Shown: one piece after another, positions 1 to 64,000 of the stretch | Numbering within the stretch: position 1 is the stretch's first letter | How the letters are laid out: the number at the start of each line of letters is the position of its first letter | Assembly (NCBI RefSeq): GCF_011752045.1 | Contig: NZ_JAAKXW010000003.1 | Span: forward strand, 372,001 to 436,000 | DNA from: Microbacterium hydrocarbonoxydans | Lineage (GTDB): Bacteria; Actinomycetota; Actinomycetes; Actinomycetales; Microbacteriaceae | Length of the DNA: 64,000 nt | Direction of reading: 5' to 3' | Program-made: the position numbers and the translations under genes | The notes under the pieces: model-generated | What the model was told of the DNA's origin: nothing | Database searches by the model: none | The model's input: the letters and a program-made list of their open reading frames with translations, nothing else

Positions 1-715
1 CGAGCGACTGGCGTCCGAGCACGGTGCCCTGGACGGACATCGACGGGCTCTCGCCGATCCCGCGCCACTCGCCGTCGGCGAAGGGGAACATCGGCGCGCC
101 GAGCTCGGTGAGCATGATCGCGGTGCACGCGGCATCCACCTGGCCCTGCTCGAGCGCCGCGAAGCTGCCCTCGTGGCCGCCGGCGAAGATCGCCTCGTAG
201 TCCTCGCCCTGCTCGAGCCCGGCCTCGTGCAGCATGTACACGGGCATGAAGTAGCCCGAGCTGGAGGCCTGATCGGCGAACGCCACCGTCTTGCCCCTGA
301 AGTCCTCGAGGGTCTGGATCGGGGAGTCGTTCAGCACCACGCAGGTGGAGACGGGCTTGTCGTCGCCGCCGAACGCGACGAGCGGATCGACCTCGCCGGT
401 GTTGACGGCGAGCGCGGACGGGAAGCCGCTCATGATGCCGATGTCGACGTGGTCGGCGCGGATCGCCTCGACGACGCTGAGATAGTCGGGCACGTCGGTG
501 ACCTCGACCTCGCGGCCGGTGGCCTCCTCGAAGAGCTCGGCGAACACCTCGATCGGGTTCTCGGCGGTGGGGTCCTCGCCGACGGGGAGTGTGGCGATGG
601 TGATGGGGGCGTCCGGGTCGGACGGGGTGGCTTCGGCAGCGGGGCTCTGGCAGCCGGTGAGGGCGAGGGCGCCGACGCTGAGGAGGCCGACGGCGGGCAG
701 GGTGAGGCGACGCAT
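1..715 (-). CDS. Phosphonate/phosphite-type ABC transporter substrate-binding lipoprotein (partial)
   Basis: This is a PhnD-family periplasmic binding protein whose C-terminus lies beyond the left edge. About 238 residues are visible. The start is an ATG at 715 behind an AAAGG ribosome site. The N-terminus is a lipoprotein signal with lipobox LTGC (Cys22), followed by a Pro/Glu-rich linker and a type 2 periplasmic-binding fold that includes DYLSVVEAIRADHVDIGIMS and FADQASSSGYFMP-like segments. PhnD-family proteins bind phosphonate, phosphite or related oxyanions at the outer membrane face and deliver them to an ABC permease. The permease and ATPase are expected just outside the window. The exact ligand cannot be read from the sequence. 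Confidence 0.85.
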   Translation of the reverse strand, partial: MRRLTLPAVGLLSVGALALTGCQSPAAEATPSDPDAPITIATLPVGEDPTAENPIEVFAELFEEATGREVEVTDVPDYLSVVEAIRADHVDIGIMSGFPSALAVNTGEVDPLVAFGGDDKPVSTCVVLNDSPIQTLEDFRGKTVAFADQASSSGYFMPVYMLHEAGLEQGEDYEAIFAGGHEGSFAALEQGQVDAACTAIMLTELGAPMFPFADGEWRGIGESPSMSVQGTVLGRQSL

Positions 716-734
716 GATGACCTTTCGGGAGGTG

Positions 735-758
735 ATGTTCCCGACATTTCGAGAACAT
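735..758. promoter_or_regulatory. Dyad ATGTTC-N12-GAACAT upstream of the phnD-like gene
   Basis: A perfect 6-bp inverted repeat with a 12-bp spacer lies 20 bp upstream of the binding-protein start. It could be an operator or a leader hairpin. No cognate regulator is identifiable in the window. Confidence 0.3.
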
Positions 759-851
759 CGGTATTCCAACTCGCGAAGGTGACCGGCAATTACGAGACCG
801 CCGTACTCCGAAAGGAACGCTGCGTGAACGGACGGTGTCGGATGCCGCGCG

Positions 852-863
852 TACAGTGCCGAC
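852..863 (+). promoter_or_regulatory. -10 element TACAGT placed for a leaderless mRNA
   Basis: TACAGT at 852-857 ends six bases before the ATG at 864, and no Shine-Dalgarno sequence precedes that ATG. This spacing puts the transcription start at or next to the A of the start codon, as in actinobacterial leaderless transcripts. Confidence 0.45.
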
Positions 864-1214
864 ATGACCGCCGATGCCCGTGCCCTGCTCTCCGTACTCC
901 GGGCGGATGCCGCGGCACGCGTCGCCTCGACCGCGGCCGCACTCGAGCAGCTCGCGCACGACCGGGAAGGCTCGAACGACGACGACGAGCACGATCCGGA
1001 GGGCGTCACCCTGTCGTCGGAGTGGTCGCGCCTGACCGGGCTCGCCGAGGCGGCGGCATCCGAGCTCCGGCAGGTCGATGAGGCGCTCGCCCGGCTGGAT
1101 GCCGGCACCTACGGTGTCTGCGCCGGCTGCGGGCAGCCGATCGCGGCCGCCCGGCTGGAGGTGCGCCCGTTCGCGACGCACTGCGTGGCCTGCGCGGAGA
1201 CGCTCGGGCGCTGA
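864..1214 (+). CDS. TraR/DksA-type C4 zinc-finger protein
   Basis: A 116-residue protein with an N-terminal helical, acidic segment and a C-terminal four-cysteine zinc finger: CAGC at residues 86-89 and CVAC at 107-110. Members of the DksA/TraR family bind RNA polymerase through the secondary channel, but short actinobacterial versions are mostly uncharacterised. The Asp-rich stretch DDDEHD near residue 53 could be the acidic tip that DksA-like proteins carry on their coiled coil. It stands alone between divergent neighbours, and a -10 box six bases upstream suggests a leaderless transcript. The family call is firm; the regulatory role is inferred. Confidence 0.85.
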   Translation: MTADARALLSVLRADAAARVASTAAALEQLAHDREGSNDDDEHDPEGVTLSSEWSRLTGLAEAAASELRQVDEALARLDAGTYGVCAGCGQPIAAARLEVRPFATHCVACAETLGR

Positions 1215-1232
1215 CCCCGCAGAACCGCGCGG

Positions 1233-1238
1233 TACATT
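1233..1238 (+). promoter_or_regulatory. -10 element TACATT for a probably leaderless lacI-type gene
   Basis: TACATT ends six bases before the ATG at 1245, and no ribosome-binding site is present. This is the same geometry as the promoters at 852 and 38407. Confidence 0.4.
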
Positions 1239-1244
1239 CGAACA

Positions 1245-2264
1245 ATGCGACCCGAACGCGCAGTCACCCTGCAGGACATCGCCGACCGTCTCGGCGTGTC
1301 CCGCTCGACCGCGTCGTTCGCGATCACCGGCCGCGGCCGGGTCTCCGAGGAGATGCGGCGCCGTGTGCGCGAGGTCGCCGACGAGCTCGGCTATCGCCCG
1401 AACAGCGTCGCCCGCCACCTGAAGGGCTCCCGCACCGGGATGCTCGCCCTGCGCCTCCCCCCGGACAGCACGGCGATGTCGTACTACATGGAGGCGACGT
1501 TCGGCATCGTCGAGGAGGCGAACGACGCCGGCATGACCGTCATCATGCTGCCCACCGAGCAGGGTCCCGGCGGTGCCGACCAGCTCCCCGCCGACGCCGT
1601 CATCCTGCTCGACCCCGATCTCAACGACCCGGTCGTGCACACGCTGCTCGCCGGACGCCTTCCCGTGATCACCGGCGAGCCGGTGCCGCCCGGGCTCCCC
1701 GAGCCGCGCGCCTCGGTGACCAGCGAGCATGACCCCGCGGTGCGCGAGCTCATGGATCACCTCCTCGAGCGCGGCATCCGCCGCCCCGCCATGCTGTCCC
1801 CCGAGCTCCGCGGGCACTGGGCGCTGACCGTGCGCGACGCGTTCGAGTCGTGGTGCGCCGAGCACGGCATCCGTCCGCGCTTCTCCGAGGTGGAGCATCC
1901 GGCGCCGCCCGAGGTCATCCACGCCGCGGTCGCCGAGCTCGTCGCGGAAGACGACGACGATCCCGTCGACGCGATCGTCGCGGTGTCCGACGGCACCGTG
2001 CTCAGCGTCGTCACCAGCGCGCAGCAGCTCGGCCGCCGGGTCGGCGAGGACCTCCTCGTCGCCGCGCTCGTCGATTCCGAGGTGCTCTCCCTCACGCAGC
2101 CGTCGATCACCGCGATCGACCTGCATCCGCGCGAGTTCGGCCGCCGCTGCGTGCGCGCGGCCCTCGCGGTGCTGGAAGCGGATGCCGCCGGCACGAGCGC
2201 GCACGTCCACGAGGTCGTGCCGGTCACGGTGCAGCGGCGCGACTCCACCCGCGGCACGGGCTGA
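1245..2264 (+). CDS. LacI-family transcriptional regulator
   Basis: A 339-residue LacI/GalR repressor. Its N-terminal HTH (VTLQDIADRLGVSRSTASFA) and hinge region (YRPNSVARHLKGSRTGMLAL) are clear, followed by a periplasmic-binding-like effector domain ending in a typical SITAIDLHPREFGRR segment. It lies 227 bp upstream of an APC permease and amidohydrolase pair on the same strand, so it most likely controls that pair. A palindromic TATCGATA sits in the permease promoter region at 2409-2416 and could be the operator, because LacI operators have a central CG. The effector is unknown. Confidence 0.9.
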   Translation: MRPERAVTLQDIADRLGVSRSTASFAITGRGRVSEEMRRRVREVADELGYRPNSVARHLKGSRTGMLALRLPPDSTAMSYYMEATFGIVEEANDAGMTVIMLPTEQGPGGADQLPADAVILLDPDLNDPVVHTLLAGRLPVITGEPVPPGLPEPRASVTSEHDPAVRELMDHLLERGIRRPAMLSPELRGHWALTVRDAFESWCAEHGIRPRFSEVEHPAPPEVIHAAVAELVAEDDDDPVDAIVAVSDGTVLSVVTSAQQLGRRVGEDLLVAALVDSEVLSLTQPSITAIDLHPREFGRRCVRAALAVLEADAAGTSAHVHEVVPVTVQRRDSTRGTG

Positions 2265-2403
2265 CCCGGTTCCGCTGCCGCCTTCCGCTCCCTGCTCCGG
2301 CGAGGTGCGCCCTCCTGCCGCGCCGCCACCGAAAGGCGACCACAACGCGCACCTCGCTCCGCGAGCCGCGCGCGAGGCCACCCGCGAAAACCGCTCTTGC
2401 GCT

Positions 2404-2428
2404 TGCTTTATCGATATTGCTACCCTGT
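2404..2428 (+). promoter_or_regulatory. Candidate promoter with TATCGATA operator for the APC permease operon
   Basis: An AT-rich island in the 227-bp gap contains TTGC (-35 like), the self-complementary TATCGATA (2409-2416) and TACCCT (2421-2426, -10 like). The rest of the gap, 2265-2403 and 2429-2480, holds nothing else recognisable. Confidence 0.35.
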
Positions 2429-2491
2429 GATCACCCGATCCGCCGACCCCGGCGAGCGACGACGATGTCGCGACGCCCTCCAGGAGCACCC

Positions 2492-3865
2492 ATGTCACCG
2501 TCCGACGAATCCCTGGCCGCCCCGACCGAGCTCACCGCCCAGGTCACCGAAGGCCGCTTCAAGCGCGTCCTCGGCGTTCCGTCGCTGGTGCTGTTCGGCC
2601 TCGTCTACATGGTGCCGCTCACCGCGTTCACCACGTACGGCATCGTCACCGAGCTCACCGGCGGCCGCGTCGCCGCGACGTACATCATCACGCTCGCCGT
2701 GATGCTGTTCACCGCACGCTCGTACGCGCGCATGTCGGTCGCCTATCCGTACTCGGGTTCGGCCTACGTGTACACGCAGCAGTCCTTCGGCGGCGCCATC
2801 GGCTTCCTCGCCGGCTGGTCGCTGCTGCTCGACTACCTGTTCCTGCCGATGATCAACTACCTCATCATCGGGCTGTACCTGGGCAGCGTGTTCCCCACGG
2901 TGCCCACCTGGGTCTGGGTCGTCGGCGCCATCGCCCTCGTGACGGTGCTCAACGTCATCGGCATCGTCTCCGTGGCCCGCGCGAACTTCGTCATCATCGC
3001 GGTGCAGACCGTCTTCATCGCCTGCTTCGTCGTCTTCGCCTCCGCGGCGGCCGCCGGCAACGCCGTCGACCCGCTCGCTCCCTTCGCGGGCGACGGCACG
3101 GTCGACAGCATCCTCCCGGTCTTCCAGGGCGCCGCGATCCTGTGCCTCTCGTTCCTCGGCTTCGACTCGGTCTCCACCCTCGCCGAGGAGGCCAAGGACT
3201 CCCGCCGCACAGTCCCTCGCGCGATCATGATCGTCACGATCGGCGCCGGACTGCTGTTCGTCCTGCTCACCTACCTCGCGCAGGTCGCCTACCCGTCGAA
3301 CGCGTTCGAGTCGGCCGACACCGCGAGCATCGAGGTCGTCGCCTCCCTCGGCCAGGAGTGGCTGTCCGTCCTCTTCCTCTCCGGCTTCATCGCCGGTGGA
3401 CTCGGCTCCGCGCTCACCTCGCAGGCCTCGGTCGCCCGCATCCTGTTCGCGATGGGACGCGACGGAGTGCTGCCGCGCTCGCTGTTCGGCCACCTCAGCA
3501 AGCGCTTCGGCACTCCGGTGGTCCCGACCCTCATCGTGTCGGCCGTCTCGCTCTCCGCGCTCTTCGCCGACCTGCTGACGATCTCCAACATGATCAGCTT
3601 CGGCGCCCTCATCGCGTTCTCCTGCGTGAACCTGTCGACGATCAAGCACCACTTCGTCGACCGCGGCGAGCGCAGCGGGTGGGATGCCGTGAACAACCTG
3701 GTCCTGCCCGGCATCGGCTTCGGCCTCACCGTGTGGCTGTGGACGAACCTCAGCGGCATGACCTTCGTGATCGGCCTCTCCTGGATGGCGGCGGGCTTCA
3801 TCCTGCTGCTCATCGTGACCCGCGGCTTCCGCCGTCCCACCCCCACCCTCGATCTGAAGGAATGA
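2492..3865 (+). CDS. APC-superfamily amino acid/amine permease
   Basis: A 457-residue integral membrane protein with about 12 hydrophobic segments. The start at 2492 is chosen because AGGAG precedes it and the conserved region starts soon after. The N-terminal motif VLGVPSLVLFGLVYMVPLTAFTTYG and the LSFLGFDSVSTLAEEAKDSRR loop in the middle are classic for APC amino acid transporters (PF13520 type), in which the unwound TM1 and TM6 bind the substrate. The stop overlaps the ATG of the next gene (ATGA), so permease and amidohydrolase are translationally coupled. The substrate is probably an amide or N-substituted amino compound that the amidohydrolase opens; this is inference. Confidence 0.88.
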   Translation: MSPSDESLAAPTELTAQVTEGRFKRVLGVPSLVLFGLVYMVPLTAFTTYGIVTELTGGRVAATYIITLAVMLFTARSYARMSVAYPYSGSAYVYTQQSFGGAIGFLAGWSLLLDYLFLPMINYLIIGLYLGSVFPTVPTWVWVVGAIALVTVLNVIGIVSVARANFVIIAVQTVFIACFVVFASAAAAGNAVDPLAPFAGDGTVDSILPVFQGAAILCLSFLGFDSVSTLAEEAKDSRRTVPRAIMIVTIGAGLLFVLLTYLAQVAYPSNAFESADTASIEVVASLGQEWLSVLFLSGFIAGGLGSALTSQASVARILFAMGRDGVLPRSLFGHLSKRFGTPVVPTLIVSAVSLSALFADLLTISNMISFGALIAFSCVNLSTIKHHFVDRGERSGWDAVNNLVLPGIGFGLTVWLWTNLSGMTFVIGLSWMAAGFILLLIVTRGFRRPTPTLDLKE

Positions 3866-5469
3866 TCTTGGTCGACACCATCGTCGTCGGCGCCCGCGTG
3901 CGCTCGCTCGCTCCCGAGACCGACGAGGCGGCGGATGCCGTCGCCATCACCGCCGGGCGCATCACGGCCGTCGGTCCGCGCGCCGAGATCCTGCCGCTGG
4001 CCGGGCCGGACACCGAGCTGATCACGCATCCCGGAGCGACGATCGTGCCCGGGCTCGTCGACGCGCACAGCCACCCCGTCTACAGCCTCGGCATCGTCCG
4101 CGGGCTGTCCCTGACCGGCGTGCACACGTACGCCGAGCTGGTCGCGGCACTCGAAGCCGGCCGCGACCAGCAGTCGGATCAGGAGTGGTTCCTCGCCTGG
4201 GGTCTCGACCCGACCGCGTTCGAGGGTCGCCCGATCGGCAACGCCGCGCTGCACGAGGTGCTCGGCCCCGACCGTCCGGCGTACATCAAGATGTTCGACG
4301 CGCACTCGGGCATCGCCTCGGCATCCGCCCTCGCCCGCGCCGGGATCGACGCGCCGGTGACGCACGCCGACGGGTCGGGCGCAGCCGGCGACGCCGACGG
4401 GAACCTCACCGGTCACCTCATCGAGTTCCCGACCATGGAGATCGTCGAGAAGGTGATGCCCGCTCTCGGGTTCGACGACCGGGTCGCGCAGCTGCGCGGT
4501 CTGCTGTCGGACATGGCCGCCGTCGGCATCACCGCCGCGCACGTCATGGACCTGCAGGATGCCGACGCCCTCGACCTGCTCGCCGCGATCGAGGCTGACG
4601 GGGAGCTGCCGGTGCGCCTGCGGATCTCGCCGTGGGTGACCCCGGAGACGACGGACGCCGAGGTCGCCGCGCTCGTCGCGATGCAGGGCCGCGGCGGACG
4701 CCGGTACCGCGTGGAGGGCGTGAAGTTCTTCATCGACGGCACGGTCGAGGGCGGAACCGCCTGGCTCTCCCGCCCGGACTCGGAGGGCGAGGGCCTGTCG
4801 TCGGCCTGGGCGCCCGCCGAGGCGTACGCCGAGCGGGTGCGGCACTTCCACCGTGAGGGCGTGCCCACCGCGACGCACGCGATCGGCGAGCGCGGCATCC
4901 GCTTCGTCGCCGAGACGCTCGCCGCCCTGCCGCCGTCGGGGGTTCCGCACCGGATCGAGCACATCGAGTCGGTGGAGGACGACGTGATCGCCCTCATCGG
5001 ACGCAGCGGGATCATGGCCAGCATGCAGCCGACGCACTGCACGCACCACGTGCGCGCCGACGGCACGGACGACTGGTCCCGCCGTCTGGGCAGCGAGCGG
5101 GCGGGTCGCGCCTGGCGCACGGCCGACGTGCGGCGCAGCGGCGCGACCCTCGCTCTCGGCTCGGACTGGCCGGTCGCGGCGTTCGATCCGTGGGAGATCA
5201 TGGCGGATGCTCAGGGCCGCCGGCACCTCGCGGTACCGGGGTCGGAGGCGGTCGGTCCGGAGCAGGCGCTGACCGCGATCGAGGCCCTCCAGGGCTACAC
5301 GACCCACGCGCACCGCTCGGTCGCCTCCGACGGAGGGCGGCTGGTGCCCGGCGCTGCGGCGGACCTCGTCGTGGTCGACCGCGACCCGCTCGGCGCCTCG
5401 CCCGAGGAGCTCCTCGGCACCCGCGTGCTGCTCACCCTCGTCGACGGGGTGCCCACCCACCGCGCCTGA
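3862..5469 (+). CDS. YtcJ-like amidohydrolase (amidohydrolase family 3)
   Basis: A 535-residue member of the amidohydrolase superfamily. Near the N-terminus is VPGLVDAHSHPV, the metal-binding HxH strand. VEGVKFFIDGTVEGGTAW is the family-3 signature with the carbamylated-lysine-type region, TATHAIGERGIRF carries the next metal His, HRIEHIES follows, and ALGSDWPVAAFDP carries the C-terminal metal Asp. Relatives hydrolyse amide or carbamate bonds of small molecules; YtcJ itself has no settled substrate. It starts with the ATG that overlaps the permease stop, so import and hydrolysis of one compound are likely coupled. It has no signal peptide, so it acts in the cytoplasm. Confidence 0.87.
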   Translation: MILVDTIVVGARVRSLAPETDEAADAVAITAGRITAVGPRAEILPLAGPDTELITHPGATIVPGLVDAHSHPVYSLGIVRGLSLTGVHTYAELVAALEAGRDQQSDQEWFLAWGLDPTAFEGRPIGNAALHEVLGPDRPAYIKMFDAHSGIASASALARAGIDAPVTHADGSGAAGDADGNLTGHLIEFPTMEIVEKVMPALGFDDRVAQLRGLLSDMAAVGITAAHVMDLQDADALDLLAAIEADGELPVRLRISPWVTPETTDAEVAALVAMQGRGGRRYRVEGVKFFIDGTVEGGTAWLSRPDSEGEGLSSAWAPAEAYAERVRHFHREGVPTATHAIGERGIRFVAETLAALPPSGVPHRIEHIESVEDDVIALIGRSGIMASMQPTHCTHHVRADGTDDWSRRLGSERAGRAWRTADVRRSGATLALGSDWPVAAFDPWEIMADAQGRRHLAVPGSEAVGPEQALTAIEALQGYTTHAHRSVASDGGRLVPGAAADLVVVDRDPLGASPEELLGTRVLLTLVDGVPTHRA

Positions 5470-5503
5470 CCGGCATCCGCTCCCGGAGCGTCCTGACTCC
5501 TGT

Positions 5504-5560
5504 TCCGGTCGCACTTCGGCACAGTCCGCGACGTGACGACTGTGCCGAAGTTCGACCGGA
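5504..5560. repeat. 59-bp palindromic element, copy 1 (bidirectional terminator position)
   Basis: Arms 5504-5526 and 5538-5560 pair over 23 bp with one mismatch, leaving an 11-base loop. A closely related copy sits at 9186-9246. It lies between the converging amidohydrolase and PepSY genes, so it probably ends transcription from both sides. Confidence 0.75.
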
Positions 5561-5591
5561 GCGGGGCCGACGGGCTCAACGACGCGACGGG

Positions 5592-6413
5592 TCAGTCGTC
5601 GATGTCGGCGGAGACGAGGGTCAGGTCGGAGGCGAGGTCGATGTCGGCGTCGCCTCCGCGGTCGAAGCGGATGCTCACCTCGTACGCGACGCCCTGATCT
5701 CCCCTGCTGGAGACCGAGTCGATCGCGCCGCCGGACACGCCTTCGGCCTCGGCGGCCGCGAAGGCCGCTTCGATGATCGCGTCGAGCTGCGCCAGGTCGA
5801 GCGCGGGGTCGGAGCGCGGGTCGTCCTGACCGGGCTCGGGTGTCGCCGTGCCGTCGGCCGTCACGAAGACATCGACCTCCTGGCCGTCCCCGAGGAGCAC
5901 CTCGACCTCGTAGCCGGCATCCTCCACGTCGATCGAGGTCACGCCGGTGCCGTCAGCGGCCGCGAGCGCGGCCTCAGCGGCATCACGCAGCGATGCCGCG
6001 TCGGAGGCGGGTGCGGGACCTGCCGCCTGCCCGCCGGGCGCCTCGCCGCGGCGGTCCTCGTCACCGCGCCGGTCGTCGTCGCGGTCATCCCGGTCGTCAT
6101 GGTCGTCATCGTGCGGGCCCGGTGCGCCTTCGCCGGAGATGCCGGGCCGGTCATCATCGTCGTCCCCGACGTTCGCGCCGACCGCATAGGCGCCGCCGCC
6201 GACGGCGACGAGGGCGACCGCCGCAGCCGCGCCGATGAGGATGTTCCGACGGCGCCTCTTCTTCGCCGCCTGCTCGTCGACGGACGCAGCGGGAGCCACG
6301 GGCTCCCCGGCCGGCGCAGGGCCCGGCGCGGCATCCGACGGCGCCGGGGTCGTGTCGAATCGCTGGGTCTCGGCGTTCGGGTCGGGCTGAGGGGTGTTCT
6401 GCTCGCTGTTCAT
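5592..6413 (-). CDS. PepSY-domain membrane-anchored protein
   Basis: A 273-residue protein. A Pro/Ala/Glu-rich cytoplasmic N-terminus (about residues 1-52) ends in the basic KKRRRR stop-transfer-like run. A single membrane helix follows (about 54-77), then an acidic low-complexity linker of Asp/Arg repeats, then two PepSY-like repeats (about 155-195 and 215-270). PepSY domains are thought to act as inhibitory or sensory modules outside the cell. It is the last gene of the response regulator, kinase, PepSY series, 56 bp after the kinase stop, and has its own TGAA direct repeats upstream. The arrangement suggests it is the output or a feedback sensor of the two-component system. Confidence 0.75.
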   Translation of the reverse strand: MNSEQNTPQPDPNAETQRFDTTPAPSDAAPGPAPAGEPVAPAASVDEQAAKKRRRRNILIGAAAAVALVAVGGGAYAVGANVGDDDDDRPGISGEGAPGPHDDDHDDRDDRDDDRRGDEDRRGEAPGGQAAGPAPASDAASLRDAAEAALAAADGTGVTSIDVEDAGYEVEVLLGDGQEVDVFVTADGTATPEPGQDDPRSDPALDLAQLDAIIEAAFAAAEAEGVSGGAIDSVSSRGDQGVAYEVSIRFDRGGDADIDLASDLTLVSADIDD

Positions 6414-6436
6414 GCTTCCAGCCTGCTGAGGAGGTG

Positions 6437-6463
6437 TTGAACGCCGACTGAAGCTTCCTGAAG
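6437..6463 (-). promoter_or_regulatory. Triple TTCA(G/A) direct repeat upstream of the PepSY gene
   Basis: On the minus strand TTCAG, TTCAG and TTCAA recur at 10-11 bp intervals, about one helical turn, which is the typical layout for OmpR/PhoB-type response regulators. A matching pair lies upstream of the response-regulator gene at 8480-8496, so both promoters are candidate targets of that regulator. Confidence 0.5.
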
Positions 6464-6469
6464 ACCCGT

Positions 6470-7777
6470 TCAGGAGGCGGCGGGGAGCGCCAGCGTGAAG
6501 CGCGCCCCGCCGGCGCTGCCGGCCGCCACCGACACCTCGCCGCCGTGGGCGCGGGCGATCTCCCGGACGATCGCGAGGCCGAGTCCGCTGCCGCCCTCGT
6601 CGCGCGCCCTCGCCTCGTCGAGACGGGCGAAGCGCTCGAAGATCTGCTCCCGCCGGTGCTCGGGAACCCCGGCGCCGTCGTCCTCGACCTCGACGACGAC
6701 CCACGGCCCGGCCGTCCCGACGCGGAGCGTCACCAGGCCGGAGGCATGGCGCGCGGCGTTGTCGACGAGGTTGCGCACGGCCCGTCCGAGCAGCACTTCG
6801 CTGCCGGTCACCCGTCCGGGGCCGATGCCGTGCGCGTCGACCCGCACGCCCAGCCCGCGCAGGCGCCGCGCCTCGGAGAGCAGGATGTCGTCGACGTCGA
6901 CCGCCGTCCACGCCTGCTCCCGGCCGCCGTGCTCGTCGAGCCGCGCCAGCAGCAGAAGACCCTCCACGAGCTCCTGCATCCTCAGCCCCTCGTCGCGCAC
7001 CACCCGGCCGAGCTCGTCCACCGACGTCGACGAGGGGTGCGCCACGGCGACCTCGGCGTGCTGCCGGATGGTCGCCAGCGGCGAGCGCAGCTCGTGGGAG
7101 GCGTCGCTGACGAAGCGGCGCTGCGTCTTCTGCGACTGCTCGATCCGCTCCAGCATCCGGTTCATCGTGGCCGCCAGGGCGCCGAGCTCGTCGTCGCGGC
7201 CGGGGTCGACGCGCCGGTCGAGGCCGCTGCCGTCGATGTCGTCGACCTGCCGCCGCATCCGCTCCACCGGGGCGAGGGCGCGGGTGGCGACCGCCCAGAC
7301 GACGCCGCCGATCAGGACCAGGAGCAGCGGCACGGCCACGGCGAGCACAGCGGATGCCGTTCCCACCGCCTCGTCCACATGCTCGACCGAGCGCGCGACG
7401 GTGAGCACTCCGGCATCCGTCCCCTCGGAGGCGGCGAGGTAGGGATCCCCGTCGACGACGATCCGGGCGACGGTGTCCTCCGGGACGACCGGAAGCCCGG
7501 CCGCGTCGTCGTCGTTGAACGACCGTCCGCCGTGCGGCCCGCCCTCCCCCTGCAGCCGCACGAGGACGTCGCCGTCGAGGTCGCCGATGTCGATCCGGCG
7601 CTCGTCGAGCTGCTCGCCGATGCTCTCCAGATCCTGCTCGACGCTCGCCGCCACTCCGCCCGTGAGCAGCTGGCCGATGACGAGCACCGTCCCGATCGCC
7701 CCGGCGGCGAGCGCGAGGGCGACGACGACCAGGGCGCCGAGGGTGACCCGGGCGCGGATGGAGCGAACCCTCGCCAT
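6470..7777 (-). CDS. Two-component sensor histidine kinase
   Basis: A 435-residue kinase. TM1 lies at about residues 12-38, an extracytoplasmic sensor region follows, TM2 is at about 140-162, and then HAMP. The H-box SHELRSPLATIR is near residue 225, the N-box NLVDNAARH near 337, and the G-boxes DDGAGVP and GGSGLGLAIV lie near the end. The start at 7777 is one base after the response-regulator stop, so the two are coupled. The kinase autophosphorylates the H-box His and passes the phosphate to Asp51 of the partner. With the PepSY gene downstream it resembles the PepSY-linked systems common in actinobacteria. The signal is unknown. Confidence 0.93.
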   Translation of the reverse strand: MARVRSIRARVTLGALVVVALALAAGAIGTVLVIGQLLTGGVAASVEQDLESIGEQLDERRIDIGDLDGDVLVRLQGEGGPHGGRSFNDDDAAGLPVVPEDTVARIVVDGDPYLAASEGTDAGVLTVARSVEHVDEAVGTASAVLAVAVPLLLVLIGGVVWAVATRALAPVERMRRQVDDIDGSGLDRRVDPGRDDELGALAATMNRMLERIEQSQKTQRRFVSDASHELRSPLATIRQHAEVAVAHPSSTSVDELGRVVRDEGLRMQELVEGLLLLARLDEHGGREQAWTAVDVDDILLSEARRLRGLGVRVDAHGIGPGRVTGSEVLLGRAVRNLVDNAARHASGLVTLRVGTAGPWVVVEVEDDGAGVPEHRREQIFERFARLDEARARDEGGSGLGLAIVREIARAHGGEVSVAAGSAGGARFTLALPAAS

Positions 7778-7778
7778 G

Positions 7779-8456
7779 TCAGCCCCCGTTCCCCGCGAGC
7801 CGGTAGCCGGTGCCGCGCACGGTCTCGATCGCCTCACGACCGAACGGCCGGTCGACCTTCGACCGCAGATGCCCGATGTAGACCTCGACGATGTTCACGT
7901 CCCCGTCGAAGTCGTCGCCCCAGACGTTCGCGATGACCTCGCGCTTGGTCACGGCCTCTCCGCGTCGCCGCATCAGGAAGTCGAGCACGGCCAGCTCCCG
8001 CGCGGTGAGCGAGATCTCGGCGTCGCCGCGGAACACACGGCGGGCGGCGGGATCGAGTCTGAGGTCGCCCGCCTCGAGCACGGCCGGGCGCTCGCGCCCT
8101 CCCCGCCGGACGAGGGCGCGCAGCCGGGCGACGAGCACGGGATAGGAGAACGGCTTCGTGAGCCAGTCGTCGCCGCCGGTGTCGAGGCCCTCCACCTCGT
8201 CCCACTCGCCGTCCTTGGCGGTGAGGAACAGCACCGGCGTCCAGTCGCCCTCGCTGCGCAGCGCCTGGCAGACCCGGTACCCGCTCATCCCCGGCATCAT
8301 CACGTCGAGCACGATGGCGTCGTAGTCGTTGTCGCGGGCCAGCCCGAGACCGGCAGTGCCGTCGTGTGCGACGTCGACGACCATGCCCTCGGCCTCCAGC
8401 CCGCGGCGGATGCCGTCGGCGAGGCGCGCTTCGTCGTCGACGAGGAGTATTCGCAT
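7779..8456 (-). CDS. OmpR/PhoB-type response regulator
   Basis: A 225-residue two-domain regulator. The receiver domain has acidic residues DDE at 7-9, phospho-acceptor Asp51 in VLDVMMPG, Thr79 and Lys101 in TKPF. The C-terminal winged helix ends in VDRPFGREAIETVRGTGYRLA. It heads an operon with the kinase (1-base gap) and the PepSY protein. Direct TTCAG repeats upstream of its own gene (8480-8496) and of the PepSY gene (6437-6463) suggest autoregulation and control of PepSY. Confidence 0.95.
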   Translation of the reverse strand: MRILLVDDEARLADGIRRGLEAEGMVVDVAHDGTAGLGLARDNDYDAIVLDVMMPGMSGYRVCQALRSEGDWTPVLFLTAKDGEWDEVEGLDTGGDDWLTKPFSYPVLVARLRALVRRGGRERPAVLEAGDLRLDPAARRVFRGDAEISLTARELAVLDFLMRRRGEAVTKREVIANVWGDDFDGDVNIVEVYIGHLRSKVDRPFGREAIETVRGTGYRLAGNGG

Positions 8457-8479
8457 GCGTCCAGACTGCCCCGCTGCCG

Positions 8480-8496
8480 CTGAAGCGGGGCTGAAG
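8480..8496 (-). promoter_or_regulatory. TTCAG direct repeat upstream of the response regulator
   Basis: CTGAAG at 8480-8485 and 8491-8496 reads as two TTCAG boxes 11 bp apart on the minus strand. The second is followed by the same ACCCG as the site before the PepSY gene. Confidence 0.45.
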
Positions 8497-8527
8497 ACCC
8501 GCCAGCGGCATCCGCTCTGCGCTCGCT

Positions 8528-8583
8528 GTTGCGGCGACGGGAACGGCTGTTGTGGCGACGGGAACAGAGGTTGCAGCGACGGC
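8528..8583. repeat. 21-bp tandem repeat (two full and one partial unit)
   Basis: Units start at 8528, 8549 and 8570 and share GTTG(C/T)(G/A)GCGACGG. The third copy diverges after the first 14 bases. It lies between the stop of the small membrane protein and the response-regulator promoter. A DNA-binding role or simple slippage are both possible. Confidence 0.6.
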
Positions 8584-8588
8584 CCGGG

Positions 8589-9137
8589 TCAGCGCCCGGC
8601 CGCGCGGAGCTCGCCGCGCACCGGCCACCGACCGTGCGCCTGGTGGAAGGCGATGTGCGCGAGCAGATCCGGGACGGGATGGACCGCGATGTCGACGGCG
8701 AACCGCTCCCCGGTGACCGACCTCACCTGCAGCATCCGCCGGCCGCGGTGATCGCGGAACCGGTAGTCGGCGATGTCGGCGTACCGGATCGTCCGCTCCG
8801 CCCCGAGCACCGTGCGGTACGACAGCTCATCGGGTCCCGAGGAGACGTACCAGTTGTGGTACATCAGCGCGAACAGCAGACCGCCGGCCACGAGGGCCAC
8901 TCCGCCGATCTGCATCCCCAGGACGTCATCCGCGCGGCTCGTGAACGCCGCGTAGGACATCAGCGCCCCGGCCGCGAACGTCGCCCAGCCGACGATGCCG
9001 ACGATCCTCGGCATCCGGACCCGGTCGGGGTGGCTCTTCGAGCGGTTCGGCCGGCGCCGCGCCCGCCGCGCGACGAGGACCACGAAGAGCAGCGCCGCCG
9101 CGAACAGGACGACCTTCAGCACCAGGGCGGGGATCAC
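8589..9137 (-). CDS. Two-TM membrane protein with PH-like C-terminal domain
   Basis: A 182-residue protein with an N-terminal hydrophobic segment (about 4-24), a second (about 46-66) and a third (about 75-95). A soluble C-terminal part follows with the pattern LSYRTVLGAERTIRYADIADYRF, which resembles bacterial PH (YdbT/YcxB-like) domains. I cannot assign a function. It shares strand with the histidine phosphatase upstream but is 182 bp away, with a palindromic element between them, so it is probably a separate transcript. Confidence 0.6.
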   Translation of the reverse strand: MIPALVLKVVLFAAALLFVVLVARRARRRPNRSKSHPDRVRMPRIVGIVGWATFAAGALMSYAAFTSRADDVLGMQIGGVALVAGGLLFALMYHNWYVSSGPDELSYRTVLGAERTIRYADIADYRFRDHRGRRMLQVRSVTGERFAVDIAVHPVPDLLAHIAFHQAHGRWPVRGELRAAGR

Positions 9138-9185
9138 TCTCCGACGCTACCAGCGCGGGAACCGCCGTCCCGGGGCCAGACAGCG

Positions 9186-9246
9186 GTTCCGGTCGCACTC
9201 TGGCATAGTCCGCGGCGTGAGGACTGTGCCGAAGTGCGACCGGAAC
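9186..9246. repeat. 61-bp palindromic element, copy 2
   Basis: Arms 9186-9210 and 9222-9246 pair with three mismatches. The right arm is nearly identical to that of the element at 5504-5560. It lies downstream of the phosphatase gene and upstream of the membrane-protein gene, both on the minus strand, and probably terminates the phosphatase mRNA. Confidence 0.7.
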
Positions 9247-9319
9247 GAGGGCCGCGGGGCCGCGGGGCCGCGAGGGGCCGTGGACCGCGCGGTCCGCAGC
9301 GCCCGCGCGGTCCACGGGG

Positions 9320-10270
9320 TCAGGGCTGCGGGTAGTAGGTGCGGGCTCCCACGGCGCCGTCGATCGCGAAGACGCCGTCCTGGTAGACGACCTTCGTCAC
9401 GCCGAGGTTCGGCACGCCTGCCGGAGGCATCCCCGGGATGCCTCCGTCGACCGTGCGCATGTCGGGCGCGTTCGTGAAGCACATGATCGACAGGCCGCTG
9501 GAGACCACGAGCACGGTGTCCTGCTTCTTCTTGGCCGCGGCCTCCGCGATGTCCTCGAGGGCCTCGGTCATGCGGGCGTCGGTGTCGGCGCAGTCCTCGG
9601 CGGGCAGGCCCAGCTGCGGAGCATCCGCCACCGCCTTGATCGCGGCCATCATGCCGTACAGGCCGTGCTCGGTGATCGCGATGCCCTGCATGGTCTGCCA
9701 GCCGCCGTTCTGGCCGGTCTCATCGGCGGGCGCGGTGCCCGGAGCGTCGTGGTCGATCGTGTAGCCGAGGTGCTCGACGGCATCCGACCACAGCTCCTTG
9801 TTCTCCTTGCCCTCGTACTGACCGAAGTTCACCTCGCGCAGACGCCAGTCCTGCGTGATGTCGAGCTTCGTCTCACCGGCGCCCTGCAGCATGTAGGTCG
9901 CCGTCTCGAAGTGGCGCTTGCCGTCGGCCGAGTAGGCGACGTCGAAGGAGCCGGCGGCGGCCTCGAGGTTGGCGCCCACGGCGGTGGCCAGCGGACGACC
10001 TTCGTCGACCCGGGCGACCGGGTAGGTGGCGACGTCCTTCGTGCCGACGAGGAGCGGGGAGTCCGCCCAGCCCTGCACGGTGTCGGTGGTGTTCAGGATG
10101 GTGCGGCCGTGGCGGGTCAGGTAGATGACGACCGCCTGGTCGGACTTGCCCTTCTCGGCGCTGACCGCCGCGTCGACGGTCGGCGCGGCGGATGCCGAGT
10201 ACCCGGTCAGCGTCGTGGCCGCGACGAGGGCCGCGGTGACGGCTGCGGTGCGGATCAGATTGCGTTTCAT
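9320..10270 (-). CDS. Secreted histidine phosphatase family protein
   Basis: A 316-residue exported protein. A Sec signal peptide (about 1-29, ending ASA-A) is followed by the phosphohistidine motif LTRHGRT (His54), a middle region YSADGKRHFETA, and a C-terminal SSGLSIMCF. This fits histidine phosphatase branch 1 (phosphoglycerate-mutase-like). The family forms a phosphohistidine intermediate and acts on phosphate esters; the substrate here is unknown. Its promoter carries one copy of the AAAACC-N11 dyad shared with the nearby GH3 genes, which hints at co-regulation with glycan use. Confidence 0.82.
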   Translation of the reverse strand: MKRNLIRTAAVTAALVAATTLTGYSASAAPTVDAAVSAEKGKSDQAVVIYLTRHGRTILNTTDTVQGWADSPLLVGTKDVATYPVARVDEGRPLATAVGANLEAAAGSFDVAYSADGKRHFETATYMLQGAGETKLDITQDWRLREVNFGQYEGKENKELWSDAVEHLGYTIDHDAPGTAPADETGQNGGWQTMQGIAITEHGLYGMMAAIKAVADAPQLGLPAEDCADTDARMTEALEDIAEAAAKKKQDTVLVVSSGLSIMCFTNAPDMRTVDGGIPGMPPAGVPNLGVTKVVYQDGVFAIDGAVGARTYYPQP

Positions 10271-10333
10271 CGTGCTTCTCCTTCTGCAGGCGGCTCGTCA
10301 CTGCTCTGTGACGATTCGGGTACCGCGAGATCA

Positions 10334-10357
10334 AAAACCTGTCATGTTACGGTATTC
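10334..10357 (-). promoter_or_regulatory. 24-bp dyad site A of the GH3-block regulon
   Basis: The plus strand reads AAAACC, 11 bases, GGTATTC. It lies 64-87 bp upstream of the histidine phosphatase start and matches the spacing of five other sites up to 21586. Confidence 0.55.
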
Positions 10358-10399
10358 AGTTGCAAGGGCGGGTCCGGATTGTTTCAGCTCACAGGTCAC

Positions 10400-10438
10400 G
10401 CATGCCCGCCGACCTCTCCCGGAGTGCGGCGGGCATGC
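10400..10438 (-). terminator. Hairpin terminator after the PA14-GH3 gene
   Basis: GCATGCCCGCCG (10400-10411) pairs perfectly with 10427-10438 across a 15-base loop, seven bases past the GH3 stop codon. Confidence 0.7.
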
Positions 10439-10445
10439 GCGGGTC

Positions 10446-13091
10446 TCAGAGCTCGAGCGAGCCGATCAGCCGGATGTCCCGCGAGGACACGCCCACGCGC
10501 ACCTCCGCACGACCGGTCGCCGCCGCCCAGTCGTGCCGATCGACGTCGAAGTACGACACCGCCCGACGGGGGATGGCCACGGTGACCCGAGCGGATGCTC
10601 CCGCCTGGAGCTCCACCTTCGCGAAGCCCGCGAGCTGCTGCGGCGGCATCGGCACCGGGGCCTGCACGTCGCCCGCGTACACCTGCACGACGGCGGACCC
10701 CGCCCTGCCGCCGGCGTTGCGCACGGTGACGGCGGCCGTGCCCGCATCCGCACCGTCGCCCGGCTCGACGACGAGGTCCTCGAACTCCCAGCTCGTGTAC
10801 CCGAGGCCGTGACCGAACGGGTACGCGGGGATCAGCTCGTTCGCGTCGAACCCGCGGTACCCGACGAACACGCCTTCGTCGTAGAAGACCTGCCCGCCGA
10901 CGCCGGGGTAGGTGCGGGTCTGCGCGGCGGGCGTCTGGTCCAGCGACAGCGGCAGTGTGAGCGGCAGCCGCCCTCCGGGCTCCGCGGCGCCGGTCAGCAC
11001 CCGTGCGAGGGCGTCGCCCTGCGCCTGGCCCGGGTACCACGCCTGCAGCAGCGCGGCGGGGTCGCCGCCCCAGCGCGTCACGTCCACCGGGGCGCCGGTC
11101 ATCAGCACGACGACCGTGCGCGGGTTCGCGGCGATCACGGCGCGGATGAGGTCGTCCTGACCCGCCGGGAGGTTGAAACCCGGGCGGTCGTCCGCCTCCG
11201 CCTCGTAGGTCCGCACGACGACGACGGCGACGTCGGATGCCGCGGCCACCTCGGCCGCGTGAGCGACGTCCGGCGCGAACACGCCGGCGGGCGGCACCCA
11301 GCCCAGGCGCAGCTTCGCACCGAGCAGGAAGCCCTGCGAGGGGTGGTTCGCCTGATACTCCAGCCGCAGCCGGTACGCGCGGCCAGCCTGCAGCCGCACG
11401 GTGACCTCGTCGATCGACGGATTGCCGTCGCCGCCGTCACCGCCCCAGCCGTACGGGGTCTCGGCGGCGGGGGCGCCGTCGGCGCCCTCGCCCCCGCTGA
11501 GGTCGATGACCTCGGATCCCGCCACCAGCGGCAGCTCCGCCGCATCCGCGCCGGAGCGGGCGATCACCTGGCCGTCCAGCGCGAAGACGTACTCGCCCAG
11601 GGAGGTCACCGCGAAGCCGTAGTCGCCGGTGACCGGCACGGTCAGGGTGCCGGTGTACCGCACCGACATCTGCCCGTTCAACTCGGTGGGCAGCGGCGTG
11701 AAGCGCGCGGAGGAGGCGTTGAAGCCGGGGAAGTTGTGGAAGCCGAGCAGCAGCTCGATCTGCCCGTCGGTGCGGACGAGGAAGGGGTCGCCCCAGAAGT
11801 CGGTGTTCGTCCAGTACTCGGCCCGAAGGCCCACCTCTCCGTCGGGGGTGTGGAAGAAGCTCGAGCCGATGGCATCCGGTCCTGGCAGCAGGGCACCCGG
11901 GGTGACCGGGTCGCTGCCGTGCACGACGGTCACCTCGACGTCGTCGCCGAGCGCCCGGCGGAGTCCCTCGGCCGGGGACACCCCGCGGGTGCCGCGCACC
12001 TGGGAGCTGCCGCCGCCCTGGGCGCTCGCGGCGTCGGCATCCGGTCCGATCAGCGCCACCGTGCGCACCTCGCCGAGCGGAAGCACGCCGTCGTTGCGCA
12101 GCAGCACCATGGCGCTCTCGGCGATGCGCTGGGCGATCTCGTGGTGGCCGTCCTCGTCGAACTCGGCGACCGACACCGGGTTCTCCAGCTGGCCGAGGCC
12201 GATCAGCGGCCGCAGGATGTTGCGGACCTTCTCGTCGATGACCTCCTCCGGCACCTCGCCGGCCTGCACCGCTGCGAGCAGCTGCGATCCCCAGAAGCCC
12301 TCGTTCGGCTGCTCCTGGTCGAGACCGGCGTTCGCCGCCGGCGCCGTGGAGTGGTTCGCGCCGTAGTCGCTCATGATCCAGCCGCGGAAGCCGAGGTCGT
12401 CGCGGAGGATGTCGCGCAGCAGGGTCGGGTTCTCGCAGGCGTACTCGCCGTTGACCCGGTTGAACGACCCCATCATCGAGGCGACCTCGCCGTCGCGGAT
12501 GAGCGCCTCGAAGGAGGGCAGGTAGATCTCGCGCATCGTGCGCTCGTCGATCACCGCATCGACGCTGGAGCGGTGATCCTCCTGGTTGTTGATCGCGTAG
12601 TGCTTGGCGCACGCCTGCACGCCCTGCGACTGGATGCCGCGCACCACGGCGACGCCGATCCAGGACTGCAGCAGCGGGTCCTCGCCGAAGGACTCGAAGG
12701 TGCGGCCGCCGAGAGGCACGCGGGCGATGTCGACGGCCGGCCCGAGGGACACGTTGTGGTCGGTGGCACGGCACTCGGCGCCGATGACGACGCCGTACTC
12801 GGCCGCGAGTCCCGGGTCCCAGGTCGCGGCCAGCGCGATCGGCGCGGGAAGCTGCGTGGCCCGTCCCTCGTTGACGTCGCCCTTGTTGATGCGGACGCCC
12901 GCGGGCCCGTCGGCCATCTGCAGGTTCGGCAGGTCGAGCCGCTCGTTCCCGCGGGAGAAGAAGCCGAAGTTCCAGTCGAGGTCGCCGGTCACGAAGGCGA
13001 CCTTGTCCTCCACGGTCATCTCGGCGAGGAGGCGCTCGACGCGCTCCTCCGTGGCTGCGGAATCCCAGCTCGCAGGGGACGGCTCAGGCAT
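10446..13091 (-). CDS. GH3 beta-glucosidase with internal PA14 domain
   Basis: An 881-residue glycoside hydrolase family 3 enzyme. The N-terminal barrel has KHYAINNQE near 160 and the nucleophile motif IMSDYGANH (Asp near 242). The C-terminal sandwich is interrupted by a PA14 domain (about 405-560, LRAEYWTN to VYV-like strands), and an Fn3-like domain ends the protein. PA14 insertion is known in GH3 enzymes and shapes specificity for short glucosides. The start at 13091 is preferred over 13106 because GGAG lies nine bases before it. No signal peptide is seen, so the enzyme is cytoplasmic and would act on imported oligosaccharides. Confidence 0.93.
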   Translation of the reverse strand: MPEPSPASWDSAATEERVERLLAEMTVEDKVAFVTGDLDWNFGFFSRGNERLDLPNLQMADGPAGVRINKGDVNEGRATQLPAPIALAATWDPGLAAEYGVVIGAECRATDHNVSLGPAVDIARVPLGGRTFESFGEDPLLQSWIGVAVVRGIQSQGVQACAKHYAINNQEDHRSSVDAVIDERTMREIYLPSFEALIRDGEVASMMGSFNRVNGEYACENPTLLRDILRDDLGFRGWIMSDYGANHSTAPAANAGLDQEQPNEGFWGSQLLAAVQAGEVPEEVIDEKVRNILRPLIGLGQLENPVSVAEFDEDGHHEIAQRIAESAMVLLRNDGVLPLGEVRTVALIGPDADAASAQGGGSSQVRGTRGVSPAEGLRRALGDDVEVTVVHGSDPVTPGALLPGPDAIGSSFFHTPDGEVGLRAEYWTNTDFWGDPFLVRTDGQIELLLGFHNFPGFNASSARFTPLPTELNGQMSVRYTGTLTVPVTGDYGFAVTSLGEYVFALDGQVIARSGADAAELPLVAGSEVIDLSGGEGADGAPAAETPYGWGGDGGDGNPSIDEVTVRLQAGRAYRLRLEYQANHPSQGFLLGAKLRLGWVPPAGVFAPDVAHAAEVAAASDVAVVVVRTYEAEADDRPGFNLPAGQDDLIRAVIAANPRTVVVLMTGAPVDVTRWGGDPAALLQAWYPGQAQGDALARVLTGAAEPGGRLPLTLPLSLDQTPAAQTRTYPGVGGQVFYDEGVFVGYRGFDANELIPAYPFGHGLGYTSWEFEDLVVEPGDGADAGTAAVTVRNAGGRAGSAVVQVYAGDVQAPVPMPPQQLAGFAKVELQAGASARVTVAIPRRAVSYFDVDRHDWAAATGRAEVRVGVSSRDIRLIGSLEL

Positions 13092-13158
13092 GCGGTTACG
13101 CTCCATCGGGTCTGCGGCGCCACGACTGTGTGGGCCGGCTCGATCAGAGTCTGGCGCG

Positions 13159-13182
13159 AAAACCGTAACAGGTCAAGTATTC
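13159..13182 (-). promoter_or_regulatory. 24-bp dyad site B, overlapping the GH3-PA14 promoter
   Basis: The plus strand reads AAAACC, 11 bases, AGTATTC. On the minus strand a TTGACC box lies inside the site and CAGACT follows 17 bases later, so the dyad overlaps a plausible -35. Confidence 0.55.
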
Positions 13183-13184
13183 AG

Positions 13185-13215
13185 CGGATGCCGCGGCGCG
13201 CGCCGACGGCATCCG
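13185..13215 (-). terminator. Hairpin terminator after zwf
   Basis: CGGATGCCG (13185-13193) and CGGCATCCG (13207-13215) form a 9-bp stem with a GC-rich loop that can pair further. It is built from the over-represented GGATGCC word. It lies just past the zwf stop. Confidence 0.6.
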
Positions 13216-13223
13216 CTCTCCGG

Positions 13224-14729
13224 CTACTCCCGCCAGGTGCGCTCGAAGGGGAGCCGCCAGGCGTTCGGGGCCACCAGCTGATGGATGGCGTTCGGCCCCC
13301 AGGTGCCGGGGGCGTACTGCTTCACCGCCGGCGGGTTCTCCAGCAGCGGCGCCGAGCGCTCCCAGAGCGACTCGATGCCCTCTGCCGTGGTGAACAGGGT
13401 GTGGTCGCCGCGCATCGCGTCGAGGATGAGCCGCTCGTACGCCTCGAGCACGTCGCCGGCACGGTCGGTGTCCTCGGTGGAGAACTGCATGGACAGCTTC
13501 TCCAGCCGCATGCCCGGGCCGGGGCGCTTGCCGTAGAACGACAGCGACACCTTGGACTCGTCGGCGAGGTCGAAGGTGAGGTGGTCGGGGCCATCGGCGC
13601 CGATGCCCGAGCCGGCGGGGAACATCGACTTCGGCGCCTCCTTGAACGCGATCGAGATGATCCGCATCCCCTCCGCCATCCGCTTGCCGGTGCGGAGGTA
13701 GAACGGCACGCCCGCCCAGCGCCAGTTGTCGATGCGGGCCCGCAGGGCGATGAAGGTCTCGGTGTCCGAATCGGGGTTCACCCCCGGCTCGGAGCGATAG
13801 CCGGCGTACTGGCCGCGCACCGCGTCCTCCGGGAGGATCGGCTCGAGGGAGCGGAACACCTTGTTCTTCTCCTCCGAGATCGCGCGCGGCTCGAGGGCCG
13901 TCGGCGGCTCCATGGCGACGAAGGCGAGCACCTGCAGCAGGTGCGTGACGACCATGTCCTTGTAGGCCCCTGTGGGCTCGTAGAACGCCGCCCGCGCGTC
14001 GAGCCCGATCGCCTCGGGCACGTCGATCTGGATGTGGTCGATGAAGTTGCGGTTCCAGATCGGCTCGAACAGGCCGTTGGCGAACCGGAAGGCGAGGATG
14101 TTCTGCGCCGCCTCCTTGCCCAGGAAGTGGTCGATCCGGAAGATCTGCTTCTCCTGGAAGGTGCGGTGGATGTCGGCGTTCAGCGCGACCGCCGTCTCGA
14201 GGTCCTCGCCGAACGGCTTCTCCATGATCACCCGCGAGCGCGGCACGAGGCGCGCCTGCTCGATGGTGTCGATCACCGCCACGGCCGCCCGCGGCGGAAC
14301 GCTGAGGTAGTGCAGCCTCCGCACGCCCTTGCCGAGCTCCTCCTCGGCGGCAGCCACCTTGGCCGCAAGCGCCTCCGGCCCCGCCGACGTCGGGACGTAG
14401 GACAGCAGCGGGGCGAACCGCTCCCACTGCTCGTCGGTGAGCTTGCGCGCCCCGACCGCCTCGATGGACTCGCGCGCGAAGGCGCGGAACTCCTCGTCAT
14501 CGAGCTCGTCCAGCGAGGAGCCGACGACCCGGATGCCGGCGGTGAAGCCGGACACCGCGAGGAATCCGATGCCGGAGAGCAGCTTGCGGCGGGCGAGGTC
14601 CCCGGTCGCGCCGAACAGCACGATGACGTGCGGGGCGACCTCCGGGCCGGCATCCTTCCGGCTCTGGGCACTCGGCCCCGGATAGGCGACGGTCTGCGCC
14701 TTCGCGGCGGCATCCGGCTTGGTCCTCAT
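13224..14729 (-). CDS. zwf: Glucose-6-phosphate 1-dehydrogenase
   Basis: A 501-residue enzyme oxidising glucose 6-phosphate to 6-phosphogluconolactone with NAD(P)+. The nucleotide motif GATGDLARRK starts near residue 40 and the active-site RIDHFLGKE lies near 197. A roughly 30-residue N-terminal extension precedes the Rossmann strand. The ATG at 14729 has GGGAGGGG upstream and follows gnd by 16 bp, so gnd-zwf form one operon. The next enzyme in the pathway, 6-phosphogluconolactonase, is not in the window. Confidence 0.96.
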   Translation of the reverse strand: MRTKPDAAAKAQTVAYPGPSAQSRKDAGPEVAPHVIVLFGATGDLARRKLLSGIGFLAVSGFTAGIRVVGSSLDELDDEEFRAFARESIEAVGARKLTDEQWERFAPLLSYVPTSAGPEALAAKVAAAEEELGKGVRRLHYLSVPPRAAVAVIDTIEQARLVPRSRVIMEKPFGEDLETAVALNADIHRTFQEKQIFRIDHFLGKEAAQNILAFRFANGLFEPIWNRNFIDHIQIDVPEAIGLDARAAFYEPTGAYKDMVVTHLLQVLAFVAMEPPTALEPRAISEEKNKVFRSLEPILPEDAVRGQYAGYRSEPGVNPDSDTETFIALRARIDNWRWAGVPFYLRTGKRMAEGMRIISIAFKEAPKSMFPAGSGIGADGPDHLTFDLADESKVSLSFYGKRPGPGMRLEKLSMQFSTEDTDRAGDVLEAYERLILDAMRGDHTLFTTAEGIESLWERSAPLLENPPAVKQYAPGTWGPNAIHQLVAPNAWRLPFERTWRE

Positions 14730-14745
14730 GCGCGTCCCCTCCCGC

Positions 14746-15801
14746 TCAGCCCGCGTCGGACTTGCGTCCGCCGGCCTCGAGCACGTCGCCGGCCGGGCGC
14801 TCCTGGTGCCCGCCGAACTGCATCCGCATCGCCGAGAGCACCTGGTTGGCGAAGTGGTCCTCGTCGCGGGAGGCGAAGCGCTCGAAGAGGGATGCCGCGA
14901 GCACGGGCACCGGCACTCCGATGTCCACCGCCGCCTTGACCGTCCACCGGCCTTCGCCGGAGTCGGAGACCCGGCCGGCGAGCCCGTCCAGCGTCGGATT
15001 CTCGTGCAGGGCCGCCGCGGTGAGGTCGAGCAGCCAGGAGGAGACCACCGATCCGCGCCGCCAGAGCTCGGCCACCTTCGCCGTGTCGATCGGGAACTGG
15101 TAGTACTCGGGCTCTTCGAGCGGGGCGACCTCGGCGGAGTGCTCGGCCTCGCGTACGCCGGCATCCGCGTTCTTCAGGATGTTCAGCCCCTCGGCGAAGG
15201 CGGCCATGATGCCGTACTCGATGCCGTTGTGCACCATCTTCACGAAGTGCCCGGCGCCCGAAGGGCCGCAGTGCAGGAATCCCTGCTCCTCCGGGGAGAG
15301 CTCGCCCGTGCGACCCGGGGTCCGCTCGATCTCGCCGGGGCCGGGGGCGATGGTGCGCAGGATGGGCTCGAGGTGCGCGACCGCGGAGTCGTCGCCGCCG
15401 ACCATCAGGCAGTAGCCGCGCTCGAGGCCGAACACGCCGCCGCTGGTGCCGATGTCGACGAAGTGGATGCCGCGCTCGCGCAGCGCCGCGGCCCGGCGCA
15501 CGTCGTCGCGGTAGTTCGAGTTGCCGCCGTCGATGAGGATGTCGCCCGGCTCGAGCACCTCGGCCACCGCATCCACCACTCCGCCGGTGAGCGAGGCGGG
15601 CACCATCAGCCACACCACGCGCGGCCCGTCGAGCTGGGCCGCGACTTCCGCGTAGCTCGAGGCGCCGATGGCGCCCTCGGCGACGAGCGCCGCCACGGCA
15701 TCCGGGCTGACGTCGTAGACGACGCATTCGTGCCCCGCCCTCATCAGGCGGCGAACGATGTTCCCGCCCATCCTGCCGAGTCCCACCATCGCCAGCCGCA
15801 T
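14746..15801 (-). CDS. gnd: 6-phosphogluconate dehydrogenase, decarboxylating (short GntZ type)
   Basis: A 351-residue enzyme turning 6-phosphogluconate into ribulose 5-phosphate and CO2. The Rossmann motif GLGRMGGNIVRRL is at residues 7-19, the substrate-binding IGTSGGVFGLERGYCLM is in the middle, and GPSGAGHFVKMVHNGIEYG contains the catalytic Lys. The length fits the short NAD-type YqeC/GntZ class rather than the 470-residue E. coli form. GAGGAG precedes the ATG. It leads the gnd-zwf operon and diverges from a GH3 gene; a dyad of the block-wide type lies between them. Confidence 0.95.
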   Translation of the reverse strand: MRLAMVGLGRMGGNIVRRLMRAGHECVVYDVSPDAVAALVAEGAIGASSYAEVAAQLDGPRVVWLMVPASLTGGVVDAVAEVLEPGDILIDGGNSNYRDDVRRAAALRERGIHFVDIGTSGGVFGLERGYCLMVGGDDSAVAHLEPILRTIAPGPGEIERTPGRTGELSPEEQGFLHCGPSGAGHFVKMVHNGIEYGIMAAFAEGLNILKNADAGVREAEHSAEVAPLEEPEYYQFPIDTAKVAELWRRGSVVSSWLLDLTAAALHENPTLDGLAGRVSDSGEGRWTVKAAVDIGVPVPVLAASLFERFASRDEDHFANQVLSAMRMQFGGHQERPAGDVLEAGGRKSDAG

Positions 15802-15819
15802 GTGCGCTCCTCGCCTCGA

Positions 15820-15845
15820 CCTGCCGGCCCGCTCGGGCCGGCAGG
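15820..15845. other. Perfect hairpin in the gnd leader
   Basis: CCTGCCGGCCC pairs with GGGCCGGCAGG around a four-base loop, 19 bp upstream of the gnd start. It could be an attenuator or a barrier to read-through. Confidence 0.5.
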
Positions 15846-15890
15846 CTCATCCTGGCATGGTGCGGCGGATGCCTCAACGGTTCGCATCGC

Positions 15891-15914
15891 GAAAATCGAA
15901 GAGGTTCCGGTTTT
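15891..15914 (+). promoter_or_regulatory. 24-bp dyad site E between gnd and the BglX-type GH3
   Basis: The sequence reads GAAAATC, 11 bases, GGTTTT, with the same spacing as the other sites. It ends 28 bp before the GH3 start and could also act on the divergent gnd-zwf operon. Confidence 0.5.
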
Positions 15915-15942
15915 GGTGGGCGGCTGTGGAAGGATGAGCGGC

Positions 15943-18231
15943 ATGAGTGCCCGGATGCCGTACCTGGACCCATCCCTGCCCACCGCCGACCGCGTCGCGG
16001 ACCTGCTGTCCCGGATGACCGTGGAGGAGAAGGTCGGGCAGATGATGCAGCTCGACGCCCGCGGCGACCTCGAAGACCAGGTTCTCGGGGTCCACGTCGG
16101 CTCGATCCTGCACACCTCACCGGAGCGGATCGTGCGGGCGCAGGAGCTCACCGCGCAGACCCGGCTCGGCATCCCGCTGCTCGTCGGCGAGGACTGCATC
16201 CACGGCCACTCGTTCTGGGAGGGGGCGACGATCTACCCGACCCAGCTGGGCATGGCGGCGTCGTGGGACGCGGAGCTGATCGAGCGCGTCGCGCGCGCCA
16301 CCGCGGTCGAGGTCTCGTCCACCGGCGTGCACTGGACGTTCTCCCCGGTGCTCTGCATCGCCCGCGACCTGCGCTGGGGCCGCGTCGGCGAGACGTTCGG
16401 AGAGGATCCGTTCCTGATCGGCGAGCTCGCCAGCGCGATGGTGCGCGGCTACCAGGGGTCGGGCCTGACGGACGAGACCGCGATCCTCGCGACCGCCAAG
16501 CACTTCGCCGGATACTCCGAGACCCAGGGCGGGCGGGATGCCAGCGAGGCGGACATCTCGCGCCGGAAGCTTCGCAGCTGGTTCCTGCCGCCGTTCGAGC
16601 GGGTCGCCCGCGAGGGATGCCGCACCTTCATGCTCGGCTACCAGTCGATCGACGGCGTGCCGGTCACCGTGAACGACTGGCTGCTCACCGATGTGCTCCG
16701 CGGCGAGTGGGGATACACCGGAACCCTCATCACCGACTGGGACAACGTCGGCCGCATGGTGTGGGAGCAGCACGTGCAGCCGGACTACGCGCACGCGGCG
16801 GCCGCCGCCGTGAAGGCCGGGAACGATCTGGTGATGACGACGCCCGGCTTCTTCGAGGGCGCCCTCCAGGCTCTCCGGGACGGGCTGCTGACCGAGAGCG
16901 ATCTCGACCCGGCGGTCGCGCGGATCCTCACGCTGAAGTTCGAGCTCGGCCTGTTCGAGAATCCGCGACGCCCGGATGCCGCTCGCATCGCGACCGCGAT
17001 CGGGACCCCCGCGCACGCGGAGCTGAACCTGGAGATCGCGCGCCGATCGCTCGTGCTGCTGCGCAACGACGAGCAGACCCTGCCGCTCGCCGGCGGCTAC
17101 GTCGCGGATGCGGCGGGACGCGCGGCCGACGGCGACCCGGCCCCGCGGCGCATCGCCGTGATCGGCCCGCTCGCCGACGACGCCCAGACGCAGCTCGGCG
17201 ACTGGGCGGGCGGCTCCGGACAGGCCGGCTGGCTCGACGGGCAGCCGCGGGAGATGATCACGACGGTGCTCGACGGCATCCGCGCGCATGTGCCGGCGAA
17301 CTGGAGCATCACGCACGCGCCGGGAGCGGAGATCCTCACCCTCGAGCCCGACCCGCGCGGCGAGACCTTCGAGGACGGCCAGCCACGGCCGCCGATCGTG
17401 CGCCCCGCAGAGCCCGATGCGCAGCTGATCGCGGATGCCGTCGCCGACGCTCAGCGCGCCGACTGGGTGGTCGCCGTGGTCGGCGACCGGATCGAACTCG
17501 TCGGCGAGGGCCGGTCGACGGCGACCCTGGAGCTGATCGGCGGGCAGAGGGCCCTGCTCGACGCGCTGATCGCGACCGGGAAGCCGGTGATCGTGGTGCT
17601 CGTGGCGTCGAAGCCGCTCGTGCTGCCGGCATCCGTCCACGGCGCCGCGGCCGCGGTCTGGGCCGCGAACCCGGGCATGAAGGGCGGACAGGCCGTCGCG
17701 GAGCTGCTGCTCGGCCTCATCGAGCCGGCCGGCCGCCTGCCGATCTCGTTCGCGGCGCACGCGGGACAGCAGCCGACCTACTACAACCAGATCCGCGGTC
17801 AGCACGGCGACCGCTACGCGGACCTCGACCAGTCTCCGGTCTGGGCGTTCGGCGAGGGTCTGTCGTACACCTGGATCGAGTACGAGGACCTCGCCCTCGA
17901 TGAATCCGTCCTTCTCGCCGACGGCACCGTGGCCGCCGAGATCACGCTGCGCAACGTCGGCGACCGGCCGGCGATCGAGACCGTGCAGGTGTACGTCAGC
18001 GACCGGGTGACCTCGGTGAGCTGGGCGGAGCAGGAGCTGAAGGCCTACCGCCAGGTCGCGCTCGAGCCCGGCGAGGAGCGGCGGATTCGCATCGAGCTGC
18101 CCGTGTCCGAGCTCACGATCGTGGACGCCGCGGGCCGCCGCACCGTCGAGCCGGGGGAGTTCGAGCTGCGGGTCGGCCGCTCCAGCCGCGACGAGTGGGC
18201 GCAGCGGATCGGCTTCGCCGTCGAGGGCTGA
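15943..18231 (+). CDS. GH3 beta-glucosidase/beta-xylosidase, BglX type
   Basis: A 762-residue GH3 enzyme in the order N-domain, C-domain, Fn3-like domain without PA14. KHFAGYSETQGGRD lies near 185, the nucleophile is in LITDWDNV near 265, and the C-domain runs from about 380 to 610 with the GEGLSYTWIEYEDLAL bridge into the Fn3-like end. The start at 15943 is chosen because GGAAGG lies nine bases upstream; the in-frame ATG at 15934 abuts that box. No signal peptide, so it is cytoplasmic. It is divergent from gnd-zwf, which would take up the released glucose 6-phosphate after phosphorylation. Confidence 0.92.
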   Translation: MSARMPYLDPSLPTADRVADLLSRMTVEEKVGQMMQLDARGDLEDQVLGVHVGSILHTSPERIVRAQELTAQTRLGIPLLVGEDCIHGHSFWEGATIYPTQLGMAASWDAELIERVARATAVEVSSTGVHWTFSPVLCIARDLRWGRVGETFGEDPFLIGELASAMVRGYQGSGLTDETAILATAKHFAGYSETQGGRDASEADISRRKLRSWFLPPFERVAREGCRTFMLGYQSIDGVPVTVNDWLLTDVLRGEWGYTGTLITDWDNVGRMVWEQHVQPDYAHAAAAAVKAGNDLVMTTPGFFEGALQALRDGLLTESDLDPAVARILTLKFELGLFENPRRPDAARIATAIGTPAHAELNLEIARRSLVLLRNDEQTLPLAGGYVADAAGRAADGDPAPRRIAVIGPLADDAQTQLGDWAGGSGQAGWLDGQPREMITTVLDGIRAHVPANWSITHAPGAEILTLEPDPRGETFEDGQPRPPIVRPAEPDAQLIADAVADAQRADWVVAVVGDRIELVGEGRSTATLELIGGQRALLDALIATGKPVIVVLVASKPLVLPASVHGAAAAVWAANPGMKGGQAVAELLLGLIEPAGRLPISFAAHAGQQPTYYNQIRGQHGDRYADLDQSPVWAFGEGLSYTWIEYEDLALDESVLLADGTVAAEITLRNVGDRPAIETVQVYVSDRVTSVSWAEQELKAYRQVALEPGEERRIRIELPVSELTIVDAAGRRTVEPGEFELRVGRSSRDEWAQRIGFAVEG

Positions 18232-18244
18232 ACCGGGCCGCCGT

Positions 18245-19175
18245 TCAGCCCAGCTGGAGCACCGGGACCACCGCGAACACCGCGAGCGATGCGACGTAGC
18301 CCGCGCAGATCACGGCGATCCCGGTGAGATTCACCGCCGGCCGCGACCCCTCGACCGGGTCGAGCCACCGTTTCAGGAGCCTGGCGGCCACCGGCAGCAG
18401 CACCCAGGTCAGCAGCACGATGCTGATCGCCATGCTGAGGAACACCGCCAACCAGGGCTGCGGCGCGAACAGGTGGATCACCGGGTTGAGGAACCTGTTG
18501 AGCAGCATGATCGCCGGGGTACAGCACGAGGAGGATCATCATCGAGGTCTTCCACGCCGGGGTCACCTCGGCGTGGCCGCCGGCGACGCGGACGGTGGAT
18601 CCGAGCGAGGTCGACACCGAGGTCGTGATCACGGTGTCCGTCGCCAGATGGGAGCGGCGCTCCGGCCGGGCGCGGCGCAGCTCAGGCGAGGACAGCCAGG
18701 CCTCGAGATGCGCGCCGGTGCGGAAGCGGATGACGGTCGCCCACAGCTGCTCTTCGCCGATCGGCGGGAACACGCTCGAGCCCTCGTACCCCGGATAGCG
18801 CGACTCCAGGCCGGCGAGATGCTCCGCCGTCTCGATGAACGCCGCCTCGTGGCCCGGCGCCGGGGCGTCCCTGACCAGGAGCACGCCGGGGCTCAGCGGA
18901 TGGTCTGCGACGAACAGCTCCATCCCCGCCACCGGCCCGCTCTCCCGCAGACCGCCGGCCCGATCGAGCCACGCGTGCAGATCCTGCTCCGAGCGGAAGT
19001 GCACGGCGATCGCACGCTCCAGCACCTCGGAGGTCAGCAGCGAGACCTGCATTCCGGCGAACCCCATGGCCGTCGCCGCGTCGCGCTCGATCGACTCCGC
19101 CAGTCTCTCCAGATCCGACAGAGCGGGCGCCGTCCGGGAGAACCGGAGGAACACCGTCGCACGATCATCGATCAT
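18245..19175 (-). pseudogene. Antibiotic-biosynthesis-monooxygenase-like membrane protein, frameshifted
   Basis: The first frame (from ATG 19175) encodes two ferredoxin-like ABM domains of about 95 residues each and then AWKTSMMILLVLYP, the start of a membrane region. The remaining membrane part, MLLNRFLNPVIHLFAPQP onwards with TLS-like segments to VLQLG, is in another frame (18245-18508). Removing one base from the GGGG run at 18516-18519 joins the two into a single protein of about 309 residues, as in two-domain ABM proteins with C-terminal TM helices (COG3224 type). It is either a true pseudogene or a homopolymer error. A block-wide dyad lies 84 bp upstream. Confidence 0.8.
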
Positions 19176-19258
19176 CTGCCGCTCGCTTTCGCCGTCGAGA
19201 ACCGCGGATGCCGAGCGGAGATCCGTCGACGCTGAGAACCTAGCCCTCCCGGGAGCCA

Positions 19259-19282
19259 AAAACCAGAGGCATTACGGGATTC
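19259..19282 (-). promoter_or_regulatory. 24-bp dyad site C upstream of the ABM-like gene
   Basis: The plus strand reads AAAACC, 11 bases, GGGATTC. It lies between the tetR-type stop and the ABM-like start and shares TTACGG with site A at the same offset. Confidence 0.5.
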
Positions 19283-19324
19283 GCGGCGCCCGCGTCACCG
19301 GCCGGGGCGCAGCGACAGCCGGGC

Positions 19325-19915
19325 TCAGCCCTCGGCGGGGATCTTCGAGAGAGCGGCGATGCCGTTCCACAGCGCCTGCAGGCGCGCCACCATGTCGATC
19401 GACCGGTCGAGGAGCCACTGCTGCTGCAGGCCGTCGGCGGCGGCGATCACCATGTCGGCGACGAGGTCGGGGTCGACGTTCGGGCCGAACTCGCCGCTCT
19501 CCTGCGCGGCGCGGACCGACTCCTTCGACAGCTCCCTGACCCAGGCATAGCGCTCCACGAAGAAGTCGTGCGCCGGATGCTTGCCGATGCTGGCCTCTGC
19601 GGAGAACTCCACGTACAGCTGCACGAGCCCTGGCACCTGCGTGTTGTGGCCGATGATGTCGAGGAAGGCCTTGAAGCTGTGCTCGGGCTCCCAGTACGTC
19701 GTGGTGTCACGCGTGTCGCGGGCGCGGAGCACCGCCATGTACAGCTCCTCCCGGGAGCCGAAGTAGTGCATCAGGCCGGCCTGGCTCAGGCCGACGCGGC
19801 GGGCGATCTCGCGGTTGGAGGCGTTGCGGCATCCGAGCTCGGCGACCACCTCGAGGGCGACCTCGAGGATCTCCTCGCGCTTCGCCACTCCTTTGGCGTA
19901 GGCGCCACGACTCAT
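19325..19915 (-). CDS. TetR-family transcriptional regulator
   Basis: A 196-residue regulator. The N-terminal HTH spans about residues 14-58: REEILEVALEVVAELGCRN, then NREIARRVGLSQAGLMHYF with FGSREELYMAVL. The C-terminal ligand domain resembles the TetR_C_6 class. It sits inside a block of GH3 genes whose promoters share a 24-bp dyad and is the only regulator there, so it is the leading candidate for binding those sites. Its own upstream gap (19916-20084) has only a poor match at about 20014-20037. Confidence 0.9.
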   Translation of the reverse strand: MSRGAYAKGVAKREEILEVALEVVAELGCRNASNREIARRVGLSQAGLMHYFGSREELYMAVLRARDTRDTTTYWEPEHSFKAFLDIIGHNTQVPGLVQLYVEFSAEASIGKHPAHDFFVERYAWVRELSKESVRAAQESGEFGPNVDPDLVADMVIAAADGLQQQWLLDRSIDMVARLQALWNGIAALSKIPAEG

Positions 19916-20084
19916 GATGCCCCCTCCACAGAAGCTCGCGTCATCCGTGCGGGCGGCTCCGCCCGCATGACATGCCTGCGTCGGAGTCTACGTGATACCG
20001 AGGTCAGCGAGCCAAAACGGGCGGGATGACGGACTCGGCCCCCCGACCTGTCCGCCATCCCGCCGGCCTCTGCCCTCCCGGCGC

Positions 20085-21422
20085 TTATCTGACTTTCTTG
20101 ATCGGGAAGATGACCGCGGCGCCGATCAGAGCCGCTACCGCACAGACTGAGAACCATAGGGCGTAGTTGCTGCCGTTCGCGCTGCCCACGTAGACGACGA
20201 AGCCGCCGATGGCCGGGGCGAAGGTCTGCGGAAGCGCGTTCGCGATGTTGAACACGCCGAGGTCCTTTCCGGCGTCATCCGGGTTCGGCAGAACGTCCAC
20301 CACGAGCGCCAGATCGACGCCGACGTAGATGCCGTAGGCGATTCCGAGCAGCGCCTCGAGAACGTAGAAGGCGGTGACGTCCTGGATGAAGATCAGCGCG
20401 AAGGTGCCGACGGCGAACAGCGCCGTGGAGCTCCAGACGAACACCTTGCGTCGGCCGATCTTGTCGGAGATGCGACCGGCGATGATGCTCGCGGGGACGA
20501 GGGCGATGGTGTAGATCAAGACACTCAGCGAGATGACCCCGGGGATGTCCGCCTCGGGCACATCAACGTGGTTGAGCAGGTAGAAGAACCTGAACGCAGT
20601 GAACCCGAAACTGGCGAACGTGATCAGGAAGCGCGACCACCATGCCAGCGCGTAGTCCGGGTTGCTGCGCGGGCTCACCCAGAAGGTCTCGACCCACTCG
20701 CGGAAGTTCATCGCCGGAGGCTTGACCGGAAGAACCTGGTCGGGCAGCACGAAGGCGAAGATCACGAGCACGAGGATCGCGAGAATCGACGGGCCCACGA
20801 ACATGATGAAGAGGTCCGCCGCGAACCACTGCGCGACGTAGACGCCGCCGAGGATACCCAGGTTCTGGGCGATTCCCAGCGCCGCCGTGATCGTGCCGCG
20901 CTGGAACTTCGGCACCTGGTCGGAGATGGTCGCGATGAAGGGAGCGAGCGTCATGTTCGCGCCGAGCTGCGCGAGAGCCCACCCGACAGTAGCCATGGTG
21001 AGGTCGGGCGCGAGCGCCATGACCGCGAAAGCGATCGTCATCAGCACCGTGCCCAGCACGATCCAGATCCGGCGGCGGCCCCACTTGCTCGTCGTGCGGT
21101 CGGACACGCGACCGAAGACGACGTTCGCGACCGTCGCGAACAGGGCACCCACACCACCGAGAACGGCAGCGGCGGCCGTGGCACCGTCTTCCAGGATCGC
21201 CCCGGCATGGACCAGCGACTGGATCTTGATACCGATACCGACGATCGCCGGGCCGAGCAGCGCGATGAAGAAGAAGAGCTGCGCGAGCAGCAGCCAGGCC
21301 ACATATCCCTTCTTCGCCGGCTCGGTCGGCTCCTTGAACCAGTGGTGCTCGTGCGATGCGACGGCACTCGCCGCCGTCATCCCTGACGGGCTACCTGCGG
21401 CTGATCCGCTGACAGAACTCAT
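20085..21422 (-). CDS. MFS transporter (sugar/glycoside type)
   Basis: A 445-residue permease with 12 predicted membrane helices after a hydrophilic N-terminus (EHHWFKEPTEPAKKGYVAWLLLAQ). The A-motif-like loop GRVSDRTTSKWGRRRIW follows TM2, and a second GRISDKIGRRKVFVW follows TM8. AAGGAGG upstream of the ATG at 21422 fixes this start rather than 21485. It is divergent from a GH3 beta-glucosidase, with two shared dyads between them. That arrangement is typical of glycoside uptake followed by cytoplasmic hydrolysis. The TetR gene lies 169 bp downstream on the same strand. Confidence 0.88.
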   Translation of the reverse strand: MSSVSGSAAGSPSGMTAASAVASHEHHWFKEPTEPAKKGYVAWLLLAQLFFFIALLGPAIVGIGIKIQSLVHAGAILEDGATAAAAVLGGVGALFATVANVVFGRVSDRTTSKWGRRRIWIVLGTVLMTIAFAVMALAPDLTMATVGWALAQLGANMTLAPFIATISDQVPKFQRGTITAALGIAQNLGILGGVYVAQWFAADLFIMFVGPSILAILVLVIFAFVLPDQVLPVKPPAMNFREWVETFWVSPRSNPDYALAWWSRFLITFASFGFTAFRFFYLLNHVDVPEADIPGVISLSVLIYTIALVPASIIAGRISDKIGRRKVFVWSSTALFAVGTFALIFIQDVTAFYVLEALLGIAYGIYVGVDLALVVDVLPNPDDAGKDLGVFNIANALPQTFAPAIGGFVVYVGSANGSNYALWFSVCAVAALIGAAVIFPIKKVR

Positions 21423-21495
21423 AACCTGCCTCCTTTGGCTGGACTGAGCGGAGCTTTCGCGCGCACGCTTCTCGGGCAACTCCACTGCTGTGAAT

Positions 21496-21520
21496 GAAAA
21501 CCTAGACCGTTATGGTTTCC
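21496..21520. promoter_or_regulatory. 24-bp dyad site D in the MFS/GH3 divergent promoter
   Basis: GAAAACC, 11 bases, GGTTTCC is the most symmetrical copy, and reads as a match in both directions. It sits 74 bp from the MFS start and 125 bp from the GH3 start. Confidence 0.65.
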
Positions 21521-21562
21521 GGCCACAAGTCATTTCTGAAAGATCGCTGGGAGCTTGCCGCC

Positions 21563-21586
21563 GAAAACCCTCATGGATAAGGTTTC
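21563..21586. promoter_or_regulatory. 24-bp dyad site F, 67 bp from site D
   Basis: GAAAACC, 11 bases, GGTTTC. It ends 58 bp before the GH3 start. Two sites 67 bp apart (about 6.4 helical turns) in one divergent promoter support a true operator pair. Confidence 0.65.
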
Positions 21587-21644
21587 TCCACGGCCCGCCG
21601 CCCGAGGATCGGTGCCGACGCGAAGAAGCGAAGAAGAGGGAGTC

Positions 21645-23870
21645 ATGTCCGAACCCACCAGCGCACGCGCCGCGGATCTCACGCTCGAGGAGAAGGCGGC
21701 GCTCACCAGCGGCGCCGATTTCTGGACGACGAAGGGCATCGAGCGCGTCGGCATCCCGTCCCTCATGCTGACAGACGGCCCTCACGGCCTGCGCAAGCAG
21801 GGCGGTGCCACCGACCACCTCGGACTCGCCGGCAGCATCCCGGCGACGTGCTTCCCGCCGGCCGTCGGCCTCAGCGCCTCCTTCGACCCCGAGCTCGCGG
21901 AGCGCATCGGCGTCGCCCTCGGCAACGAGTCGGCGATCGAGGACGTCGCCGTCATCCTCGGCCCCGGCATCAACATCAAGCGCTCACCGCTGTGCGGCCG
22001 CAATTTCGAGTACATGTCGGAGGACCCGATCGTCTCCGGCGTGATGGGGGCGGCGCTGGTGCGCGGCATCCAGTCTCAGGGCGTCGGCTCCTCGCTCAAG
22101 CACTACGCCGCGAACAACCAGGAGACCGACCGGCTGCGCGTCTCCAGCGACGTCGATCCCCGCACCCTGCGGGAGATCTACCTGCGCGGCTTCCAGCGCG
22201 TCGTCGAGGACGCCCAGCCGTGGACCGTGATGTGCTCGTACAACCGGATCAACGGCGTCTACGCCTCCGAGGACCCCTGGCTGCTCACCCAGGTGCTCCG
22301 CGACGAATGGGGCTTCGAGGGCATCGTCGTCTCCGACTGGGGTGCGGTCAGCGACCGGGTCGCCGGCGTCGCCGCCGGCATGGACCTGGAGATGCCCGGC
22401 AGCGGCGGACGGACGGATGCCGAGATCGTCACGGCCGTGCGCGACGGCCGCCTCGCCGAGTCCGCACTAGACACGGTCGCCGACCGGCTCATCGACCTCG
22501 CCCGCAAGGCGCAGGCCCGCCCCGCGGCATCCGGTCCCCTGGATGTGGCGGCGCACCATGCCCTCGCCCGCGAGGCCGCCGGCCGCTCGATCGTGCTGCT
22601 GAAGAACGAGGGCGGGATCCTGCCGCTGCGGCGCACCGCGAACCTCGCCGTGATCGGCGAGTTCGCGCGCACGCCGCGCTACCAGGGCGCCGGCTCCTCG
22701 CAGATCAATCCGACCAGGGTCGACAGCGCCCTCGACGAGATCCGGCACAAGTGCACCGGCGGAGTCACCTTCGCCGCCGGGTTCACCATCGGAGAGGAGG
22801 CGCCTGCGGCGGAGGAGGCCGCAGCCCTCCGCGAAGAGGCCGTCGCCGCAGCGGCATCCGCCCACACCGTGGTGCTGTTCCTCGGCGTTCCCGCCCACGA
22901 GGAGTCCGAGGGCTTCGACCGCACGCACATCGACCTCCCCGCCGCACAGCTGGAGCTGCTCGACGCGATCCGGGAGGTCAACGGCGACATCGTCGTGGTG
23001 CTGTCGAACGGCGGCGTCGTGGCGCTGCCGTTCGCCGACCGCGTCCCCGCGATCCTCGAGGCGTGGCTGCTCGGCCAGGCCGGGGGCGGAGGCACCGCCG
23101 ACGTGCTGTTCGGCGCCGTGAACCCCTCCGGCCGCCTGGCGGAGACGATCCCGCTGCGACTGGAGGACACCCCGGCGTACGGCAGCTTCCCCGGCGAGCA
23201 CGGGCACGTGCACTACGGCGAGGGCCTGCTCGTCGGGTACCGCTGGTACGACGCCCGCCGGATGGAAGTCGCCTACCCGTTCGGCCACGGGCTCTCCTAC
23301 ACGAGCTTCACCTACGGCGCCGCGGCGGCCGCCACGACGGCGGAGGGCGACGTCGTCGTCACCGTGCCGGTCACGAACACCGGACCGCGGGCCGGCCGCG
23401 AGGTCGTGCAGGTGTACGTCTCCGTGCCGGGCTCGTCCGTGCAGCGCGCGCCACGCGAGCTGAAGACGTTCTCCTCGGTGGAGATCGAGCCGGGGCGCAC
23501 GGCGCAGGTCTCGCTGCGCATCCGCCGGGCCGATCTCGCCTACTGGGACGTCCGCGTCGACCGCTGGATCGTCGAGGGCGGCGACTACGTCGTCGAGGTC
23601 GGCGCGTCCAGCCGCGACATCCGCACCTCCATCACCGTCACGCTCGAGGGCGAGAAGGTGACGCTCCCCGCGACGCTGAACTCGTCGATCGAGGAGATGC
23701 TCGACGACCCCGTGGTCGGCGCCGAGCTGCGTGCGAGCATCGAGGAGAAGTTCGGGGCGGACAGCCAGCTGCTCAAGCTCCTCGGCAACTTCCCGGTCGG
23801 ACGCCTGGACGGCTTCCCGCTGCCGCGAGACGAGATGGTCGCCCTCGTCGAGCGCGCGCAGCGCGGCTGA
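21645..23870 (+). CDS. GH3 beta-glucosidase (cytoplasmic, C-terminal Fn3 and tail)
   Basis: A 741-residue GH3 enzyme. SLKHYAANNQETDRLR lies near 151 and the nucleophile motif IVVSDWGAVSDR near 230. The C-domain includes GAGSSQINP, and the Fn3-like domain ends near SRDIRTSITV. A further helical tail of about 75 residues (EEMLDDPVVGAELRASIEEK) is common in GH3 proteins of this subgroup. The start at 21645 follows AGAGGGAG. It is paired with the divergent MFS transporter and the two strongest dyads. Probable role: hydrolysis of an imported beta-glucoside. Confidence 0.93.
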   Translation: MSEPTSARAADLTLEEKAALTSGADFWTTKGIERVGIPSLMLTDGPHGLRKQGGATDHLGLAGSIPATCFPPAVGLSASFDPELAERIGVALGNESAIEDVAVILGPGINIKRSPLCGRNFEYMSEDPIVSGVMGAALVRGIQSQGVGSSLKHYAANNQETDRLRVSSDVDPRTLREIYLRGFQRVVEDAQPWTVMCSYNRINGVYASEDPWLLTQVLRDEWGFEGIVVSDWGAVSDRVAGVAAGMDLEMPGSGGRTDAEIVTAVRDGRLAESALDTVADRLIDLARKAQARPAASGPLDVAAHHALAREAAGRSIVLLKNEGGILPLRRTANLAVIGEFARTPRYQGAGSSQINPTRVDSALDEIRHKCTGGVTFAAGFTIGEEAPAAEEAAALREEAVAAAASAHTVVLFLGVPAHEESEGFDRTHIDLPAAQLELLDAIREVNGDIVVVLSNGGVVALPFADRVPAILEAWLLGQAGGGGTADVLFGAVNPSGRLAETIPLRLEDTPAYGSFPGEHGHVHYGEGLLVGYRWYDARRMEVAYPFGHGLSYTSFTYGAAAAATTAEGDVVVTVPVTNTGPRAGREVVQVYVSVPGSSVQRAPRELKTFSSVEIEPGRTAQVSLRIRRADLAYWDVRVDRWIVEGGDYVVEVGASSRDIRTSITVTLEGEKVTLPATLNSSIEEMLDDPVVGAELRASIEEKFGADSQLLKLLGNFPVGRLDGFPLPRDEMVALVERAQRG

Positions 23871-23878
23871 TCAGATCC

Positions 23879-23913
23879 GCATCCGGGCCGGTGCCCGATC
23901 CCGGCCCGGATGC
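23879..23913. terminator. Bidirectional hairpin terminator
   Basis: GCATCCGGGCCGG and CCGGCCCGGATGC form a perfect 13-bp stem with a 9-base loop between the converging GH3 and mannitol-dehydrogenase-family genes. Confidence 0.75.
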
Positions 23914-23954
23914 GCACCACGGCCCCGCACGCCCTCGGGCGACGGGCCGCCCGC

Positions 23955-25400
23955 TCATCGGTGGCCGACGACGTCCAGCGGCGTAGCGAGCATGCCGATG
24001 ACACGCATGAGGATCGCCTCGTCGTCGGCGAGCTCTGGCGCGATCAGCGCCAGCAACCCTCGCGTTGGATCCGACGCGGCCGCCGCCGCGACGATCTCCG
24101 CGGCTGCGGCATCTTCGATGATCCGGCCGGCCTCGCACGCGGCGAGGACGAAGCGAATCCACTCGGCCATCACTCGGAGGGCGGCATCTGCCGACCCTCC
24201 GGCTGAGCGTTCGCGCTGCACGACCTCGACGATGCGGCTGCGCAACTTGACACTGCCGTCCGCGGCGATCTGATCCAGGCGATGTGCGATCGCCGAGTTC
24301 GCGAATCGTGCGGCGAGCGCCAATCGGTAGTCGTCGAGATCGAGATCGCGCCCGCTCTCCGAGAGAAGCCGTGCATGCAGGTCCCACAGTCGTCCGACCG
24401 CCTTCGCGCATCGCTCATCCGCAATGGCCTCAGCGACGGTCGTGTGCCCGAACCCGATTCCCGCATAGGCCAGCAGCGAGTGGGCCCCGTTCAGCATCCA
24501 CAGCTTTCTCCGTTCGAACGGCTCGAGTACATCGACGAACAGGGCGCCGGCGTCCTCCCACCGCGGCCGAGCCGCGCGGAAACGGCCGCTGAGTATCCAG
24601 CTTGAGTACCGCTCCGTCACGACGGGCGCGAGATCGAGTATGCCGGTGCGTGTGGCCACGGCCTCGATATCGGCGACGGTCGTGCGCGGTGTGATGCGAT
24701 CTATCGAGGTGTGGATCCAGTCGACCTCGATGGCCGATGCCAGCGCCGGGTTGACGAGCTCCGCCAGTCCCATCACCGCAGCGCGCGCCGCTGCGCCGTT
24801 GCCGGCAAGGTTGTCGCAGGACACGACTGCGATGGGCCCGGCCCCGGATTCCGCTCGGCCGAGCAGCGCCCAGAGCAGTCGACCAGGCATCGTCCGCAGC
24901 GCTCCGTCCTCCACGGCAGCCGCTCCGGCCTCACTCCGCCGCAGCGTCACGCTGTCTGCCACGACATCGGCATCGCCCGTGTCCAGCGCTCCGGACGCGT
25001 CGAGGTGATAACCCTTCTCGGTGACCGTCAGAGTCACCACGGTCACTTCCGGTCTGGACACCAGTGCCCGCAGCGCCGCCGTCTCGGAGGCATCGTGAGT
25101 CTCCACGATCGACGTCACGGTCTCGTACCGATCCCCGTCCGGACCGCGCTCGATGAGCGTGTACAAGCCCTCCTGCGCCCCGAGAACGTGCGCCGCTGCG
25201 GGTCCGCGACCGGTGAACGCCGCGATCCCCCACTCGCCGGCAGGGTCGGCATGAGCCGTGTACCAGGCCTGATGCGCCCGGTGGAACGCGCCGAGGCCGA
25301 GGTGCACGATGCGCACCGGCGGCAGTATCCCTGCGCTCCGACACAGACGCCGCGACGCGGCGAGCTCGCCGGAGAGCTCGCCCGCCGATGCTTCATGCAT
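23955..25400 (-). CDS. Mannitol dehydrogenase family oxidoreductase (fructuronate reductase/UxuB-like)
   Basis: A 481-residue NAD-dependent polyol/uronate dehydrogenase. The N-terminal Rossmann region has VRIVHLGLGAFHRAHQAWYT (about 29-48) and the C-terminal domain has the active-site KLWMLNGAHSLLAYAG (Lys, Asn and His of the family). Relatives interconvert D-fructuronate and D-mannonate, mannitol and fructose, or arabinitol and xylulose. The ATG at 25400 lies two bases past the permease stop, so it is the last gene of the ABC importer operon. In this amino-sugar context it may act on an oxidised sugar acid; that is inference. Confidence 0.85.
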   Translation of the reverse strand: MHEASAGELSGELAASRRLCRSAGILPPVRIVHLGLGAFHRAHQAWYTAHADPAGEWGIAAFTGRGPAAAHVLGAQEGLYTLIERGPDGDRYETVTSIVETHDASETAALRALVSRPEVTVVTLTVTEKGYHLDASGALDTGDADVVADSVTLRRSEAGAAAVEDGALRTMPGRLLWALLGRAESGAGPIAVVSCDNLAGNGAAARAAVMGLAELVNPALASAIEVDWIHTSIDRITPRTTVADIEAVATRTGILDLAPVVTERYSSWILSGRFRAARPRWEDAGALFVDVLEPFERRKLWMLNGAHSLLAYAGIGFGHTTVAEAIADERCAKAVGRLWDLHARLLSESGRDLDLDDYRLALAARFANSAIAHRLDQIAADGSVKLRSRIVEVVQRERSAGGSADAALRVMAEWIRFVLAACEAGRIIEDAAAAEIVAAAAASDPTRGLLALIAPELADDEAILMRVIGMLATPLDVVGHR

Positions 25401-25402
25401 CC

Positions 25403-26326
25403 TCACTTGAGCCCCGTCGTCGCGATGCCGCGAACCAGGTACTTCTGACCGAAGAGGAAGGCCAGGAAGACGGGGACGATCGAGATGACCGACATTGCGA
25501 ACAGCGGACCCCAGGAACTCTGACCCTGCGAATCGAGGAAGGCGCGCAACGCGGGCTGCACCGTGTAGGACTCCGGCGAGGTGAGGTAGATCACTTGGCT
25601 GAAGAAGTCGTTCCAGGTCCAGATGAACGTGAAGATCGCTGTCGTCGCGAGGGCCGGCGTCATCAGCGGCAGCAGGATCTGCCAGAAGGTGCGCAAGTGC
25701 CCGCAACCGTCTATCCGTGCGGCCTCGTCGAGTTCTCGTGGCAGACCGCGAATGAACTGCACCATCAGGAAGATGAAGAAGCCGTCGGTCGCGAAGAGCT
25801 TCGGCACGATGAGCGGGAGGACCGTGTTCACCCAGCCCACCGAGTTGAACATGATGTACTGCGGCACGATGATCACCTGCAGCGGCAGCATGATCGTGAG
25901 CAGCATCAGGCCGAACATCCATCTGCGTCCCCTGAACGCGAGTCGCGCGAAGGCGTAGGCCGCGAGGGAGCACGACACCAGGTTGCCGATGATCGCGCCG
26001 AGCACCACCACGGCCGAGTTCAGCAAGTATCGCCCGAAGGGCTCTGAGAGCGCGTCCCAGCCCAGCGTGTAGTTCTCGAGCGTGAACCCCTCGAACGACA
26101 AACCGGGTGAGCTGAAGATGTCGACCGTCGGCCGGAAGGAACTCACTACCATCCAGACGACGGGGTACAGCATGAGTACGGCCAGGGCGACGAGGCCGAC
26201 GTGCTTCAGGATGGTGCGGATACCCCCGGCGATGCTGCGCCGCGACGCCGCGACACCCACATTCACGTCACGGTGACGGTCTCCGCTGACGACGATCGCC
26301 TCGGTCTCACCCACTTCAGTCTTCAT
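25403..26326 (-). CDS. Carbohydrate ABC transporter permease (MalG type)
   Basis: A 307-residue inner-membrane permease with six helices. The EAA loop EAARIDGCGHLRTFWQILLP contacts the ATPase. It overlaps the MalF-type gene by 11 bp. Relatives import mono- or oligosaccharides. The locus has no ATPase, so it probably uses a shared MsmK/UgpC-like ATPase encoded elsewhere. Confidence 0.94.
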   Translation of the reverse strand: MKTEVGETEAIVVSGDRHRDVNVGVAASRRSIAGGIRTILKHVGLVALAVLMLYPVVWMVVSSFRPTVDIFSSPGLSFEGFTLENYTLGWDALSEPFGRYLLNSAVVVLGAIIGNLVSCSLAAYAFARLAFRGRRWMFGLMLLTIMLPLQVIIVPQYIMFNSVGWVNTVLPLIVPKLFATDGFFIFLMVQFIRGLPRELDEAARIDGCGHLRTFWQILLPLMTPALATTAIFTFIWTWNDFFSQVIYLTSPESYTVQPALRAFLDSQGQSSWGPLFAMSVISIVPVFLAFLFGQKYLVRGIATTGLK

Positions 26327-27254
26327 AGAACACCCACCATTTCGAGATCCAGAAGTTCAGCGCGGTGACCCCCGCCACGATGACCAGAAGAAGCCAGGCC
26401 ATCGCCGATGCGTAGCCCATCTGGAACCCGGGGAACCCCTTCTGATAGAGGTACAGAGTGAAGAACAGGGTCGCGTCGGACGGTCCGCCTGTTCCGTTGG
26501 AGACGATGAACGCCTGCGTGAAGGTCTGGAAAGCGCCGATCACCTGCAGGATGAGATTGAAGAAGATGATGGGGGACAGGAGCGGCAGCGTGATCGACAG
26601 GAATCGCCGCACGGGACCTGCGCCGTCGACTTGCGCTGCCTCGTAGTACATCCGAGGCACGTTGCGCAGACCCGCGAGAAAGATCACCAACGGCGAGCCG
26701 AACGTCCACACGTGCAGGACGATGAGCGTTCCGAGCGCCGTGTCCGGACTCGCGATCCAGCTCGCACCCTCGAGACCGAACATCGCCAGCACCTGATTGA
26801 CGAGCCCGTCGGCACCGAACATCTGGCGCCACAGCACCGCGATGGCCACGGATGCTCCGAGCATCGAGGGCAGATAGAAGGCGGAGCGATAGAACGACAT
26901 CCCGCGCAGGCCCTGATCAAGCAACATCGCCAAGCCGAGAGCCACGATCAACTGGAGGGGAACGGCCAGCGCAACGTAGGTGAATGTCACGCCGAGCGAG
27001 TGATGCAGACGCTCGTCCTGCATCATCTGCTCGTAGTTCTGCGTACCGATCCATGCGGGCGGCTGGAGCAGATTGTATCTCGTGAAAGAAAGGGCGAAGG
27101 AGGCGATCACCGGACCGATGGTGAAGGCGACCATGCCGATGATCCACGGAGCAAGGAAGCCGTAGGCGGCAAGAGACTCCCGCAATCCCCGCCGCGCGAG
27201 GGCGCGGCGGGGACGTGCGGCGGAGACAGCGGCAGTCACGATCTCGTCTGTCAT
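26316..27254 (-). CDS. Carbohydrate ABC transporter permease (MalF type)
   Basis: A 312-residue permease with a basic N-terminal tail (about 1-25) and six helices. The EAA loop is EAAQVDGAGPVRRFLSITLP. Its ATG overlaps the binding-protein stop (ATGA), and its end overlaps the MalG-type start. It forms the heteromeric channel with that protein. Confidence 0.94.
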   Translation of the reverse strand: MTDEIVTAAVSAARPRRALARRGLRESLAAYGFLAPWIIGMVAFTIGPVIASFALSFTRYNLLQPPAWIGTQNYEQMMQDERLHHSLGVTFTYVALAVPLQLIVALGLAMLLDQGLRGMSFYRSAFYLPSMLGASVAIAVLWRQMFGADGLVNQVLAMFGLEGASWIASPDTALGTLIVLHVWTFGSPLVIFLAGLRNVPRMYYEAAQVDGAGPVRRFLSITLPLLSPIIFFNLILQVIGAFQTFTQAFIVSNGTGGPSDATLFFTLYLYQKGFPGFQMGYASAMAWLLLVIVAGVTALNFWISKWWVFYED

Positions 27255-28543
27255 CCCGCTGCGATCAGAAGGTCGCTGAGTTCCTTGTGGACCCGCTGCG
27301 ATGCCTCCTGAGGTGAGATCGTGCCGAACAGCACGTCCGAGATCCCTCGCTGGACGACCTGGTCGTAGGTACCGCCGCCCACGGCCGGAACTGCCGGAGC
27401 CTTGCCGAAAGCATCGGAGTAGTCGACGGTGAACGCGATGAGCCTCTGTTCCGGCTCGGACACCTTGTCGGCGATGTACTCACGGATATCGGTGTTCAGG
27501 GGAAGACCCCGCTCCGCCAGGAGCTCGTCCGCCGCCGCCTCGTCGTTGAGGAGGAAGTCGATGAGCTTCGCCGATTCAGCGGGGTGCTTCGAGCTCGCCG
27601 CGATCGAGTAGTACATCGCTCCGCGGAGGTAGATGCCGCTCTCCTCGCCGTCTGAGGGCAGCCGCAGGAGTTCGAGCTCAGAGCCGAGCGAGCCCTCGAT
27701 AGTCGTCAGGAGGTTCGACCATGCGAACCCCATTGCGCTCTTGCCTGTGGCGATCCCCCACTGATCAGGGGAGAGCACCATCTGCTCGGTGATCACAGAG
27801 GCCTCCGGCGCACCGCCCGACGAGCTGAGTCCTGACACCAGTTCGAAGTAGCCGGTGAGACCGTCGGGGTCGAAGCCGACCTCGCCGTCGGCGGTGAAGA
27901 GTGCATCGCCGCGCTGTAGCAGCCATGCGTTGGTGATCGGATCGCCGATGATCGAATCCGTCCCGGCAGCACCGGTGCCGGCCTTCGCGAATGCGGCCGA
28001 GATCTCCTCGTAGTCGCTCCAGTCCCAGCTCGCGTCATCGGGCATCTCGATGCCCGCAGCAGCGAAGAGGGCGGGGTTCGCGAGCACAGCAGGGAAGTTG
28101 GCGCCTGCCTGCAACGCGTACACCTCGCCGTCGACTTCACCGCTGTCGACGCCGGCGTCATCGAGCGCCGTCATGTCGATCTCGGGGCGATCAGCAAGCG
28201 GCAGCAGCACTCCACGTCCCGCATACTCCGCGAGATAAGCGTCGCTCATCTGCACGACATCGGGCGTGTTGCCGCCCGCGGTCTGCGTCGCGAGACGGTC
28301 CCAGTATCCTCCCCAGTCGCCGAACTCGGTTTCGACTGTGATGCCGGGATTCGCCTCCTCGAAGGCGTCTACAGCGGCTTCGGTCGCGGTGTGCCGGGCA
28401 TCCGATCCCCACCAGGCGAAGCGGATGGTGACGTCGCCGCCGCCTTCAGGCGTGGTCTCCGTCGCCGGCCCGCAGCCGGAGACGAGGAGCGCGCCGGCGG
28501 TGAGTCCGAAGAGTGCGGTTGTGAGTCGAGCTGTGCGGTGCAT
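27251..28543 (-). CDS. Extracellular sugar-binding lipoprotein
   Basis: A 430-residue family 1 solute-binding protein. The signal peptide ends in the lipobox VSGC (Cys24), and the mature part begins RFAWWGSDARH, typical of sugar ABC binding proteins. The start at 28543 follows GGAGGT; the ATG at 28558 overlaps that box. It captures the sugar outside the membrane for the MalF/MalG-type permease pair. The ligand is not readable, but co-regulated nagA and nagB point to an amino sugar or a glycoside of one. Confidence 0.93.
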   Translation of the reverse strand: MHRTARLTTALFGLTAGALLVSGCGPATETTPEGGGDVTIRFAWWGSDARHTATEAAVDAFEEANPGITVETEFGDWGGYWDRLATQTAGGNTPDVVQMSDAYLAEYAGRGVLLPLADRPEIDMTALDDAGVDSGEVDGEVYALQAGANFPAVLANPALFAAAGIEMPDDASWDWSDYEEISAAFAKAGTGAAGTDSIIGDPITNAWLLQRGDALFTADGEVGFDPDGLTGYFELVSGLSSSGGAPEASVITEQMVLSPDQWGIATGKSAMGFAWSNLLTTIEGSLGSELELLRLPSDGEESGIYLRGAMYYSIAASSKHPAESAKLIDFLLNDEAAADELLAERGLPLNTDIREYIADKVSEPEQRLIAFTVDYSDAFGKAPAVPAVGGGTYDQVVQRGISDVLFGTISPQEASQRVHKELSDLLIAAG

Positions 28544-28548
28544 GGTGC

Positions 28549-29613
28549 CTACCTCCATTGGTTGGTTGTGTCGACGGCAGGGTCCGTCTGGAGTGAGTGG
28601 TCATGTCGGGATCGAGGAACAGGGACGGTGCGGCCCACGCGCGCGGACTCGTAGACGCCGACGACGGATGCCAAGGCGAGGCGCCCATCGGCGACCCCGA
28701 TGGCAGGAGGACGGCGTGCGGTGATGGCGTCGAGCACATCCAGATACTGCGCGCGGTGCGCCCAATCGACGGTCGTCCATCCCTCTGGCGCGGTGTCTTC
28801 GATGACCTCGTCCGCATCGTTGTAGCGCATGACGAGGCGGCCGGCGGCAATCGTGGCCGATCCTTCCGTTCCGAACACCGACAGGCGCACACTGCCCTCC
28901 GGATAGGCTGCGGTCGACGCGAAGACGGTGCCGACGGCGCCCGACTCGAATCCGAGCACGGCGCCGGCGACGTCCTCCACCTCGATACGCTCGTGCGCGA
29001 CGCAGGCGGTGATCGCGGCGATGCTGCGCGGATGTCCGAGGAACCACAGGAGCAGATCCAGAGCATGGACGCCCTGGTTCATCAGCGCGCCGCCACCGTC
29101 GTGCTCCACCGTGCCCCGCCAGTCGCCCGAGTCGTAGTATGACTGTGCGCGAAAGAACGGCGACTCGACGGTGCCGCCCGTGAGCCGGCCGAGCCGGCCC
29201 GCATCGACGGCCTCTCGCAACGCGACGGAGGTAGTGAGGAATCGCCGCTGGCTCACAACGCTGATCACGCGATCGCCCGCGGCTGCCACGTCCGCGAGGC
29301 GATCCGCGGCGTCGATGCTGATGTCCACGGGCTTCTCCACCAGCACATGGCAACCGAGCTCCAAGGCACGGATCGCGAGATCCGCGTGGCCGGCGCTGAC
29401 GGTGCAGATGCTGACGATGTCAGGCAGGCGGCCGGCATCGGCGAGTTCGTCGAGCGAGGATGCCGTGTGCGCGGCGCGCGGTGCGGCAAGCACCTCGGCA
29501 CGGTCGGCGCGGTTGTCGATCACGGCGCTCACTCGCGCGCCGTCGATCGAATCGATCAGACGCGCGTGCACGCCGCCGATGAACCCGGCGCCGATGATGG
29601 CGACTTCGAGCAT
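28549..29613 (-). CDS. Gfo/Idh/MocA oxidoreductase 1
   Basis: A 354-residue NAD(P)-dependent oxidoreductase. The Rossmann motif VAIIGAGFIGGVHARLI is at the N-terminus, the catalytic VEKPVDIS (Lys of EKP) near 92, and HDGGGALMNQGVHALDLLLW carries the conserved His that acts on the substrate. Family members oxidise a sugar hydroxyl, often at C3, or reduce it back. It lies two bases past oxidoreductase 2, and its end overlaps the upstream region of the binding protein. Two adjacent Gfo/Idh genes suggest a sequential or reversible oxidation of the imported sugar. Confidence 0.9.
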   Translation of the reverse strand: MLEVAIIGAGFIGGVHARLIDSIDGARVSAVIDNRADRAEVLAAPRAAHTASSLDELADAGRLPDIVSICTVSAGHADLAIRALELGCHVLVEKPVDISIDAADRLADVAAAGDRVISVVSQRRFLTTSVALREAVDAGRLGRLTGGTVESPFFRAQSYYDSGDWRGTVEHDGGGALMNQGVHALDLLLWFLGHPRSIAAITACVAHERIEVEDVAGAVLGFESGAVGTVFASTAAYPEGSVRLSVFGTEGSATIAAGRLVMRYNDADEVIEDTAPEGWTTVDWAHRAQYLDVLDAITARRPPAIGVADGRLALASVVGVYESARVGRTVPVPRSRHDHSLQTDPAVDTTNQWR

Positions 29614-29615
29614 GC

Positions 29616-30614
29616 TCAGGCCTCCCAGTTCAGTTCGACGCCACCCATTCGGGCGCTCCGTTCGGCGAGGAGTGCGATGCGGGTGGCGACGATGGCGTCG
29701 CGGGTCGCGCGGTCCGCATCCGCTCCTCCGGCCAGCAGCGCGTCGAGCGCGTCCTGCGCCGGACGGCGTCCGCGCGGTGCCCTGGGCGAATGACGCGGCT
29801 CGGAAGCTGTGGTCAGCTCGAACACGCCCCGGCCCCAGTAGACCTCGGCCGTACCCTCCGCGCCCACCACCCGCAGGCGATAGTCGCCGTGGATGTCGGA
29901 CCCGCTCGGTGTCAGCCAGTCGACCTCGGCGCTCAGCCTGACGCCGTCGCCGTCTCCGTCGTCGAGGACCACTGTCGCTCCGCCCTGCAGGTGGAATCCG
30001 GTCTCGATCGTAGGACCCAGCCATCCGCGGACCGTGCCGCGGGTGGCTCCGGTGATCTGCAGTGCGATGTCGACATCGTGCACCAGGAGATCGGCGAGGA
30101 TGCCTCCATAGTTGTCGGGGTCAAGGAACCAGGGTGCCCGCTGTTCCCGGAGAAGCTTGTGCGGTGCCCAGGACGCGAGCGCGACCGGGACGCCGAGACG
30201 CCCCTCTTCGATGGCCTCCGTGAGAGCGAGGGTCTCGGGATACGTGCGCTTCTCGAGCATCAGCGCGACTCTGCGGCCCGTCGACGCTGCGGTCGCCTCG
30301 ATGGCGGCGAGTTCGTCGAGATCGAGGCACAGCGGCTTGTCGCAGAGCACATCCGCACCGCCGCGCAGTGCGGCCAGCACGATGTCTGCGCGCTCGCTGT
30401 AGACGCCCGCGCAGACGACGATCGACGATCGCAGCCTGAGGACCTCGTCGAGCGAAGAGAGCACGGGGGCCCCGAACTCGGCAGCGATGCCCGCTGCGGC
30501 CTCTTGGTCGGGGTCGTGCACTCCGTCAAGACGAAGGTCGGGACGCTCACGGAGTTCGGCGAGGGCGTACTCGACGTGCGAGTGCGCCACACCGACGATC
30601 ACAATGCCTGTCAT
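29616..30614 (-). CDS. Gfo/Idh/MocA oxidoreductase 2
   Basis: A 332-residue paralogue of the neighbouring oxidoreductase. The Rossmann-like N-terminus is GIVIVGVAHSHVEYALAELRE (an AHSHV variant of the usual GxGxxG), LCDKPLCLD carries the catalytic Lys near 95, and DNYGGILADLLVHDVDIALQI has the His-Asp of the family. It is the first gene of the seven-gene minus-strand operon, directly behind the LacI operator and promoter at 30630. The dinucleotide-binding loop is weakly conserved, so its cofactor use may differ. Confidence 0.88.
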   Translation of the reverse strand: MTGIVIVGVAHSHVEYALAELRERPDLRLDGVHDPDQEAAAGIAAEFGAPVLSSLDEVLRLRSSIVVCAGVYSERADIVLAALRGGADVLCDKPLCLDLDELAAIEATAASTGRRVALMLEKRTYPETLALTEAIEEGRLGVPVALASWAPHKLLREQRAPWFLDPDNYGGILADLLVHDVDIALQITGATRGTVRGWLGPTIETGFHLQGGATVVLDDGDGDGVRLSAEVDWLTPSGSDIHGDYRLRVVGAEGTAEVYWGRGVFELTTASEPRHSPRAPRGRRPAQDALDALLAGGADADRATRDAIVATRIALLAERSARMGGVELNWEA

Positions 30615-30629
30615 GTGGGCATTGAATCA

Positions 30630-30643
30630 TGCAACCGCTTGCA
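30630..30643 (-). promoter_or_regulatory. LacI operator 1 with minus-strand promoter
   Basis: The perfect palindrome TGCAACCGCTTGCA lies directly downstream of a TTGACT -35 on the minus strand and before an ATTCAA/TTCAAT -10. It is the exact reverse complement of the operator at 31695, and the shared block extends to 21 bp. It controls the importer and oxidoreductase operon. Confidence 0.85.
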
Positions 30644-30646
30644 AAG

Positions 30647-31651
30647 TCAACGACGGATATTGCGGGCCGGCGCCACACTCGCGCGGTGCACGAGATGCGC
30701 GGCGAGCGCCGTGCGCTCGACAGGTGCGGCGCCATCGATCAGCCCGAGCAACGTCGACAGCGCGGCCGCCCCGCTCGCCGCCGAACCGCCCGACACCGTC
30801 GTCAGTGCGGGCAGCGTCGTCGCCGCAAGCACGTCGTCGCAGCCGATCACGCTGAAGTCCGCGGGCACATTCAACCCGATGAGGCTGAACCCGGCGAGCA
30901 CGCCGTGCGCGATCACATCATCGAACGCGATCGCCGCCGTGGCTCCGGTCGCGATCAGCGAGCCGACACACTCGCGCCCGGCCTCGTAACTGGGCCTGCC
31001 GAGCTCGATCACAGTCACGGTCACGGCGGCCGCGGCGGCGCCCCCCAGAACCGCGGCGCGGCGCTGCTGGTCGGCCCAAGTCTCCGGTGGCCCCGCGAGG
31101 TAGGCGATCGTCGAGTGCCCCATCGCGGCGAGCAGGTCGACCGCCTCACGCACACCGGATGCCGCGTCGACGAGAACGCGTTGAACGCCCTCGATCTCGC
31201 GATTGATCAAGACGGTCGGAACTCGCTCCGCGAGTTCGAGGATCTGCTCCGCGGGAAGTCGCGACGAAGCGAGAACGAAGCCATCGACCTGCATGTCGAG
31301 CCTGTCGATCAGCACCTTCTCGCGGGCCGCGCGCTCATCCGAGTCCCCGAGGAACACCGCGTAGCCTGCGCGCTCCGCGCCGGCTTCCACCTCGCGCACG
31401 AGCGGTGGGAAGAAGGGATTGGCGATGTCCGGGACGATGAGCGCGATGTTCCGCGTACGACCGGTCGACAGTGCCCTGGCATGCGGGTCGACCGAGTAGC
31501 CGAGCTCAATCGCAAGCCGCTTGATCCGTTCGACCGTGTCGTCACGGATGAGGTCGGGGCGGGTGAAGGCCCGTGACGCGGTCGACTCTGACACGCCGGC
31601 GGCTCGCGCGAGATCGGCGAGCGTCACCCTGCCCTTTCGTTTCGAGGTCAT
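30647..31651 (-). CDS. LacI-family repressor of the amino-sugar locus
   Basis: A 334-residue regulator. The HTH VTLADLARAAGVSESTASRAF and hinge YSVDPHARALSTGRTRNIAL are typical, and the effector domain ends in the LLGLIDG segment. It lies between its own two identical operators: one behind its stop, driving the catabolic operon, the other in the divergent promoter shared with nagB. It probably represses both operons and itself. The likely inducer is an amino sugar or its 6-phosphate, by analogy to other nag-linked LacI/GntR systems. This is inferred from context. Confidence 0.9.
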   Translation of the reverse strand: MTSKRKGRVTLADLARAAGVSESTASRAFTRPDLIRDDTVERIKRLAIELGYSVDPHARALSTGRTRNIALIVPDIANPFFPPLVREVEAGAERAGYAVFLGDSDERAAREKVLIDRLDMQVDGFVLASSRLPAEQILELAERVPTVLINREIEGVQRVLVDAASGVREAVDLLAAMGHSTIAYLAGPPETWADQQRRAAVLGGAAAAAVTVTVIELGRPSYEAGRECVGSLIATGATAAIAFDDVIAHGVLAGFSLIGLNVPADFSVIGCDDVLAATTLPALTTVSGGSAASGAAALSTLLGLIDGAAPVERTALAAHLVHRASVAPARNIRR

Positions 31652-31687
31652 GGCTCAACGATAGTGGCGCTGTCCGCAATTGCGGGC

Positions 31688-31715
31688 TTGACTTTGCAAG
31701 CGGTTGCACTATTCT
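31688..31715 (+). promoter_or_regulatory. nagB promoter with LacI operator 2 in its spacer
   Basis: TTGACT (31688-31693), a 16-base spacer, then TATTCT (31710-31715). The operator TGCAAGCGGTTGCA (31695-31708) fills the spacer, the standard place for steric repression. The nagB ATG lies eight bases beyond the -10, so this mRNA is probably leaderless. Confidence 0.85.
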
Positions 31716-31723
31716 TGCACAAC

Positions 31724-32482
31724 ATGAGTGCGTCCTCGTTCAGCCTGAACGTCCATCCCGATCGCGGCACGATGGGCTCAGCCGCGGCCCATGCCGCCGC
31801 CGAGACACTGCGTGCGGCCATCGCCGATCGCGGATCCGCGCGAATGATCGCCGCCGCGGCGCCGAGTCAGCTCGACGTGTACCGGGCACTCGCCGAGGAG
31901 CCCGACATCAGGTGGGAGCAGGTGACCATCCTCCACATGGATGAATATGTCGATCTCTCGCCCGCCGCGCCGCAGAGGTTCGGCAACTGGCTCCGCGAGC
32001 ACCTCCTGACGAGGATCGGAGACGTGACCTTCCACCCGATGCGCACCGAGGCCGGCCCAGATGCCGCGATCGCAGAGTACGCGGCACTTCTCGCGGAGGC
32101 TCCGATCGACCTGGTCTGTCTCGGCATCGGGGTGAACGGCCACATCGCGTTCAACGACCCGCCCGACGCGCAGCTCGACGATGCCAAGGCCGTCCGCGTG
32201 GTTCATCTCGATGAGGTGAGTCGCATGCAGCAGGTCGATGATGAGTGCTTCGCTACCCTCGATGATGTGCCGACGCATGCGCTCACCCTCACGATTCCCG
32301 CGCTCCTGCGTGGCAGCCACCTCGTGTGCGCCGTCCCTGACGCACGCAAGGCGGAGGCCGTGCGTGCGCTGATGGAGGAGCAGGTCGATGCCACCTGGCC
32401 GTGCACGGTGCTGCGTCGGCATCCGCACTGCGAGGTACACGTTGACCGCGAGGCTGCCTCGCTTCTCCCCGCCACAGCATGA
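31724..32482 (+). CDS. nagB: Glucosamine-6-phosphate deaminase-like protein
   Basis: A 252-residue NagB-family protein. LHMDEYV contains Asp73, equivalent to the proton-accepting Asp72 of E. coli. The active-site segment is GIGVNGHIAFNDPP: Asn138 takes the place of catalytic Asp141, His140 matches His143, and Asp145 replaces Glu148. The classical reaction converts glucosamine 6-phosphate to fructose 6-phosphate and ammonia. The relay changes are seen in a branch of the family and could shift the substrate. The start at 31724 is used because it follows the promoter directly; the earlier in-frame start at 31664 lies upstream of that promoter. Confidence 0.85.
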   Translation: MSASSFSLNVHPDRGTMGSAAAHAAAETLRAAIADRGSARMIAAAAPSQLDVYRALAEEPDIRWEQVTILHMDEYVDLSPAAPQRFGNWLREHLLTRIGDVTFHPMRTEAGPDAAIAEYAALLAEAPIDLVCLGIGVNGHIAFNDPPDAQLDDAKAVRVVHLDEVSRMQQVDDECFATLDDVPTHALTLTIPALLRGSHLVCAVPDARKAEAVRALMEEQVDATWPCTVLRRHPHCEVHVDREAASLLPATA

Positions 32483-33624
32483 GCCCCTTATCCGAGACGG
32501 TTCTCCGCGGTCGAGACGTACACGGCGGCGGGCTGGAAGTCGTCATAGACAACGGCCGCATCAAAGCGCTGTCCGCCGTGCCGGTCGACGACGAGACGCC
32601 GTGGATCGCACCGGGTTTGGTGGACCTCCAGGTGAACGGACTGGAACGCGGCGACGCGAACGCCGCATCGCCATCTCCCGACCACATCGCCGAGATGGCA
32701 CGCGCACTCGCTGCGCGCGGTGTCACGAGGTTCCTGCCGACTGTGATCACCGCGTCGATCTCCGACATGCGGGACAGGATCGCTGCCATCGCGAGTGCCC
32801 GCACCGATCCGCTGGCCGCAGCCATGGTGGCCGGTATCCACGTCGAGGGGCCGAACCTCTCGCCCGAGGAAGGCCCGCGAGGAGTGCATGCGCTCGAGCA
32901 CATTCGCCCGCCGGCCATCGCGGAACTGACCGGCTGGCTCGACGCCGCCGAAGGTCTCCTGAGCGTGGTGACGCTGTCCCCTCATTACGAAGATGCCGTC
33001 GAGGCCACGCGTTTCCTGGTCGCCCACGGAGTGCGCGTCTCCATCGGCCACACCCACGCCGATGAGGCTCAGATCGCCGCGGTGGTAGACGCCGGCGCCA
33101 CGCTCTCCACTCATCTCGGCAACGGCGCTCATGCGATGCTGCCAAGGCACCCCAACTATCTCTGGACGCAGCTCGCCGAGCGTCGGCTCTCAGCGGGGAT
33201 CATCGCAGACGGTCATCATCTTCCCGACACGACGCTTGCGACGATGATCGAGGCCAAGCGCGACCACGGCGTCTTCATCGTCAGTGACGCGGTCGCGACA
33301 CCGCCTGCGCTCATCGACCGCGGCGTATCGACGATCGGCGGTGGCGTCGCGATCACCGAAGACGGCGCCCTCCGCCATGTCTCGACCGGGTTCCTGGCCG
33401 GCTCGGTCCAGGCTCTCGATGTCGGCGTCGCGACCGCCGCGCGTGTGACCGGGTCGCTCGCGCTGGCCGTGGACCTCGCAAGTTCCGCGCCGGCGAAGCT
33501 GCTCGACGGGAGCGAACCGTGGCGCATCGGTGCCCGTGCGGATGTGATCCGATTCACCTGGTCGCCAGGCGACGACCGCATCCGCCCTGTCGACGTGTAC
33601 ATACGCGGCCAGCGCATCGCTTGA
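32479..33624 (+). CDS. nagA: N-acetylglucosamine-6-phosphate deacetylase
   Basis: A 381-residue amidohydrolase. APGLVDLQVNG opens the barrel, GIHVEGPNLSPEE carries the metal Glu near 122, IGHTHADE the His near 192, THLGNGAHAM the next His, IADGHHLP the substrate His, and IVSDAVATPP the catalytic Asp. It removes the acetyl group from N-acetylglucosamine 6-phosphate or a close analogue. The ATG overlaps the nagB stop. No NagK or ROK kinase is encoded nearby, so the phosphorylation step is not explained by this locus. Confidence 0.9.
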   Translation: MSPLSETVLRGRDVHGGGLEVVIDNGRIKALSAVPVDDETPWIAPGLVDLQVNGLERGDANAASPSPDHIAEMARALAARGVTRFLPTVITASISDMRDRIAAIASARTDPLAAAMVAGIHVEGPNLSPEEGPRGVHALEHIRPPAIAELTGWLDAAEGLLSVVTLSPHYEDAVEATRFLVAHGVRVSIGHTHADEAQIAAVVDAGATLSTHLGNGAHAMLPRHPNYLWTQLAERRLSAGIIADGHHLPDTTLATMIEAKRDHGVFIVSDAVATPPALIDRGVSTIGGGVAITEDGALRHVSTGFLAGSVQALDVGVATAARVTGSLALAVDLASSAPAKLLDGSEPWRIGARADVIRFTWSPGDDRIRPVDVYIRGQRIA

Positions 33625-33691
33625 TACCTCAGTGCCGCTCTCTCGTTCGGCGGCCGCTGCGGATCAGAGGCTGACCGCCGGGCGGCCGCGC

Positions 33692-33732
33692 GTCTGACTC
33701 CGCTTCGCCTCGCGCCACTCGCTCAACGACCG
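33692..33732. repeat. Degenerate copy of the GTCGTTGAGCGAGCG-type repeat
   Basis: The minus strand begins CGGTCGTTGAGCGAG and continues with a diverged GCGAAGCGGAGTCAGAC. Better copies lie at 44820-44855 and 50150-50248. It sits between the converging nagA and gntR genes, in the 119-bp gap. Confidence 0.55.
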
Positions 33733-33743
33733 AGAGTTGCGCG

Positions 33744-34466
33744 TCAGCGCCGCCCCGGGCGCCCGGTGCGCGCGGGCTGGGCTCCGTCGAAGAGCTCCGG
33801 ATGCTCCGCCCGCACCGCCTCGAGATCGGCGAACACGAACCGCAGGTGCTCGCGGAGCGCGGCGATGGCGGCATCCGCGTCTCCGGCTGCGAGCGCGTCG
33901 ACCACTCGCTCGTGGTCGTCGACGTAGTCCTGCACGCCGCGGGTGGCGCTCATGCCGACGTAGCGGGCGCGGTCGAGGTGCCCCTTGGCGGCGCTCACGG
34001 CGGCCCACGCGTTCGAATGCCCGGCGAGGCCGAGCAGGGCGCGGTGGAAATCCTCGTCGAGGGGGTAGAACTCGTCGCGGTCGGATGCCGTCCGCTGGCG
34101 CGCGATGAGTGCGCGCAGCATCCGCTCCTCCTCCTCGGTGGGTGTCTCGCAGGCGGCGAGGGAGGTGAGCTCGATGGCCTCGCGGATGAACTGCGCCTCG
34201 CGGACGCGGTCGGGGTCGATGCGCGTGACGTAGGTGCCGCTCTGCGGACGGACCTCGACGAGCCCCTCCTGCGCGATGAGCAGCAGCGCCTCGCGCACGG
34301 GCTGGCGACTGAGGCCGAGGGCGGCGGCGAGCTCGTTCTCCGAGAGCAGCGCGCCGGGGGAGAACCGTCCGCCGATGATGTCGTCGCGGATGCGGCCGTA
34401 GGCCAGAGCGCGCGCCGACGGGCGGGTGGCGGGCTCGGTCTCGGTCTCGGTCTCGGTCTCGGGCAT
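33744..34466 (-). CDS. GntR/FadR-family regulator of mannonate dehydratase
   Basis: A 240-residue FadR-subfamily protein. The winged helix spans about 20-85 (GRFSPGALLSENELAAALGLSRQPVREALLLIAQEGL), then an FCD ligand domain with the metal-binding pattern HRALL and HERVVDALAAGDADAA. The N-terminus is MPETETETETE, encoded by a hexamer tandem repeat. It diverges from the mannonate dehydratase and gluconokinase genes, with a 10-bp inverted repeat between them that is its likely operator. Related regulators respond to sugar acids; the inducer here is probably a hexonate or hexuronate. Confidence 0.9.
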   Translation of the reverse strand: MPETETETETEPATRPSARALAYGRIRDDIIGGRFSPGALLSENELAAALGLSRQPVREALLLIAQEGLVEVRPQSGTYVTRIDPDRVREAQFIREAIELTSLAACETPTEEEERMLRALIARQRTASDRDEFYPLDEDFHRALLGLAGHSNAWAAVSAAKGHLDRARYVGMSATRGVQDYVDDHERVVDALAAGDADAAIAALREHLRFVFADLEAVRAEHPELFDGAQPARTGRPGRR

Positions 34467-34490
34467 ACCGTCACGATAGCTTGACGAAAC

Positions 34491-34526
34491 TTGTATGGCA
34501 GTGATTTCATGATCAGTGCCATACAA
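34491..34526. promoter_or_regulatory. Large perfect dyad TTGTATGGCA-N16-TGCCATACAA
   Basis: Two perfect 10-bp half-sites separated by 16 bp lie in the 103-bp gap between gntR and manD. The half-site spacing is wider than a single GntR operator, so it may hold two overlapping sites or a looped pair. It begins 25 bp upstream of the gntR start. Confidence 0.75.
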
Positions 34527-34569
34527 ATTGCGCGTGCACCGCCGCCGCGCCCCAGCTCGAGGAGTACCG

Positions 34570-35808
34570 ATGCCCATCGACAAGGCCGAGGTGATCGTCA
34601 CCAGCCCCGACCGCAACTTCGTCACCCTCAAGCTGACGACCGCCGACGGCGTCACCGGGCTCGGCGACGCCACCCTGAACGGCCGGGAGCTCGCCGTCGT
34701 CGCCTACCTCAGCGAGCACGTCGTTCCGCTGCTGATCGGCGCCGACGAGGACCGCATCGAGGACACCTGGCAGTTCCTCTACCGCAGCGCCTACTGGCGT
34801 CGCGGTCCGGTGACGATGGCCGCGATCGCCGCCGTCGACATGGCCCTGTGGGACATCAAGGGCAAGAAGGCCGGCATGCCCGTGTACCAGCTGCTCGGCG
34901 GCGCCTCCCGCACCGGGCTGCTCGCCTACGGCCACGCTTCCGGGGTCGACCTGCCGCAGCTGTTCGACTCCGTCCGCGAGCACCTCGAGCAGGGGTACCG
35001 AGCGATCCGGATCCAGACCGGGGTACCGGGTCTCAAGGCCATCTACGGCATCGCCTCGCAGTCGTCGTTCACCGGGGGCGGCGAGGCCCGCTACGACCAC
35101 GAGCCCGCGCGCCGCGGGGCGCGTCCCGTGGAGGAGGACTGGGACACCCGCGCCTACCTCAACCACCTGCCCGGAGTGTTCGAGGCGGTGCGGAACGAGT
35201 TCGGACCCGGCCTCCCTCTGCTGCACGACGGCCACCACCGGATGACGCCGATCCAGGCGGCGCGTCTGGGCAAGGACCTCGAGCCGTACGACCTGTTCTG
35301 GCTGGAGGACTGCACGCCGGCGGAGAACCAGGAGGCGCTGCGCCTGGTGCGCCGGCACACCACGACGCCGCTGGCGATCGGCGAGATCTTCAACACCGTC
35401 TGGGACTTCAAGGACATCATCCGCGACCAGCTCATCGACTACGTCCGCGGCGCGGTCACGCACATGGGCGGCATCAGCGCCCTGAAGAAGACGCTCGACT
35501 ACGCCGCGATGTACCAGATCAAGTCGGGCATGCACGGCCCGACCGACATCTCCCCCGTCGGCATGGCGGCCGCGATGCACCTCGGGCTGTCGATCCACAA
35601 CTTCGGCATCCAGGAGTACATGCGCCACGGCGCGAAGACCGATCAGGTGTTCCGGCAGAGCTTCACCTGGCAGGGCGGGCTGCTGCACCCCGGCGACGCC
35701 CCCGGTCTGGGCGTCGAGCTCGACGTCGACGAGGCCGGGAAGTACCCGTACGAGCAGGCGTACCTGCCGTACAACCGGCTGGCCGACGGAACGGTGCACG
35801 ACTGGTGA
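34570..35808 (+). CDS. manD: D-mannonate dehydratase (ManD, enolase superfamily)
   Basis: A 412-residue mandelate-racemase-like enzyme. GGAG precedes the ATG at 34570. The N-terminal cap is present and [17 protein letters not shown] leads the barrel. [29 protein letters not shown] and [13 protein letters not shown] carry the metal and catalytic residues, followed by [14 protein letters not shown]. It converts D-mannonate to 2-keto-3-deoxygluconate, which the KdgK and aldolase at 57-58.7 kb can process. The GDGHHR-like stretch has Gly where many ManD proteins have Val, so low-activity or gluconate-using relatives remain possible. Confidence 0.85.
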
Positions 35809-36302
35809 GCGGCGCCGCACGCCCCATCGTGGTGATGGGGGTGTCGGGCGTCGGCAAGACGACGGTCGGCACGGAACTCGCCCGCCGCCGCGGCGTCGTG
35901 TTCGTGGACGCCGACGACCTGCACGGCGCCGCGAACATCGCGAAGATGAGCGCCGGAATCCCGCTCGACGACGCCGACCGCTGGCCCTGGCTCGACCGCG
36001 TCGGCGCGGCGCTGCGCGCCGGCGACGGCGTGGTCGTCGCGTGCTCGGCTCTGAAGCGGCGCTACCGGGAGCGCCTGCACCGGCTCGCCCCCGCCACGGT
36101 GTTCGTGCATCTCGACGCCGACGCGGAACGGGTGGCCGCGCAGGCGCAGTCGCGGGAGGGTCACTTCATGCCGCCGGCGCTGCTGCAGTCGCAGTTCGAC
36201 GCGCTCGAGCCGCTCGCGCACGACGAGCCCGGAGTGACGGTGGCGGTGGACGCGGCGCCGGACGCGCTGGCCGAGCGCATCGAACGGATGCTGGAGGCCT
36301 GA
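35805..36302 (+). CDS. gntK: Gluconokinase
   Basis: A 165-residue P-loop kinase of the GntK type. The Walker [10 protein letters not shown] is at residues 12-20, [14 protein letters not shown] follows, [10 protein letters not shown] is in the middle, and [13 protein letters not shown] is the typical substrate-binding run. It begins at GTG 35805, overlapping the manD stop (GTGA), so the usual ATG-only search misses its start. It phosphorylates gluconate to 6-phosphogluconate, the substrate of Gnd in this window. Its pairing with manD suggests an operon for mixed hexonates. Confidence 0.92.
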
Positions 36303-36347
36303 ACGACCGCCCCGCGGAGCGGGAGCGCGAAGTAGGCTGTGGGCATC

Positions 36348-37091
36348 ATGGAACCTTTCTTCACCTGGCTCGGCACCGTGCCGTGGTGGATCATCTTCCC
36401 GCTCATGGGAGTCGCCGGCGGCGCGGCGAAGGCCTGGGAACGTGGCTCACGCCGACGCCATGAGCGCCGCCTCGAGACGCTGAGGATGAAGGCGCAGCTG
36501 AAGACCGCCGAGATCGAGGCGCGCGCCCTCACCCGGCAGGCGAAGCAGGGACCTGCGGTCGTCGACACGACGGCATCCGTCGCCCCCAGCCAACTGCTCG
36601 AGCGGCTTTTCGCCGAGCACGACGAGATCACCGCGCGCTGGCTGGACTACGAGCTCGACGTCGCCAAGCTCATCGCGTTCCCCGCCATGAGCGACGGCCG
36701 CCAGCCGCTCGTCGCCGCCTTCCTGCGGGCGAAGAAGACGGCGGATGCTCTGCGCCCGGCGTCCGCCGACGCGAAGGTCTCCGACCAGCAGGTGTCGGAG
36801 TATCTCGACGCGGTCGGCGCGTACGCCGTCGCCTTCGAGGTCGCCGAGAAGGACGCGCGCCGGCTGCGCGATTCGACGTTCACCGAGGCCGAGCGCAAGC
36901 GCCTCGAGCGCGCCCAGCAGCTGCTCAAGGTCGCCGTCGACGAGTCCGCGACGCAGGCCGAGCGCAACGTCGCGTACAAGAGGGTGCGCGACGAGCTCGA
37001 GGGCCTGATCCTGCTCTCCGACGAGGCGGTCGAGGTGCTGGAGAAGAAGGTCGCCCGCGAGCTGCCCTCCTCCCCGGCATCCGAGGCCTGA
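36348..37091 (+). CDS. Conserved membrane-anchored coiled-coil protein of unknown function
   Basis: A 247-residue protein. One membrane helix (about 1-25, WLGTVPWWIIFPLMGVAGG) is followed by a basic stretch and a long helical, charged region (about 35-85) and further helices (about 90-235) rich in Lys, Glu and Ala. It resembles actinobacterial proteins annotated only as hypothetical, and I recognise no domain. An in-frame GTG lies at 36339. A TAGGCT box at 36333-36338 precedes these starts closely, which fits a leaderless or near-leaderless mRNA. Confidence 0.6.
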   Translation: MEPFFTWLGTVPWWIIFPLMGVAGGAAKAWERGSRRRHERRLETLRMKAQLKTAEIEARALTRQAKQGPAVVDTTASVAPSQLLERLFAEHDEITARWLDYELDVAKLIAFPAMSDGRQPLVAAFLRAKKTADALRPASADAKVSDQQVSEYLDAVGAYAVAFEVAEKDARRLRDSTFTEAERKRLERAQQLLKVAVDESATQAERNVAYKRVRDELEGLILLSDEAVEVLEKKVARELPSSPASEA

Positions 37092-37157
37092 GCCCCCGGC
37101 CTGCATCCGTCGCGCAGCCGAGGCGCGAACCTGGGTGCGTCCGCCAGGACAGCGGAG

Positions 37158-37393
37158 TATGCTGGCCCGTCGGGTCGAGTGACCCGCGAACTCGAAAGGC
37201 GGTGATGGCGATGTCCGGTGATAGTCACGACGCCGCCCCCGCTGCGTCGCGTTCGACCGCGCTCTCGCGTTGAGCATCCGCTCCGCGTCCGCACGTCCCT
37301 GCTCGCAGCCGTCGGCGGCGTCCTCCGCATCCTGACGACGAATCCGCGCACCCGGCCGAAGCCGGCGTGCGCCCGCGAGAACGGAGCCGCATC
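37158..37393 (+). promoter_or_regulatory. Promoter and ~220-nt leader of corA
   Basis: TATGCT (37158-37163) is a fair -10 with no convincing -35. The leader that follows contains a perfect hairpin CGGGTC-GAGT-GACCCG (37171-37186), then AAAGGCGGTG and a 22-codon ORF. It ends in a long stretch without obvious coding. In Mg transporter genes such leaders often sense Mg2+. I see no match to a known Mg riboswitch by eye. The rest of 37092-37393 holds nothing else. Confidence 0.4.
37205..37273 (+). CDS. Possible 22-residue leader peptide ORF upstream of corA
   Basis: ATG at 37205 is preceded by AAAGGCGGTG; it encodes MAMSGDSHDAAPAASRSTAL plus two residues, then TGA at 37271. The peptide is rich in Ser, Ala and Asp with one Pro. 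Translation could gate folding of the corA leader. It may also be a chance ORF. Confidence 0.3.
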   Translation: MAMSGDSHDAAPAASRSTALSR

Positions 37394-38395
37394 ATGGCGC
37401 TCATCGACAACGGCGTGTACGTCCACGGACGTCGCGTGGAGACCCTTCTGAACCTCGACGACACGTCGCGCACCCTCGGCGCGATCGGCGGCATCGCGTG
37501 GATCGGCCTGTACCGGCCGAGCCCGCAGGAGGTGCACTCGGTCGCGCGCGAGTTCGACCTGCATCCGCTGGCCGTGGAGGACGCGCTCTCCGGCCACCAG
37601 CGATCCAAGGTCGAGCGCTACGGCGACACTCTCTTCGCCGTGCTGCGCCCCGCCCGCTACCGCGACGAGCAGGAGTCGATCGAGTTCGGCGAGCTGCACC
37701 TGTTCGTCGGCCCCGACTTCGTGGTGACGATCCGGCACGCGGAGTCGCCGAACCTCGCCGCGGTCCGCCGGCGCATGGAGGCGAACCCCGACCTCCTCGC
37801 CATGGGGCCGGAGGCGGTGCTCTACGCGATCCTCGACGAGGTCGTCGACGAGTACGAGCCGATCGTGGCCGGACTCGAGAACGACATCGACGAGATCGAG
37901 GACCAGCTGTTCGGCGACAGCGACGACGACGCCCTCTCCCGGCGCATCTACCAGCTGTCCCGCGAGGTCATCGGATTCCAGCGCGCCGTCCATCCGCTCG
38001 CCGGGATGCTGGAGTGGCTGCGCCGCGGCTCCGACAAGTACCGCATCGACGAGGAGCTGCAGCGGTCGCTGCGCGACGTGCTCGACCACACCATCCGCAT
38101 CGTCGAGCGCGTGGACTCGTTCCGCGCGATCCTGGAGAACGCACTCACCGTGCAGTCCGCTCTGGTCGCACGCCGGCAGTCCGAGGCGAGCCTCGCGCAG
38201 AACGACGAGATCAAGAAGATCTCCTCCTGGGCGGCGATCATCTTCGCGCCGACGCTTGTCGGGACGGTCTACGGCATGAACTTCGACGTGATGCCGGAGC
38301 TGCAGTGGACCTATGGCTACCCGCTCGCGATCGGCGCGATGGCCGCGTTCGCCATGGGGCTGTACGGGGTGTTCAAGTACAAGCGCTGGCTGTGA
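37394..38395 (+). CDS. corA: CorA-family magnesium/cobalt transporter
   Basis: A 333-residue ion channel. The large cytoplasmic domain (about 1-270) includes the long helix with EDQLFGDSDDDALSRRIYQ. Two membrane helices lie at the C-terminus, the first ending in the selectivity motif YGMNF (about 292-296), the second ending KYKRWL with basic residues. CorA is a pentameric Mg2+ channel gated by intracellular Mg2+. The ATG at 37394 starts the conserved MALIDNGVYVHGRRV; the in-frame start at 37367 lacks a ribosome site. It is preceded by a structured leader. Confidence 0.94.
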   Translation: MALIDNGVYVHGRRVETLLNLDDTSRTLGAIGGIAWIGLYRPSPQEVHSVAREFDLHPLAVEDALSGHQRSKVERYGDTLFAVLRPARYRDEQESIEFGELHLFVGPDFVVTIRHAESPNLAAVRRRMEANPDLLAMGPEAVLYAILDEVVDEYEPIVAGLENDIDEIEDQLFGDSDDDALSRRIYQLSREVIGFQRAVHPLAGMLEWLRRGSDKYRIDEELQRSLRDVLDHTIRIVERVDSFRAILENALTVQSALVARRQSEASLAQNDEIKKISSWAAIIFAPTLVGTVYGMNFDVMPELQWTYGYPLAIGAMAAFAMGLYGVFKYKRWL

Positions 38396-38406
38396 CCGGC
38401 GGGCCG

Positions 38407-38412
38407 TAGGCT
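38407..38412 (+). promoter_or_regulatory. -10 element TAGGCT six bases before the ATG at 38419
   Basis: TAGGCT-N6-ATG repeats the geometry seen at 852 and 1233, with no ribosome-binding site, so the third Gfo/Idh gene is probably leaderless. Confidence 0.4.
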
Positions 38413-38418
38413 CGTGCG

Positions 38419-39339
38419 ATGGAGCATCGCGATCTGCTGCGCGTCGGCATCGTCGGAGCGGGCGGCATCGCCCCGCCGCACATCAGCGGATGGCTGGCGA
38501 TCGGTGCGGAGGTGCTGCTGCTCCGTCGCGGCGGGGCGGCAGAGCTCGCCGCGACGCACGGCCTCGCGGTGATCGACGACCTCGCCGAACTGCTCGACCG
38601 CGTCGACGTCGTCGACATCCTCAGCCCCACGCCCACCCACGCCGGCATCGCCCTCGCGGCGATCGCCCGCGGCAGGCACGTCGTCTGCGAGAAGCCGCTG
38701 GCGCTGGATGCCGCCGAGGCGCAGCGCATGGCCGACGCGGCCGCTGCCGCCGGCATCCGTCTGTTCCCCGCCCATGTCGTGCGGTACTTCGCGGACTATG
38801 CACGGGCGAAGGAGCAGGCGGATGCCGGGGCGATCGGCGACCTCGTCGAACTGCGGTTCCGGCGCACGGTCGCCGCTCCGGAACCGGCGTGGTTCTTCGA
38901 TGCGGATGCCGGTGGCGGAGTCATCCGCGACCTGATGATCCACGATCTCGATCAGGCGCTGTGGTTCGCCGGCCCCGTGGTGGAGGTGTCGGCCGCGCAG
39001 GCCGGGAGCGGCGCCCCGCCGCAGACGGCGGAGGTCGTGCTCACGCACGCGAGCGGGGCCGTGAGCAGGATCGTCGCCGAATGGCTCGCGCCGGGCACGT
39101 CGTTCCGGTCCACCGCCGAGATCGCCGGCACGCACGGAGTGCTGCGGGTGGACACTGCGGCTCCGGTCTCCCCGCCATCGGACCCGTATCTCGCCCAGCT
39201 CGCCGACTTCGCCTCCGCGCTGGCCGCCGGCACGCCGGTGCGCGTGAGCCCGCAGGACGGCATCGCGGCCGTGTCCCTCGTCGATGCCGCCTGCGCCTCG
39301 CTCGCCGCGGGCGCCCCGGTGCGGGTCGCCGTCGGCTGA
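38419..39339 (+). CDS. Gfo/Idh/MocA oxidoreductase 3
   Basis: A 306-residue NAD(P)-dependent oxidoreductase. The Rossmann motif is GIVGAGGIAPPHISGWL (about 8-24), VVCEKPLALDAAEAQRM carries the catalytic EKP near 93, and DADAGGGVIRDLMIHDLDQALW has the conserved His-Asp. The C-terminal fold is shorter than in the two paralogues at 28.5-30.6 kb, and there is no sugar cluster next to it. Substrate unknown; it is transcribed alone between corA and a palindromic element. Confidence 0.88.
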   Translation: MEHRDLLRVGIVGAGGIAPPHISGWLAIGAEVLLLRRGGAAELAATHGLAVIDDLAELLDRVDVVDILSPTPTHAGIALAAIARGRHVVCEKPLALDAAEAQRMADAAAAAGIRLFPAHVVRYFADYARAKEQADAGAIGDLVELRFRRTVAAPEPAWFFDADAGGGVIRDLMIHDLDQALWFAGPVVEVSAAQAGSGAPPQTAEVVLTHASGAVSRIVAEWLAPGTSFRSTAEIAGTHGVLRVDTAAPVSPPSDPYLAQLADFASALAAGTPVRVSPQDGIAAVSLVDAACASLAAGAPVRVAVG

Positions 39340-39347
39340 GCCGGGCC

Positions 39348-39434
39348 GTTCACAACTCCTCAGAACGAGCCTCGGAACCGCTGTTCCCGCCCCTCAGCCC
39401 CGCGTTTCACCCGCGATTCTGAGGAGTTGTGAAC
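39348..39434. repeat. 87-bp element with 18-bp perfect inverted ends
   Basis: GTTCACAACTCCTCAGAA (39348-39365) and its exact reverse complement (39417-39434) bracket 51 bp. It lies between converging genes. A second copy sits inside a coding sequence at 54189-54274. Confidence 0.8.
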
Positions 39435-39445
39435 GGTGACGTCGG

Positions 39446-40030
39446 CTACAGCGTCGCGAGGATCTCCTTCATCTCGGCGATCTCCTCGCCCTGCGCCGCG
39501 ACGATGTCCTCAGCCAGGGCGACGGCATCCGGGTGCTTCCCGTCGGCGATCTCGGTCTCGGCCATCGTGATCGCGCCCTCATGGTGCACGATCATCTGCT
39601 CCAGGAACAGCCTCGAGGCCTCGGCGCCGGATGCCGCCTCCAGGGCGGCCAGGTCGTCCTCGGTCATCATGCCGTCGCCGCGATGCATGCCGCCCTCGGG
39701 GGCGTCCACGCCCCAGTCGTCGAGCCAGCCCTGCATCTTGTCGATCTCCGGCGCCTGCGCGGCCTTGATCCTCTCGGCCAGGTCGACGACGCGCGGGTCG
39801 ATGCCCTCCTTGCCGAGCACCAGGTCGGACATGTCGACGGCCTGCTGGTGGTGCACGATCATCATCGCCGCGAACATCGCGTCGGCCTCGTTCGCTCCGG
39901 ATGCCGGGGCGTCGCTCGCCGAGTGGTCCATGCCGGGCATCGACGGGTGGTCGGTCGGCGTGGCGGACGAGCATCCGGTGAGGGCGATTGCGCCCGCCAG
40001 GACGAGTGCGGTCACGATCGGTTTCTTCAT
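39446..40030 (-). CDS. DUF305 lipoprotein
   Basis: A 194-residue lipoprotein with lipobox LTGC (Cys20). The mature part is helical and has two DUF305 repeats: MMIVHHQQAVDMSD (about 89-102) and MIVHHEGAITMAE (about 153-165). Paired His and Met residues make a copper-binding-like face. DUF305 proteins often lie in copper-resistance loci. It is preceded by the DUF6153 gene (50-bp gap), and a CsoR-like box lies before that gene, so a role in extracellular copper handling is the best inference. Confidence 0.85.
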   Translation of the reverse strand: MKKPIVTALVLAGAIALTGCSSATPTDHPSMPGMDHSASDAPASGANEADAMFAAMMIVHHQQAVDMSDLVLGKEGIDPRVVDLAERIKAAQAPEIDKMQGWLDDWGVDAPEGGMHRGDGMMTEDDLAALEAASGAEASRLFLEQMIVHHEGAITMAETEIADGKHPDAVALAEDIVAAQGEEIAEMKEILATL

Positions 40031-40079
40031 CTCTGTCTTCCTTCAGTCGTGTGAGTCGGGTGAGCGGAGCGCGCTCGAC

Positions 40080-40595
40080 TCAGGTGCGGCTGATGCAGAG
40101 GATGTGAAGGGAGGGCGCGCGCGGTCGCACGACATCGGCGCGCACCCGCGTCAGCGGCAGCAAGGGCGGCGACGGCATCCGCCACCCCGCCGGCAGGACC
40201 AGGAGCAGGATGCCGCCGAGCAGGGCGAGCACGCAGGCCGCCTTCAGCGCGGGCAGGTCGGCGCAGCCGGCGCAGGTCGCCGGCGCCACGGCATCCGCGG
40301 GCGCAGCGGCGGACCCGTGCTCTGCCGCGTACGAAGCAGGCACGACGGCGGCATCCGCGTGCGCGTCGGCGTCGGAAGCGGGCGCTCCGGCCGGCTGATG
40401 CGGGGGCGGTACGACACCGTCGGGGTGGGCGTGCGCGGCGGGCGCGGCGAGAGCATCCGCGTGCCCGCCGGCGCCGGACGACGCGTGTGCGGATTCGTGT
40501 CCGCCGAGCACGTGCATCCCGAGAAGCCCGAGCATGAGTGCCACGGCGAGCGCGATCAGCAGCGGCATCCTGCCCGCCGTCCGCCGACCGTCCAT
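40080..40595 (-). CDS. DUF6153-like membrane protein
   Basis: A 171-residue protein. TM1 (about 10-30, IALAVALMLGLLGMHVLGG) precedes an extracytoplasmic part with many His residues (HESAHASS, HADA, HAHPDG, HQPAG) and CAGC (about 115-118). TM2 follows at about 125-145. The His-rich segment plus CxxC fits metal binding. ATG 40595 is preferred; an in-frame GTG lies at 40613 inside the operator. It heads a two-gene operon with the DUF305 gene. Confidence 0.65.
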   Translation of the reverse strand: MDGRRTAGRMPLLIALAVALMLGLLGMHVLGGHESAHASSGAGGHADALAAPAAHAHPDGVVPPPHQPAGAPASDADAHADAAVVPASYAAEHGSAAAPADAVAPATCAGCADLPALKAACVLALLGGILLLVLPAGWRMPSPPLLPLTRVRADVVRPRAPSLHILCISRT

Positions 40596-40604
40596 GTCGC
40601 CAGG

Positions 40605-40621
40605 ATACCCCACCTGGGTAT
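40605..40621. promoter_or_regulatory. CsoR/FrmR-like operator ATACCC-N5-GGGTAT
   Basis: A perfect 6-bp inverted repeat with a C/G-rich centre lies 10 bp before the DUF6153 start. It matches the known shape of copper-responsive CsoR operators in actinobacteria. No csoR gene is in the window. Confidence 0.5.
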
Positions 40622-40744
40622 TCCTGGCACGCCCCTCTCCCGTCGCACTACTGAATTCGGCACGCGCCGCGTCTTTCTCCGCAGCGGCTGCAGGAAACAG
40701 CAGCGCGACGACCTTCGAGAAAGTTTGCTATTCGGTGTTGCTAA

Positions 40745-40794
40745 GTACCGGTACTCAGTGTTACTTTGTACCGGTACCCAGCAACACTGAGTAC
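40745..40794. promoter_or_regulatory. PadR operator array upstream of the ABC exporter operon
   Basis: Two identical palindromes GTACCGGTAC lie at 40745-40754 and 40768-40777, 23 bp apart, and a larger inverted repeat GTACTCAGTGTT/AACACTGAGTAC spans 40751-40794. The array ends 35 bp before the padR start. Autoregulation by PadR is likely. Confidence 0.75.
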
Positions 40795-40829
40795 CACCAC
40801 CGACACAGACACAACGAAAGGAGGACCCG

Positions 40830-41168
40830 ATGGGCAAGCAGATGACCGAGATGCTCAAGGGCACCCTGGAGGGCATCGTCCTGGCCCTCCTCGCCGAGCA
40901 GCCGGCCTACGGATACGAGATCACCGCACGGCTGCGCGAGCACGGGTTCACCGACATCGCCGAGGGCACGATCTACGCACTCCTCGTGCGCATCGAGCAG
41001 AAGAGCCTCGTCGACGTCGAGAAGGTGCCGAGCGAGAAGGGACCGCCGCGCAAGGTGTACTCCCTCAACGCGCAGGGATCGCAGGAGCTCGAGGAGTTCT
41101 GGAAGAGCTGGAGCTTCCTCGCCAGGCAGATCGAACAGCTGAACAAGACGAACAACAAGGAGAACTGA
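40830..41168 (+). CDS. PadR-family transcriptional regulator
   Basis: A 112-residue winged-helix protein. LKGTLEGIVLALLAEQPAYGYEI (about 9-31) is the PadR signature, and the GTIYALLVRIEQKSLVDVEK wing follows, then a C-terminal helix for dimerisation. AAAGGAGG precedes the ATG. It leads the operon padR, DUF1048, ABC ATPase, ABC permease, and lies just beyond its likely operators. Similar systems control drug or toxic-lipid exporters. Confidence 0.93.
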   Translation: MGKQMTEMLKGTLEGIVLALLAEQPAYGYEITARLREHGFTDIAEGTIYALLVRIEQKSLVDVEKVPSEKGPPRKVYSLNAQGSQELEEFWKSWSFLARQIEQLNKTNNKEN

Positions 41169-41169
41169 C

Positions 41170-41541
41170 ATGGCCGCGAAGTGGATCGAAGCGCTCACCG
41201 GATCGCTCGAGCAGAAGAAGCAGTACAAGCAGGCGAAGGCACGCCTCGACGCCCTCCCCGAGCCCTACCGCTCGGTCGCGAACGCCCAGCACCGGTACTC
41301 GATGTACTACGGCGGGATCACCGACGGCGACACGCTCGTGCAGATGTTCCTCGACCTCGCCGACCTCTGGGAGCGCGCCGCCGTCGACGGCACCCCGGTC
41401 GGCGACATCGTCGGCGACGATGCGGTCGAGTTCGCCGAGACGTACGCCCAGGCGTACGGCGGCACCCAGTGGATCGACAAGGAGCGGGCGCGCCTCATCA
41501 AGGCCGTCGACGACGCGAAGAAGAAGGAGAGCCGATCATGA
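41170..41541 (+). CDS. DUF1048 protein
   Basis: A 123-residue acidic, helical protein of the DUF1048 family (MAAKWIEALTGSLEQKKQYKQ; YSMYYGGITDGDTLVQMFLDL). It starts one base past padR and overlaps the ATPase start. DUF1048 proteins are regularly encoded between PadR and a DrrAB-like transporter; their job is unknown. No signal peptide or membrane helix. Confidence 0.85.
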   Translation: MAAKWIEALTGSLEQKKQYKQAKARLDALPEPYRSVANAQHRYSMYYGGITDGDTLVQMFLDLADLWERAAVDGTPVGDIVGDDAVEFAETYAQAYGGTQWIDKERARLIKAVDDAKKKESRS

Positions 41542-42323
41542 CCACCACCGCCATCAGGGTGCAGGGCATCCAGAAGTCCTACAAGGATCTCCAGGTCCTG
41601 CGCGGCGTCGACTTCGAGGTCGAGAAGGGGTCGATCTTCGCTCTCCTCGGCTCGAACGGCGCCGGCAAGACCACCATGGTCCGCATCCTCTCCACCCTGC
41701 TGAAGGCGGATGCCGGCACGGCATCCGTGCAGGGGCACGACGTCGCGGCCGAGCCGCTCACGGTGCGGAAGTCGATCAGCCTCACCGGGCAGTTCGCCGC
41801 CGTCGACGAGGTGCTCACCGGACGCGAGAACCTCGTGCTGGTGGCGAAGCTGCGGCACCTCCCGCAGCCAGGGCAGGTCGCCGACGAACTGCTGGCGAAG
41901 TTCCGGCTGACGGATGCCGGCGGCCGGAAGGCCGGCACGTACTCGGGCGGCATGCGACGCCGGCTCGACATCGCGATGAGCCTGGTCGGCCGTCCCGAGG
42001 TCATCTACCTCGACGAGCCGACGACGGGCCTGGACCCCGAGGCCCGCATCGAGGTGTGGGAGGTCGTCAAGGAGCTCGCGAACACCGGCACCACCGTGCT
42101 GCTCACCACGCAGTACCTCGACGAGGCCGAGCAGCTCGCCGATCGCATCGCGATCCTGCACCAGGGCCGCATCATCGCGAACGGCACGCTCGCCGACCTC
42201 AAGCAGCTGCTCCCGGCGGCGAAGGTCGAGTACGTCGAGAAGCAGCCCACCCTCGAGGAGATCTTCCTCACCCTCATCGGCCCGTCTTCGGGCCCCGCAG
42301 CCGAAAGGGAGAACGCAGCATGA
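41538..42323 (+). CDS. DrrA-like ABC transporter ATPase
   Basis: A 261-residue ATPase. Walker A GSNGAGKTT, the signature YSGGMRRRLDIA, Walker B VIYLDEPTTG and the switch His in TTQYLDEAEQ are all present. The C-terminal region is short, as in daunorubicin-type DrrA exporters. The ATG overlaps the DUF1048 stop. It energises the permease encoded next. Confidence 0.94.
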   Translation: MTTTAIRVQGIQKSYKDLQVLRGVDFEVEKGSIFALLGSNGAGKTTMVRILSTLLKADAGTASVQGHDVAAEPLTVRKSISLTGQFAAVDEVLTGRENLVLVAKLRHLPQPGQVADELLAKFRLTDAGGRKAGTYSGGMRRRLDIAMSLVGRPEVIYLDEPTTGLDPEARIEVWEVVKELANTGTTVLLTTQYLDEAEQLADRIAILHQGRIIANGTLADLKQLLPAAKVEYVEKQPTLEEIFLTLIGPSSGPAAERENAA

Positions 42324-43087
42324 GCACGCACTTCGTCGCCGACACGGCGACTCTCACCGGCCGCTCCATGCGGCACATCTTCCGCAGCGCAGACACCATC
42401 ATCACCACCGCGGTCACCCCGATCGCCCTGATGCTGCTGTTCGTGTACGTCTTCGGCGGGGCGCTCAAGCAGAGCACCGGCAGTGAGAACTACGTGAACT
42501 ACCTGCTTCCCGGCATCCTGCTGATCGCGATCGCGTCGGGCATCGCCTACACGGCGTTCCGGCTCTTCACCGACATGCAGTCGGGGATCTTCGAGCGGTT
42601 CCACTCCATGCCGATCGCCAGGTCGAGCGTGTTGTGGGCGCACGTGATCACGTCCCTCGTGGCGAACATCATCACCCTGGCGATCATCTTCGCCGTCGGG
42701 TTCCTGATGGGGTTCCGCACCGGGGCGAGCGTCGCGGCATGGCTCGGAGTGATCGGCATCCTGCTGCTGTTCACGCTGGCCCTCACCTGGCTCGCGATCA
42801 TCGCCGGGCTCAGCGCGAAGACCGTGGACGGCGCGAGCGCCTTCTCGTATCCGCTCATCTTCCTGCCGTTCATCAGCTCGGCCTTCGTGCCGACCGACAC
42901 GATGCCGGGTCCGGTGCGGTGGTTCGCCGAGAACCAGCCGGTCACCTCGATCGTGAACACGATCCAGGCCCTGTTCGCCGGGCAGCCGGCGGGGAGCGAC
43001 ATCTGGGTGGCACTCGCCTGGTGCGTCGGCATCCTCGTCGTCGCCTACGTGCTGGCGATGGTCTCGTACCGCAAGAGGATCAGTTGA
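42320..43087 (+). CDS. DrrB-like ABC-2 transporter permease
   Basis: A 255-residue ABC-2 membrane subunit with six helices. The DMQSGIFERFHSMPIARSSV loop and the final helix ending MVSYRKRIS fit the DrrB group. The ATG overlaps the ATPase stop. With its ATPase it probably exports a hydrophobic compound under PadR control. Confidence 0.93.
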   Translation: MSTHFVADTATLTGRSMRHIFRSADTIITTAVTPIALMLLFVYVFGGALKQSTGSENYVNYLLPGILLIAIASGIAYTAFRLFTDMQSGIFERFHSMPIARSSVLWAHVITSLVANIITLAIIFAVGFLMGFRTGASVAAWLGVIGILLLFTLALTWLAIIAGLSAKTVDGASAFSYPLIFLPFISSAFVPTDTMPGPVRWFAENQPVTSIVNTIQALFAGQPAGSDIWVALAWCVGILVVAYVLAMVSYRKRIS

Positions 43088-43093
43088 TCGCGC

Positions 43094-43155
43094 CGAGCGA
43101 GACGGAACGCTCCGACCGGGGTCTCACCCCCGGCCGGGGCGTTTCGCCGCGCTCG
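43094..43155 (+). terminator. REP-like hairpin after the ABC exporter operon
   Basis: CGAGCGAGACGGAACGC and its imperfect complement GCGTTTCGCCGCGCTCG bracket a CCGGGG-TCTCAC-CCCCGG inner hairpin, seven bases past the permease stop. The outer arm belongs to the GAGCGAGACGAAACGC repeat family. Confidence 0.65.
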
Positions 43156-43241
43156 GGAGCCGGGTCATGGCCGGCATCCGGTTCGCGTCCCCGCGCCTTC
43201 CGCGCTCGCCGCGCTCCCCGCGCGTCCGGGAGGAGAACGCA

Positions 43242-43301
43242 CGCTCGGGAGGAGCCCCGCGCCGGAATCCTCAGCCCGAACGTGAGGACTCCTCCCGAGC
43301 G
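43242..43301. repeat. 60-bp element with 13-bp perfect inverted ends
   Basis: CGCTCGGGAGGAG and CTCCTCCCGAGCG bracket 34 bp in the non-coding gap before the orphan gntR. Same architecture as other short palindromic elements but with unrelated arm sequence. Confidence 0.7.
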
Positions 43302-43324
43302 GAGACCCTGAGCGTGATCGATCG

Positions 43325-43357
43325 AGGGAGGAGCCGGCGACGAGCCGGCCCCTCCCT
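43325..43357. other. Strong hairpin in the 43088-43565 gap
   Basis: AGGGAGG-A-GCCGGC pairs with GCCGGC-C-CCTCCCT around a GACGA loop: 13 pairs with one mismatch. The 478-bp gap has no credible gene. It holds three hairpins in a row (43094, 43242, 43325), a small GTCC-TTTATA-GGAC dyad (43437-43450), and AGGAGG just before the gntR start. Confidence 0.55.
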
Positions 43358-43565
43358 GAACCCCGTGACGGGGGCGTCGCGAGGTCTGCTGGCCAACCCC
43401 AGGACCCCAGCCCCAGGAACGCCGGTCCGGGGCACCGTCCTTTATAGGACACCTGGGGAGCGTTCTCCCAGCTGTGCCGCCGATCCGAACTGGCATCCCA
43501 AGATATCGGTGCCTCCGCATCATGAAACGGCCCCTCCATGGTCCTCTGAGGAGAGGAGGAGGCCC

Positions 43566-44207
43566 ATGAGCCCAGAGAGATTCGAAGCACCGCGCGGCCC
43601 GGCGGAGCCCCTGAGCGAGACAGTCTTCCGCGCGCTGGCGCAGGCGATCGTCCGCGGAGACATCCCGCCGCAGAGAAGACTCAATGACGAGCGCATCGCA
43701 CGACAGTACGGCGTATCGCGGACCCCGGTCCGTGAGGCGTTCAGGCGCCTCGAGAGCATCGGCTTCATCGAGATTTACGCCAACCGGCGGACGGCGGTGA
43801 CATCGGTGACCGCGCGAACCGTGCGGGAGTCGCTGACCTATGCGGGCTATCAGGCCGGGTTCGCGGTGCACGCCGGACTTCCCCTGCTCAGCCCCGACGA
43901 ACGCGCCGAAGCCGCGCAGCTCGCCAGGGATGCCGGCCGGTACGTCCGCTCGCCGGCGGAAGCCTCGACCGCACGCCGGCGCCTCTTCTCCTACCTCTCC
44001 GAGCACTCCGGCAACCCGATGCATCACACGCATATGCGCGATCTGGAATACGCATTCGAGAGGAACCTCGGCGGGTACCTCGTCCCGCCCGAGCTCGCCG
44101 CCGCCGCGGAAGCGGACTTCGAAGCCCTCGCCGGAGCGATACTCCGCGGCGACCGCGCGCAGGCCGAGGAGATCGTCCGCCGGCTGCACGGCATCGATCC
44201 GGACTAG
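43566..44207 (+). CDS. GntR/FadR-family transcriptional regulator (orphan)
   Basis: A 213-residue regulator. The winged helix spans about 15-80 (GDIPPQRRLNDERIARQYGVSRTPVREAFRRLESIGF), and a short FCD-like domain follows (HTHMRDLEYAFERNLGGY near 155, then RGDRAQAEEIVRRLH). It starts at 43566 after AGGAGGCCC. No target genes are adjacent: it converges on the lipase-maturation-like gene and follows a gap rich in hairpins. The ligand is unknown. Confidence 0.88.
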   Translation: MSPERFEAPRGPAEPLSETVFRALAQAIVRGDIPPQRRLNDERIARQYGVSRTPVREAFRRLESIGFIEIYANRRTAVTSVTARTVRESLTYAGYQAGFAVHAGLPLLSPDERAEAAQLARDAGRYVRSPAEASTARRRLFSYLSEHSGNPMHHTHMRDLEYAFERNLGGYLVPPELAAAAEADFEALAGAILRGDRAQAEEIVRRLHGIDPD

Positions 44208-44249
44208 CTGCGGCGCCGGCGCACGGAGGCCGGCTGCCGCCACGCGGCG

Positions 44250-45725
44250 CTACCTCAGCCCGAACGGGCCGAGGATCACCCGACGACCGGTGCGCACCCA
44301 GCGCACCCTGTCGGCGCGGTGCTCGGCACGCGTCGCGAACCGGTAGCGGTACGTCACCGCTCGCACCCATCGCGGGCGCTCACCGTCGAACGGGTCGACG
44401 CGGAGCAGGGCGAGGGTGGGAGCATCCGCCTCCAGCAGCCGCACCAGGAACGCCGTGAACCAGTCGTCGAGCGACCGGCCGAGCGGCAGGAACCACATCA
44501 GCCAGTCCAGCCGCAGGTGATACGGCGCGAACTGCCGCGGAGTTCGGCGGACGTCACCCGGCTTGCCCTTGAACTCGTACTCCCGCCAGTGGAAGCCCTC
44601 CTCATCCGCGGACCCCTCGACGACGATCTCGACCCGCTGCTTCGTCACCGTTCCGAAGGCGCCGTAGGCGTTCGCGATCTGCCAGCGGTTGAAGCTCGCG
44701 TTCATGAGCTGCCGCCGCGCGAACAGATTGCGCAGGGCCGGCCAGCTGAGCACGAGGTACAGGATGCCGAGGGCGCAGGTGATCACGAACCAGTACAGCG
44801 GGATGCCGTCGATCGCCCCGGGCGTTTCGTCTCGCTGCGCTCGCTCAACGACCGGAGCACCCGGGAGCCCGATCGCGGAGAAGGCGATCACGATCGTGGC
44901 CCAGTTCAGCCAGGCGAAGTTGCCGGTGAGCACGAGCCAGAACTGGGTCGCGATGACGATTCCCGCCGCCACCGCACCGACGATCTGCGGCACCGGCCCG
45001 TCCGTCCAGACGGACAGGATGGGCGCGAACAGGAAGAAGGGCACGACGAGCTGGGCGAAGTGGTTGCCGAGCACCTCGCCCTTGTGGAACCAGCGCGGCA
45101 GCAGATGGGCCTGCCGGCTCAGCGGTCCCGGCATCGGTTGCGTCTCGTGGTGGTAGGTCAGCGCGGTGAGATCGCGCCACTCCCGCCCGCCGCGGATCTT
45201 GATCATTCCGGCGCCGAACTCCAGCCGGAACAGCAGCCACCAGAACAGCACGATCACGACGGTGGGCGGCGGCTGCTCCCTCGAGCCGAGGAACGCGGCG
45301 AGCAGGCCGCATTCGATGAGCAGCATCTCCCAGCCGAACGAGTAGAACGTCTGACCGATGCTGACGACCGACATGTACCCGCCCCACAGCAGCAGGAACG
45401 CGATCATCGGCAGCCACGGCGGGCCGAGCTGCGGGATGCCGGCGACGAGCAGACCGGAGACGACGATGCCCGCCCAGCACAGGGCGACGAGGCGTCGATC
45501 GGTGTAGCGGATGCGACGGAACAGCGTCGGATTCAGCATCCGCTTCCTGGTGTCGCGGCGGGAGACCCAGTCGAGCAGCGCGGGCGCCGGGAGCAGGCCG
45601 TGCTCGCCGAGCAGGGGCCGGAACTGGTTCAGCGTGGAGACGAACGCGACGAGATAGAGCGCCGCGATGCCCCGCTGCAGGACCTCGCGGGCGAATCCGA
45701 AGTCGACCGCCGCGAACCCGTCCAC
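44250..45725 (-). CDS. Lipase maturation factor (LMF1)-like multi-TM protein with an in-frame repeat insert
   Basis: A 491-residue membrane protein with about eight helices. SFGWEMLLIECGLLAAFLG, FWWLLFRLEFGAGMIKIRGG and LTYHHETQPMPGPLS match the eukaryotic lipase maturation factor family, which also occurs in actinobacteria with unknown role. The C-terminal part FKGKPGDVRRTPRQFAPYHLRLDWLMWF is the other LMF block. Between helices, residues near 293-304 read PVVERAQRDETPG, the translation of a dispersed repeat (44820-44855) that has been inserted without breaking frame. Confidence 0.82.
   Translation of the reverse strand: MDGFAAVDFGFAREVLQRGIAALYLVAFVSTLNQFRPLLGEHGLLPAPALLDWVSRRDTRKRMLNPTLFRRIRYTDRRLVALCWAGIVVSGLLVAGIPQLGPPWLPMIAFLLLWGGYMSVVSIGQTFYSFGWEMLLIECGLLAAFLGSREQPPPTVVIVLFWWLLFRLEFGAGMIKIRGGREWRDLTALTYHHETQPMPGPLSRQAHLLPRWFHKGEVLGNHFAQLVVPFFLFAPILSVWTDGPVPQIVGAVAAGIVIATQFWLVLTGNFAWLNWATIVIAFSAIGLPGAPVVERAQRDETPGAIDGIPLYWFVITCALGILYLVLSWPALRNLFARRQLMNASFNRWQIANAYGAFGTVTKQRVEIVVEGSADEEGFHWREYEFKGKPGDVRRTPRQFAPYHLRLDWLMWFLPLGRSLDDWFTAFLVRLLEADAPTLALLRVDPFDGERPRWVRAVTYRYRFATRAEHRADRVRWVRTGRRVILGPFGLR
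44820..44855. repeat. GTCGTTGAGCGAGCG-type repeat inserted in-frame in the LMF-like gene
   Basis: The minus strand carries CCGGTCGTTGAGCGAGCGCA and then GCGAGACGAAACGCCC, the same word as the pair at 50150-50248. Its 36 bp are a multiple of three and open in this frame. Confidence 0.75.
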
Positions 45726-45778
45726 GGACCACAGGCTACGCCCGGGACCGTGGACGGGTCAGGGGGTTGCGTGCGGGA

Positions 45779-46162
45779 TCAGTCCTGCGGCAGCGCGGCG
45801 ACGACGTCGATCTCGACGAGGATGTTCGCGAGCTGCGAGCCCACGGTGGTGCGCACCGGGTACGGCTCGGAGAAGAACTCCTTGTACGCCTCGTTGAACT
45901 CCTCGAAGTCCGCGAGGTCCTGCAGGTGCACCGTCGACTTCACGACGTCGTCCGTCGTGAGGCCGTGCACGGCGAGCACCTTCTGGATGTTGCGCAGCAC
46001 CTGACGGGTCTGGTCCCCGACGTTGTCCGCGATGGCGTGATCGTTGGCGGCATCCTGCGGGCCGAACCCGGCCGTGTACAGGAATCCGTTCGCGACGACC
46101 CCGTGGCTGTACGGGCCGGCGGGGGTGGGTGCGCCCTCGGCGTAGAAGCCGGTCTTCGGCAT
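45779..46162 (-). CDS. ridA: RidA-family 2-iminobutanoate/2-iminopropanoate deaminase
   Basis: A 127-residue protein. APTPAGPYSHGVVANGFLYTAGFGPQ and the closing ILVEIDVVAALP are typical of the YjgF/RidA trimer. It hydrolyses reactive enamine/imine intermediates released by PLP enzymes acting on amino acids. The start at 46162 follows GAAGGGAAAGAG, so 46186 is less likely. It lies 65 bp downstream of the D-aminoacylase gene, so it likely cleans up imines during D-amino acid breakdown. The usual Arg of the IVEI-type motif is not obvious, and RidA-like non-deaminase relatives exist. Confidence 0.88.
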   Translation of the reverse strand: MPKTGFYAEGAPTPAGPYSHGVVANGFLYTAGFGPQDAANDHAIADNVGDQTRQVLRNIQKVLAVHGLTTDDVVKSTVHLQDLADFEEFNEAYKEFFSEPYPVRTTVGSQLANILVEIDVVAALPQD

Positions 46163-46227
46163 GTTCTCTTTCCCTTCTGTTGACATCAGGTCTGTGGTGA
46201 GCCCCGGGTGGTCCGGGCGGTCCTCGG

Positions 46228-47817
46228 TCAGGATGCGGCGGCGGTGCGGCGCAGCCCGCGGCCGGGCAGGGCGCCGGTCGGCTCCCCGCCCGCGAGCACG
46301 CGGATGCCGGCCACGAAGACGTCGTCGATGCCGGTGGCGTGGCCGCGCGGGCTCTCGTAGGTCGCGGTGTCGGCGACGGCGTCAGGGTCGACGAGCACGA
46401 GGTCGGCGATCGCGCCGGCTTCGACGACGCCCCGCCGCCCCAGTCCGAATCGGCGTGCGGGCAGCGCGGAGAGGTGGTGCACGGCATCCGCCCATGACCA
46501 GGCTCCGAGCTCCCGCACGAACACCCGCAGGTAGCGGGCGAAGGTGCCGGCAGCGCGGGGATGCGGATGCGCGCCCACGAAGATGCCGTCGGATCCGCCG
46601 ATGTGAGCCGGATGCCGGAAGATGCGGGCCAGCTCGGCGTCGGCGCGGGGGCTGCGCACCGCCATGACGGCGCTGCACTCGAGCCGCGAGGCGGCGAGCG
46701 CGTCGAGGGCGAAGTCGATCGGCGTGGTGCCGGCGCGCTCGGCGGCGGCGCGCAGTGTGAGCCCGTGCGCCCAGGCCAGCTCGGGAGCGGCGAGGTGGGC
46801 GAGCGTGATCATGTCGGGCCAGTCCGGGCCGAGGCTCGCGCTCTGGGTGGCCCTGGCCACGCCGATCTCGCGCAGGGACTCCCGGTGCGCCGGGTCGGCG
46901 AGCAAGGCGACCGCCTCCCGCGCGGGGAGCATCGACACCTCGGGCGGCAGCAGCGGCATGCCGAGCAGGGTGCAGCCGCGGACGTACGGGTAGGCGTCGA
47001 AGGTCGCGTCGACGCCGGCATCCTCCAAAGCGTCGAGCTGCTCGAGCACGATGTCGGCGTCGGCGTGGAAGTGCGAGACGTGCACCGGGAGCGGCGCGCC
47101 GGCCTCGGCGGCCGCCCGGCGGGAGATGTCGGCGATCTCCGCGATACCGGCGGCCGTGTTGGCCTCGTAGCCGCCGCGCATGTGCGTGACGTAGACGCCA
47201 CCGGCGCGAGCGACCGGGGCGCAGAGGGCCGCGATCTCCTCGGCGTCCTGGAAGATCCCGGGCACGTAGTCGAGCCCGGTCGAGAGGCCGACGGCGCCGC
47301 CGGCCATCCCCTGCGCGACCAGGTCCGCCATCCGCTGCCGCTCGTCGGCGGAGGCGGGTCCGTCGTCACGGCCTCGCACCTCGAAGCGCACCGTCCCTGC
47401 GGGCACGACGTAGGCCGCGTTGAGCGGCGAGGTGCCGTCCGCCGCGGCGAGGAATGCGGCCACGCCGCCGCCGCGGTACGAGGGGTGCGGGCCGTTGATG
47501 GCGGCGAAGTACTCGGAGGCGTAGGCCCCGTCTCCGGGTGCATAGGAGACGCCGTCCTGCCCGGCGATCACGGTGGTGACGCCCTGGCGGAGCAGCGCGG
47601 TGCTGATCTCGGCATCCGCCAGCAGGCCGTCGGCGTGGGAATGCGCGTCGATGAAGCCGGGGAGGATGAGCCTGCCGGAGGCGTCGACGACCTCGTCGGC
47701 CGGCCGGGGGTCGGCACGGCCGACCTCTGTGATGCGCCCCTCCTCGATCGCCACGTCGGCGAGTGCGGGGCCGGACGCGGTCACCACGGAGCCGCCGCGG
47801 AGGACGATGCGGGTCAT
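46228..47817 (-). CDS. N-acyl-D-amino-acid deacylase (D-aminoacylase)
   Basis: A 529-residue amidohydrolase. LILPGFIDAHSHADGLL gives the HxH metal strand (about 51-67), VTHMRGGYE a metal His near 216, LPVHVSHFHADAD the next His, and GGSDGIFVGAHPHPRAAGTFAR the catalytic Asp and C-terminal ligands. This is the D-aminoacylase pattern: hydrolysis of N-acyl-D-amino acids to the free D-amino acid. It has no signal peptide. It is encoded with RidA and a metabolite/H+ symporter under a YheO-type regulator, which gives uptake, deacylation and clean-up steps. Confidence 0.9.
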   Translation of the reverse strand: MTRIVLRGGSVVTASGPALADVAIEEGRITEVGRADPRPADEVVDASGRLILPGFIDAHSHADGLLADAEISTALLRQGVTTVIAGQDGVSYAPGDGAYASEYFAAINGPHPSYRGGGVAAFLAAADGTSPLNAAYVVPAGTVRFEVRGRDDGPASADERQRMADLVAQGMAGGAVGLSTGLDYVPGIFQDAEEIAALCAPVARAGGVYVTHMRGGYEANTAAGIAEIADISRRAAAEAGAPLPVHVSHFHADADIVLEQLDALEDAGVDATFDAYPYVRGCTLLGMPLLPPEVSMLPAREAVALLADPAHRESLREIGVARATQSASLGPDWPDMITLAHLAAPELAWAHGLTLRAAAERAGTTPIDFALDALAASRLECSAVMAVRSPRADAELARIFRHPAHIGGSDGIFVGAHPHPRAAGTFARYLRVFVRELGAWSWADAVHHLSALPARRFGLGRRGVVEAGAIADLVLVDPDAVADTATYESPRGHATGIDDVFVAGIRVLAGGEPTGALPGRGLRRTAAAS

Positions 47818-47858
47818 GCCTGCTCCTCGTTGTCGGAGGCGGACTGTCGGGATGGATC

Positions 47859-47918
47859 CCCCGGGGCGGAGCGCGACGGCATCCGCCCCGGGGAAGGGGG
47901 CGCTCGGCGAGCGCCCCC
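47859..47918 (-). terminator. Tandem hairpin terminators after the MFS gene
   Basis: CCCCGGGGCGGA/TCCGCCCCGGGG (47859-47893) and GGGGGCGCTC/GAGCGCCCCC (47896-47918) are two perfect stems in a row, just past the MFS stop on the minus strand. Confidence 0.7.
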
Positions 47919-47925
47919 TGGCTTC

Positions 47926-49281
47926 TCAGGCGCCGGTCTTGACCGCGGCGGTCGCAGCCAGCTCGTGCAGGCGTCCTGCGCCCTCGACGTCGGGGATGAT
48001 CGACGCCTTGAGGGTGGCGATCACGCCGACCACGGCGATGACGGCGGCGTAGACGACGACCGGCCAGAACGACCCGCCTGCCGCCGCGACCAGCGCGGTG
48101 CAGATCAGCGGGGCGAGGCCGCCGCCGAGGGTGTTCGAGATCTGGTAGCCGATGTTGACGCCGGTCGTGCGCGCCTCGGGGTCGAACATCTCGGCGAGCA
48201 TCGTCGCGAGCGTCGCCTGCATCGCCACGCCGAACACCACGAAGCCGAGGATCTGACCGAGCCAGATCAGCCACATGTTGCCGGTGCTGAAGAGCATGAA
48301 GGCGGGGAAGACCATGGCGGCGAAGCCGAGGCATCCGATGATGTAGACCGTGCGGCGTCCGATGCGGTCGGAGATGGCACCCCACAGCGGGGCGACGAAG
48401 ATCTGCAGCAGGCCGACGAGCATGGTGCCCGCGAAGCCCATCCAGGCCGGCAGGTTCTTGTCCGCCACCATGAACGCGAGGCCGTAGGTGAGCACGACGT
48501 AGCCGGCGATCGACTGCGGCAGGCCGATGAGGATGCCGAGGATCGTGTTCTTCGGGTGGCGGAACGCCTCGACGAGCGGGTTGGCCTTCTTGCCGGCGAC
48601 GGCGAGCTGCAGGGTCTGCGTCTCGGTGAACTCCTCGGACTCCTCGAGGTGGCGTCGCAGGATCACGGCCACGATCGCGAGCACGATGGACAGTACGAAC
48701 GGGATGCGCCAGCCCCACTCGATGAACCACGAGCCCGGCGTGAGGCCGAGCCCGGCCATCAGGCCGCCGGAGACGACGTTGGCGATGCCGGCGCCGCTGA
48801 TGAGGAAGGCGCCGTACAGGCCCTTCTTACCGGTGGGTGCGGCCTCGACGACCATGGTCGCGGCTCCGCCCATCTCGCCGCCGACGAAGAAGCCCTGGGC
48901 AAGACGGCAGACGAGCAGCAGCAGCGGAGCGGCGATGCCGATCGTCTGATCGGAGGGGATGAGGCCGATGCCGGTGGTCGCGATGCCCATGCCGATCACG
49001 GTGCTCAGCAGCACGACCTTGCGGCCGACGCGGTCGCCGATGATGCCCCAGATGATGCCGCCGACCGGGCGGAGGAAGAAGCCCACCGCGAAGGTCGCGA
49101 ACGAGGAGAGCTGGGCGATCACCGGGTCGTTCGAGGAGAAGAACACGGCGGGGAAGACGGCGGCCGCGGCCAGACCGTACAGGTAGTAGTCGTAGTACTC
49201 GATCAGGGTGCCGATCGCGCCACCGGCGACGGTCTTGCGCTGCTTGGGAGTCAGACCCCGGGATGCGGCGACAGTGCTCAT
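47926..49281 (-). CDS. MFS metabolite/H+ symporter (MHS type)
   Basis: A 451-residue permease with 12 helices. AGGAIGTLIEYYDYYLYGLAAAAVFP and RPVGGIIWGIIGDRVGRKVVLL are typical of the MHS group (PcaK/KgtP/ProP-like). A second GAISDRIGRRTVYIIG follows TM8. MHS proteins import organic acids, betaines and N-acyl compounds with H+. Divergent from the YheO-type regulator and co-linear with the D-aminoacylase, it probably imports the N-acyl amino acid. Confidence 0.9.
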   Translation of the reverse strand: MSTVAASRGLTPKQRKTVAGGAIGTLIEYYDYYLYGLAAAAVFPAVFFSSNDPVIAQLSSFATFAVGFFLRPVGGIIWGIIGDRVGRKVVLLSTVIGMGIATTGIGLIPSDQTIGIAAPLLLLVCRLAQGFFVGGEMGGAATMVVEAAPTGKKGLYGAFLISGAGIANVVSGGLMAGLGLTPGSWFIEWGWRIPFVLSIVLAIVAVILRRHLEESEEFTETQTLQLAVAGKKANPLVEAFRHPKNTILGILIGLPQSIAGYVVLTYGLAFMVADKNLPAWMGFAGTMLVGLLQIFVAPLWGAISDRIGRRTVYIIGCLGFAAMVFPAFMLFSTGNMWLIWLGQILGFVVFGVAMQATLATMLAEMFDPEARTTGVNIGYQISNTLGGGLAPLICTALVAAAGGSFWPVVVYAAVIAVVGVIATLKASIIPDVEGAGRLHELAATAAVKTGA

Positions 49282-49368
49282 CCGAGCCTCCTTGCTGGGT
49301 GATGTTCGGGTCGGTTTCGGGCCGGTGACCTGTACGGATCGTCCCGGTGGAGCTAAGATAGCAGCGAA

Positions 49369-49405
49369 TTGAACAGTCTGTCTACGTTCTGAATTTTTTG
49401 TTCAA
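49369..49405. promoter_or_regulatory. Dyad TTGAACA-N23-TGTTCAA in the MFS/regulator divergent gap
   Basis: Two 7-bp half-sites flank a 23-bp spacer that also has a shorter GAAC/GTTC pair. It ends 16 bp before the regulator ATG and is a candidate operator for that regulator. Confidence 0.5.
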
Positions 49406-49421
49406 GGAGGAGGTCGGGTCG

Positions 49422-50141
49422 ATGACGCCCACCGCGACCGAGGAAGCCGCCGCAGCTCTCGCCGAGGAGATCGCTCGCGACACCTACGAGAGCGCAGAGG
49501 AGGTGCTCCGGCTCTACCGCCCCGTATTGCGCGCGATGGCCACCGCGGCCGGGCCCACGGTGGAGGTCGTGCTGCACAACCTCGACGGCGCCGACGTCGA
49601 CCTGGGGCACACGATCATGGCGATCGAGAACGGCCACGTCACCGGCCGCGCCGTGGGCGGCCCGTCCACGTCGCTCGGCCTCGATGTGATGAGGAACCGC
49701 CAGAAGAACCACGACGCGTTCGGCTACACGGCCTACACGAGCGACGGCCGCGAGCTGCGCTGCTCGTCGGTCTACTTCCACAACGCCGCCGGCGACGTCA
49801 TCGCCTCGCTGTGCATCAACGTCGACCTCAGCCCGCTGCAGCAGGTGCGCAGCACCCTCGAGGCGCTGCTGCCCGCCCCGACGACGACCGAGAACGCGCC
49901 CCGCGAGCACTTCGGCTCCGACCTCGTCTCGGTGATGGACTCGATGATCAGCGACGCCATCCGCGAGATCGGCCGCCCGGTCGAGAACATGTCCCGCGAC
50001 GACAAGATCGCCGTGCTCGAGCGTCTCGACCAGCGCGGCGCGACGCAGATGCGCAAATCGGTCGAGGCGATCGCGAAGCGGCTCGGGATCTCACGGGTCA
50101 CGGCGTACTCCTACCTCGACGAGGCGCGCAGCCGGGGCTGA
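49422..50141 (+). CDS. YheO/DadR-type PAS and HTH transcriptional regulator
   Basis: A 239-residue regulator. The YheO-like PAS domain (about 20-130, AAGPTVEVVLHNLDGADVDLGHTI to LRCSSVYFHNAAGDVIASLCINVDL) is followed by a C-terminal HTH (SVEAIAKRLGISRVTAYSYL, about 211-230). Relatives regulate D-amino acid and tryptophan or cysteine breakdown. The start at 49422 follows AAGGAGGAGG. It is divergent from the MFS and D-aminoacylase genes and very likely activates or represses them. Confidence 0.85.
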   Translation: MTPTATEEAAAALAEEIARDTYESAEEVLRLYRPVLRAMATAAGPTVEVVLHNLDGADVDLGHTIMAIENGHVTGRAVGGPSTSLGLDVMRNRQKNHDAFGYTAYTSDGRELRCSSVYFHNAAGDVIASLCINVDLSPLQQVRSTLEALLPAPTTTENAPREHFGSDLVSVMDSMISDAIREIGRPVENMSRDDKIAVLERLDQRGATQMRKSVEAIAKRLGISRVTAYSYLDEARSRG

Positions 50142-50149
50142 GCCTTCAC

Positions 50150-50248
50150 CGGTCGTCGAGCGAGGGAGCGCAGCGACCGAGACGAAACGCCCCGTGATCC
50201 CGGAACCGTGTCACGACGGGCGTTTCGTCTCGCTTCGCTCAACGACCG
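50150..50248. repeat. Inverted pair of GTCGTTGAGCGAGCG-type repeats between convergent genes
   Basis: CGGTCGTCGAGCGAG and GACGAAACGCCC face GGGCGTTTCGTCTCGC and CTCAACGACCG, giving a large stem with a loop of about 20 bases. It would act as a two-way terminator for the regulator and the betaine-binding gene. Confidence 0.7.
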
Positions 50249-50273
50249 TGGTCGAGCGTGGACGCAGATGCCG

Positions 50274-51194
50274 TCAGCCGACCACCCAGTCGAACTCGTC
50301 GCCGTGCTCCTCGAGCCACGCGTCGACGGCATCCGCCTCCCGGCCCTCGCCGTACTCGTTGACGACGAGGTCCTCGAGCGAGCCGTACTGCTCGTCGTCC
50401 AGCACGATCTGCTCGATCAGCGCGGCGGCATCCGGGAACTCGTCCGCGAACCCGGCCGTGCCGAGGAAGTGCAGGCCCTCCGACTCGCCCATGGCGCCCT
50501 TCGGGTCCTCGAGATCCTTCACCGCGAAGGCCTCGTTGGCCCAGAACGGCCGCCACAGCGTGACGACGATGTCCTCCTGCTTCTCGGTCGCCGCCTTCAG
50601 CTCGGTGAGCATCGCGGCGGTCGACGAGGTGACCGGCTGGTACTCGCCCTCCAGCCCGTAGGCGGGGAGCATCTTCTGCGTCTGGGAGGTGAGCCCGGCA
50701 CCCGGCTCGATGCCGATGATCCGTCCGTCGAACCGGGCGCCGGCGCCGGCGAGGTCCTCGATCGAGTCGATGTCGGAGTACTCCGGCACCGCGATGGTGA
50801 GCTTCGCGTCGTCGTAGTAGGTGCCGAGATCCTCGATGTCCTCGCCGTAGGTGTCCATGTACTCGGCGTGGGTGATCTCCGGCCAGGCCGACGGGAACAC
50901 GTCGACGTCGCCCTGGGCGAGGCCGGTGTACAGCGGCCCGGCCTCGGTCAGCGTCTTCATCTCGACGTCGTACCCGAGCTTCTCCAGCTGGTCCTGCAGG
51001 AGGTACGCGGTGCTCAGCCCGTCGGTCCAGCTCGGCAGGAAGCCGAGGGTGATGGTGCCCTTGTCACCGCCCCCGACGGAGCCGCCGCCGGTGAGCCCGG
51101 TGGTGCCGCCGGCGCCGTCCGTCGCGCAGCCGGCGAGGGAGAGGGATGCCGCGACGCCCGCGGCCGCGATCGTGAGGATCCTGGACTTACGCAT
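50274..51194 (-). CDS. Glycine betaine/proline ABC transporter substrate-binding lipoprotein
   Basis: A 306-residue OpuAC/ProX-type protein with lipobox LAGC (Cys23). ITLGFLPSWTDGLSTAYLLQDQLEKLGYDVEM starts the mature domain, and VDVFPSAWPEITHAEYMDTYG plus VVTLWRPFWANEAF show the Trp/Tyr-rich betaine cage pattern. It captures a quaternary ammonium compound outside the cell for the permease and ATPase in the same operon. Its ATG overlaps the permease stop. Confidence 0.9.
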   Translation of the reverse strand: MRKSRILTIAAAGVAASLSLAGCATDGAGGTTGLTGGGSVGGGDKGTITLGFLPSWTDGLSTAYLLQDQLEKLGYDVEMKTLTEAGPLYTGLAQGDVDVFPSAWPEITHAEYMDTYGEDIEDLGTYYDDAKLTIAVPEYSDIDSIEDLAGAGARFDGRIIGIEPGAGLTSQTQKMLPAYGLEGEYQPVTSSTAAMLTELKAATEKQEDIVVTLWRPFWANEAFAVKDLEDPKGAMGESEGLHFLGTAGFADEFPDAAALIEQIVLDDEQYGSLEDLVVNEYGEGREADAVDAWLEEHGDEFDWVVG

Positions 51195-52140
51195 TCTGCA
51201 GCTCCTTCTCCTCGGCCTTGGCGACCGGGGTGTCGATCACCGGGGCGGATGCCGCTGCGGCGGCGCGCCGCGCGGCGCGGCGGCGGGCGAGCATCCCGAG
51301 CAGGGACGCCGGATTGCGGCCCAGCGTGCCGAGTGCGGCGGTCACCCGGTCGAGGAACACCGCGATGAGCACGACGCCGAGTCCGGCCTCGACGCCCTTG
51401 GCGATGTTCACGGTGGAGATGGCCTCGACGACCATCTTCCCGAGGCCGTCGGCGCCGGCCATGCCGGCGATGACCGCCATCGACAGGGCGAGCATGATGA
51501 CCTGGTTGACGCCGGCGAGGATCGTCGGCATCGCGAGCGGGAGCTGGATGCCGCGCAGGATCTGTCCCGGCTTCGCACCGAAGGCCTGCCCGGCCTCGAC
51601 GATCTCGGAGTCGACGCCGCGGATGCCGAGCTCGGTGAGGCGCACGCCAGGGGGCAGCGCGAAGATCACCGTGGCGACGAGCCCCGGGACCACGCCGATG
51701 CTGAAGAACACGATCGCGGGGATCAGGTAGACGAACGCGGGCATCGTCTGCATGAAGTCGAGCACCGGCTTCAGCACGGCGCGCACCGTGGCGTTGCGGG
51801 CCGACCAGATGCCGAGCGGGATCGCGATGAGCACGGCGACGAGCGCCGCGACGAGCACGAGGGCGAGCGTCTGCATCGCGGGGACCCAGAGCCCCATCGC
51901 GACGATCAGGCCGAACGACACCACCGTGCCGATCGCGAGCTGCCAGGAGCGCACGAACCACGCGATGAGCGCGGCGACGGCGATCACGACGAAGAAGTAG
52001 GGCAGCAGGAGCAGGAACGTGAGGCCGTCGACGAGGAAGGTCACCGCGAACGAGATCACGTCGAGCGCGCCGGCGAGGTTGTCCTTGATCCAGTCGACGG
52101 CGGTCGCGACCCAGGTTCCGAGGGGGAGCTGGAAGCTCAT
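51187..52140 (-). CDS. Glycine betaine/proline ABC transporter permease
   Basis: A 317-residue permease with six or seven helices. VRLTELGIRGVDSEIVEAGQAFGAKPGQILRGIQLPLAMP is the BPD_transp_1 loop that docks the ATPase. It starts at 52140, overlapping the ATPase stop; the longer frame to 52191 lies inside the ATPase gene. The C-terminus is Arg/Ala-rich. It forms the channel of a ProU-like osmoprotectant importer. Confidence 0.92.
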   Translation of the reverse strand: MSFQLPLGTWVATAVDWIKDNLAGALDVISFAVTFLVDGLTFLLLLPYFFVVIAVAALIAWFVRSWQLAIGTVVSFGLIVAMGLWVPAMQTLALVLVAALVAVLIAIPLGIWSARNATVRAVLKPVLDFMQTMPAFVYLIPAIVFFSIGVVPGLVATVIFALPPGVRLTELGIRGVDSEIVEAGQAFGAKPGQILRGIQLPLAMPTILAGVNQVIMLALSMAVIAGMAGADGLGKMVVEAISTVNIAKGVEAGLGVVLIAVFLDRVTAALGTLGRNPASLLGMLARRRAARRAAAAASAPVIDTPVAKAEEKELQNA

Positions 52141-53444
52141 CGGGCCACCTCCCCGGGAACGCCGGTGCCGACCGGCGGCTCGGCGGTCCACCCGTCGTCG
52201 AGCACGGCGTCGATCTCGGCCTGCGGCATCGGCTGCAGCGGCAGCGTGAGCTCGCCGGTGGCACCCGGGCCAGGGCCGAGCGCGGCGAGCAGCGTGACAC
52301 GGGGGATGACGCCGACGAGTCGGCCCTCGGCATCCGTCACCGCCAGGGGCACCGGCGACTCGACGGCCGGGATGAACAGGTTCATCAGGACCTCGTTCTC
52401 ATCCACCGCCAGCGGCACGGGCTTGAGGATCGAGGCGAGCGTCGTCTCGCCCTTGCGCACGAGCTTGACGGCATCCCGGTCTGTGACGATGCCGACCAGC
52501 TTGCGGTCGCGGCCGACGACGTAGGTCGCCGACATGTACGCGTCGCGCATCTGGCGCAGTGCCGTGCGCGGGCCGGCGGTGTCGGCGACCACCGGGCGCG
52601 GGCGCTCCATGACGTTCGCGGCGGTGAGCACGCGGGCGCGGTCGACGTCCTGCACGAACTGCTCGACGTAGTCGTTCGCGGGGTCCGTGAGGATGTCCTC
52701 GGGGGTGCCGATCTGCACGATGCGGCCGTCGCGCATCACGGCGATGCGGTCGCCGAGGAACATGGCCTCGTTGAGGTCGTGCGTGATGAACACGATGGTC
52801 TTCTGCAGCTTCTCCTGCAGCTCGAGCAGCTGCTCCTGCATCTCGCGGCGGATCAGCGGGTCGAGGGCGCTGAACGCCTCGTCCATCAGCAGGATGTCGG
52901 TGTCCGCAGCGAGCGCCCGGGCGATGCCCACGCGCTGCTGCATGCCGCCGGACAGCTCGGACGGGAGCTTGTCGCCCTGACCGGCGAGGCCGACGAGGGC
53001 GAGGATCTCCTCGGCCTTCGCGAGTCGCTGTGTCTTCCCGACGCCCTTGAGCTCCAGCGGGTACGCGACGTTCGCGGCGACGGTGCGGTGCGGCAGCAGC
53101 GCGAAGTGCTGGAACACCATCGAGATGCGGTCGCGGCGGATCTCCCGCAGCCGCGACGCGGGCACGCCGGTGATCGGGTCTCCGGCGACGAGGACGGATC
53201 CGTCTGTCGCCTCGTGCAGTCCGTTCAGCATGCGGATGATCGTGGACTTGCCGGAGCCGGACAGCCCCATGATCACGAAGATCTCGCCGCGGTTGACGGT
53301 GAAGCCGGCGTCGATGACGGCGGCGGTTCCCGCGTCGGCGACGGCGGTGCGGCTCTCACCGGCCTTCAGCCGGCGGACGGCCTGGTTCGGATTCCTCCCG
53401 AACACCTTGTACAGATGGCGCGCTTCCAGTGCGATTTCGGACAC
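52137..53444 (-). CDS. Glycine betaine/proline ABC transporter ATPase with CBS pair
   Basis: A 435-residue ProV/OpuAA-type ATPase. Walker A GLSGSGKST (about 57-65), the signature LSGGMQQRVGIAR, and Walker B ILLMDEAFSALD are clear. Two C-terminal CBS domains (about 265-400) sense ionic strength in this family and switch transport on in hyperosmotic stress. The conserved FGRNPNQA at the N-terminus is ProV-specific. It leads the operon ATPase, permease, binding protein. Confidence 0.94.
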   Translation of the reverse strand: MSEIALEARHLYKVFGRNPNQAVRRLKAGESRTAVADAGTAAVIDAGFTVNRGEIFVIMGLSGSGKSTIIRMLNGLHEATDGSVLVAGDPITGVPASRLREIRRDRISMVFQHFALLPHRTVAANVAYPLELKGVGKTQRLAKAEEILALVGLAGQGDKLPSELSGGMQQRVGIARALAADTDILLMDEAFSALDPLIRREMQEQLLELQEKLQKTIVFITHDLNEAMFLGDRIAVMRDGRIVQIGTPEDILTDPANDYVEQFVQDVDRARVLTAANVMERPRPVVADTAGPRTALRQMRDAYMSATYVVGRDRKLVGIVTDRDAVKLVRKGETTLASILKPVPLAVDENEVLMNLFIPAVESPVPLAVTDAEGRLVGVIPRVTLLAALGPGPGATGELTLPLQPMPQAEIDAVLDDGWTAEPPVGTGVPGEVAR

Positions 53445-53750
53445 GTTTCCCCCGCGGCTCGCCTCATGGGCGAGCCCGCTTCGGTTACGCCCGGGTGACG
53501 TTCACGAGGCCGTTTCGAGAGCATGCTGTGGCGGCACTGGCAGCGGATTTCGGATCCGCCGCAGAGAACATCGACCGTACGTCCACGCCTCTTCGCAGCT
53601 CAGCTCATCGAAAGAAGGACGTGGCCGCGGACTGGTCTTCGGGCCGTCAGGCCCTCAACCCAACCTAACGAAATGGCTGATCAGGGGCAAATCCATGAAC
53701 CCGCGCCAGATCCGGTTTCCGCGGCTGACCGGGGGATTGGACGGGCCCGC
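53445..53750. other. Upstream gap of the betaine transporter; hairpin only
   Basis: This 306-bp gap has a hairpin GGCTCGCC-N5-GGCGAGCC at 53456-53476 in the leader of the betaine ATPase gene. Several short open frames exist but none has family features. No repeat arms or operator were found by eye. Confidence 0.45.
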
Positions 53751-54956
53751 TCAGCGGCGGACGCTGCGCATCACGGTGAACTTCGGCGTGCGCGCGAGCT
53801 GCTCGGTCGGCCCGATCAGGCGGGTCAGCTCCGCCCGGTAGCCGAGGGCGGAGTTGTACACCGTGAGAAGCTCTCCTCCGGGGCGGAGCAGTCGCGCCGA
53901 CGCCTCGAACAGCCGGGTCGCGGCCCCCGTGTGCACGCTGCTGCCGAGGTGGAACGGCGGGTTCAGCAGCACGAGATCCGCGCTGCCCTCGGCGAGCTCC
54001 GAGGCGGCGTCGTCATGCATCACCGTGACGCGGTCGGCGACGCCGTTCGCGGCCGCCGTGGCCCGCGCGGATGCCGCGGCCGCGGCCGACCGGTCGGTGG
54101 CGATGACGCGTGCTTCCGGGTGGGCGAGCGCGTACGAGACGGCGAGCGCGCCGGTGCCGCAGCCGAGGTCGACGACCGTCTCGGCGGCGTTCACAACTCC
54201 ACAAGAACTCCGCCCCGCGGCCCCGTCCGGCCCCGGAACAGCCGCACACGACCCGTTCTTGAGGAGTTGTGAACCGCCGAGGCCGAGCACATCCAGCAGG
54301 ACGCGGGTGCCGATGTCGAGCTTCGCACCCGCGAACGCCCCTCCGTGCGCCACGAGCGTGAGCCCGTCGTGCTGCGCGGTCACCGGGAACGGCGGGCCGG
54401 CGGGAACGGGCAGCGGCTCGGAGGCGATCACAAGACGTGACTTCCGCTCCGCGCGCTGCGCCTGCACCCGCCCGAAGCTCCGGCCGAGCACCTCGTTCTG
54501 CGCAAGGGTCATGTGCTTCACCCGGCCCCCGGCGACGAGCACCGCGTCGGGCGCGGCCCAGCGGGCCACGGCATCCGCGATCTCCTCGAGCTCGGCGAGC
54601 GCCTTCGGCAGCTGCATAAGCACGAGCCGGGCGCCCTCGAGCAGCGAGCGGTCGAGTTCGTGCGCGGAGAAGCCCGCGAGGCCCAGCTCCGCGGCGTTGC
54701 TCGCGAGCGCCCTGCGCCCGGTGGCAAGGTCCTGATGCACGCGGATGCCGGCGAGCCCGGCATCCGTCAGCGCCAGCGTGATCGCGCCGTACTCGTCCCC
54801 GATGACGGCGACCTCCGCCCCGCTTATGCCGTGTTCTGCGGCGAGGGCGAGACCGCGATCGACGAGGAGGACGTCGGTGGCGTCGTGCGCCTGGAGGTTC
54901 GGGGCCTCGACGTCGGGCCGGCGGCGCAGACGGTCGTAGGGGAAGTCGGGCACCAC
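53751..54956 (-). CDS. RsmC/RlmG-like rRNA guanine-N2 methyltransferase with an inserted element
   Basis: A 401-residue class I SAM methyltransferase. The N-terminal half is a degenerate MTase fold and the C-terminal half is catalytic: DIGTRVLLDVL, then motif I VVDLGCGTGALAV (about 258-270) and the NPPF motif (about 333). RsmC methylates 16S G1207 and RlmG 23S G1835; which one is not clear. The start is a GTG at 54956 or 54953. Between LLDVLGLGG and ETVVDLGCG lie about 28 extra residues (227-256), encoded by a palindromic element that inserted in-frame. Confidence 0.8.
   Translation of the reverse strand: MVPDFPYDRLRRRPDVEAPNLQAHDATDVLLVDRGLALAAEHGISGAEVAVIGDEYGAITLALTDAGLAGIRVHQDLATGRRALASNAAELGLAGFSAHELDRSLLEGARLVLMQLPKALAELEEIADAVARWAAPDAVLVAGGRVKHMTLAQNEVLGRSFGRVQAQRAERKSRLVIASEPLPVPAGPPFPVTAQHDGLTLVAHGGAFAGAKLDIGTRVLLDVLGLGGSQLLKNGSCAAVPGPDGAAGRSSCGVVNAAETVVDLGCGTGALAVSYALAHPEARVIATDRSAAAAASARATAAANGVADRVTVMHDDAASELAEGSADLVLLNPPFHLGSSVHTGAATRLFEASARLLRPGGELLTVYNSALGYRAELTRLIGPTEQLARTPKFTVMRSVRR
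54189..54274. repeat. 86-bp inverted-repeat element inserted in-frame in the rRNA methyltransferase
   Basis: Arms GTTCACAACTCCACAAGAAC (54189-54208) and the complement of GTTCACAACTCCTCAAGAAC (54255-54274) match the arms of the element at 39348-39434. The protein stays open, so the insert adds roughly 28 residues between the motif-I strand and the preceding helix. Confidence 0.8.
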
Positions 54957-54979
54957 CCCAAGATACGCGTCCGCCGGCG

Positions 54980-55711
54980 TCAGCCGACCTCGCGGGCGAT
55001 GCGGGCCGCCGTGCGCTGCAGCAGAGGGATGCGGTGCTGCAGCGCCTCGAGGTCCTGCACCATGCGGAACGCGGTGAGGGAGAGCGCGCCGAGCACACCC
55101 ACCGAGCTGCGGATCGGCACGGCGACGCAGTTCACGAAGTCCTCGAACTCGGCGTCGTCCACCGCCCACCCCCGGGCGGAGATCATGTCGAGCTCCGCGT
55201 CCAGCGCGGCCCTCGAGGTGATCGTGCGCGCCGTGTGCGCCTTCCAGTCGGTGCCGGCGAGCACGGCATCCCTGCGGGACTCGTCGAGATCGGCGAGGAT
55301 CGCCTTGCCGACGCCGGTGCAGTACGGCAGCACGCGCGAGCCGATGCGCGAGTACATCCGCACTCCGCCCTGGTCCTCCACCTTGTCGACGTAGACGATG
55401 GTGTCGTCGATGAGCGCGGCGACGTGCAGGGTGTTGCCGACGACCTCGTGCAGCTCCCGCACGTGGGAGGATGCCGCCTGCCGGAGGTCCAGGTTCTCCA
55501 GGGCGATCTGCGCGAGCGAGACGAGGTGGAAGGCGAGGACGTAGGCGCCGTCGGCACGTCGGCGCGCGTACCCGACGTCCTCCAGGGTCTGCAGCTCCCG
55601 GAACATCGTCGAGCGGTGCAGCCCGAACTCCGCCGCGAGCTCGGCCACGGTCTTCGGCCGCGCCGCGATCGAGTCGAGGATGAGGGCGGCCCGCCGCACG
55701 CTCTGCGACAT
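54980..55711 (-). CDS. IclR-family transcriptional regulator
   Basis: A 243-residue regulator. The HTH is about 1-60 (TVAELAAEFGLHRSTMFRELQTL) and the effector domain is about 75-240 with YSRIGSRVLPYCTGVGKAILA. IclR proteins bind palindromic operators and respond to sugar acids or aromatic acids. It ends the group started by the PLP enzyme at 57003 (nine-base gap). The GC-rich palindrome at 57082-57095 is its likely target. Confidence 0.91.
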   Translation of the reverse strand: MSQSVRRAALILDSIAARPKTVAELAAEFGLHRSTMFRELQTLEDVGYARRRADGAYVLAFHLVSLAQIALENLDLRQAASSHVRELHEVVGNTLHVAALIDDTIVYVDKVEDQGGVRMYSRIGSRVLPYCTGVGKAILADLDESRRDAVLAGTDWKAHTARTITSRAALDAELDMISARGWAVDDAEFEDFVNCVAVPIRSSVGVLGALSLTAFRMVQDLEALQHRIPLLQRTAARIAREVG

Positions 55712-55719
55712 CGCGCGGC

Positions 55720-57003
55720 CTAGAAGAAGGTCCGCACGAGCTCGACGACCCGGTCGTCGTCCTGCGAGGCGACCACGGGCAGGAAGTGCCACTTGTCGAA
55801 GGCCGTGCAGGGGTGCGAGAGGCCGAGTCGGACGACCTCGCCGATGCGCGCATCCGCCTCCGCCGGGCGCAGGAACGTGTGCTGGTCGTTCATCGCCGAC
55901 ACCGTCGCGCCGGGGAGCGGCTGGAGCGGGGCGCCGAGATCGGCGGCGACGCCCTGCGGCTCGGGCAGGCCCTCGTCGAACGGGAAGTCGCGCTTGCCTC
56001 CGTCGAGAAGCGCGAGCCCCGGCTCGGGGTGCGACACCACGCGGGCATGGCCGTGCATGGCGGAGCGGAGGACCCCGTGGTCGCCCTCGTAGCCGGCGTC
56101 CAGCGGGGAGATGCCGCGGTAGAAGCCGTCGTCGTGCACGATGTACGCCCCGGAGCGCAGCGTCCACCGGGTGCGGTCGTCGCGGGCGACGGCATCCGCA
56201 TAGACCTCGGCGACGAGATCGAAGTAGGCGCTGCCACCCGCGGTGACGAAGACGTCGCCCTCGTCGTCGTACAGCTCGGCGAGCGCCTCGTGCACGACGA
56301 GCTGCTGCTCCAGGTATCCGCGCACCGCGGCGAGCGCGACCGGCGAGCGGTCATGGCCGAGCGCGCCCTCGTAGCCGGAGACGCCGGCGAGCCGCAGGAC
56401 GTCGGATGCCGCGATGAGCCGCGCGATCTCCAGGGCCTCCTCGACGGTGCGGGCGCCGGTGCGCCCTCCCGCCGCGCCGAGCTCGACGCAGACGTCGACG
56501 CGCCGCGGGACGCCGGTCTCGCGCAGGGCCGACTGCATCCGCTGCACCGTCTCGACCGAGTCGGCCCAGGAGACGAACCGGAAGTCGGGATCGGCGAGCT
56601 CGCCCGCCAGCCAGCGCAGCGAGCGGGCGTCGACGACCGCGTTCGCGAGCATGATCTCGTTCAGCCCGAAGGTGCGCGCGGTGCGCACCTGGCCCATGGT
56701 GGCGAGGGTGATGCCGGGGCATCCGGCATCCAGCTGGCGCTGCCAGAGCGCCGGGGCCATCGTCGTCTTGCCGTGCGGCATGAGGCTGAGTCCGCGGGAG
56801 CTCGTCCACTCCGCCATCACGGCGAGGTTCGACGTCATCGCGGCGTCGTCGAGGGCGATGATCGGCGTCCAGAACTCGGACAGGCGAGGGCCGGACGCGA
56901 GGAACTCGTCGACGGTCAGGCCGATCGCGCGTTCGGGGATGCCCTTGTCGCGGGCGGTGAGGCGCTCGGCGCCGAGTCCGTCCAGCATGAGCCGCTGTGC
57001 CAT
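55720..57003 (-). CDS. Fold-III PLP amino acid dehydratase/aldolase, DSD1-like; candidate D-glucosaminate dehydratase
   Basis: A 427-residue alanine-racemase-fold enzyme. SLMPHGKTTMAP holds the PLP Lys79, and the C-terminal LSHPCTAFDKWHFLPVV holds His397 and Cys399. An H-x-C metal pair is typical of D-serine-dehydratase-like enzymes, whereas D-threonine aldolases have H-x-D. It starts at 57003 after AGGAGGACC. It is divergent from a KDG kinase and KDPG aldolase operon, so a dehydratase giving 2-keto-3-deoxygluconate from D-glucosaminate fits the context. D-serine or D-threonine are the alternatives. Confidence 0.7.
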   Translation of the reverse strand: MAQRLMLDGLGAERLTARDKGIPERAIGLTVDEFLASGPRLSEFWTPIIALDDAAMTSNLAVMAEWTSSRGLSLMPHGKTTMAPALWQRQLDAGCPGITLATMGQVRTARTFGLNEIMLANAVVDARSLRWLAGELADPDFRFVSWADSVETVQRMQSALRETGVPRRVDVCVELGAAGGRTGARTVEEALEIARLIAASDVLRLAGVSGYEGALGHDRSPVALAAVRGYLEQQLVVHEALAELYDDEGDVFVTAGGSAYFDLVAEVYADAVARDDRTRWTLRSGAYIVHDDGFYRGISPLDAGYEGDHGVLRSAMHGHARVVSHPEPGLALLDGGKRDFPFDEGLPEPQGVAADLGAPLQPLPGATVSAMNDQHTFLRPAEADARIGEVVRLGLSHPCTAFDKWHFLPVVASQDDDRVVELVRTFF

Positions 57004-57081
57004 GGGGTCCTCCTGGTGCTCGATCGATCCGCGGGGCGTCTGCGTCGAACCTACCCCCTGTCGTGGCACTGTGCATATGCT

Positions 57082-57120
57082 GCAACGCGCGTTGCGGATG
57101 CTGCGCACCCTCGTCATCAT
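57082..57120. promoter_or_regulatory. IclR-type palindrome and kdgK promoter
   Basis: The perfect palindrome GCAACGCGCGTTGC (57082-57095) overlaps TTGCGG (57092-57097), followed by a 17-base spacer and CATCAT (57115-57120). The kdgK ATG is seven bases further. Binding here would control both divergent genes. Confidence 0.55.
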
Positions 57121-57127
57121 GTGAGTC

Positions 57128-58036
57128 ATGGACACTCCTGCCCCCGCCCTGATCGCCCTCGGCGAGACGATGGTGCTGGTCACCCCGCGCGACGCGACGC
57201 CGCTCGCCGACGCGGAGGACGTGCGGCTGAGCATCGGCGGCGCCGAGTCGAACGTCGCCGCCCACGCCGCGGCTCTGGGACAGCGCACCGCCTGGGTCAG
57301 CGCGCTCGGAGACGACGTACTCGGCCACCGCGTGCACCGCGCGATCACCGGGCAGGGGGTCGACACCCGATGGGTGCGCTTCGACCCGAATGCCCCCACC
57401 GGCGTGTACTTCAAGGACCCCGGCCGCGGGGTGCTCTACTACCGCGCAGGGTCCGCGGCTTCGCGGATGACCGCGGAGAGCATCGCCGACGTGCCGCTCG
57501 AGCAGACGACGATCGTGCACGTCTCCGGCATCACCCCCGCGCTCTCGGCCGGCTGCGCGGCGATGATCGACGCCGTCATCGCCCGGGTCGCCGCGAGCGA
57601 CGCCGCGCTGAGCTTCGACGTGAACCACCGGGCCGCCCTGTGGCCGGCATCCGAGGCCGCCCCCGTGCTGCTCGACCTCGCGAACCGCTCGGACATCGTC
57701 TTCGTCGGCCTCGACGAGGCCGAGACGCTCTGGGGCACGAAGACCGCCGAGGATGTCCGTGCGCTCGTCTCCGCCCCCGCCCGTCTCGTCGTGAAGGACG
57801 GCGACGTCGGGGCGACCGAGTTCTCCGCCGACGGCGCCGTGTTCGTGCCGGCGATCAAGACCGAGGTGGTCGAGGCGGTCGGTGCCGGCGACGCCTTCGC
57901 GGCGGGATACCTCGCGGGGCTTCTCGCGGGAGACGCCCCGGCGGAGCGCCTGCAGGGCGGGCACCGCCGGGCGCACCTGGTGCTGCAGTCCACCGACGAC
58001 GTGGTCGGGGTGGACGTGACGGATGCCGCGGAATGA
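57128..58036 (+). CDS. kdgK: 2-keto-3-deoxygluconate kinase (PfkB family)
   Basis: A 302-residue ribokinase-like enzyme. IALGETMVLVTPRD opens the fold, LSIGGAESNVAAHAAALG is the PfkB signature 1, and VGAGDAFAAGYLAGLL contains the catalytic Asp of signature 2 (about 257). The sequence pattern matches KDG kinases. It phosphorylates KDG to KDPG for the aldolase encoded next. It overlaps that gene's alternative upstream ATG, so the two are co-translated. The promoter sits seven bases before the ATG, so the mRNA is nearly leaderless. Confidence 0.85.
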   Translation: MDTPAPALIALGETMVLVTPRDATPLADAEDVRLSIGGAESNVAAHAAALGQRTAWVSALGDDVLGHRVHRAITGQGVDTRWVRFDPNAPTGVYFKDPGRGVLYYRAGSAASRMTAESIADVPLEQTTIVHVSGITPALSAGCAAMIDAVIARVAASDAALSFDVNHRAALWPASEAAPVLLDLANRSDIVFVGLDEAETLWGTKTAEDVRALVSAPARLVVKDGDVGATEFSADGAVFVPAIKTEVVEAVGAGDAFAAGYLAGLLAGDAPAERLQGGHRRAHLVLQSTDDVVGVDVTDAAE

Positions 58037-58065
58037 CCGCGGACACTGACGAAAGAGGGATGACG

Positions 58066-58680
58066 ATGGACAACTCCGGTTTCGAGGAGCTCTTCGGCGG
58101 CGCGCAGCTCATGGCGATCCTCCGCGGCATGGGTGCGGAGAGGAGCCTCGCCGTCTCGACCACGGCCTGGGACCTCGGCATCGACGTGGTCGAGCTGCCG
58201 ATCCAGACCGAGGAGGATCTCGAGGCGCTGCGGGTGGTCGCCGCGGCCGGCCGCGAACGCGGGAAGATCGTCGGAGCGGGCACCGTCGTGTCCCCGGAGC
58301 ACGTGGCGCAGGCGGCGGACGCCGGTGCGGTGTTCACCGTCAGCCCCGGCCTCGATCTCGAGGTCGTCCGCGCCTCGCACGATGCGGGGCTGCTCAGCAT
58401 CCCCGGCGTCGCGACCCCGAGCGAGGTGCAGCTGGCGCTGAAGTCCGGGCTGACCTGGCTGAAGGCGTTCCCGGCATCCGTGCTCGGCACGCAGTGGCTC
58501 TCCGCCATGCAGGGCCCGTTCCCGCAGGCGAAGTTCGTCACCACCGGTGGCATGAACGCCCAGAACGCGGGCGACTACCTGCGCGCCGGAGCCCGGGTGG
58601 TGGCCGTCGGCTCAGCCCTCGAGGACCCGGCGCAGCTGCCGCTGCTCGCCGCGCTCCTCGACCCCGAGCGCCGGCCGTGA
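58066..58680 (+). CDS. eda: 2-dehydro-3-deoxyphosphogluconate aldolase
   Basis: A 204-residue class I KDPG/KHG aldolase. IVGAGTVVSPEHVAQAADAGAVFTVSPG, TWLKAFPAS with the Schiff-base Lys (about 129), and FVTTGGMNAQNAGDYLRAGARVVAVGSAL are typical. It splits KDPG into pyruvate and glyceraldehyde 3-phosphate. The start at 58066 is favoured because AGAGGG lies six bases upstream; the ATG at 58033 overlaps the kinase stop and would add 11 residues. The rhodanese gene overlaps its end. Confidence 0.9.
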   Translation: MDNSGFEELFGGAQLMAILRGMGAERSLAVSTTAWDLGIDVVELPIQTEEDLEALRVVAAAGRERGKIVGAGTVVSPEHVAQAADAGAVFTVSPGLDLEVVRASHDAGLLSIPGVATPSEVQLALKSGLTWLKAFPASVLGTQWLSAMQGPFPQAKFVTTGGMNAQNAGDYLRAGARVVAVGSALEDPAQLPLLAALLDPERRP

Positions 58681-59084
58681 CCGACCTCGAGGCCCGTCTC
58701 GCCCACGTCGACGCGCGACTCGCCTACGAGATCGACGTGGTGGCGGCGTCGCAGGCGGTGACCGAGGGCTGGGCCGTGCTCGTCGACACGCGACGGCAGG
58801 AGTCCTGGGACCACGGGCACATCGCGGGCGCGCTGCACCTGCCGAAGGCCGGGCTGGACGCGCGGATCGACGAGCTCCCCCGCGACCGCACGCTCATCGT
58901 GTACGGCTGGGGCCCCGGCTGCAACGGCGCCACGACCACGGCCCGGATGCTGCTCGCCGCCGGCCTCGACGTGCAGGAGCTGCTCGGCGGCTACGAGTAC
59001 TGGGTCCGCAACGGCTTCGAGACGGAGGCCGGCGGGGTCGTCAGCCGGCAGGCGCCGGACCCGCTGGTCACCGCGGAGCACTGA
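58677..59084 (+). CDS. Rhodanese-like domain protein
   Basis: A 135-residue protein with one rhodanese domain. VLVDTRRQESWDHGHIAGALHLP is the N-terminal signature, and the active-site Cys lies in GWGPGCNGATTTA (about 81). GTG 58677 overlaps the aldolase stop, so it is co-translated. Rhodaneses carry sulfur from thiosulfate or persulfides; why one is tied to KDPG aldolase is unclear. A 22-bp-stem terminator follows. Confidence 0.78.
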   Translation: MTDLEARLAHVDARLAYEIDVVAASQAVTEGWAVLVDTRRQESWDHGHIAGALHLPKAGLDARIDELPRDRTLIVYGWGPGCNGATTTARMLLAAGLDVQELLGGYEYWVRNGFETEAGGVVSRQAPDPLVTAEH

Positions 59085-59102
59085 CGCGCCGCGGCATCCG
59101 GC

Positions 59103-59156
59103 GCATGCAGAAGAGCCGCCCTCCCGAGCACCTCGGAGGGCGGCTCTTCTGCATGC
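59103..59156 (+). terminator. Very long perfect-stem terminator
   Basis: Bases 59103-59124 and 59135-59156 form 22 perfect base pairs around a 10-base loop. It follows the rhodanese gene and ends three bases before the -35 of the next operon. Confidence 0.85.
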
Positions 59157-59158
59157 CC

Positions 59159-59203
59159 TTGACACGACCCAGGTTCCATGGTTACTTAGTCGAGTAAGTA
59201 ACC
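59159..59203 (+). promoter_or_regulatory. Promoter with GntR/YtrA operator over the -10
   Basis: TTGACA (59159-59164), a 17-base spacer and TTACTT (59182-59187). The arms GGTTACTTA (59180-59188) and TAAGTAACC (59195-59203) are a perfect inverted repeat covering the -10, as expected for direct autorepression by the regulator encoded 23 bp downstream. Confidence 0.8.
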
Positions 59204-59225
59204 AATTAACCACCGCGGAGGACTC

Positions 59226-59603
59226 GTGATCGAAGAAGGCAAGCCGCTCTTCCTCCAGATCGCCGAGCAGATCGAGGACTCGATCCTCGACGGATCGCTC
59301 GCCGAGGAGGCGCAGGCGCCTTCCACGAACGAACTCGCCGGCTTCTACCGGATCAACCCCGCCACCGCGGCGAAGGGAGTCGCCATGCTCACCGACAAGG
59401 GAGTGCTGTACAAGCGCCGCGGCATCGGCATGTTCGTCGCGACCGGCGCCAGGGAGACGCTCCTCGGGGAGCGCCGCGCCGCCTTCGCCGACCGCTACAT
59501 CGAACCGCTCCTCGCCGAGGCCCGCACGCTCGGCCTCGACGCCGCCGACCTCGCGGCGCTGCTCGCCGAGCGCGCCGCCCGCACAGAAGGGAACCCCGCA
59601 TGA
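59226..59603 (+). CDS. GntR/YtrA-family transcriptional regulator
   Basis: A 125-residue regulator with only the winged helix and a short helical tail: KPLFLQIAEQIEDSILDGSL, STNELAGFYRINPATAAKGVAML, GVLYKRRGIGMFV. This is the YtrA subfamily. It starts with GTG after GGAGG. It leads an operon with an ABC ATPase and permease and binds, most likely, the perfect dyad over its promoter. YtrA-type systems respond to cell-envelope antibiotics in Bacillus. Confidence 0.9.
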   Translation: MIEEGKPLFLQIAEQIEDSILDGSLAEEAQAPSTNELAGFYRINPATAAKGVAMLTDKGVLYKRRGIGMFVATGARETLLGERRAAFADRYIEPLLAEARTLGLDAADLAALLAERAARTEGNPA

Positions 59604-60508
59604 CCGCAGTCATCGAGGTGCAGCACCTCACCAAGCGCTACAAGGAGAAGCGCGCGCTCGACGATGTGTCCCTCCGCATCGAGGGCGGCGCGATCTACGG
59701 CCTGCTCGGCCGCAACGGAGCGGGCAAGACCACGCTCATGTCGATCCTCACCGCGCAGAACTTCGAGACCTCGGGCACGGTCAGGGTGTTCGGCGAGCAT
59801 CCCTACGAGAACGCGCAGGTGCTGAACCGCGTGTGCTTCGTGCGGGAGAGCCAGAAGTACCCCGACGACGCCACCCCGCGACATGCGCTGGCAGCGGCCC
59901 GCCTGTTCTTCCCGAACTGGAGCCAGGAGCTCGCCGACGAGCTCGTCGCGCAGTTCCAGCTGCCGATGAAGCAGCGCATCAAGAAGCTCTCGCGCGGACA
60001 GCTCTCGGCCGTCGGCGTGATCATCGGCCTGTCCTCGCGCGCCGAGATCACCTTCTTCGACGAGCCCTACCTCGGTCTCGACGCTGTCGCCCGGCAGATC
60101 TTCTACGACCGCCTCATCGAGGACTACGCCGAGCACCCTCGCACCGTGATCCTGTCCTCCCACCTCATCGACGAGGTCGCCAACCTCATCGAGAAGGTCA
60201 TCGTGATCGACAACGGCCGGATCATCCTCGACGAGGACACGGATGCCGTGCGCGACCGCGCCGTCACCGTCGTCGGCGACGCCGCCAGGGTCGACGCCTG
60301 GGCCGACGGCCGCGAAGTGCTGCATCGCGAGGCGCTCGGGCGAGTGGCCTCGGTCACCGTGCTCGGTGCGCTGTCGGCTGCCGAGCGGGCGGAGGTCACG
60401 GCATCCGGCCTGGATCTCGCCCCCGTCTCACTGCAGCAGCTCATCGTGCGATTGACGCAGAAGGCGGGCGCCGCGGCGCCCGAGACCGAGAAGGAGGAGG
60501 TGCGCTGA
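59600..60508 (+). CDS. ABC transporter ATPase of a YtrA-type operon
   Basis: A 302-residue ATPase. Walker A GRNGAGKTT (about 40-48), the atypical signature LSRGQLSAVG, Walker B ITFFDEPYLGLD, and the switch His in SSHLIDE. A C-terminal domain of about 90 residues follows. The RGQ signature replaces the usual SGG, a feature of this subgroup. The ATG overlaps the regulator stop. Confidence 0.92.
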   Translation: MTAVIEVQHLTKRYKEKRALDDVSLRIEGGAIYGLLGRNGAGKTTLMSILTAQNFETSGTVRVFGEHPYENAQVLNRVCFVRESQKYPDDATPRHALAAARLFFPNWSQELADELVAQFQLPMKQRIKKLSRGQLSAVGVIIGLSSRAEITFFDEPYLGLDAVARQIFYDRLIEDYAEHPRTVILSSHLIDEVANLIEKVIVIDNGRIILDEDTDAVRDRAVTVVGDAARVDAWADGREVLHREALGRVASVTVLGALSAAERAEVTASGLDLAPVSLQQLIVRLTQKAGAAAPETEKEEVR

Positions 60509-61194
60509 TGCGACGCACACTGAACGTCGTCCGCCTGCAGCTGATCAACCGGCAGACCTTCATCTGGGTGCCGCTCATCATCATCGTCGGCGCCACGCTG
60601 CTCTCGGTGGTGGTGTACGCGCTGATCCCTGTGGACACGCCGAAGTACGGCGGCGCCGGCCAGGCCCCGCTCTGGTACTTCTTCGCCATCGGGATGTCGG
60701 CGATGACCCTCACCTTCCCGTTCTCGCAGGCGATGAGCATCACGCGGAGGGACTTCTTCCTCGGCACCATGCTCACCGCCGTTCTCGGCGCCGTGCTCAT
60801 GGGCGTCGTGTTCGTCCTCGGCGGTGCGCTCGAGCTCGCCACGAACGGCTACGGCGTGAACGGCTACGTGTTCCACCTGCCGTGGCTGTGGGAGGCGGGC
60901 CCCTTCGGCGCGTTCCTCTCGGCGTTCACCCTCGCGCTCTTCTTCTTCGTGATCGGCTTCACCGGCGCCACGATCTACAAGAGCTGGGGCCCGCTGGTGC
61001 TCACCATCGTCAGCGTGGCGCTCGCGGTGCTGCTCGTCGGGCTGATGTACCTCGCCACGCGGCTCGAGCTCTGGGGCGCGGTCGGCGACACGATCGCGGC
61101 ACTCGGCTCCGTCGGACTCGCCCTCTGGGGCCTGGTCGGCGTCGCCGTGCTCGCGGGCGTCTCCTTCCTCGCCTTCCGGAGGGCCATCCCGTAG
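60508..61194 (+). CDS. ABC transporter permease of a YtrA-type operon
   Basis: A 228-residue membrane protein with six helices and short loops. It begins with the ATG that shares a base with the ATPase stop. No conserved ABC-2 signature is obvious, but position and topology fit the transporter's membrane subunit. A hairpin terminator follows 16 bp later. Confidence 0.78.
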   Translation: MRRTLNVVRLQLINRQTFIWVPLIIIVGATLLSVVVYALIPVDTPKYGGAGQAPLWYFFAIGMSAMTLTFPFSQAMSITRRDFFLGTMLTAVLGAVLMGVVFVLGGALELATNGYGVNGYVFHLPWLWEAGPFGAFLSAFTLALFFFVIGFTGATIYKSWGPLVLTIVSVALAVLLVGLMYLATRLELWGAVGDTIAALGSVGLALWGLVGVAVLAGVSFLAFRRAIP

Positions 61195-61209
61195 GCAGAG
61201 TCCGCACGA

Positions 61210-61250
61210 CGGATGCCGTCGCCGCATGCACCGTGCGGCGACGGCATCCG
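61210..61250 (+). terminator. Hairpin terminator built from GGATGCC/GGCATCC
   Basis: CGGATGCCGTCGCCGCA (61210-61226) and its exact complement (61234-61250) form a 17-bp stem with a seven-base loop after the permease gene. Confidence 0.75.
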
Positions 61251-61311
61251 CGTCTTCAGGCGTTCGTCGCCAGGGATCCTTGTCCGCCGTCGCCGCTCGC
61301 CCCTCCCCGCT

Positions 61312-61398
61312 GTGCGGAAAGTCGGACTCTCCGCACGGCACGCCGCCTCAGACGGACACCGCGGCGGCGTGTCGGCCCGGAACTCCGACGTTTCGCAC
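61312..61398. repeat. 87-bp element with 15-bp imperfect inverted ends
   Basis: GTGCGGAAAGTCGGA (61312-61326) and TCCGACGTTTCGCAC (61384-61398) match at 13 of 15 positions. The length equals that of the element at 39348-39434, but the arms are unrelated. It lies between the converging permease and deoR genes. Confidence 0.6.
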
Positions 61399-61445
61399 GC
61401 GTACGCGACGGTGCGCCGAGGCTCGGGCGTCTCCGCAAGCCCGCG

Positions 61446-62222
61446 TCAGGCGAGAAGCACCTCGTACCCCGCAGCGCGGAGCGCATCGATGGCGGCGGCA
61501 TCCGCGCCGTCATCCGTGATCAGGGTCCGGAACAGGTCGGCCCCGCCCACTGCGGTGAAGGCCTCCGCGCCGAGCTTGCTCGAGTCGGTCACCACGACCG
61601 CACGACGTGCGCGCTCGGCCATCATCCGGTTGACCGCCGCCTCGCGCTCGTCCTGCGTGGTGGCGCCGGCCACGGCATCCATGCCGTTCACGCCGATGAA
61701 GGCGATGTCGAGACGCACGCCGCGCAGCAGCTGCTCGACGAAGGGACCGACGAGCTCGTAGCTGCGGGAGTGGATGACACCCCCGGTGACCACGACCTTG
61801 ATGTCGGGCCGGGTGGCCAGCTGGGCGGCGATGTTCACGGCGTTCGTGACCACGGTGATGCCGCCGCCGACGGCGAGGTCCTCCCGTGCGGCGAGCGCGG
61901 CCGCGATGGCCGTGGTCGTAGTGCCGCCTGAGAGCCCCACGACCATGGACGGCGTGACGAGCGATGCGGCGATCTGGGCGATCGCCTCCTTCTGCTGCGT
62001 CCGGAGGTGGCTCTTGTACCGGATGGGGAGCTCGTAGGCGACGGCCTGGGCGACCGCGCCCCCGTGCGTGCGCGTGAGCAGGCGCTGCTCGGCCAGGCTG
62101 TCGAGGTCGCGCCGGGTGGTCGCAGGCGATGCTCCGAACCGCTCCACGAGCTCCTCGACGGTGACCTCGCCGGAGGAGGCGAGCAGGTCGAGGATCGCGT
62201 TCAGCCGCGCGGCACGCTTCAT
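61446..62222 (-). CDS. DeoR/GlpR-family transcriptional regulator
   Basis: A 258-residue regulator. The N-terminal HTH is NAILDLLASSGEVTVEELVERFGASPATTRRDLDSL, followed by the DeoR sensor domain with MVVGLSGGTTTTAIAAAL, which binds a sugar phosphate in this family. It is the third gene after the PfkB-type kinase and class II aldolase on the same strand (two-base gap to the aldolase stop). It likely represses this operon until tagatose or fructose phosphates accumulate. Confidence 0.92.
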   Translation of the reverse strand: MKRAARLNAILDLLASSGEVTVEELVERFGASPATTRRDLDSLAEQRLLTRTHGGAVAQAVAYELPIRYKSHLRTQQKEAIAQIAASLVTPSMVVGLSGGTTTTAIAAALAAREDLAVGGGITVVTNAVNIAAQLATRPDIKVVVTGGVIHSRSYELVGPFVEQLLRGVRLDIAFIGVNGMDAVAGATTQDEREAAVNRMMAERARRAVVVTDSSKLGAEAFTAVGGADLFRTLITDDGADAAAIDALRAAGYEVLLA

Positions 62223-62224
62223 GC

Positions 62225-63064
62225 CTAAGACTCTAGGGCGAACAGGCGCAGCATCCGTGCGGCCTCTCCGGCGAGCGCCTCACGTGCGGGCTTCAGGTAC
62301 TTGCGGGAGTCGACGAGCCTGTCGTCGGCGGCGAGGGTCTCGCGGATCGCCCGCGTGAAGAAGCCGTTCAGGTGGGTGGACACGTTGATCTTGGTCATGC
62401 CCGCGCGCACGGCGTCGGCGATCACTGCGTCCGCGACCCCCGAGGACCCGTGCAGCACCAGAGGTATGCCGAGAGCGGCATGAAGCCGCGCGATCAGATC
62501 GAGGTCGAGGGACGCGGAGCGGTCGAGCATCGCGTGGGAGGACCCGACGGCGACGGCCAGCGCGTCGACTCCGGTGGCCTCGACGAAGGCGCGCGCCTCA
62601 TCGGGATCGGTGCGGACGCCCGGCGCATGGGCGCCGTCCTTGCCGCCGACCTCGCCCAGCTCGCCCTCGACGTACACGCCGGCCGCGTGCGCTTTCGCGG
62701 CGACTGCGGCGGTGAGCGCGACGTTCTCCTCGTAGGGCAGCGCTCCGCCGTCGAACATCACGGAGCCGAAGCCGAGGGCGATCGCCTCCTCGACGAGCTC
62801 GGGCCGCTCGGCGTGATCGAGGTGCACGGCCACCGGCGTCTCCGCACGGCGGGCGACGGCGAGCGTGGCCAGGGCGATCGGCTCGAGACCTCCGTGGTAG
62901 TCGGCGCAGTTCTGCGAGATCTGCAGGATGACGGGGAGGCCGGCGAGCGCGGAGGCGCGCACGAGCCCCTCGGCGGTCTCGAGGTGGATCACGTTGAACG
63001 CGCCGATGCCGGTGCCGCGGGCGGCGGCATCCGTGACGAGATCGCGGGCGGAGACGAGGGTCAT
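62225..63064 (-). CDS. Class II fructose/tagatose-bisphosphate aldolase
   Basis: A 279-residue zinc aldolase. VAVHLDHAERPELVEEAI contains the metal and substrate His, YVEGELGEVGG the catalytic region, and LVLHGSSGVADAVI plus MTKINVSTHLNGFF the phosphate-binding loops. It is closer in length and pattern to KbaY/GatY tagatose-1,6-bisphosphate aldolase than to the longer fructose enzyme. The ATG at 63064 overlaps the kinase stop; the longer open frame lies inside the kinase gene. Confidence 0.88.
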   Translation of the reverse strand: MTLVSARDLVTDAAARGTGIGAFNVIHLETAEGLVRASALAGLPVILQISQNCADYHGGLEPIALATLAVARRAETPVAVHLDHAERPELVEEAIALGFGSVMFDGGALPYEENVALTAAVAAKAHAAGVYVEGELGEVGGKDGAHAPGVRTDPDEARAFVEATGVDALAVAVGSSHAMLDRSASLDLDLIARLHAALGIPLVLHGSSGVADAVIADAVRAGMTKINVSTHLNGFFTRAIRETLAADDRLVDSRKYLKPAREALAGEAARMLRLFALES

Positions 63065-64000
63065 TCGGGGTCCTTCGGTTCGTCGGGGGCCGAGACGGCA
63101 TCCTCGGCGTGAGACACCACGCCGGCGCCGGCGTCTCGCGCGGCACGTGGTCTCTCGGCCGGGTACGGGCCGACCACGAGGGCGGCTTCGAGGTCGGGCC
63201 AGGTCGGGGAGATCTCGCCGGCGAACGGCATCAGCACCGCGGCCGCCGACCAGGCGGTGGCGCGGCGCAGCACCGTCGCGGGATCGCCCACGCCCTCGGC
63301 GAGGAGCACGGCGCAGGCCGCGACGCCGGCGTCTCCTGCACCCGTCGGGTTGCCGGCCAGCGGGCTGCCCAGGCGTGCGTGGACGACCTCGGATGCCGTC
63401 ACCGCCAGCATCCCGTCTGCGCCGAGGGAGAGCAGCACGAGCTCGACGCCGCGGTCGATCAGCGAGCGCGCGCCGGCCACGGGGTCGGCGATGCCGGTCG
63501 CCTCGGCCAGCTCGGCGGCGTTGGGCTTGAGGACGGATGCTCCGGCATCGGCCGCGCGCAGCAGAGCGGGACCGGAGGTGTCCACGATGACGGGCACCCC
63601 CGCATCGCGCCCCACCCCGATGAGGATCGGCAGCAGGGTGTCCGGGGCGCCGGGCGGCAGGCTCCCCGAGATGACGAGCACCCGGGCGCTCGGCAGCCGG
63701 TCGACGACCTCGGCGAGCAGGGCCGCCCATTCGGCATCCGACGGGTTGACGCCGCGCTCGTTGACGACGGTGGTGTCGCCGAGGTGCTCGTCGACGATCG
63801 CGACGCTCTGCCGCGTCGCGCCCGCGACCTCGATCAGGGCGTTCGGCACACCGGATGCCCCCAGCTCGGCGGCGAACTCGATGCCCGTGCGGCCGCCCAC
63901 GGTCGCGATGGCGACCACGTCGGCGCCCTGAGCGTGCGCGACGCGTGCCACGTTGAGGCCCTTGCCGCCGGCGCGTGCGGCGCCGGCATCCGCCCGATGC
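63061..64000 (-). CDS. PfkB-family sugar-phosphate kinase (1-phosphofructokinase/tagatose-6-phosphate kinase type), partial
   Basis: The gene runs off the right edge. The visible 313 codons include AGGKGLNVARVAHAQGA at the edge, the PfkB/FruK motif, a middle region with VLVISGSLPPG, and signature 2 NPTGAGDAGVAAC with the catalytic Asp. The internal GTG at 63951 is not the start, because the conserved motif lies upstream of it. With the aldolase and DeoR it forms a phosphorylation and cleavage pathway for a ketose phosphate. Confidence 0.88.
   Translation of the reverse strand, partial: HRADAGAARAGGKGLNVARVAHAQGADVVAIATVGGRTGIEFAAELGASGVPNALIEVAGATRQSVAIVDEHLGDTTVVNERGVNPSDAEWAALLAEVVDRLPSARVLVISGSLPPGAPDTLLPILIGVGRDAGVPVIVDTSGPALLRAADAGASVLKPNAAELAEATGIADPVAGARSLIDRGVELVLLSLGADGMLAVTASEVVHARLGSPLAGNPTGAGDAGVAACAVLLAEGVGDPATVLRRATAWSAAAVLMPFAGEISPTWPDLEAALVVGPYPAERPRAARDAGAGVVSHAEDAVSAPDEPKDPE

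Follow-up and report, generated by a model that had tools for sequence, protein, structure and literature searches.

Palindromic elements in Microbacterium and their association with genes for a predicted AbiEi-like and Vsr-like nuclease

The gene for an RlmG/RsmC-like methyltransferase in Microbacterium hydrocarbonoxydans is crossed by an 86-bp palindrome. The window examined here is the whole 64,000-nucleotide stretch that holds this gene; its genome is labelled G000. A first-pass annotation had described two copies of the palindrome in the window, 86 and 87 bp long, and both are present:

53751..54956, minus strand: RlmG/RsmC-like methyltransferase gene carrying the element (Pfam MTS); ends from a codon-usage gene caller
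54189..54274, no strand assigned: palindromic element of family A, 86 bp, in frame in the methyltransferase gene and encoding residues 228-256
54189..54208, plus strand: left arm of this element; its outer 12 letters are those of the copy at 39348
54255..54274, minus strand: right arm of this element, inverted
39348..39434, no strand assigned: second copy, 87 bp, almost filling the spacer between two convergent genes
38419..39339, plus strand: gene ending right before the 39348 copy (codon-usage gene caller)
39446..40030, minus strand: gene ending right after the 39348 copy (codon-usage gene caller)

The inverted arms of the element at 54189-54274 are about 18-20 bp long, and element ends read GTTCAC..GTGAAC plus variants. 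Folded as single-stranded DNA, this copy and the one at 39348-39434 reach z scores of -7.3 and -7.5, equalled by none of 200 shuffles, and the stretch 36000-57500 of the window has no Rfam match at gathering score. Gaps of 8 and 11 bp separate the 39348 copy from the called ends of its two neighbors, and in genomes G142 and G171 an element also adjoins the relatives of the gene at 39446..40030. The open reading frame runs across the 54189-54274 copy, so that the proposed in-frame creation of a protein segment (residues 228-256) is confirmed; because 86 cannot be divided by three, the element is not just a cassette whose removal would leave the frame intact. Other palindromic features were also observed in the window. 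A second palindrome family, with arms GGTTCCGGTCGCACTTCGGCACAG, is found at 5492-5574 and 9176-9258 (82% alike, one of them between convergent genes), and four of its motifs are absent from the fetched nuclease-paralogue loci described below. Gene ends at 59103-59156, 50178-50232, 61210-61250 and 23878-23914 carry strong hairpins that are probably ordinary terminators. An inverted 40-nucleotide match, with arms about 1 kb apart, links 30611-30650 to 31688-31727; its letters presumably resemble LacI-type operators.

With its start taken as the GTG at 54956, the methyltransferase has 401 residues. Its C-terminal domain matches Pfam MTS (E 1e-40) and the nearest solved structures are RlmG and RsmC (E 3e-26 and 1e-21); its score is far under the curated NCBIfam cut-offs. 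The structure model has a mean pLDDT of 86.8, falling below 50 at residues 229-254, between a helix (215-223) and the strand (260-264) that leads into DLGCGTG. The element-encoded segment is thus predicted to be a disordered loop before motif I, and in this form the annotated surface position, flanked by the motif-I strand and the helix before it, holds.

To see how the segment is distributed, we compared the best 80 of 115 methyltransferase orthologues. The loop is 16 residues or shorter in 33 of the 80, largely Arthrobacter and Sinomonas, the outgroups in which it measures 12-13 residues; many orthologues therefore lack the segment. Paired arms with up to 7 mismatches occur in 22 of the 80, compared with none of 400 random stretches at fewer than 8 mismatches. 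These paired-arm copies are all 86 bp except one of 56 bp, among the tested lengths of 56, 83, 85, 86, 87 and 89 bp, and their arm types differ. Many Microbacterium species have the loop occupied, and on a quick tree of 58 rows, from which 23 outgroup rows of 81 had been dropped beforehand, presence of the element changes state at least 16 times, with states assigned by a protein pattern that fails to detect some of the worn copies. The short outgroup loops and the patchy presence together point to more than one gain or loss of the methyltransferase copy. This loop is a hot spot for insertions, and unrelated inserts (ALRQAQGP .. EPVEAS) were also seen at it in L049, L051, L054, L056, L058, L060 and L071, in L060 in series with family A.

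The first-pass annotation had likened the element to the palindromic elements of Rickettsia, which passages of PMC10969869 describe as lying in frame in coding genes, at about 150 bp and with a conserved encoded peptide. The likeness extends to the in-frame palindrome and ends there: the present element has 86 bp, and the interior peptides of family A copies differ between species, and it is the arms that are conserved, as DNA. At third codon positions the arms were found conserved in copies picked for intact arms, which for that reason proves nothing by itself; the comparison of the 80 orthologues is free of that selection.

The palindrome belongs to a dispersed family, as had been proposed. 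The 3.65-Mb genome contains 18 exact matches to the 11-letter arm (reversed control, 0), and these 18 arms give 13 elements of 85-98 bp when a partner arm with at most three mismatches is allowed. At least 13 copies are therefore present, not only two, with conserved arms, unrelated interiors and lengths mostly of 84-87 bp; an additional, more worn copy (L335) belongs to a stop-codon locus treated further on. Of 149 genus genomes, 15 contain one or more pairs in which both arms are exact, and a degenerate pattern yields from 0 to about 33 copies per genome in 30 genomes. Length is nearly fixed: among 62 distinct copies in 153 loci, 46 have 86 bp, eight 85 bp, three 87 bp and three 98 bp, the remaining two being of 64 and 56 bp. 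Copies of 98 bp, 12 bp above most, were noted at G000 C2:68458, 91926 and 516038. Helical phasing of the lengths 56, 64, 86 and 98 was considered and set aside, the cases being too few. One copy (L153 2429-2514, G000 contig 2) was seen to cover a divergent promoter and the start of a gene identified by eye as galT; copies at this site also occur in G074, G001, G005, G111 and G142, and the interior there looks conserved, unlike others.

The copies favor convergent spacers. Of 49 placed copies, 24 lie in convergent spacers, 15 in tandem spacers, seven inside genes and one in a divergent spacer, with two undecided; for 67 copies from three genomes, nine of them shared with the first set, the numbers are 30, 27, three, five and two. 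Convergent spacers hold 24/40 and 30/62 of the spacer copies, compared with 13% of the spacer length in the window, and divergent spacers 1/40 and 5/62, compared with 28%. Because the codon-usage gene caller used for placement misses several nuclease genes of the kind described below, adjoining copies are labelled by the wrong neighbors in these full counts. With the nuclease-flanking copies removed, the convergent share is 21/36 and 25/56 and the divergent share 1/36 and 5/56; binomial p values for the convergent preference are then 3e-10 and 9e-9, indicative only since the copies are not independent.

Are these elements mobile? Interior identity is 0.580 within a genome and 0.578 between genomes, with 0.52 (sd 0.055) for random copy pairs, and interiors equally unrelated within and between genomes mean that almost no recent copying is seen. 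The clearest copying pair (L122 and L124 in G142) has interiors 0.91 identical and flanks that differ except for about 15 bp on one side, and G185 shows a duplication about 522 bp apart. Nine neighboring element pairs, mostly of different types, lie 3-38 bp apart. Among 67 elements, flanking direct repeats of 6-10 bp were found in none and of 5 bp in one, giving no sign of target duplication. Among the exact arms of the window genome none belongs to a longer version of the element: all 18 pair at 85-98 bp. A RAYT-like transposase, for which a search had been suggested, was not found in the window genome (PF01797, 0 matches; 5 of 14 control genomes matched). The idea of a recent hop is further contradicted by the many Microbacterium species in which the same methyltransferase loop is occupied, and by a second gene with an in-frame copy. 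This gene, by eye that of an ABC-type ATPase, carries a 29-residue copy at the same place after the Walker A motif in G000, G142 and G185 (L018 1428-1512 on G000 contig 5, L284 and L286), with three different arm types. The earlier reading of a mobile, in-frame palindrome thus survives in its family, its protein segment and the many orthologues without that segment, and finds no support in a RAYT, a target duplication or a recent hop. The nuclease family described below did not figure in it.

Terminal inverted repeats, dispersed copies and the patchy presence in the methyltransferase tree would all be expected of ordinary MITEs, left behind by a transposon whose transposase has been lost or is encoded elsewhere; any nuclease genes beside them would then be tolerant neighbors. 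The missing target duplications and the lack of a longer version among the 18 exact arms of the window genome speak against this, as does the gene that the elements were found to bracket. In G079 and G132, two elements about 1 kb apart enclose a single open reading frame, which is DUF559/MTES_1575-like and not a transposase (L135 and L143). These two frames match MTES_1575, DUF559 and AbiEi_4 weakly, under the curated cut-offs, and have no NCBIfam match.

Examination of the best 30 nuclease genes of this kind in the genus showed an element within 450 bp upstream of 19, downstream of 21, on both sides of 17 and on any side of 23, with none found by the scan at seven. In all, 44 elements lie within 450 bp of the 30 genes, compared with four in 105,600 bases of unrelated loci, in a scan whose consensus was drawn up after viewing these same loci. 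Most flanking elements are 9-28 bp past the end of the nuclease match or 100-165 bp before its start, where match ends are not exact gene ends. The arms are specific to each gene: arm identity is 0.82 within the flanks of one nuclease gene and 0.585 across genes (p 5e-5), a permutation test of same-gene arms gave 0 of 20,000 as good, and a gene's own partner ranked first in 12 of 17 cases. Similarity of the nuclease proteins correlates with that of the arms (Mantel r 0.49, p 2e-4, n 23, ignoring common ancestry).

Gene-specific inverted repeats are also seen around some of the paralogues and some relatives in other genera. Seven stretches of the window genome match the nuclease, six clearly and one marginally (L190, E 0.007), and inverted repeats of other, gene-specific sequence lie around these paralogues. 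Their best flank-to-flank matches score 12, 20, 16, 40, 20, 14 and, for L190, 31; five exceed the cross-pair maximum of 14, one equals it and one is below. For other genera of the class, 13 of 30 loci were chosen by frame length and one with a short flank was dropped; six of the remaining 12 genes beat every cross pair (47, 16, 26, 31, 35 and 44, compared with a cross maximum of 15) and the other six do not. At DUF559 loci of six genomes, palindromes of 84-86 bp with another arm occur at L388, L390 and L393; many of these loci have other inverted repeats and some have none. The bracketing of one gene family by gene-specific arms, extending to 6 of 12 genes in other genera, is not expected of MITEs, and we regard that origin as improbable.

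The partner protein is, by its predicted structure, a DUF559/MTES_1575 protein composed of an AbiEi-like half and a Vsr/homing-endonuclease-like (EDxHD-type) half. The model, built from a 35-row alignment, has a pLDDT of 92.1. Residues 17-182 resemble the AbiEi antitoxin (Foldseek E 1.7e-5; Z 7.1, a level that may reflect mere common arrangement), and the C-terminal half (about 186-286) resembles I-Bth0305I (Z 14.6) and Vsr (Z 12.7). The fold and the conserved acidic/His center that mark Vsr and EDxHD enzymes (for the latter name, see PMC6083498) are both present in model and alignment, with D217, D229, H234, D243 and D247 invariant in the predicted nuclease center.

A relative of this nuclease at E 1e-45 or better is found in 116 of 196 genus genomes, and 22 of the best 30 genes share one common locus, judged by both flanks, or by one where the contig is cut; the gene is therefore for the most part passed on at a fixed site. 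Few relatives occur in plasmid records (4 of 72,556) or in those of phages (1 of 50,697). Across the class, the MTES_1575 profile matches at E <=0.001 in 58 of 79 genomes, in 25 of them above its curated cut-off. This distribution separates the partner from I-Bth0305I, an EDxHD/Vsr-type homing endonuclease with which it shares the catalytic fold (Z 14.6 over 96 residues): the partner gene keeps to one locus in 22 of 30 cases, is rare in plasmid and phage records, and is flanked by elements instead of being inserted in any identifiable cut site. The locus exists with the gene in G171 and without it in the window genome. The fold of the N-terminal half is the likeness to AbiEi of type IV toxin-antitoxin systems, with the same reservation that it may be a common arrangement; the nuclease-like C-terminal half is the difference. 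VsrA of Caulobacter has a DUF559 domain and is Vsr-like; the accessible text of PMC12907096 treats it in relation to mismatch repair and methylation, and a word search of that paper's main text gave no mention of palindromes.

The reading we favor, and consider fairly likely, is that the arms are recognition sites of this dedicated AbiEi-like/Vsr-type nuclease, elements and nuclease together forming a repeat system. Such a reading leads one to ask how arms behave at fixed positions. At a stop-codon locus (the gene is by eye AHSA1/SRPBCC-type), 21 of the 30 species compared have an element, at 1-2 bp beyond the stop in 17 and at 10-34 bp in four; since these 30 rank highest of 193 matching genomes for a query that included the element, the 21/30 share is biased upwards. 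Among the arm types here are CTCCTCA, CTCCGGA, CTCAGCA and ATTCAGCA. A terminator-like hairpin persists in the interior and is shared by arm-free species. Given such hairpins with and without arms, we considered whether arms wrap pre-existing host DNA as their interior; this was rejected as a rule, because methyltransferase loops of 12-15 residues cannot hold an interior and because some species without arms seem to retain remnants of them. At the fixed loci, the methyltransferase included, species differ in arm type but share the position and, mostly, the length of the element.

The arm types at these places suggest that the arm type partly follows the genome's own nuclease. Genomes often have two arm types, one being that of the nuclease flanks, and the dispersed copies of G142 and G001 include the types flanking their own nucleases (CCAGAACTCCGGAG and CACAACTCAGCA, respectively). 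The dispersed copies that fit their own nuclease best number 7 of 24 in G142, 6 of 19 in G001 and 0 of 18 in G185. At the methyltransferase, the G142 copy has the own-nuclease type on both arms, ranked first; the G171 copy has it on one arm (tied with G041), the other arm being of the window's type; the own type ranks first on one arm in G074 and on none in G185. At the stop-codon locus, tested in 27 of the 30 loci (the three omitted carry no element), the fit of arms to the own nuclease is 0.754, compared with 0.695 for other genomes (p 0.0055, 11 genomes), and in only 2 of these 11 does the own nuclease come first. TCA-type arms, unlike the own nuclease flanks, are found there in G142, G185, G184, G074, G171 and G116. 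In G132 and G033 this type is matched by a nuclease, but in six genomes that carry it no second nuclease with such arms turned up among 30 loci out of 41 DUF559 matches. Copies with arms unlike those of the genome's own nuclease, numerous in several genomes, count against the favored reading, as do the seven nuclease genes at which the scan found no element, the near absence of recent copying, the missing target duplications and the low Z of the AbiEi match.

One process that would change arms without moving elements is rewriting in place: after a shift in specificity, the nuclease might convert arms one by one through nick-directed short-patch repair. We offer this as a tentative idea, and a rather unlikely one. 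If true, the enzyme would edit genome-wide marks even inside protein-coding genes; the G171 methyltransferase copy, with its mixed arms, would be a snapshot of the process, and unmatched arms would be those not yet converted. A simpler proposal dispenses with the enzyme: slippage in quasi-palindromes, that is, hairpin-templated correction, could by itself keep arms complementary, and the DUF559 link would be hitch-hiking. In 193 distinct elements, from a scan that required 12 of 18 arm pairs, arm positions 1-15 pair at 0.77-1.00, several of them varying in letter, as such correction predicts. Since it leaves unexplained both the arm types common to copies and nuclease flanks and the near-fixed length, we think it very improbable as the sole cause.

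Persistence at orthologous loci, with arms that at several of them outlast the interiors, bears on another explanation, by which the copies are immobile sites maintained by the host. The AbiEi-like protein would be a regulator, nucleoid or termination protein and the arms its operators, the copies forming a regulon or chromosome marks, and the co-evolution would be that of a regulator with its sites. AbiEi does autorepress on inverted repeats, and the galT copy overlaps the start and divergent promoter of that gene with a conserved interior. However, the copies avoid divergent (promoter) spacers and favor convergent ones, in-frame copies within proteins would be odd operators, and the conserved nuclease center would have no role. 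We therefore judge host-maintained sites unlikely.

Under the favored reading of a nuclease-repeat system, the copies in the window genome need an explanation of their own. In G171 the orthologous nuclease locus is a 1.4-kb spacer holding the gene and three elements; its counterpart in the window genome measures about 311 bp, with no gene or detected element, between neighbors 81-88% identical. None of the other nuclease paralogues of the window genome is flanked by this arm type. With the nuclease absent from its locus, the copies in this genome, including that in the methyltransferase, are probably orphans or relics. That their arms are intact suggests recent loss of the nuclease or another binder.

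We infer that the nuclease binds, cuts and copies the elements. In most genomes with a close relative of it, the gene lies at one conserved locus, usually flanked by elements of its own arm type, and further copies are dispersed, by preference in convergent spacers and sometimes in frame in permissive protein loops. Two nuclease molecules would bind the two arms, a proposal drawn from AbiEi, an autorepressor that binds two 23-bp inverted repeats (in the accessible text of PMC7319586). The enzyme would then nick or cut at the arms or in the hairpin once extruded; with another copy or the opposite arm as template, repair would spread and homogenize the arms, leaving the interior to drift.

The element-nuclease system works like REPIN-RAYT with an unrelated enzyme, and is not a member of it. 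In passages of PMC3116915, REPINs are described as having inverted ends and a less conserved spacer, forming hairpins and lying for the most part outside genes, with a dedicated single-copy enzyme gene next to each type; they co-evolve with the enzyme, and clusters form next to existing REPINs. Family A likewise has paired inverted ends around a less conserved spacer, and its neighboring pairs 3-38 bp apart recall the REPINs beside REPINs of that account. The enzyme is AbiEi-Vsr-like here and a Y1 (HUH) tyrosine transposase there, and PF01797 has 0 matches in the window genome; copies are fewer (0-33 per genome in 30 genomes) and convergent gene ends are favored. The GTAG or CGTC tag that REP ends carry, according to the accessible part of PMC3733652, is not found at the ends of family A. 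In a search mainly of open-licence papers, we found none linking DUF559 or Vsr-like proteins with dispersed palindromes, and the pairing of repeat and nuclease is new to the literature found by that search.

The REPIN-RAYT arrangement would then have arisen independently a second time, here with a different enzyme. The element loci document in nature how sites change while their positions stay fixed, also within proteins, and the widespread actinobacterial MTES_1575/DUF559 family gains a candidate DNA partner that is directly testable.
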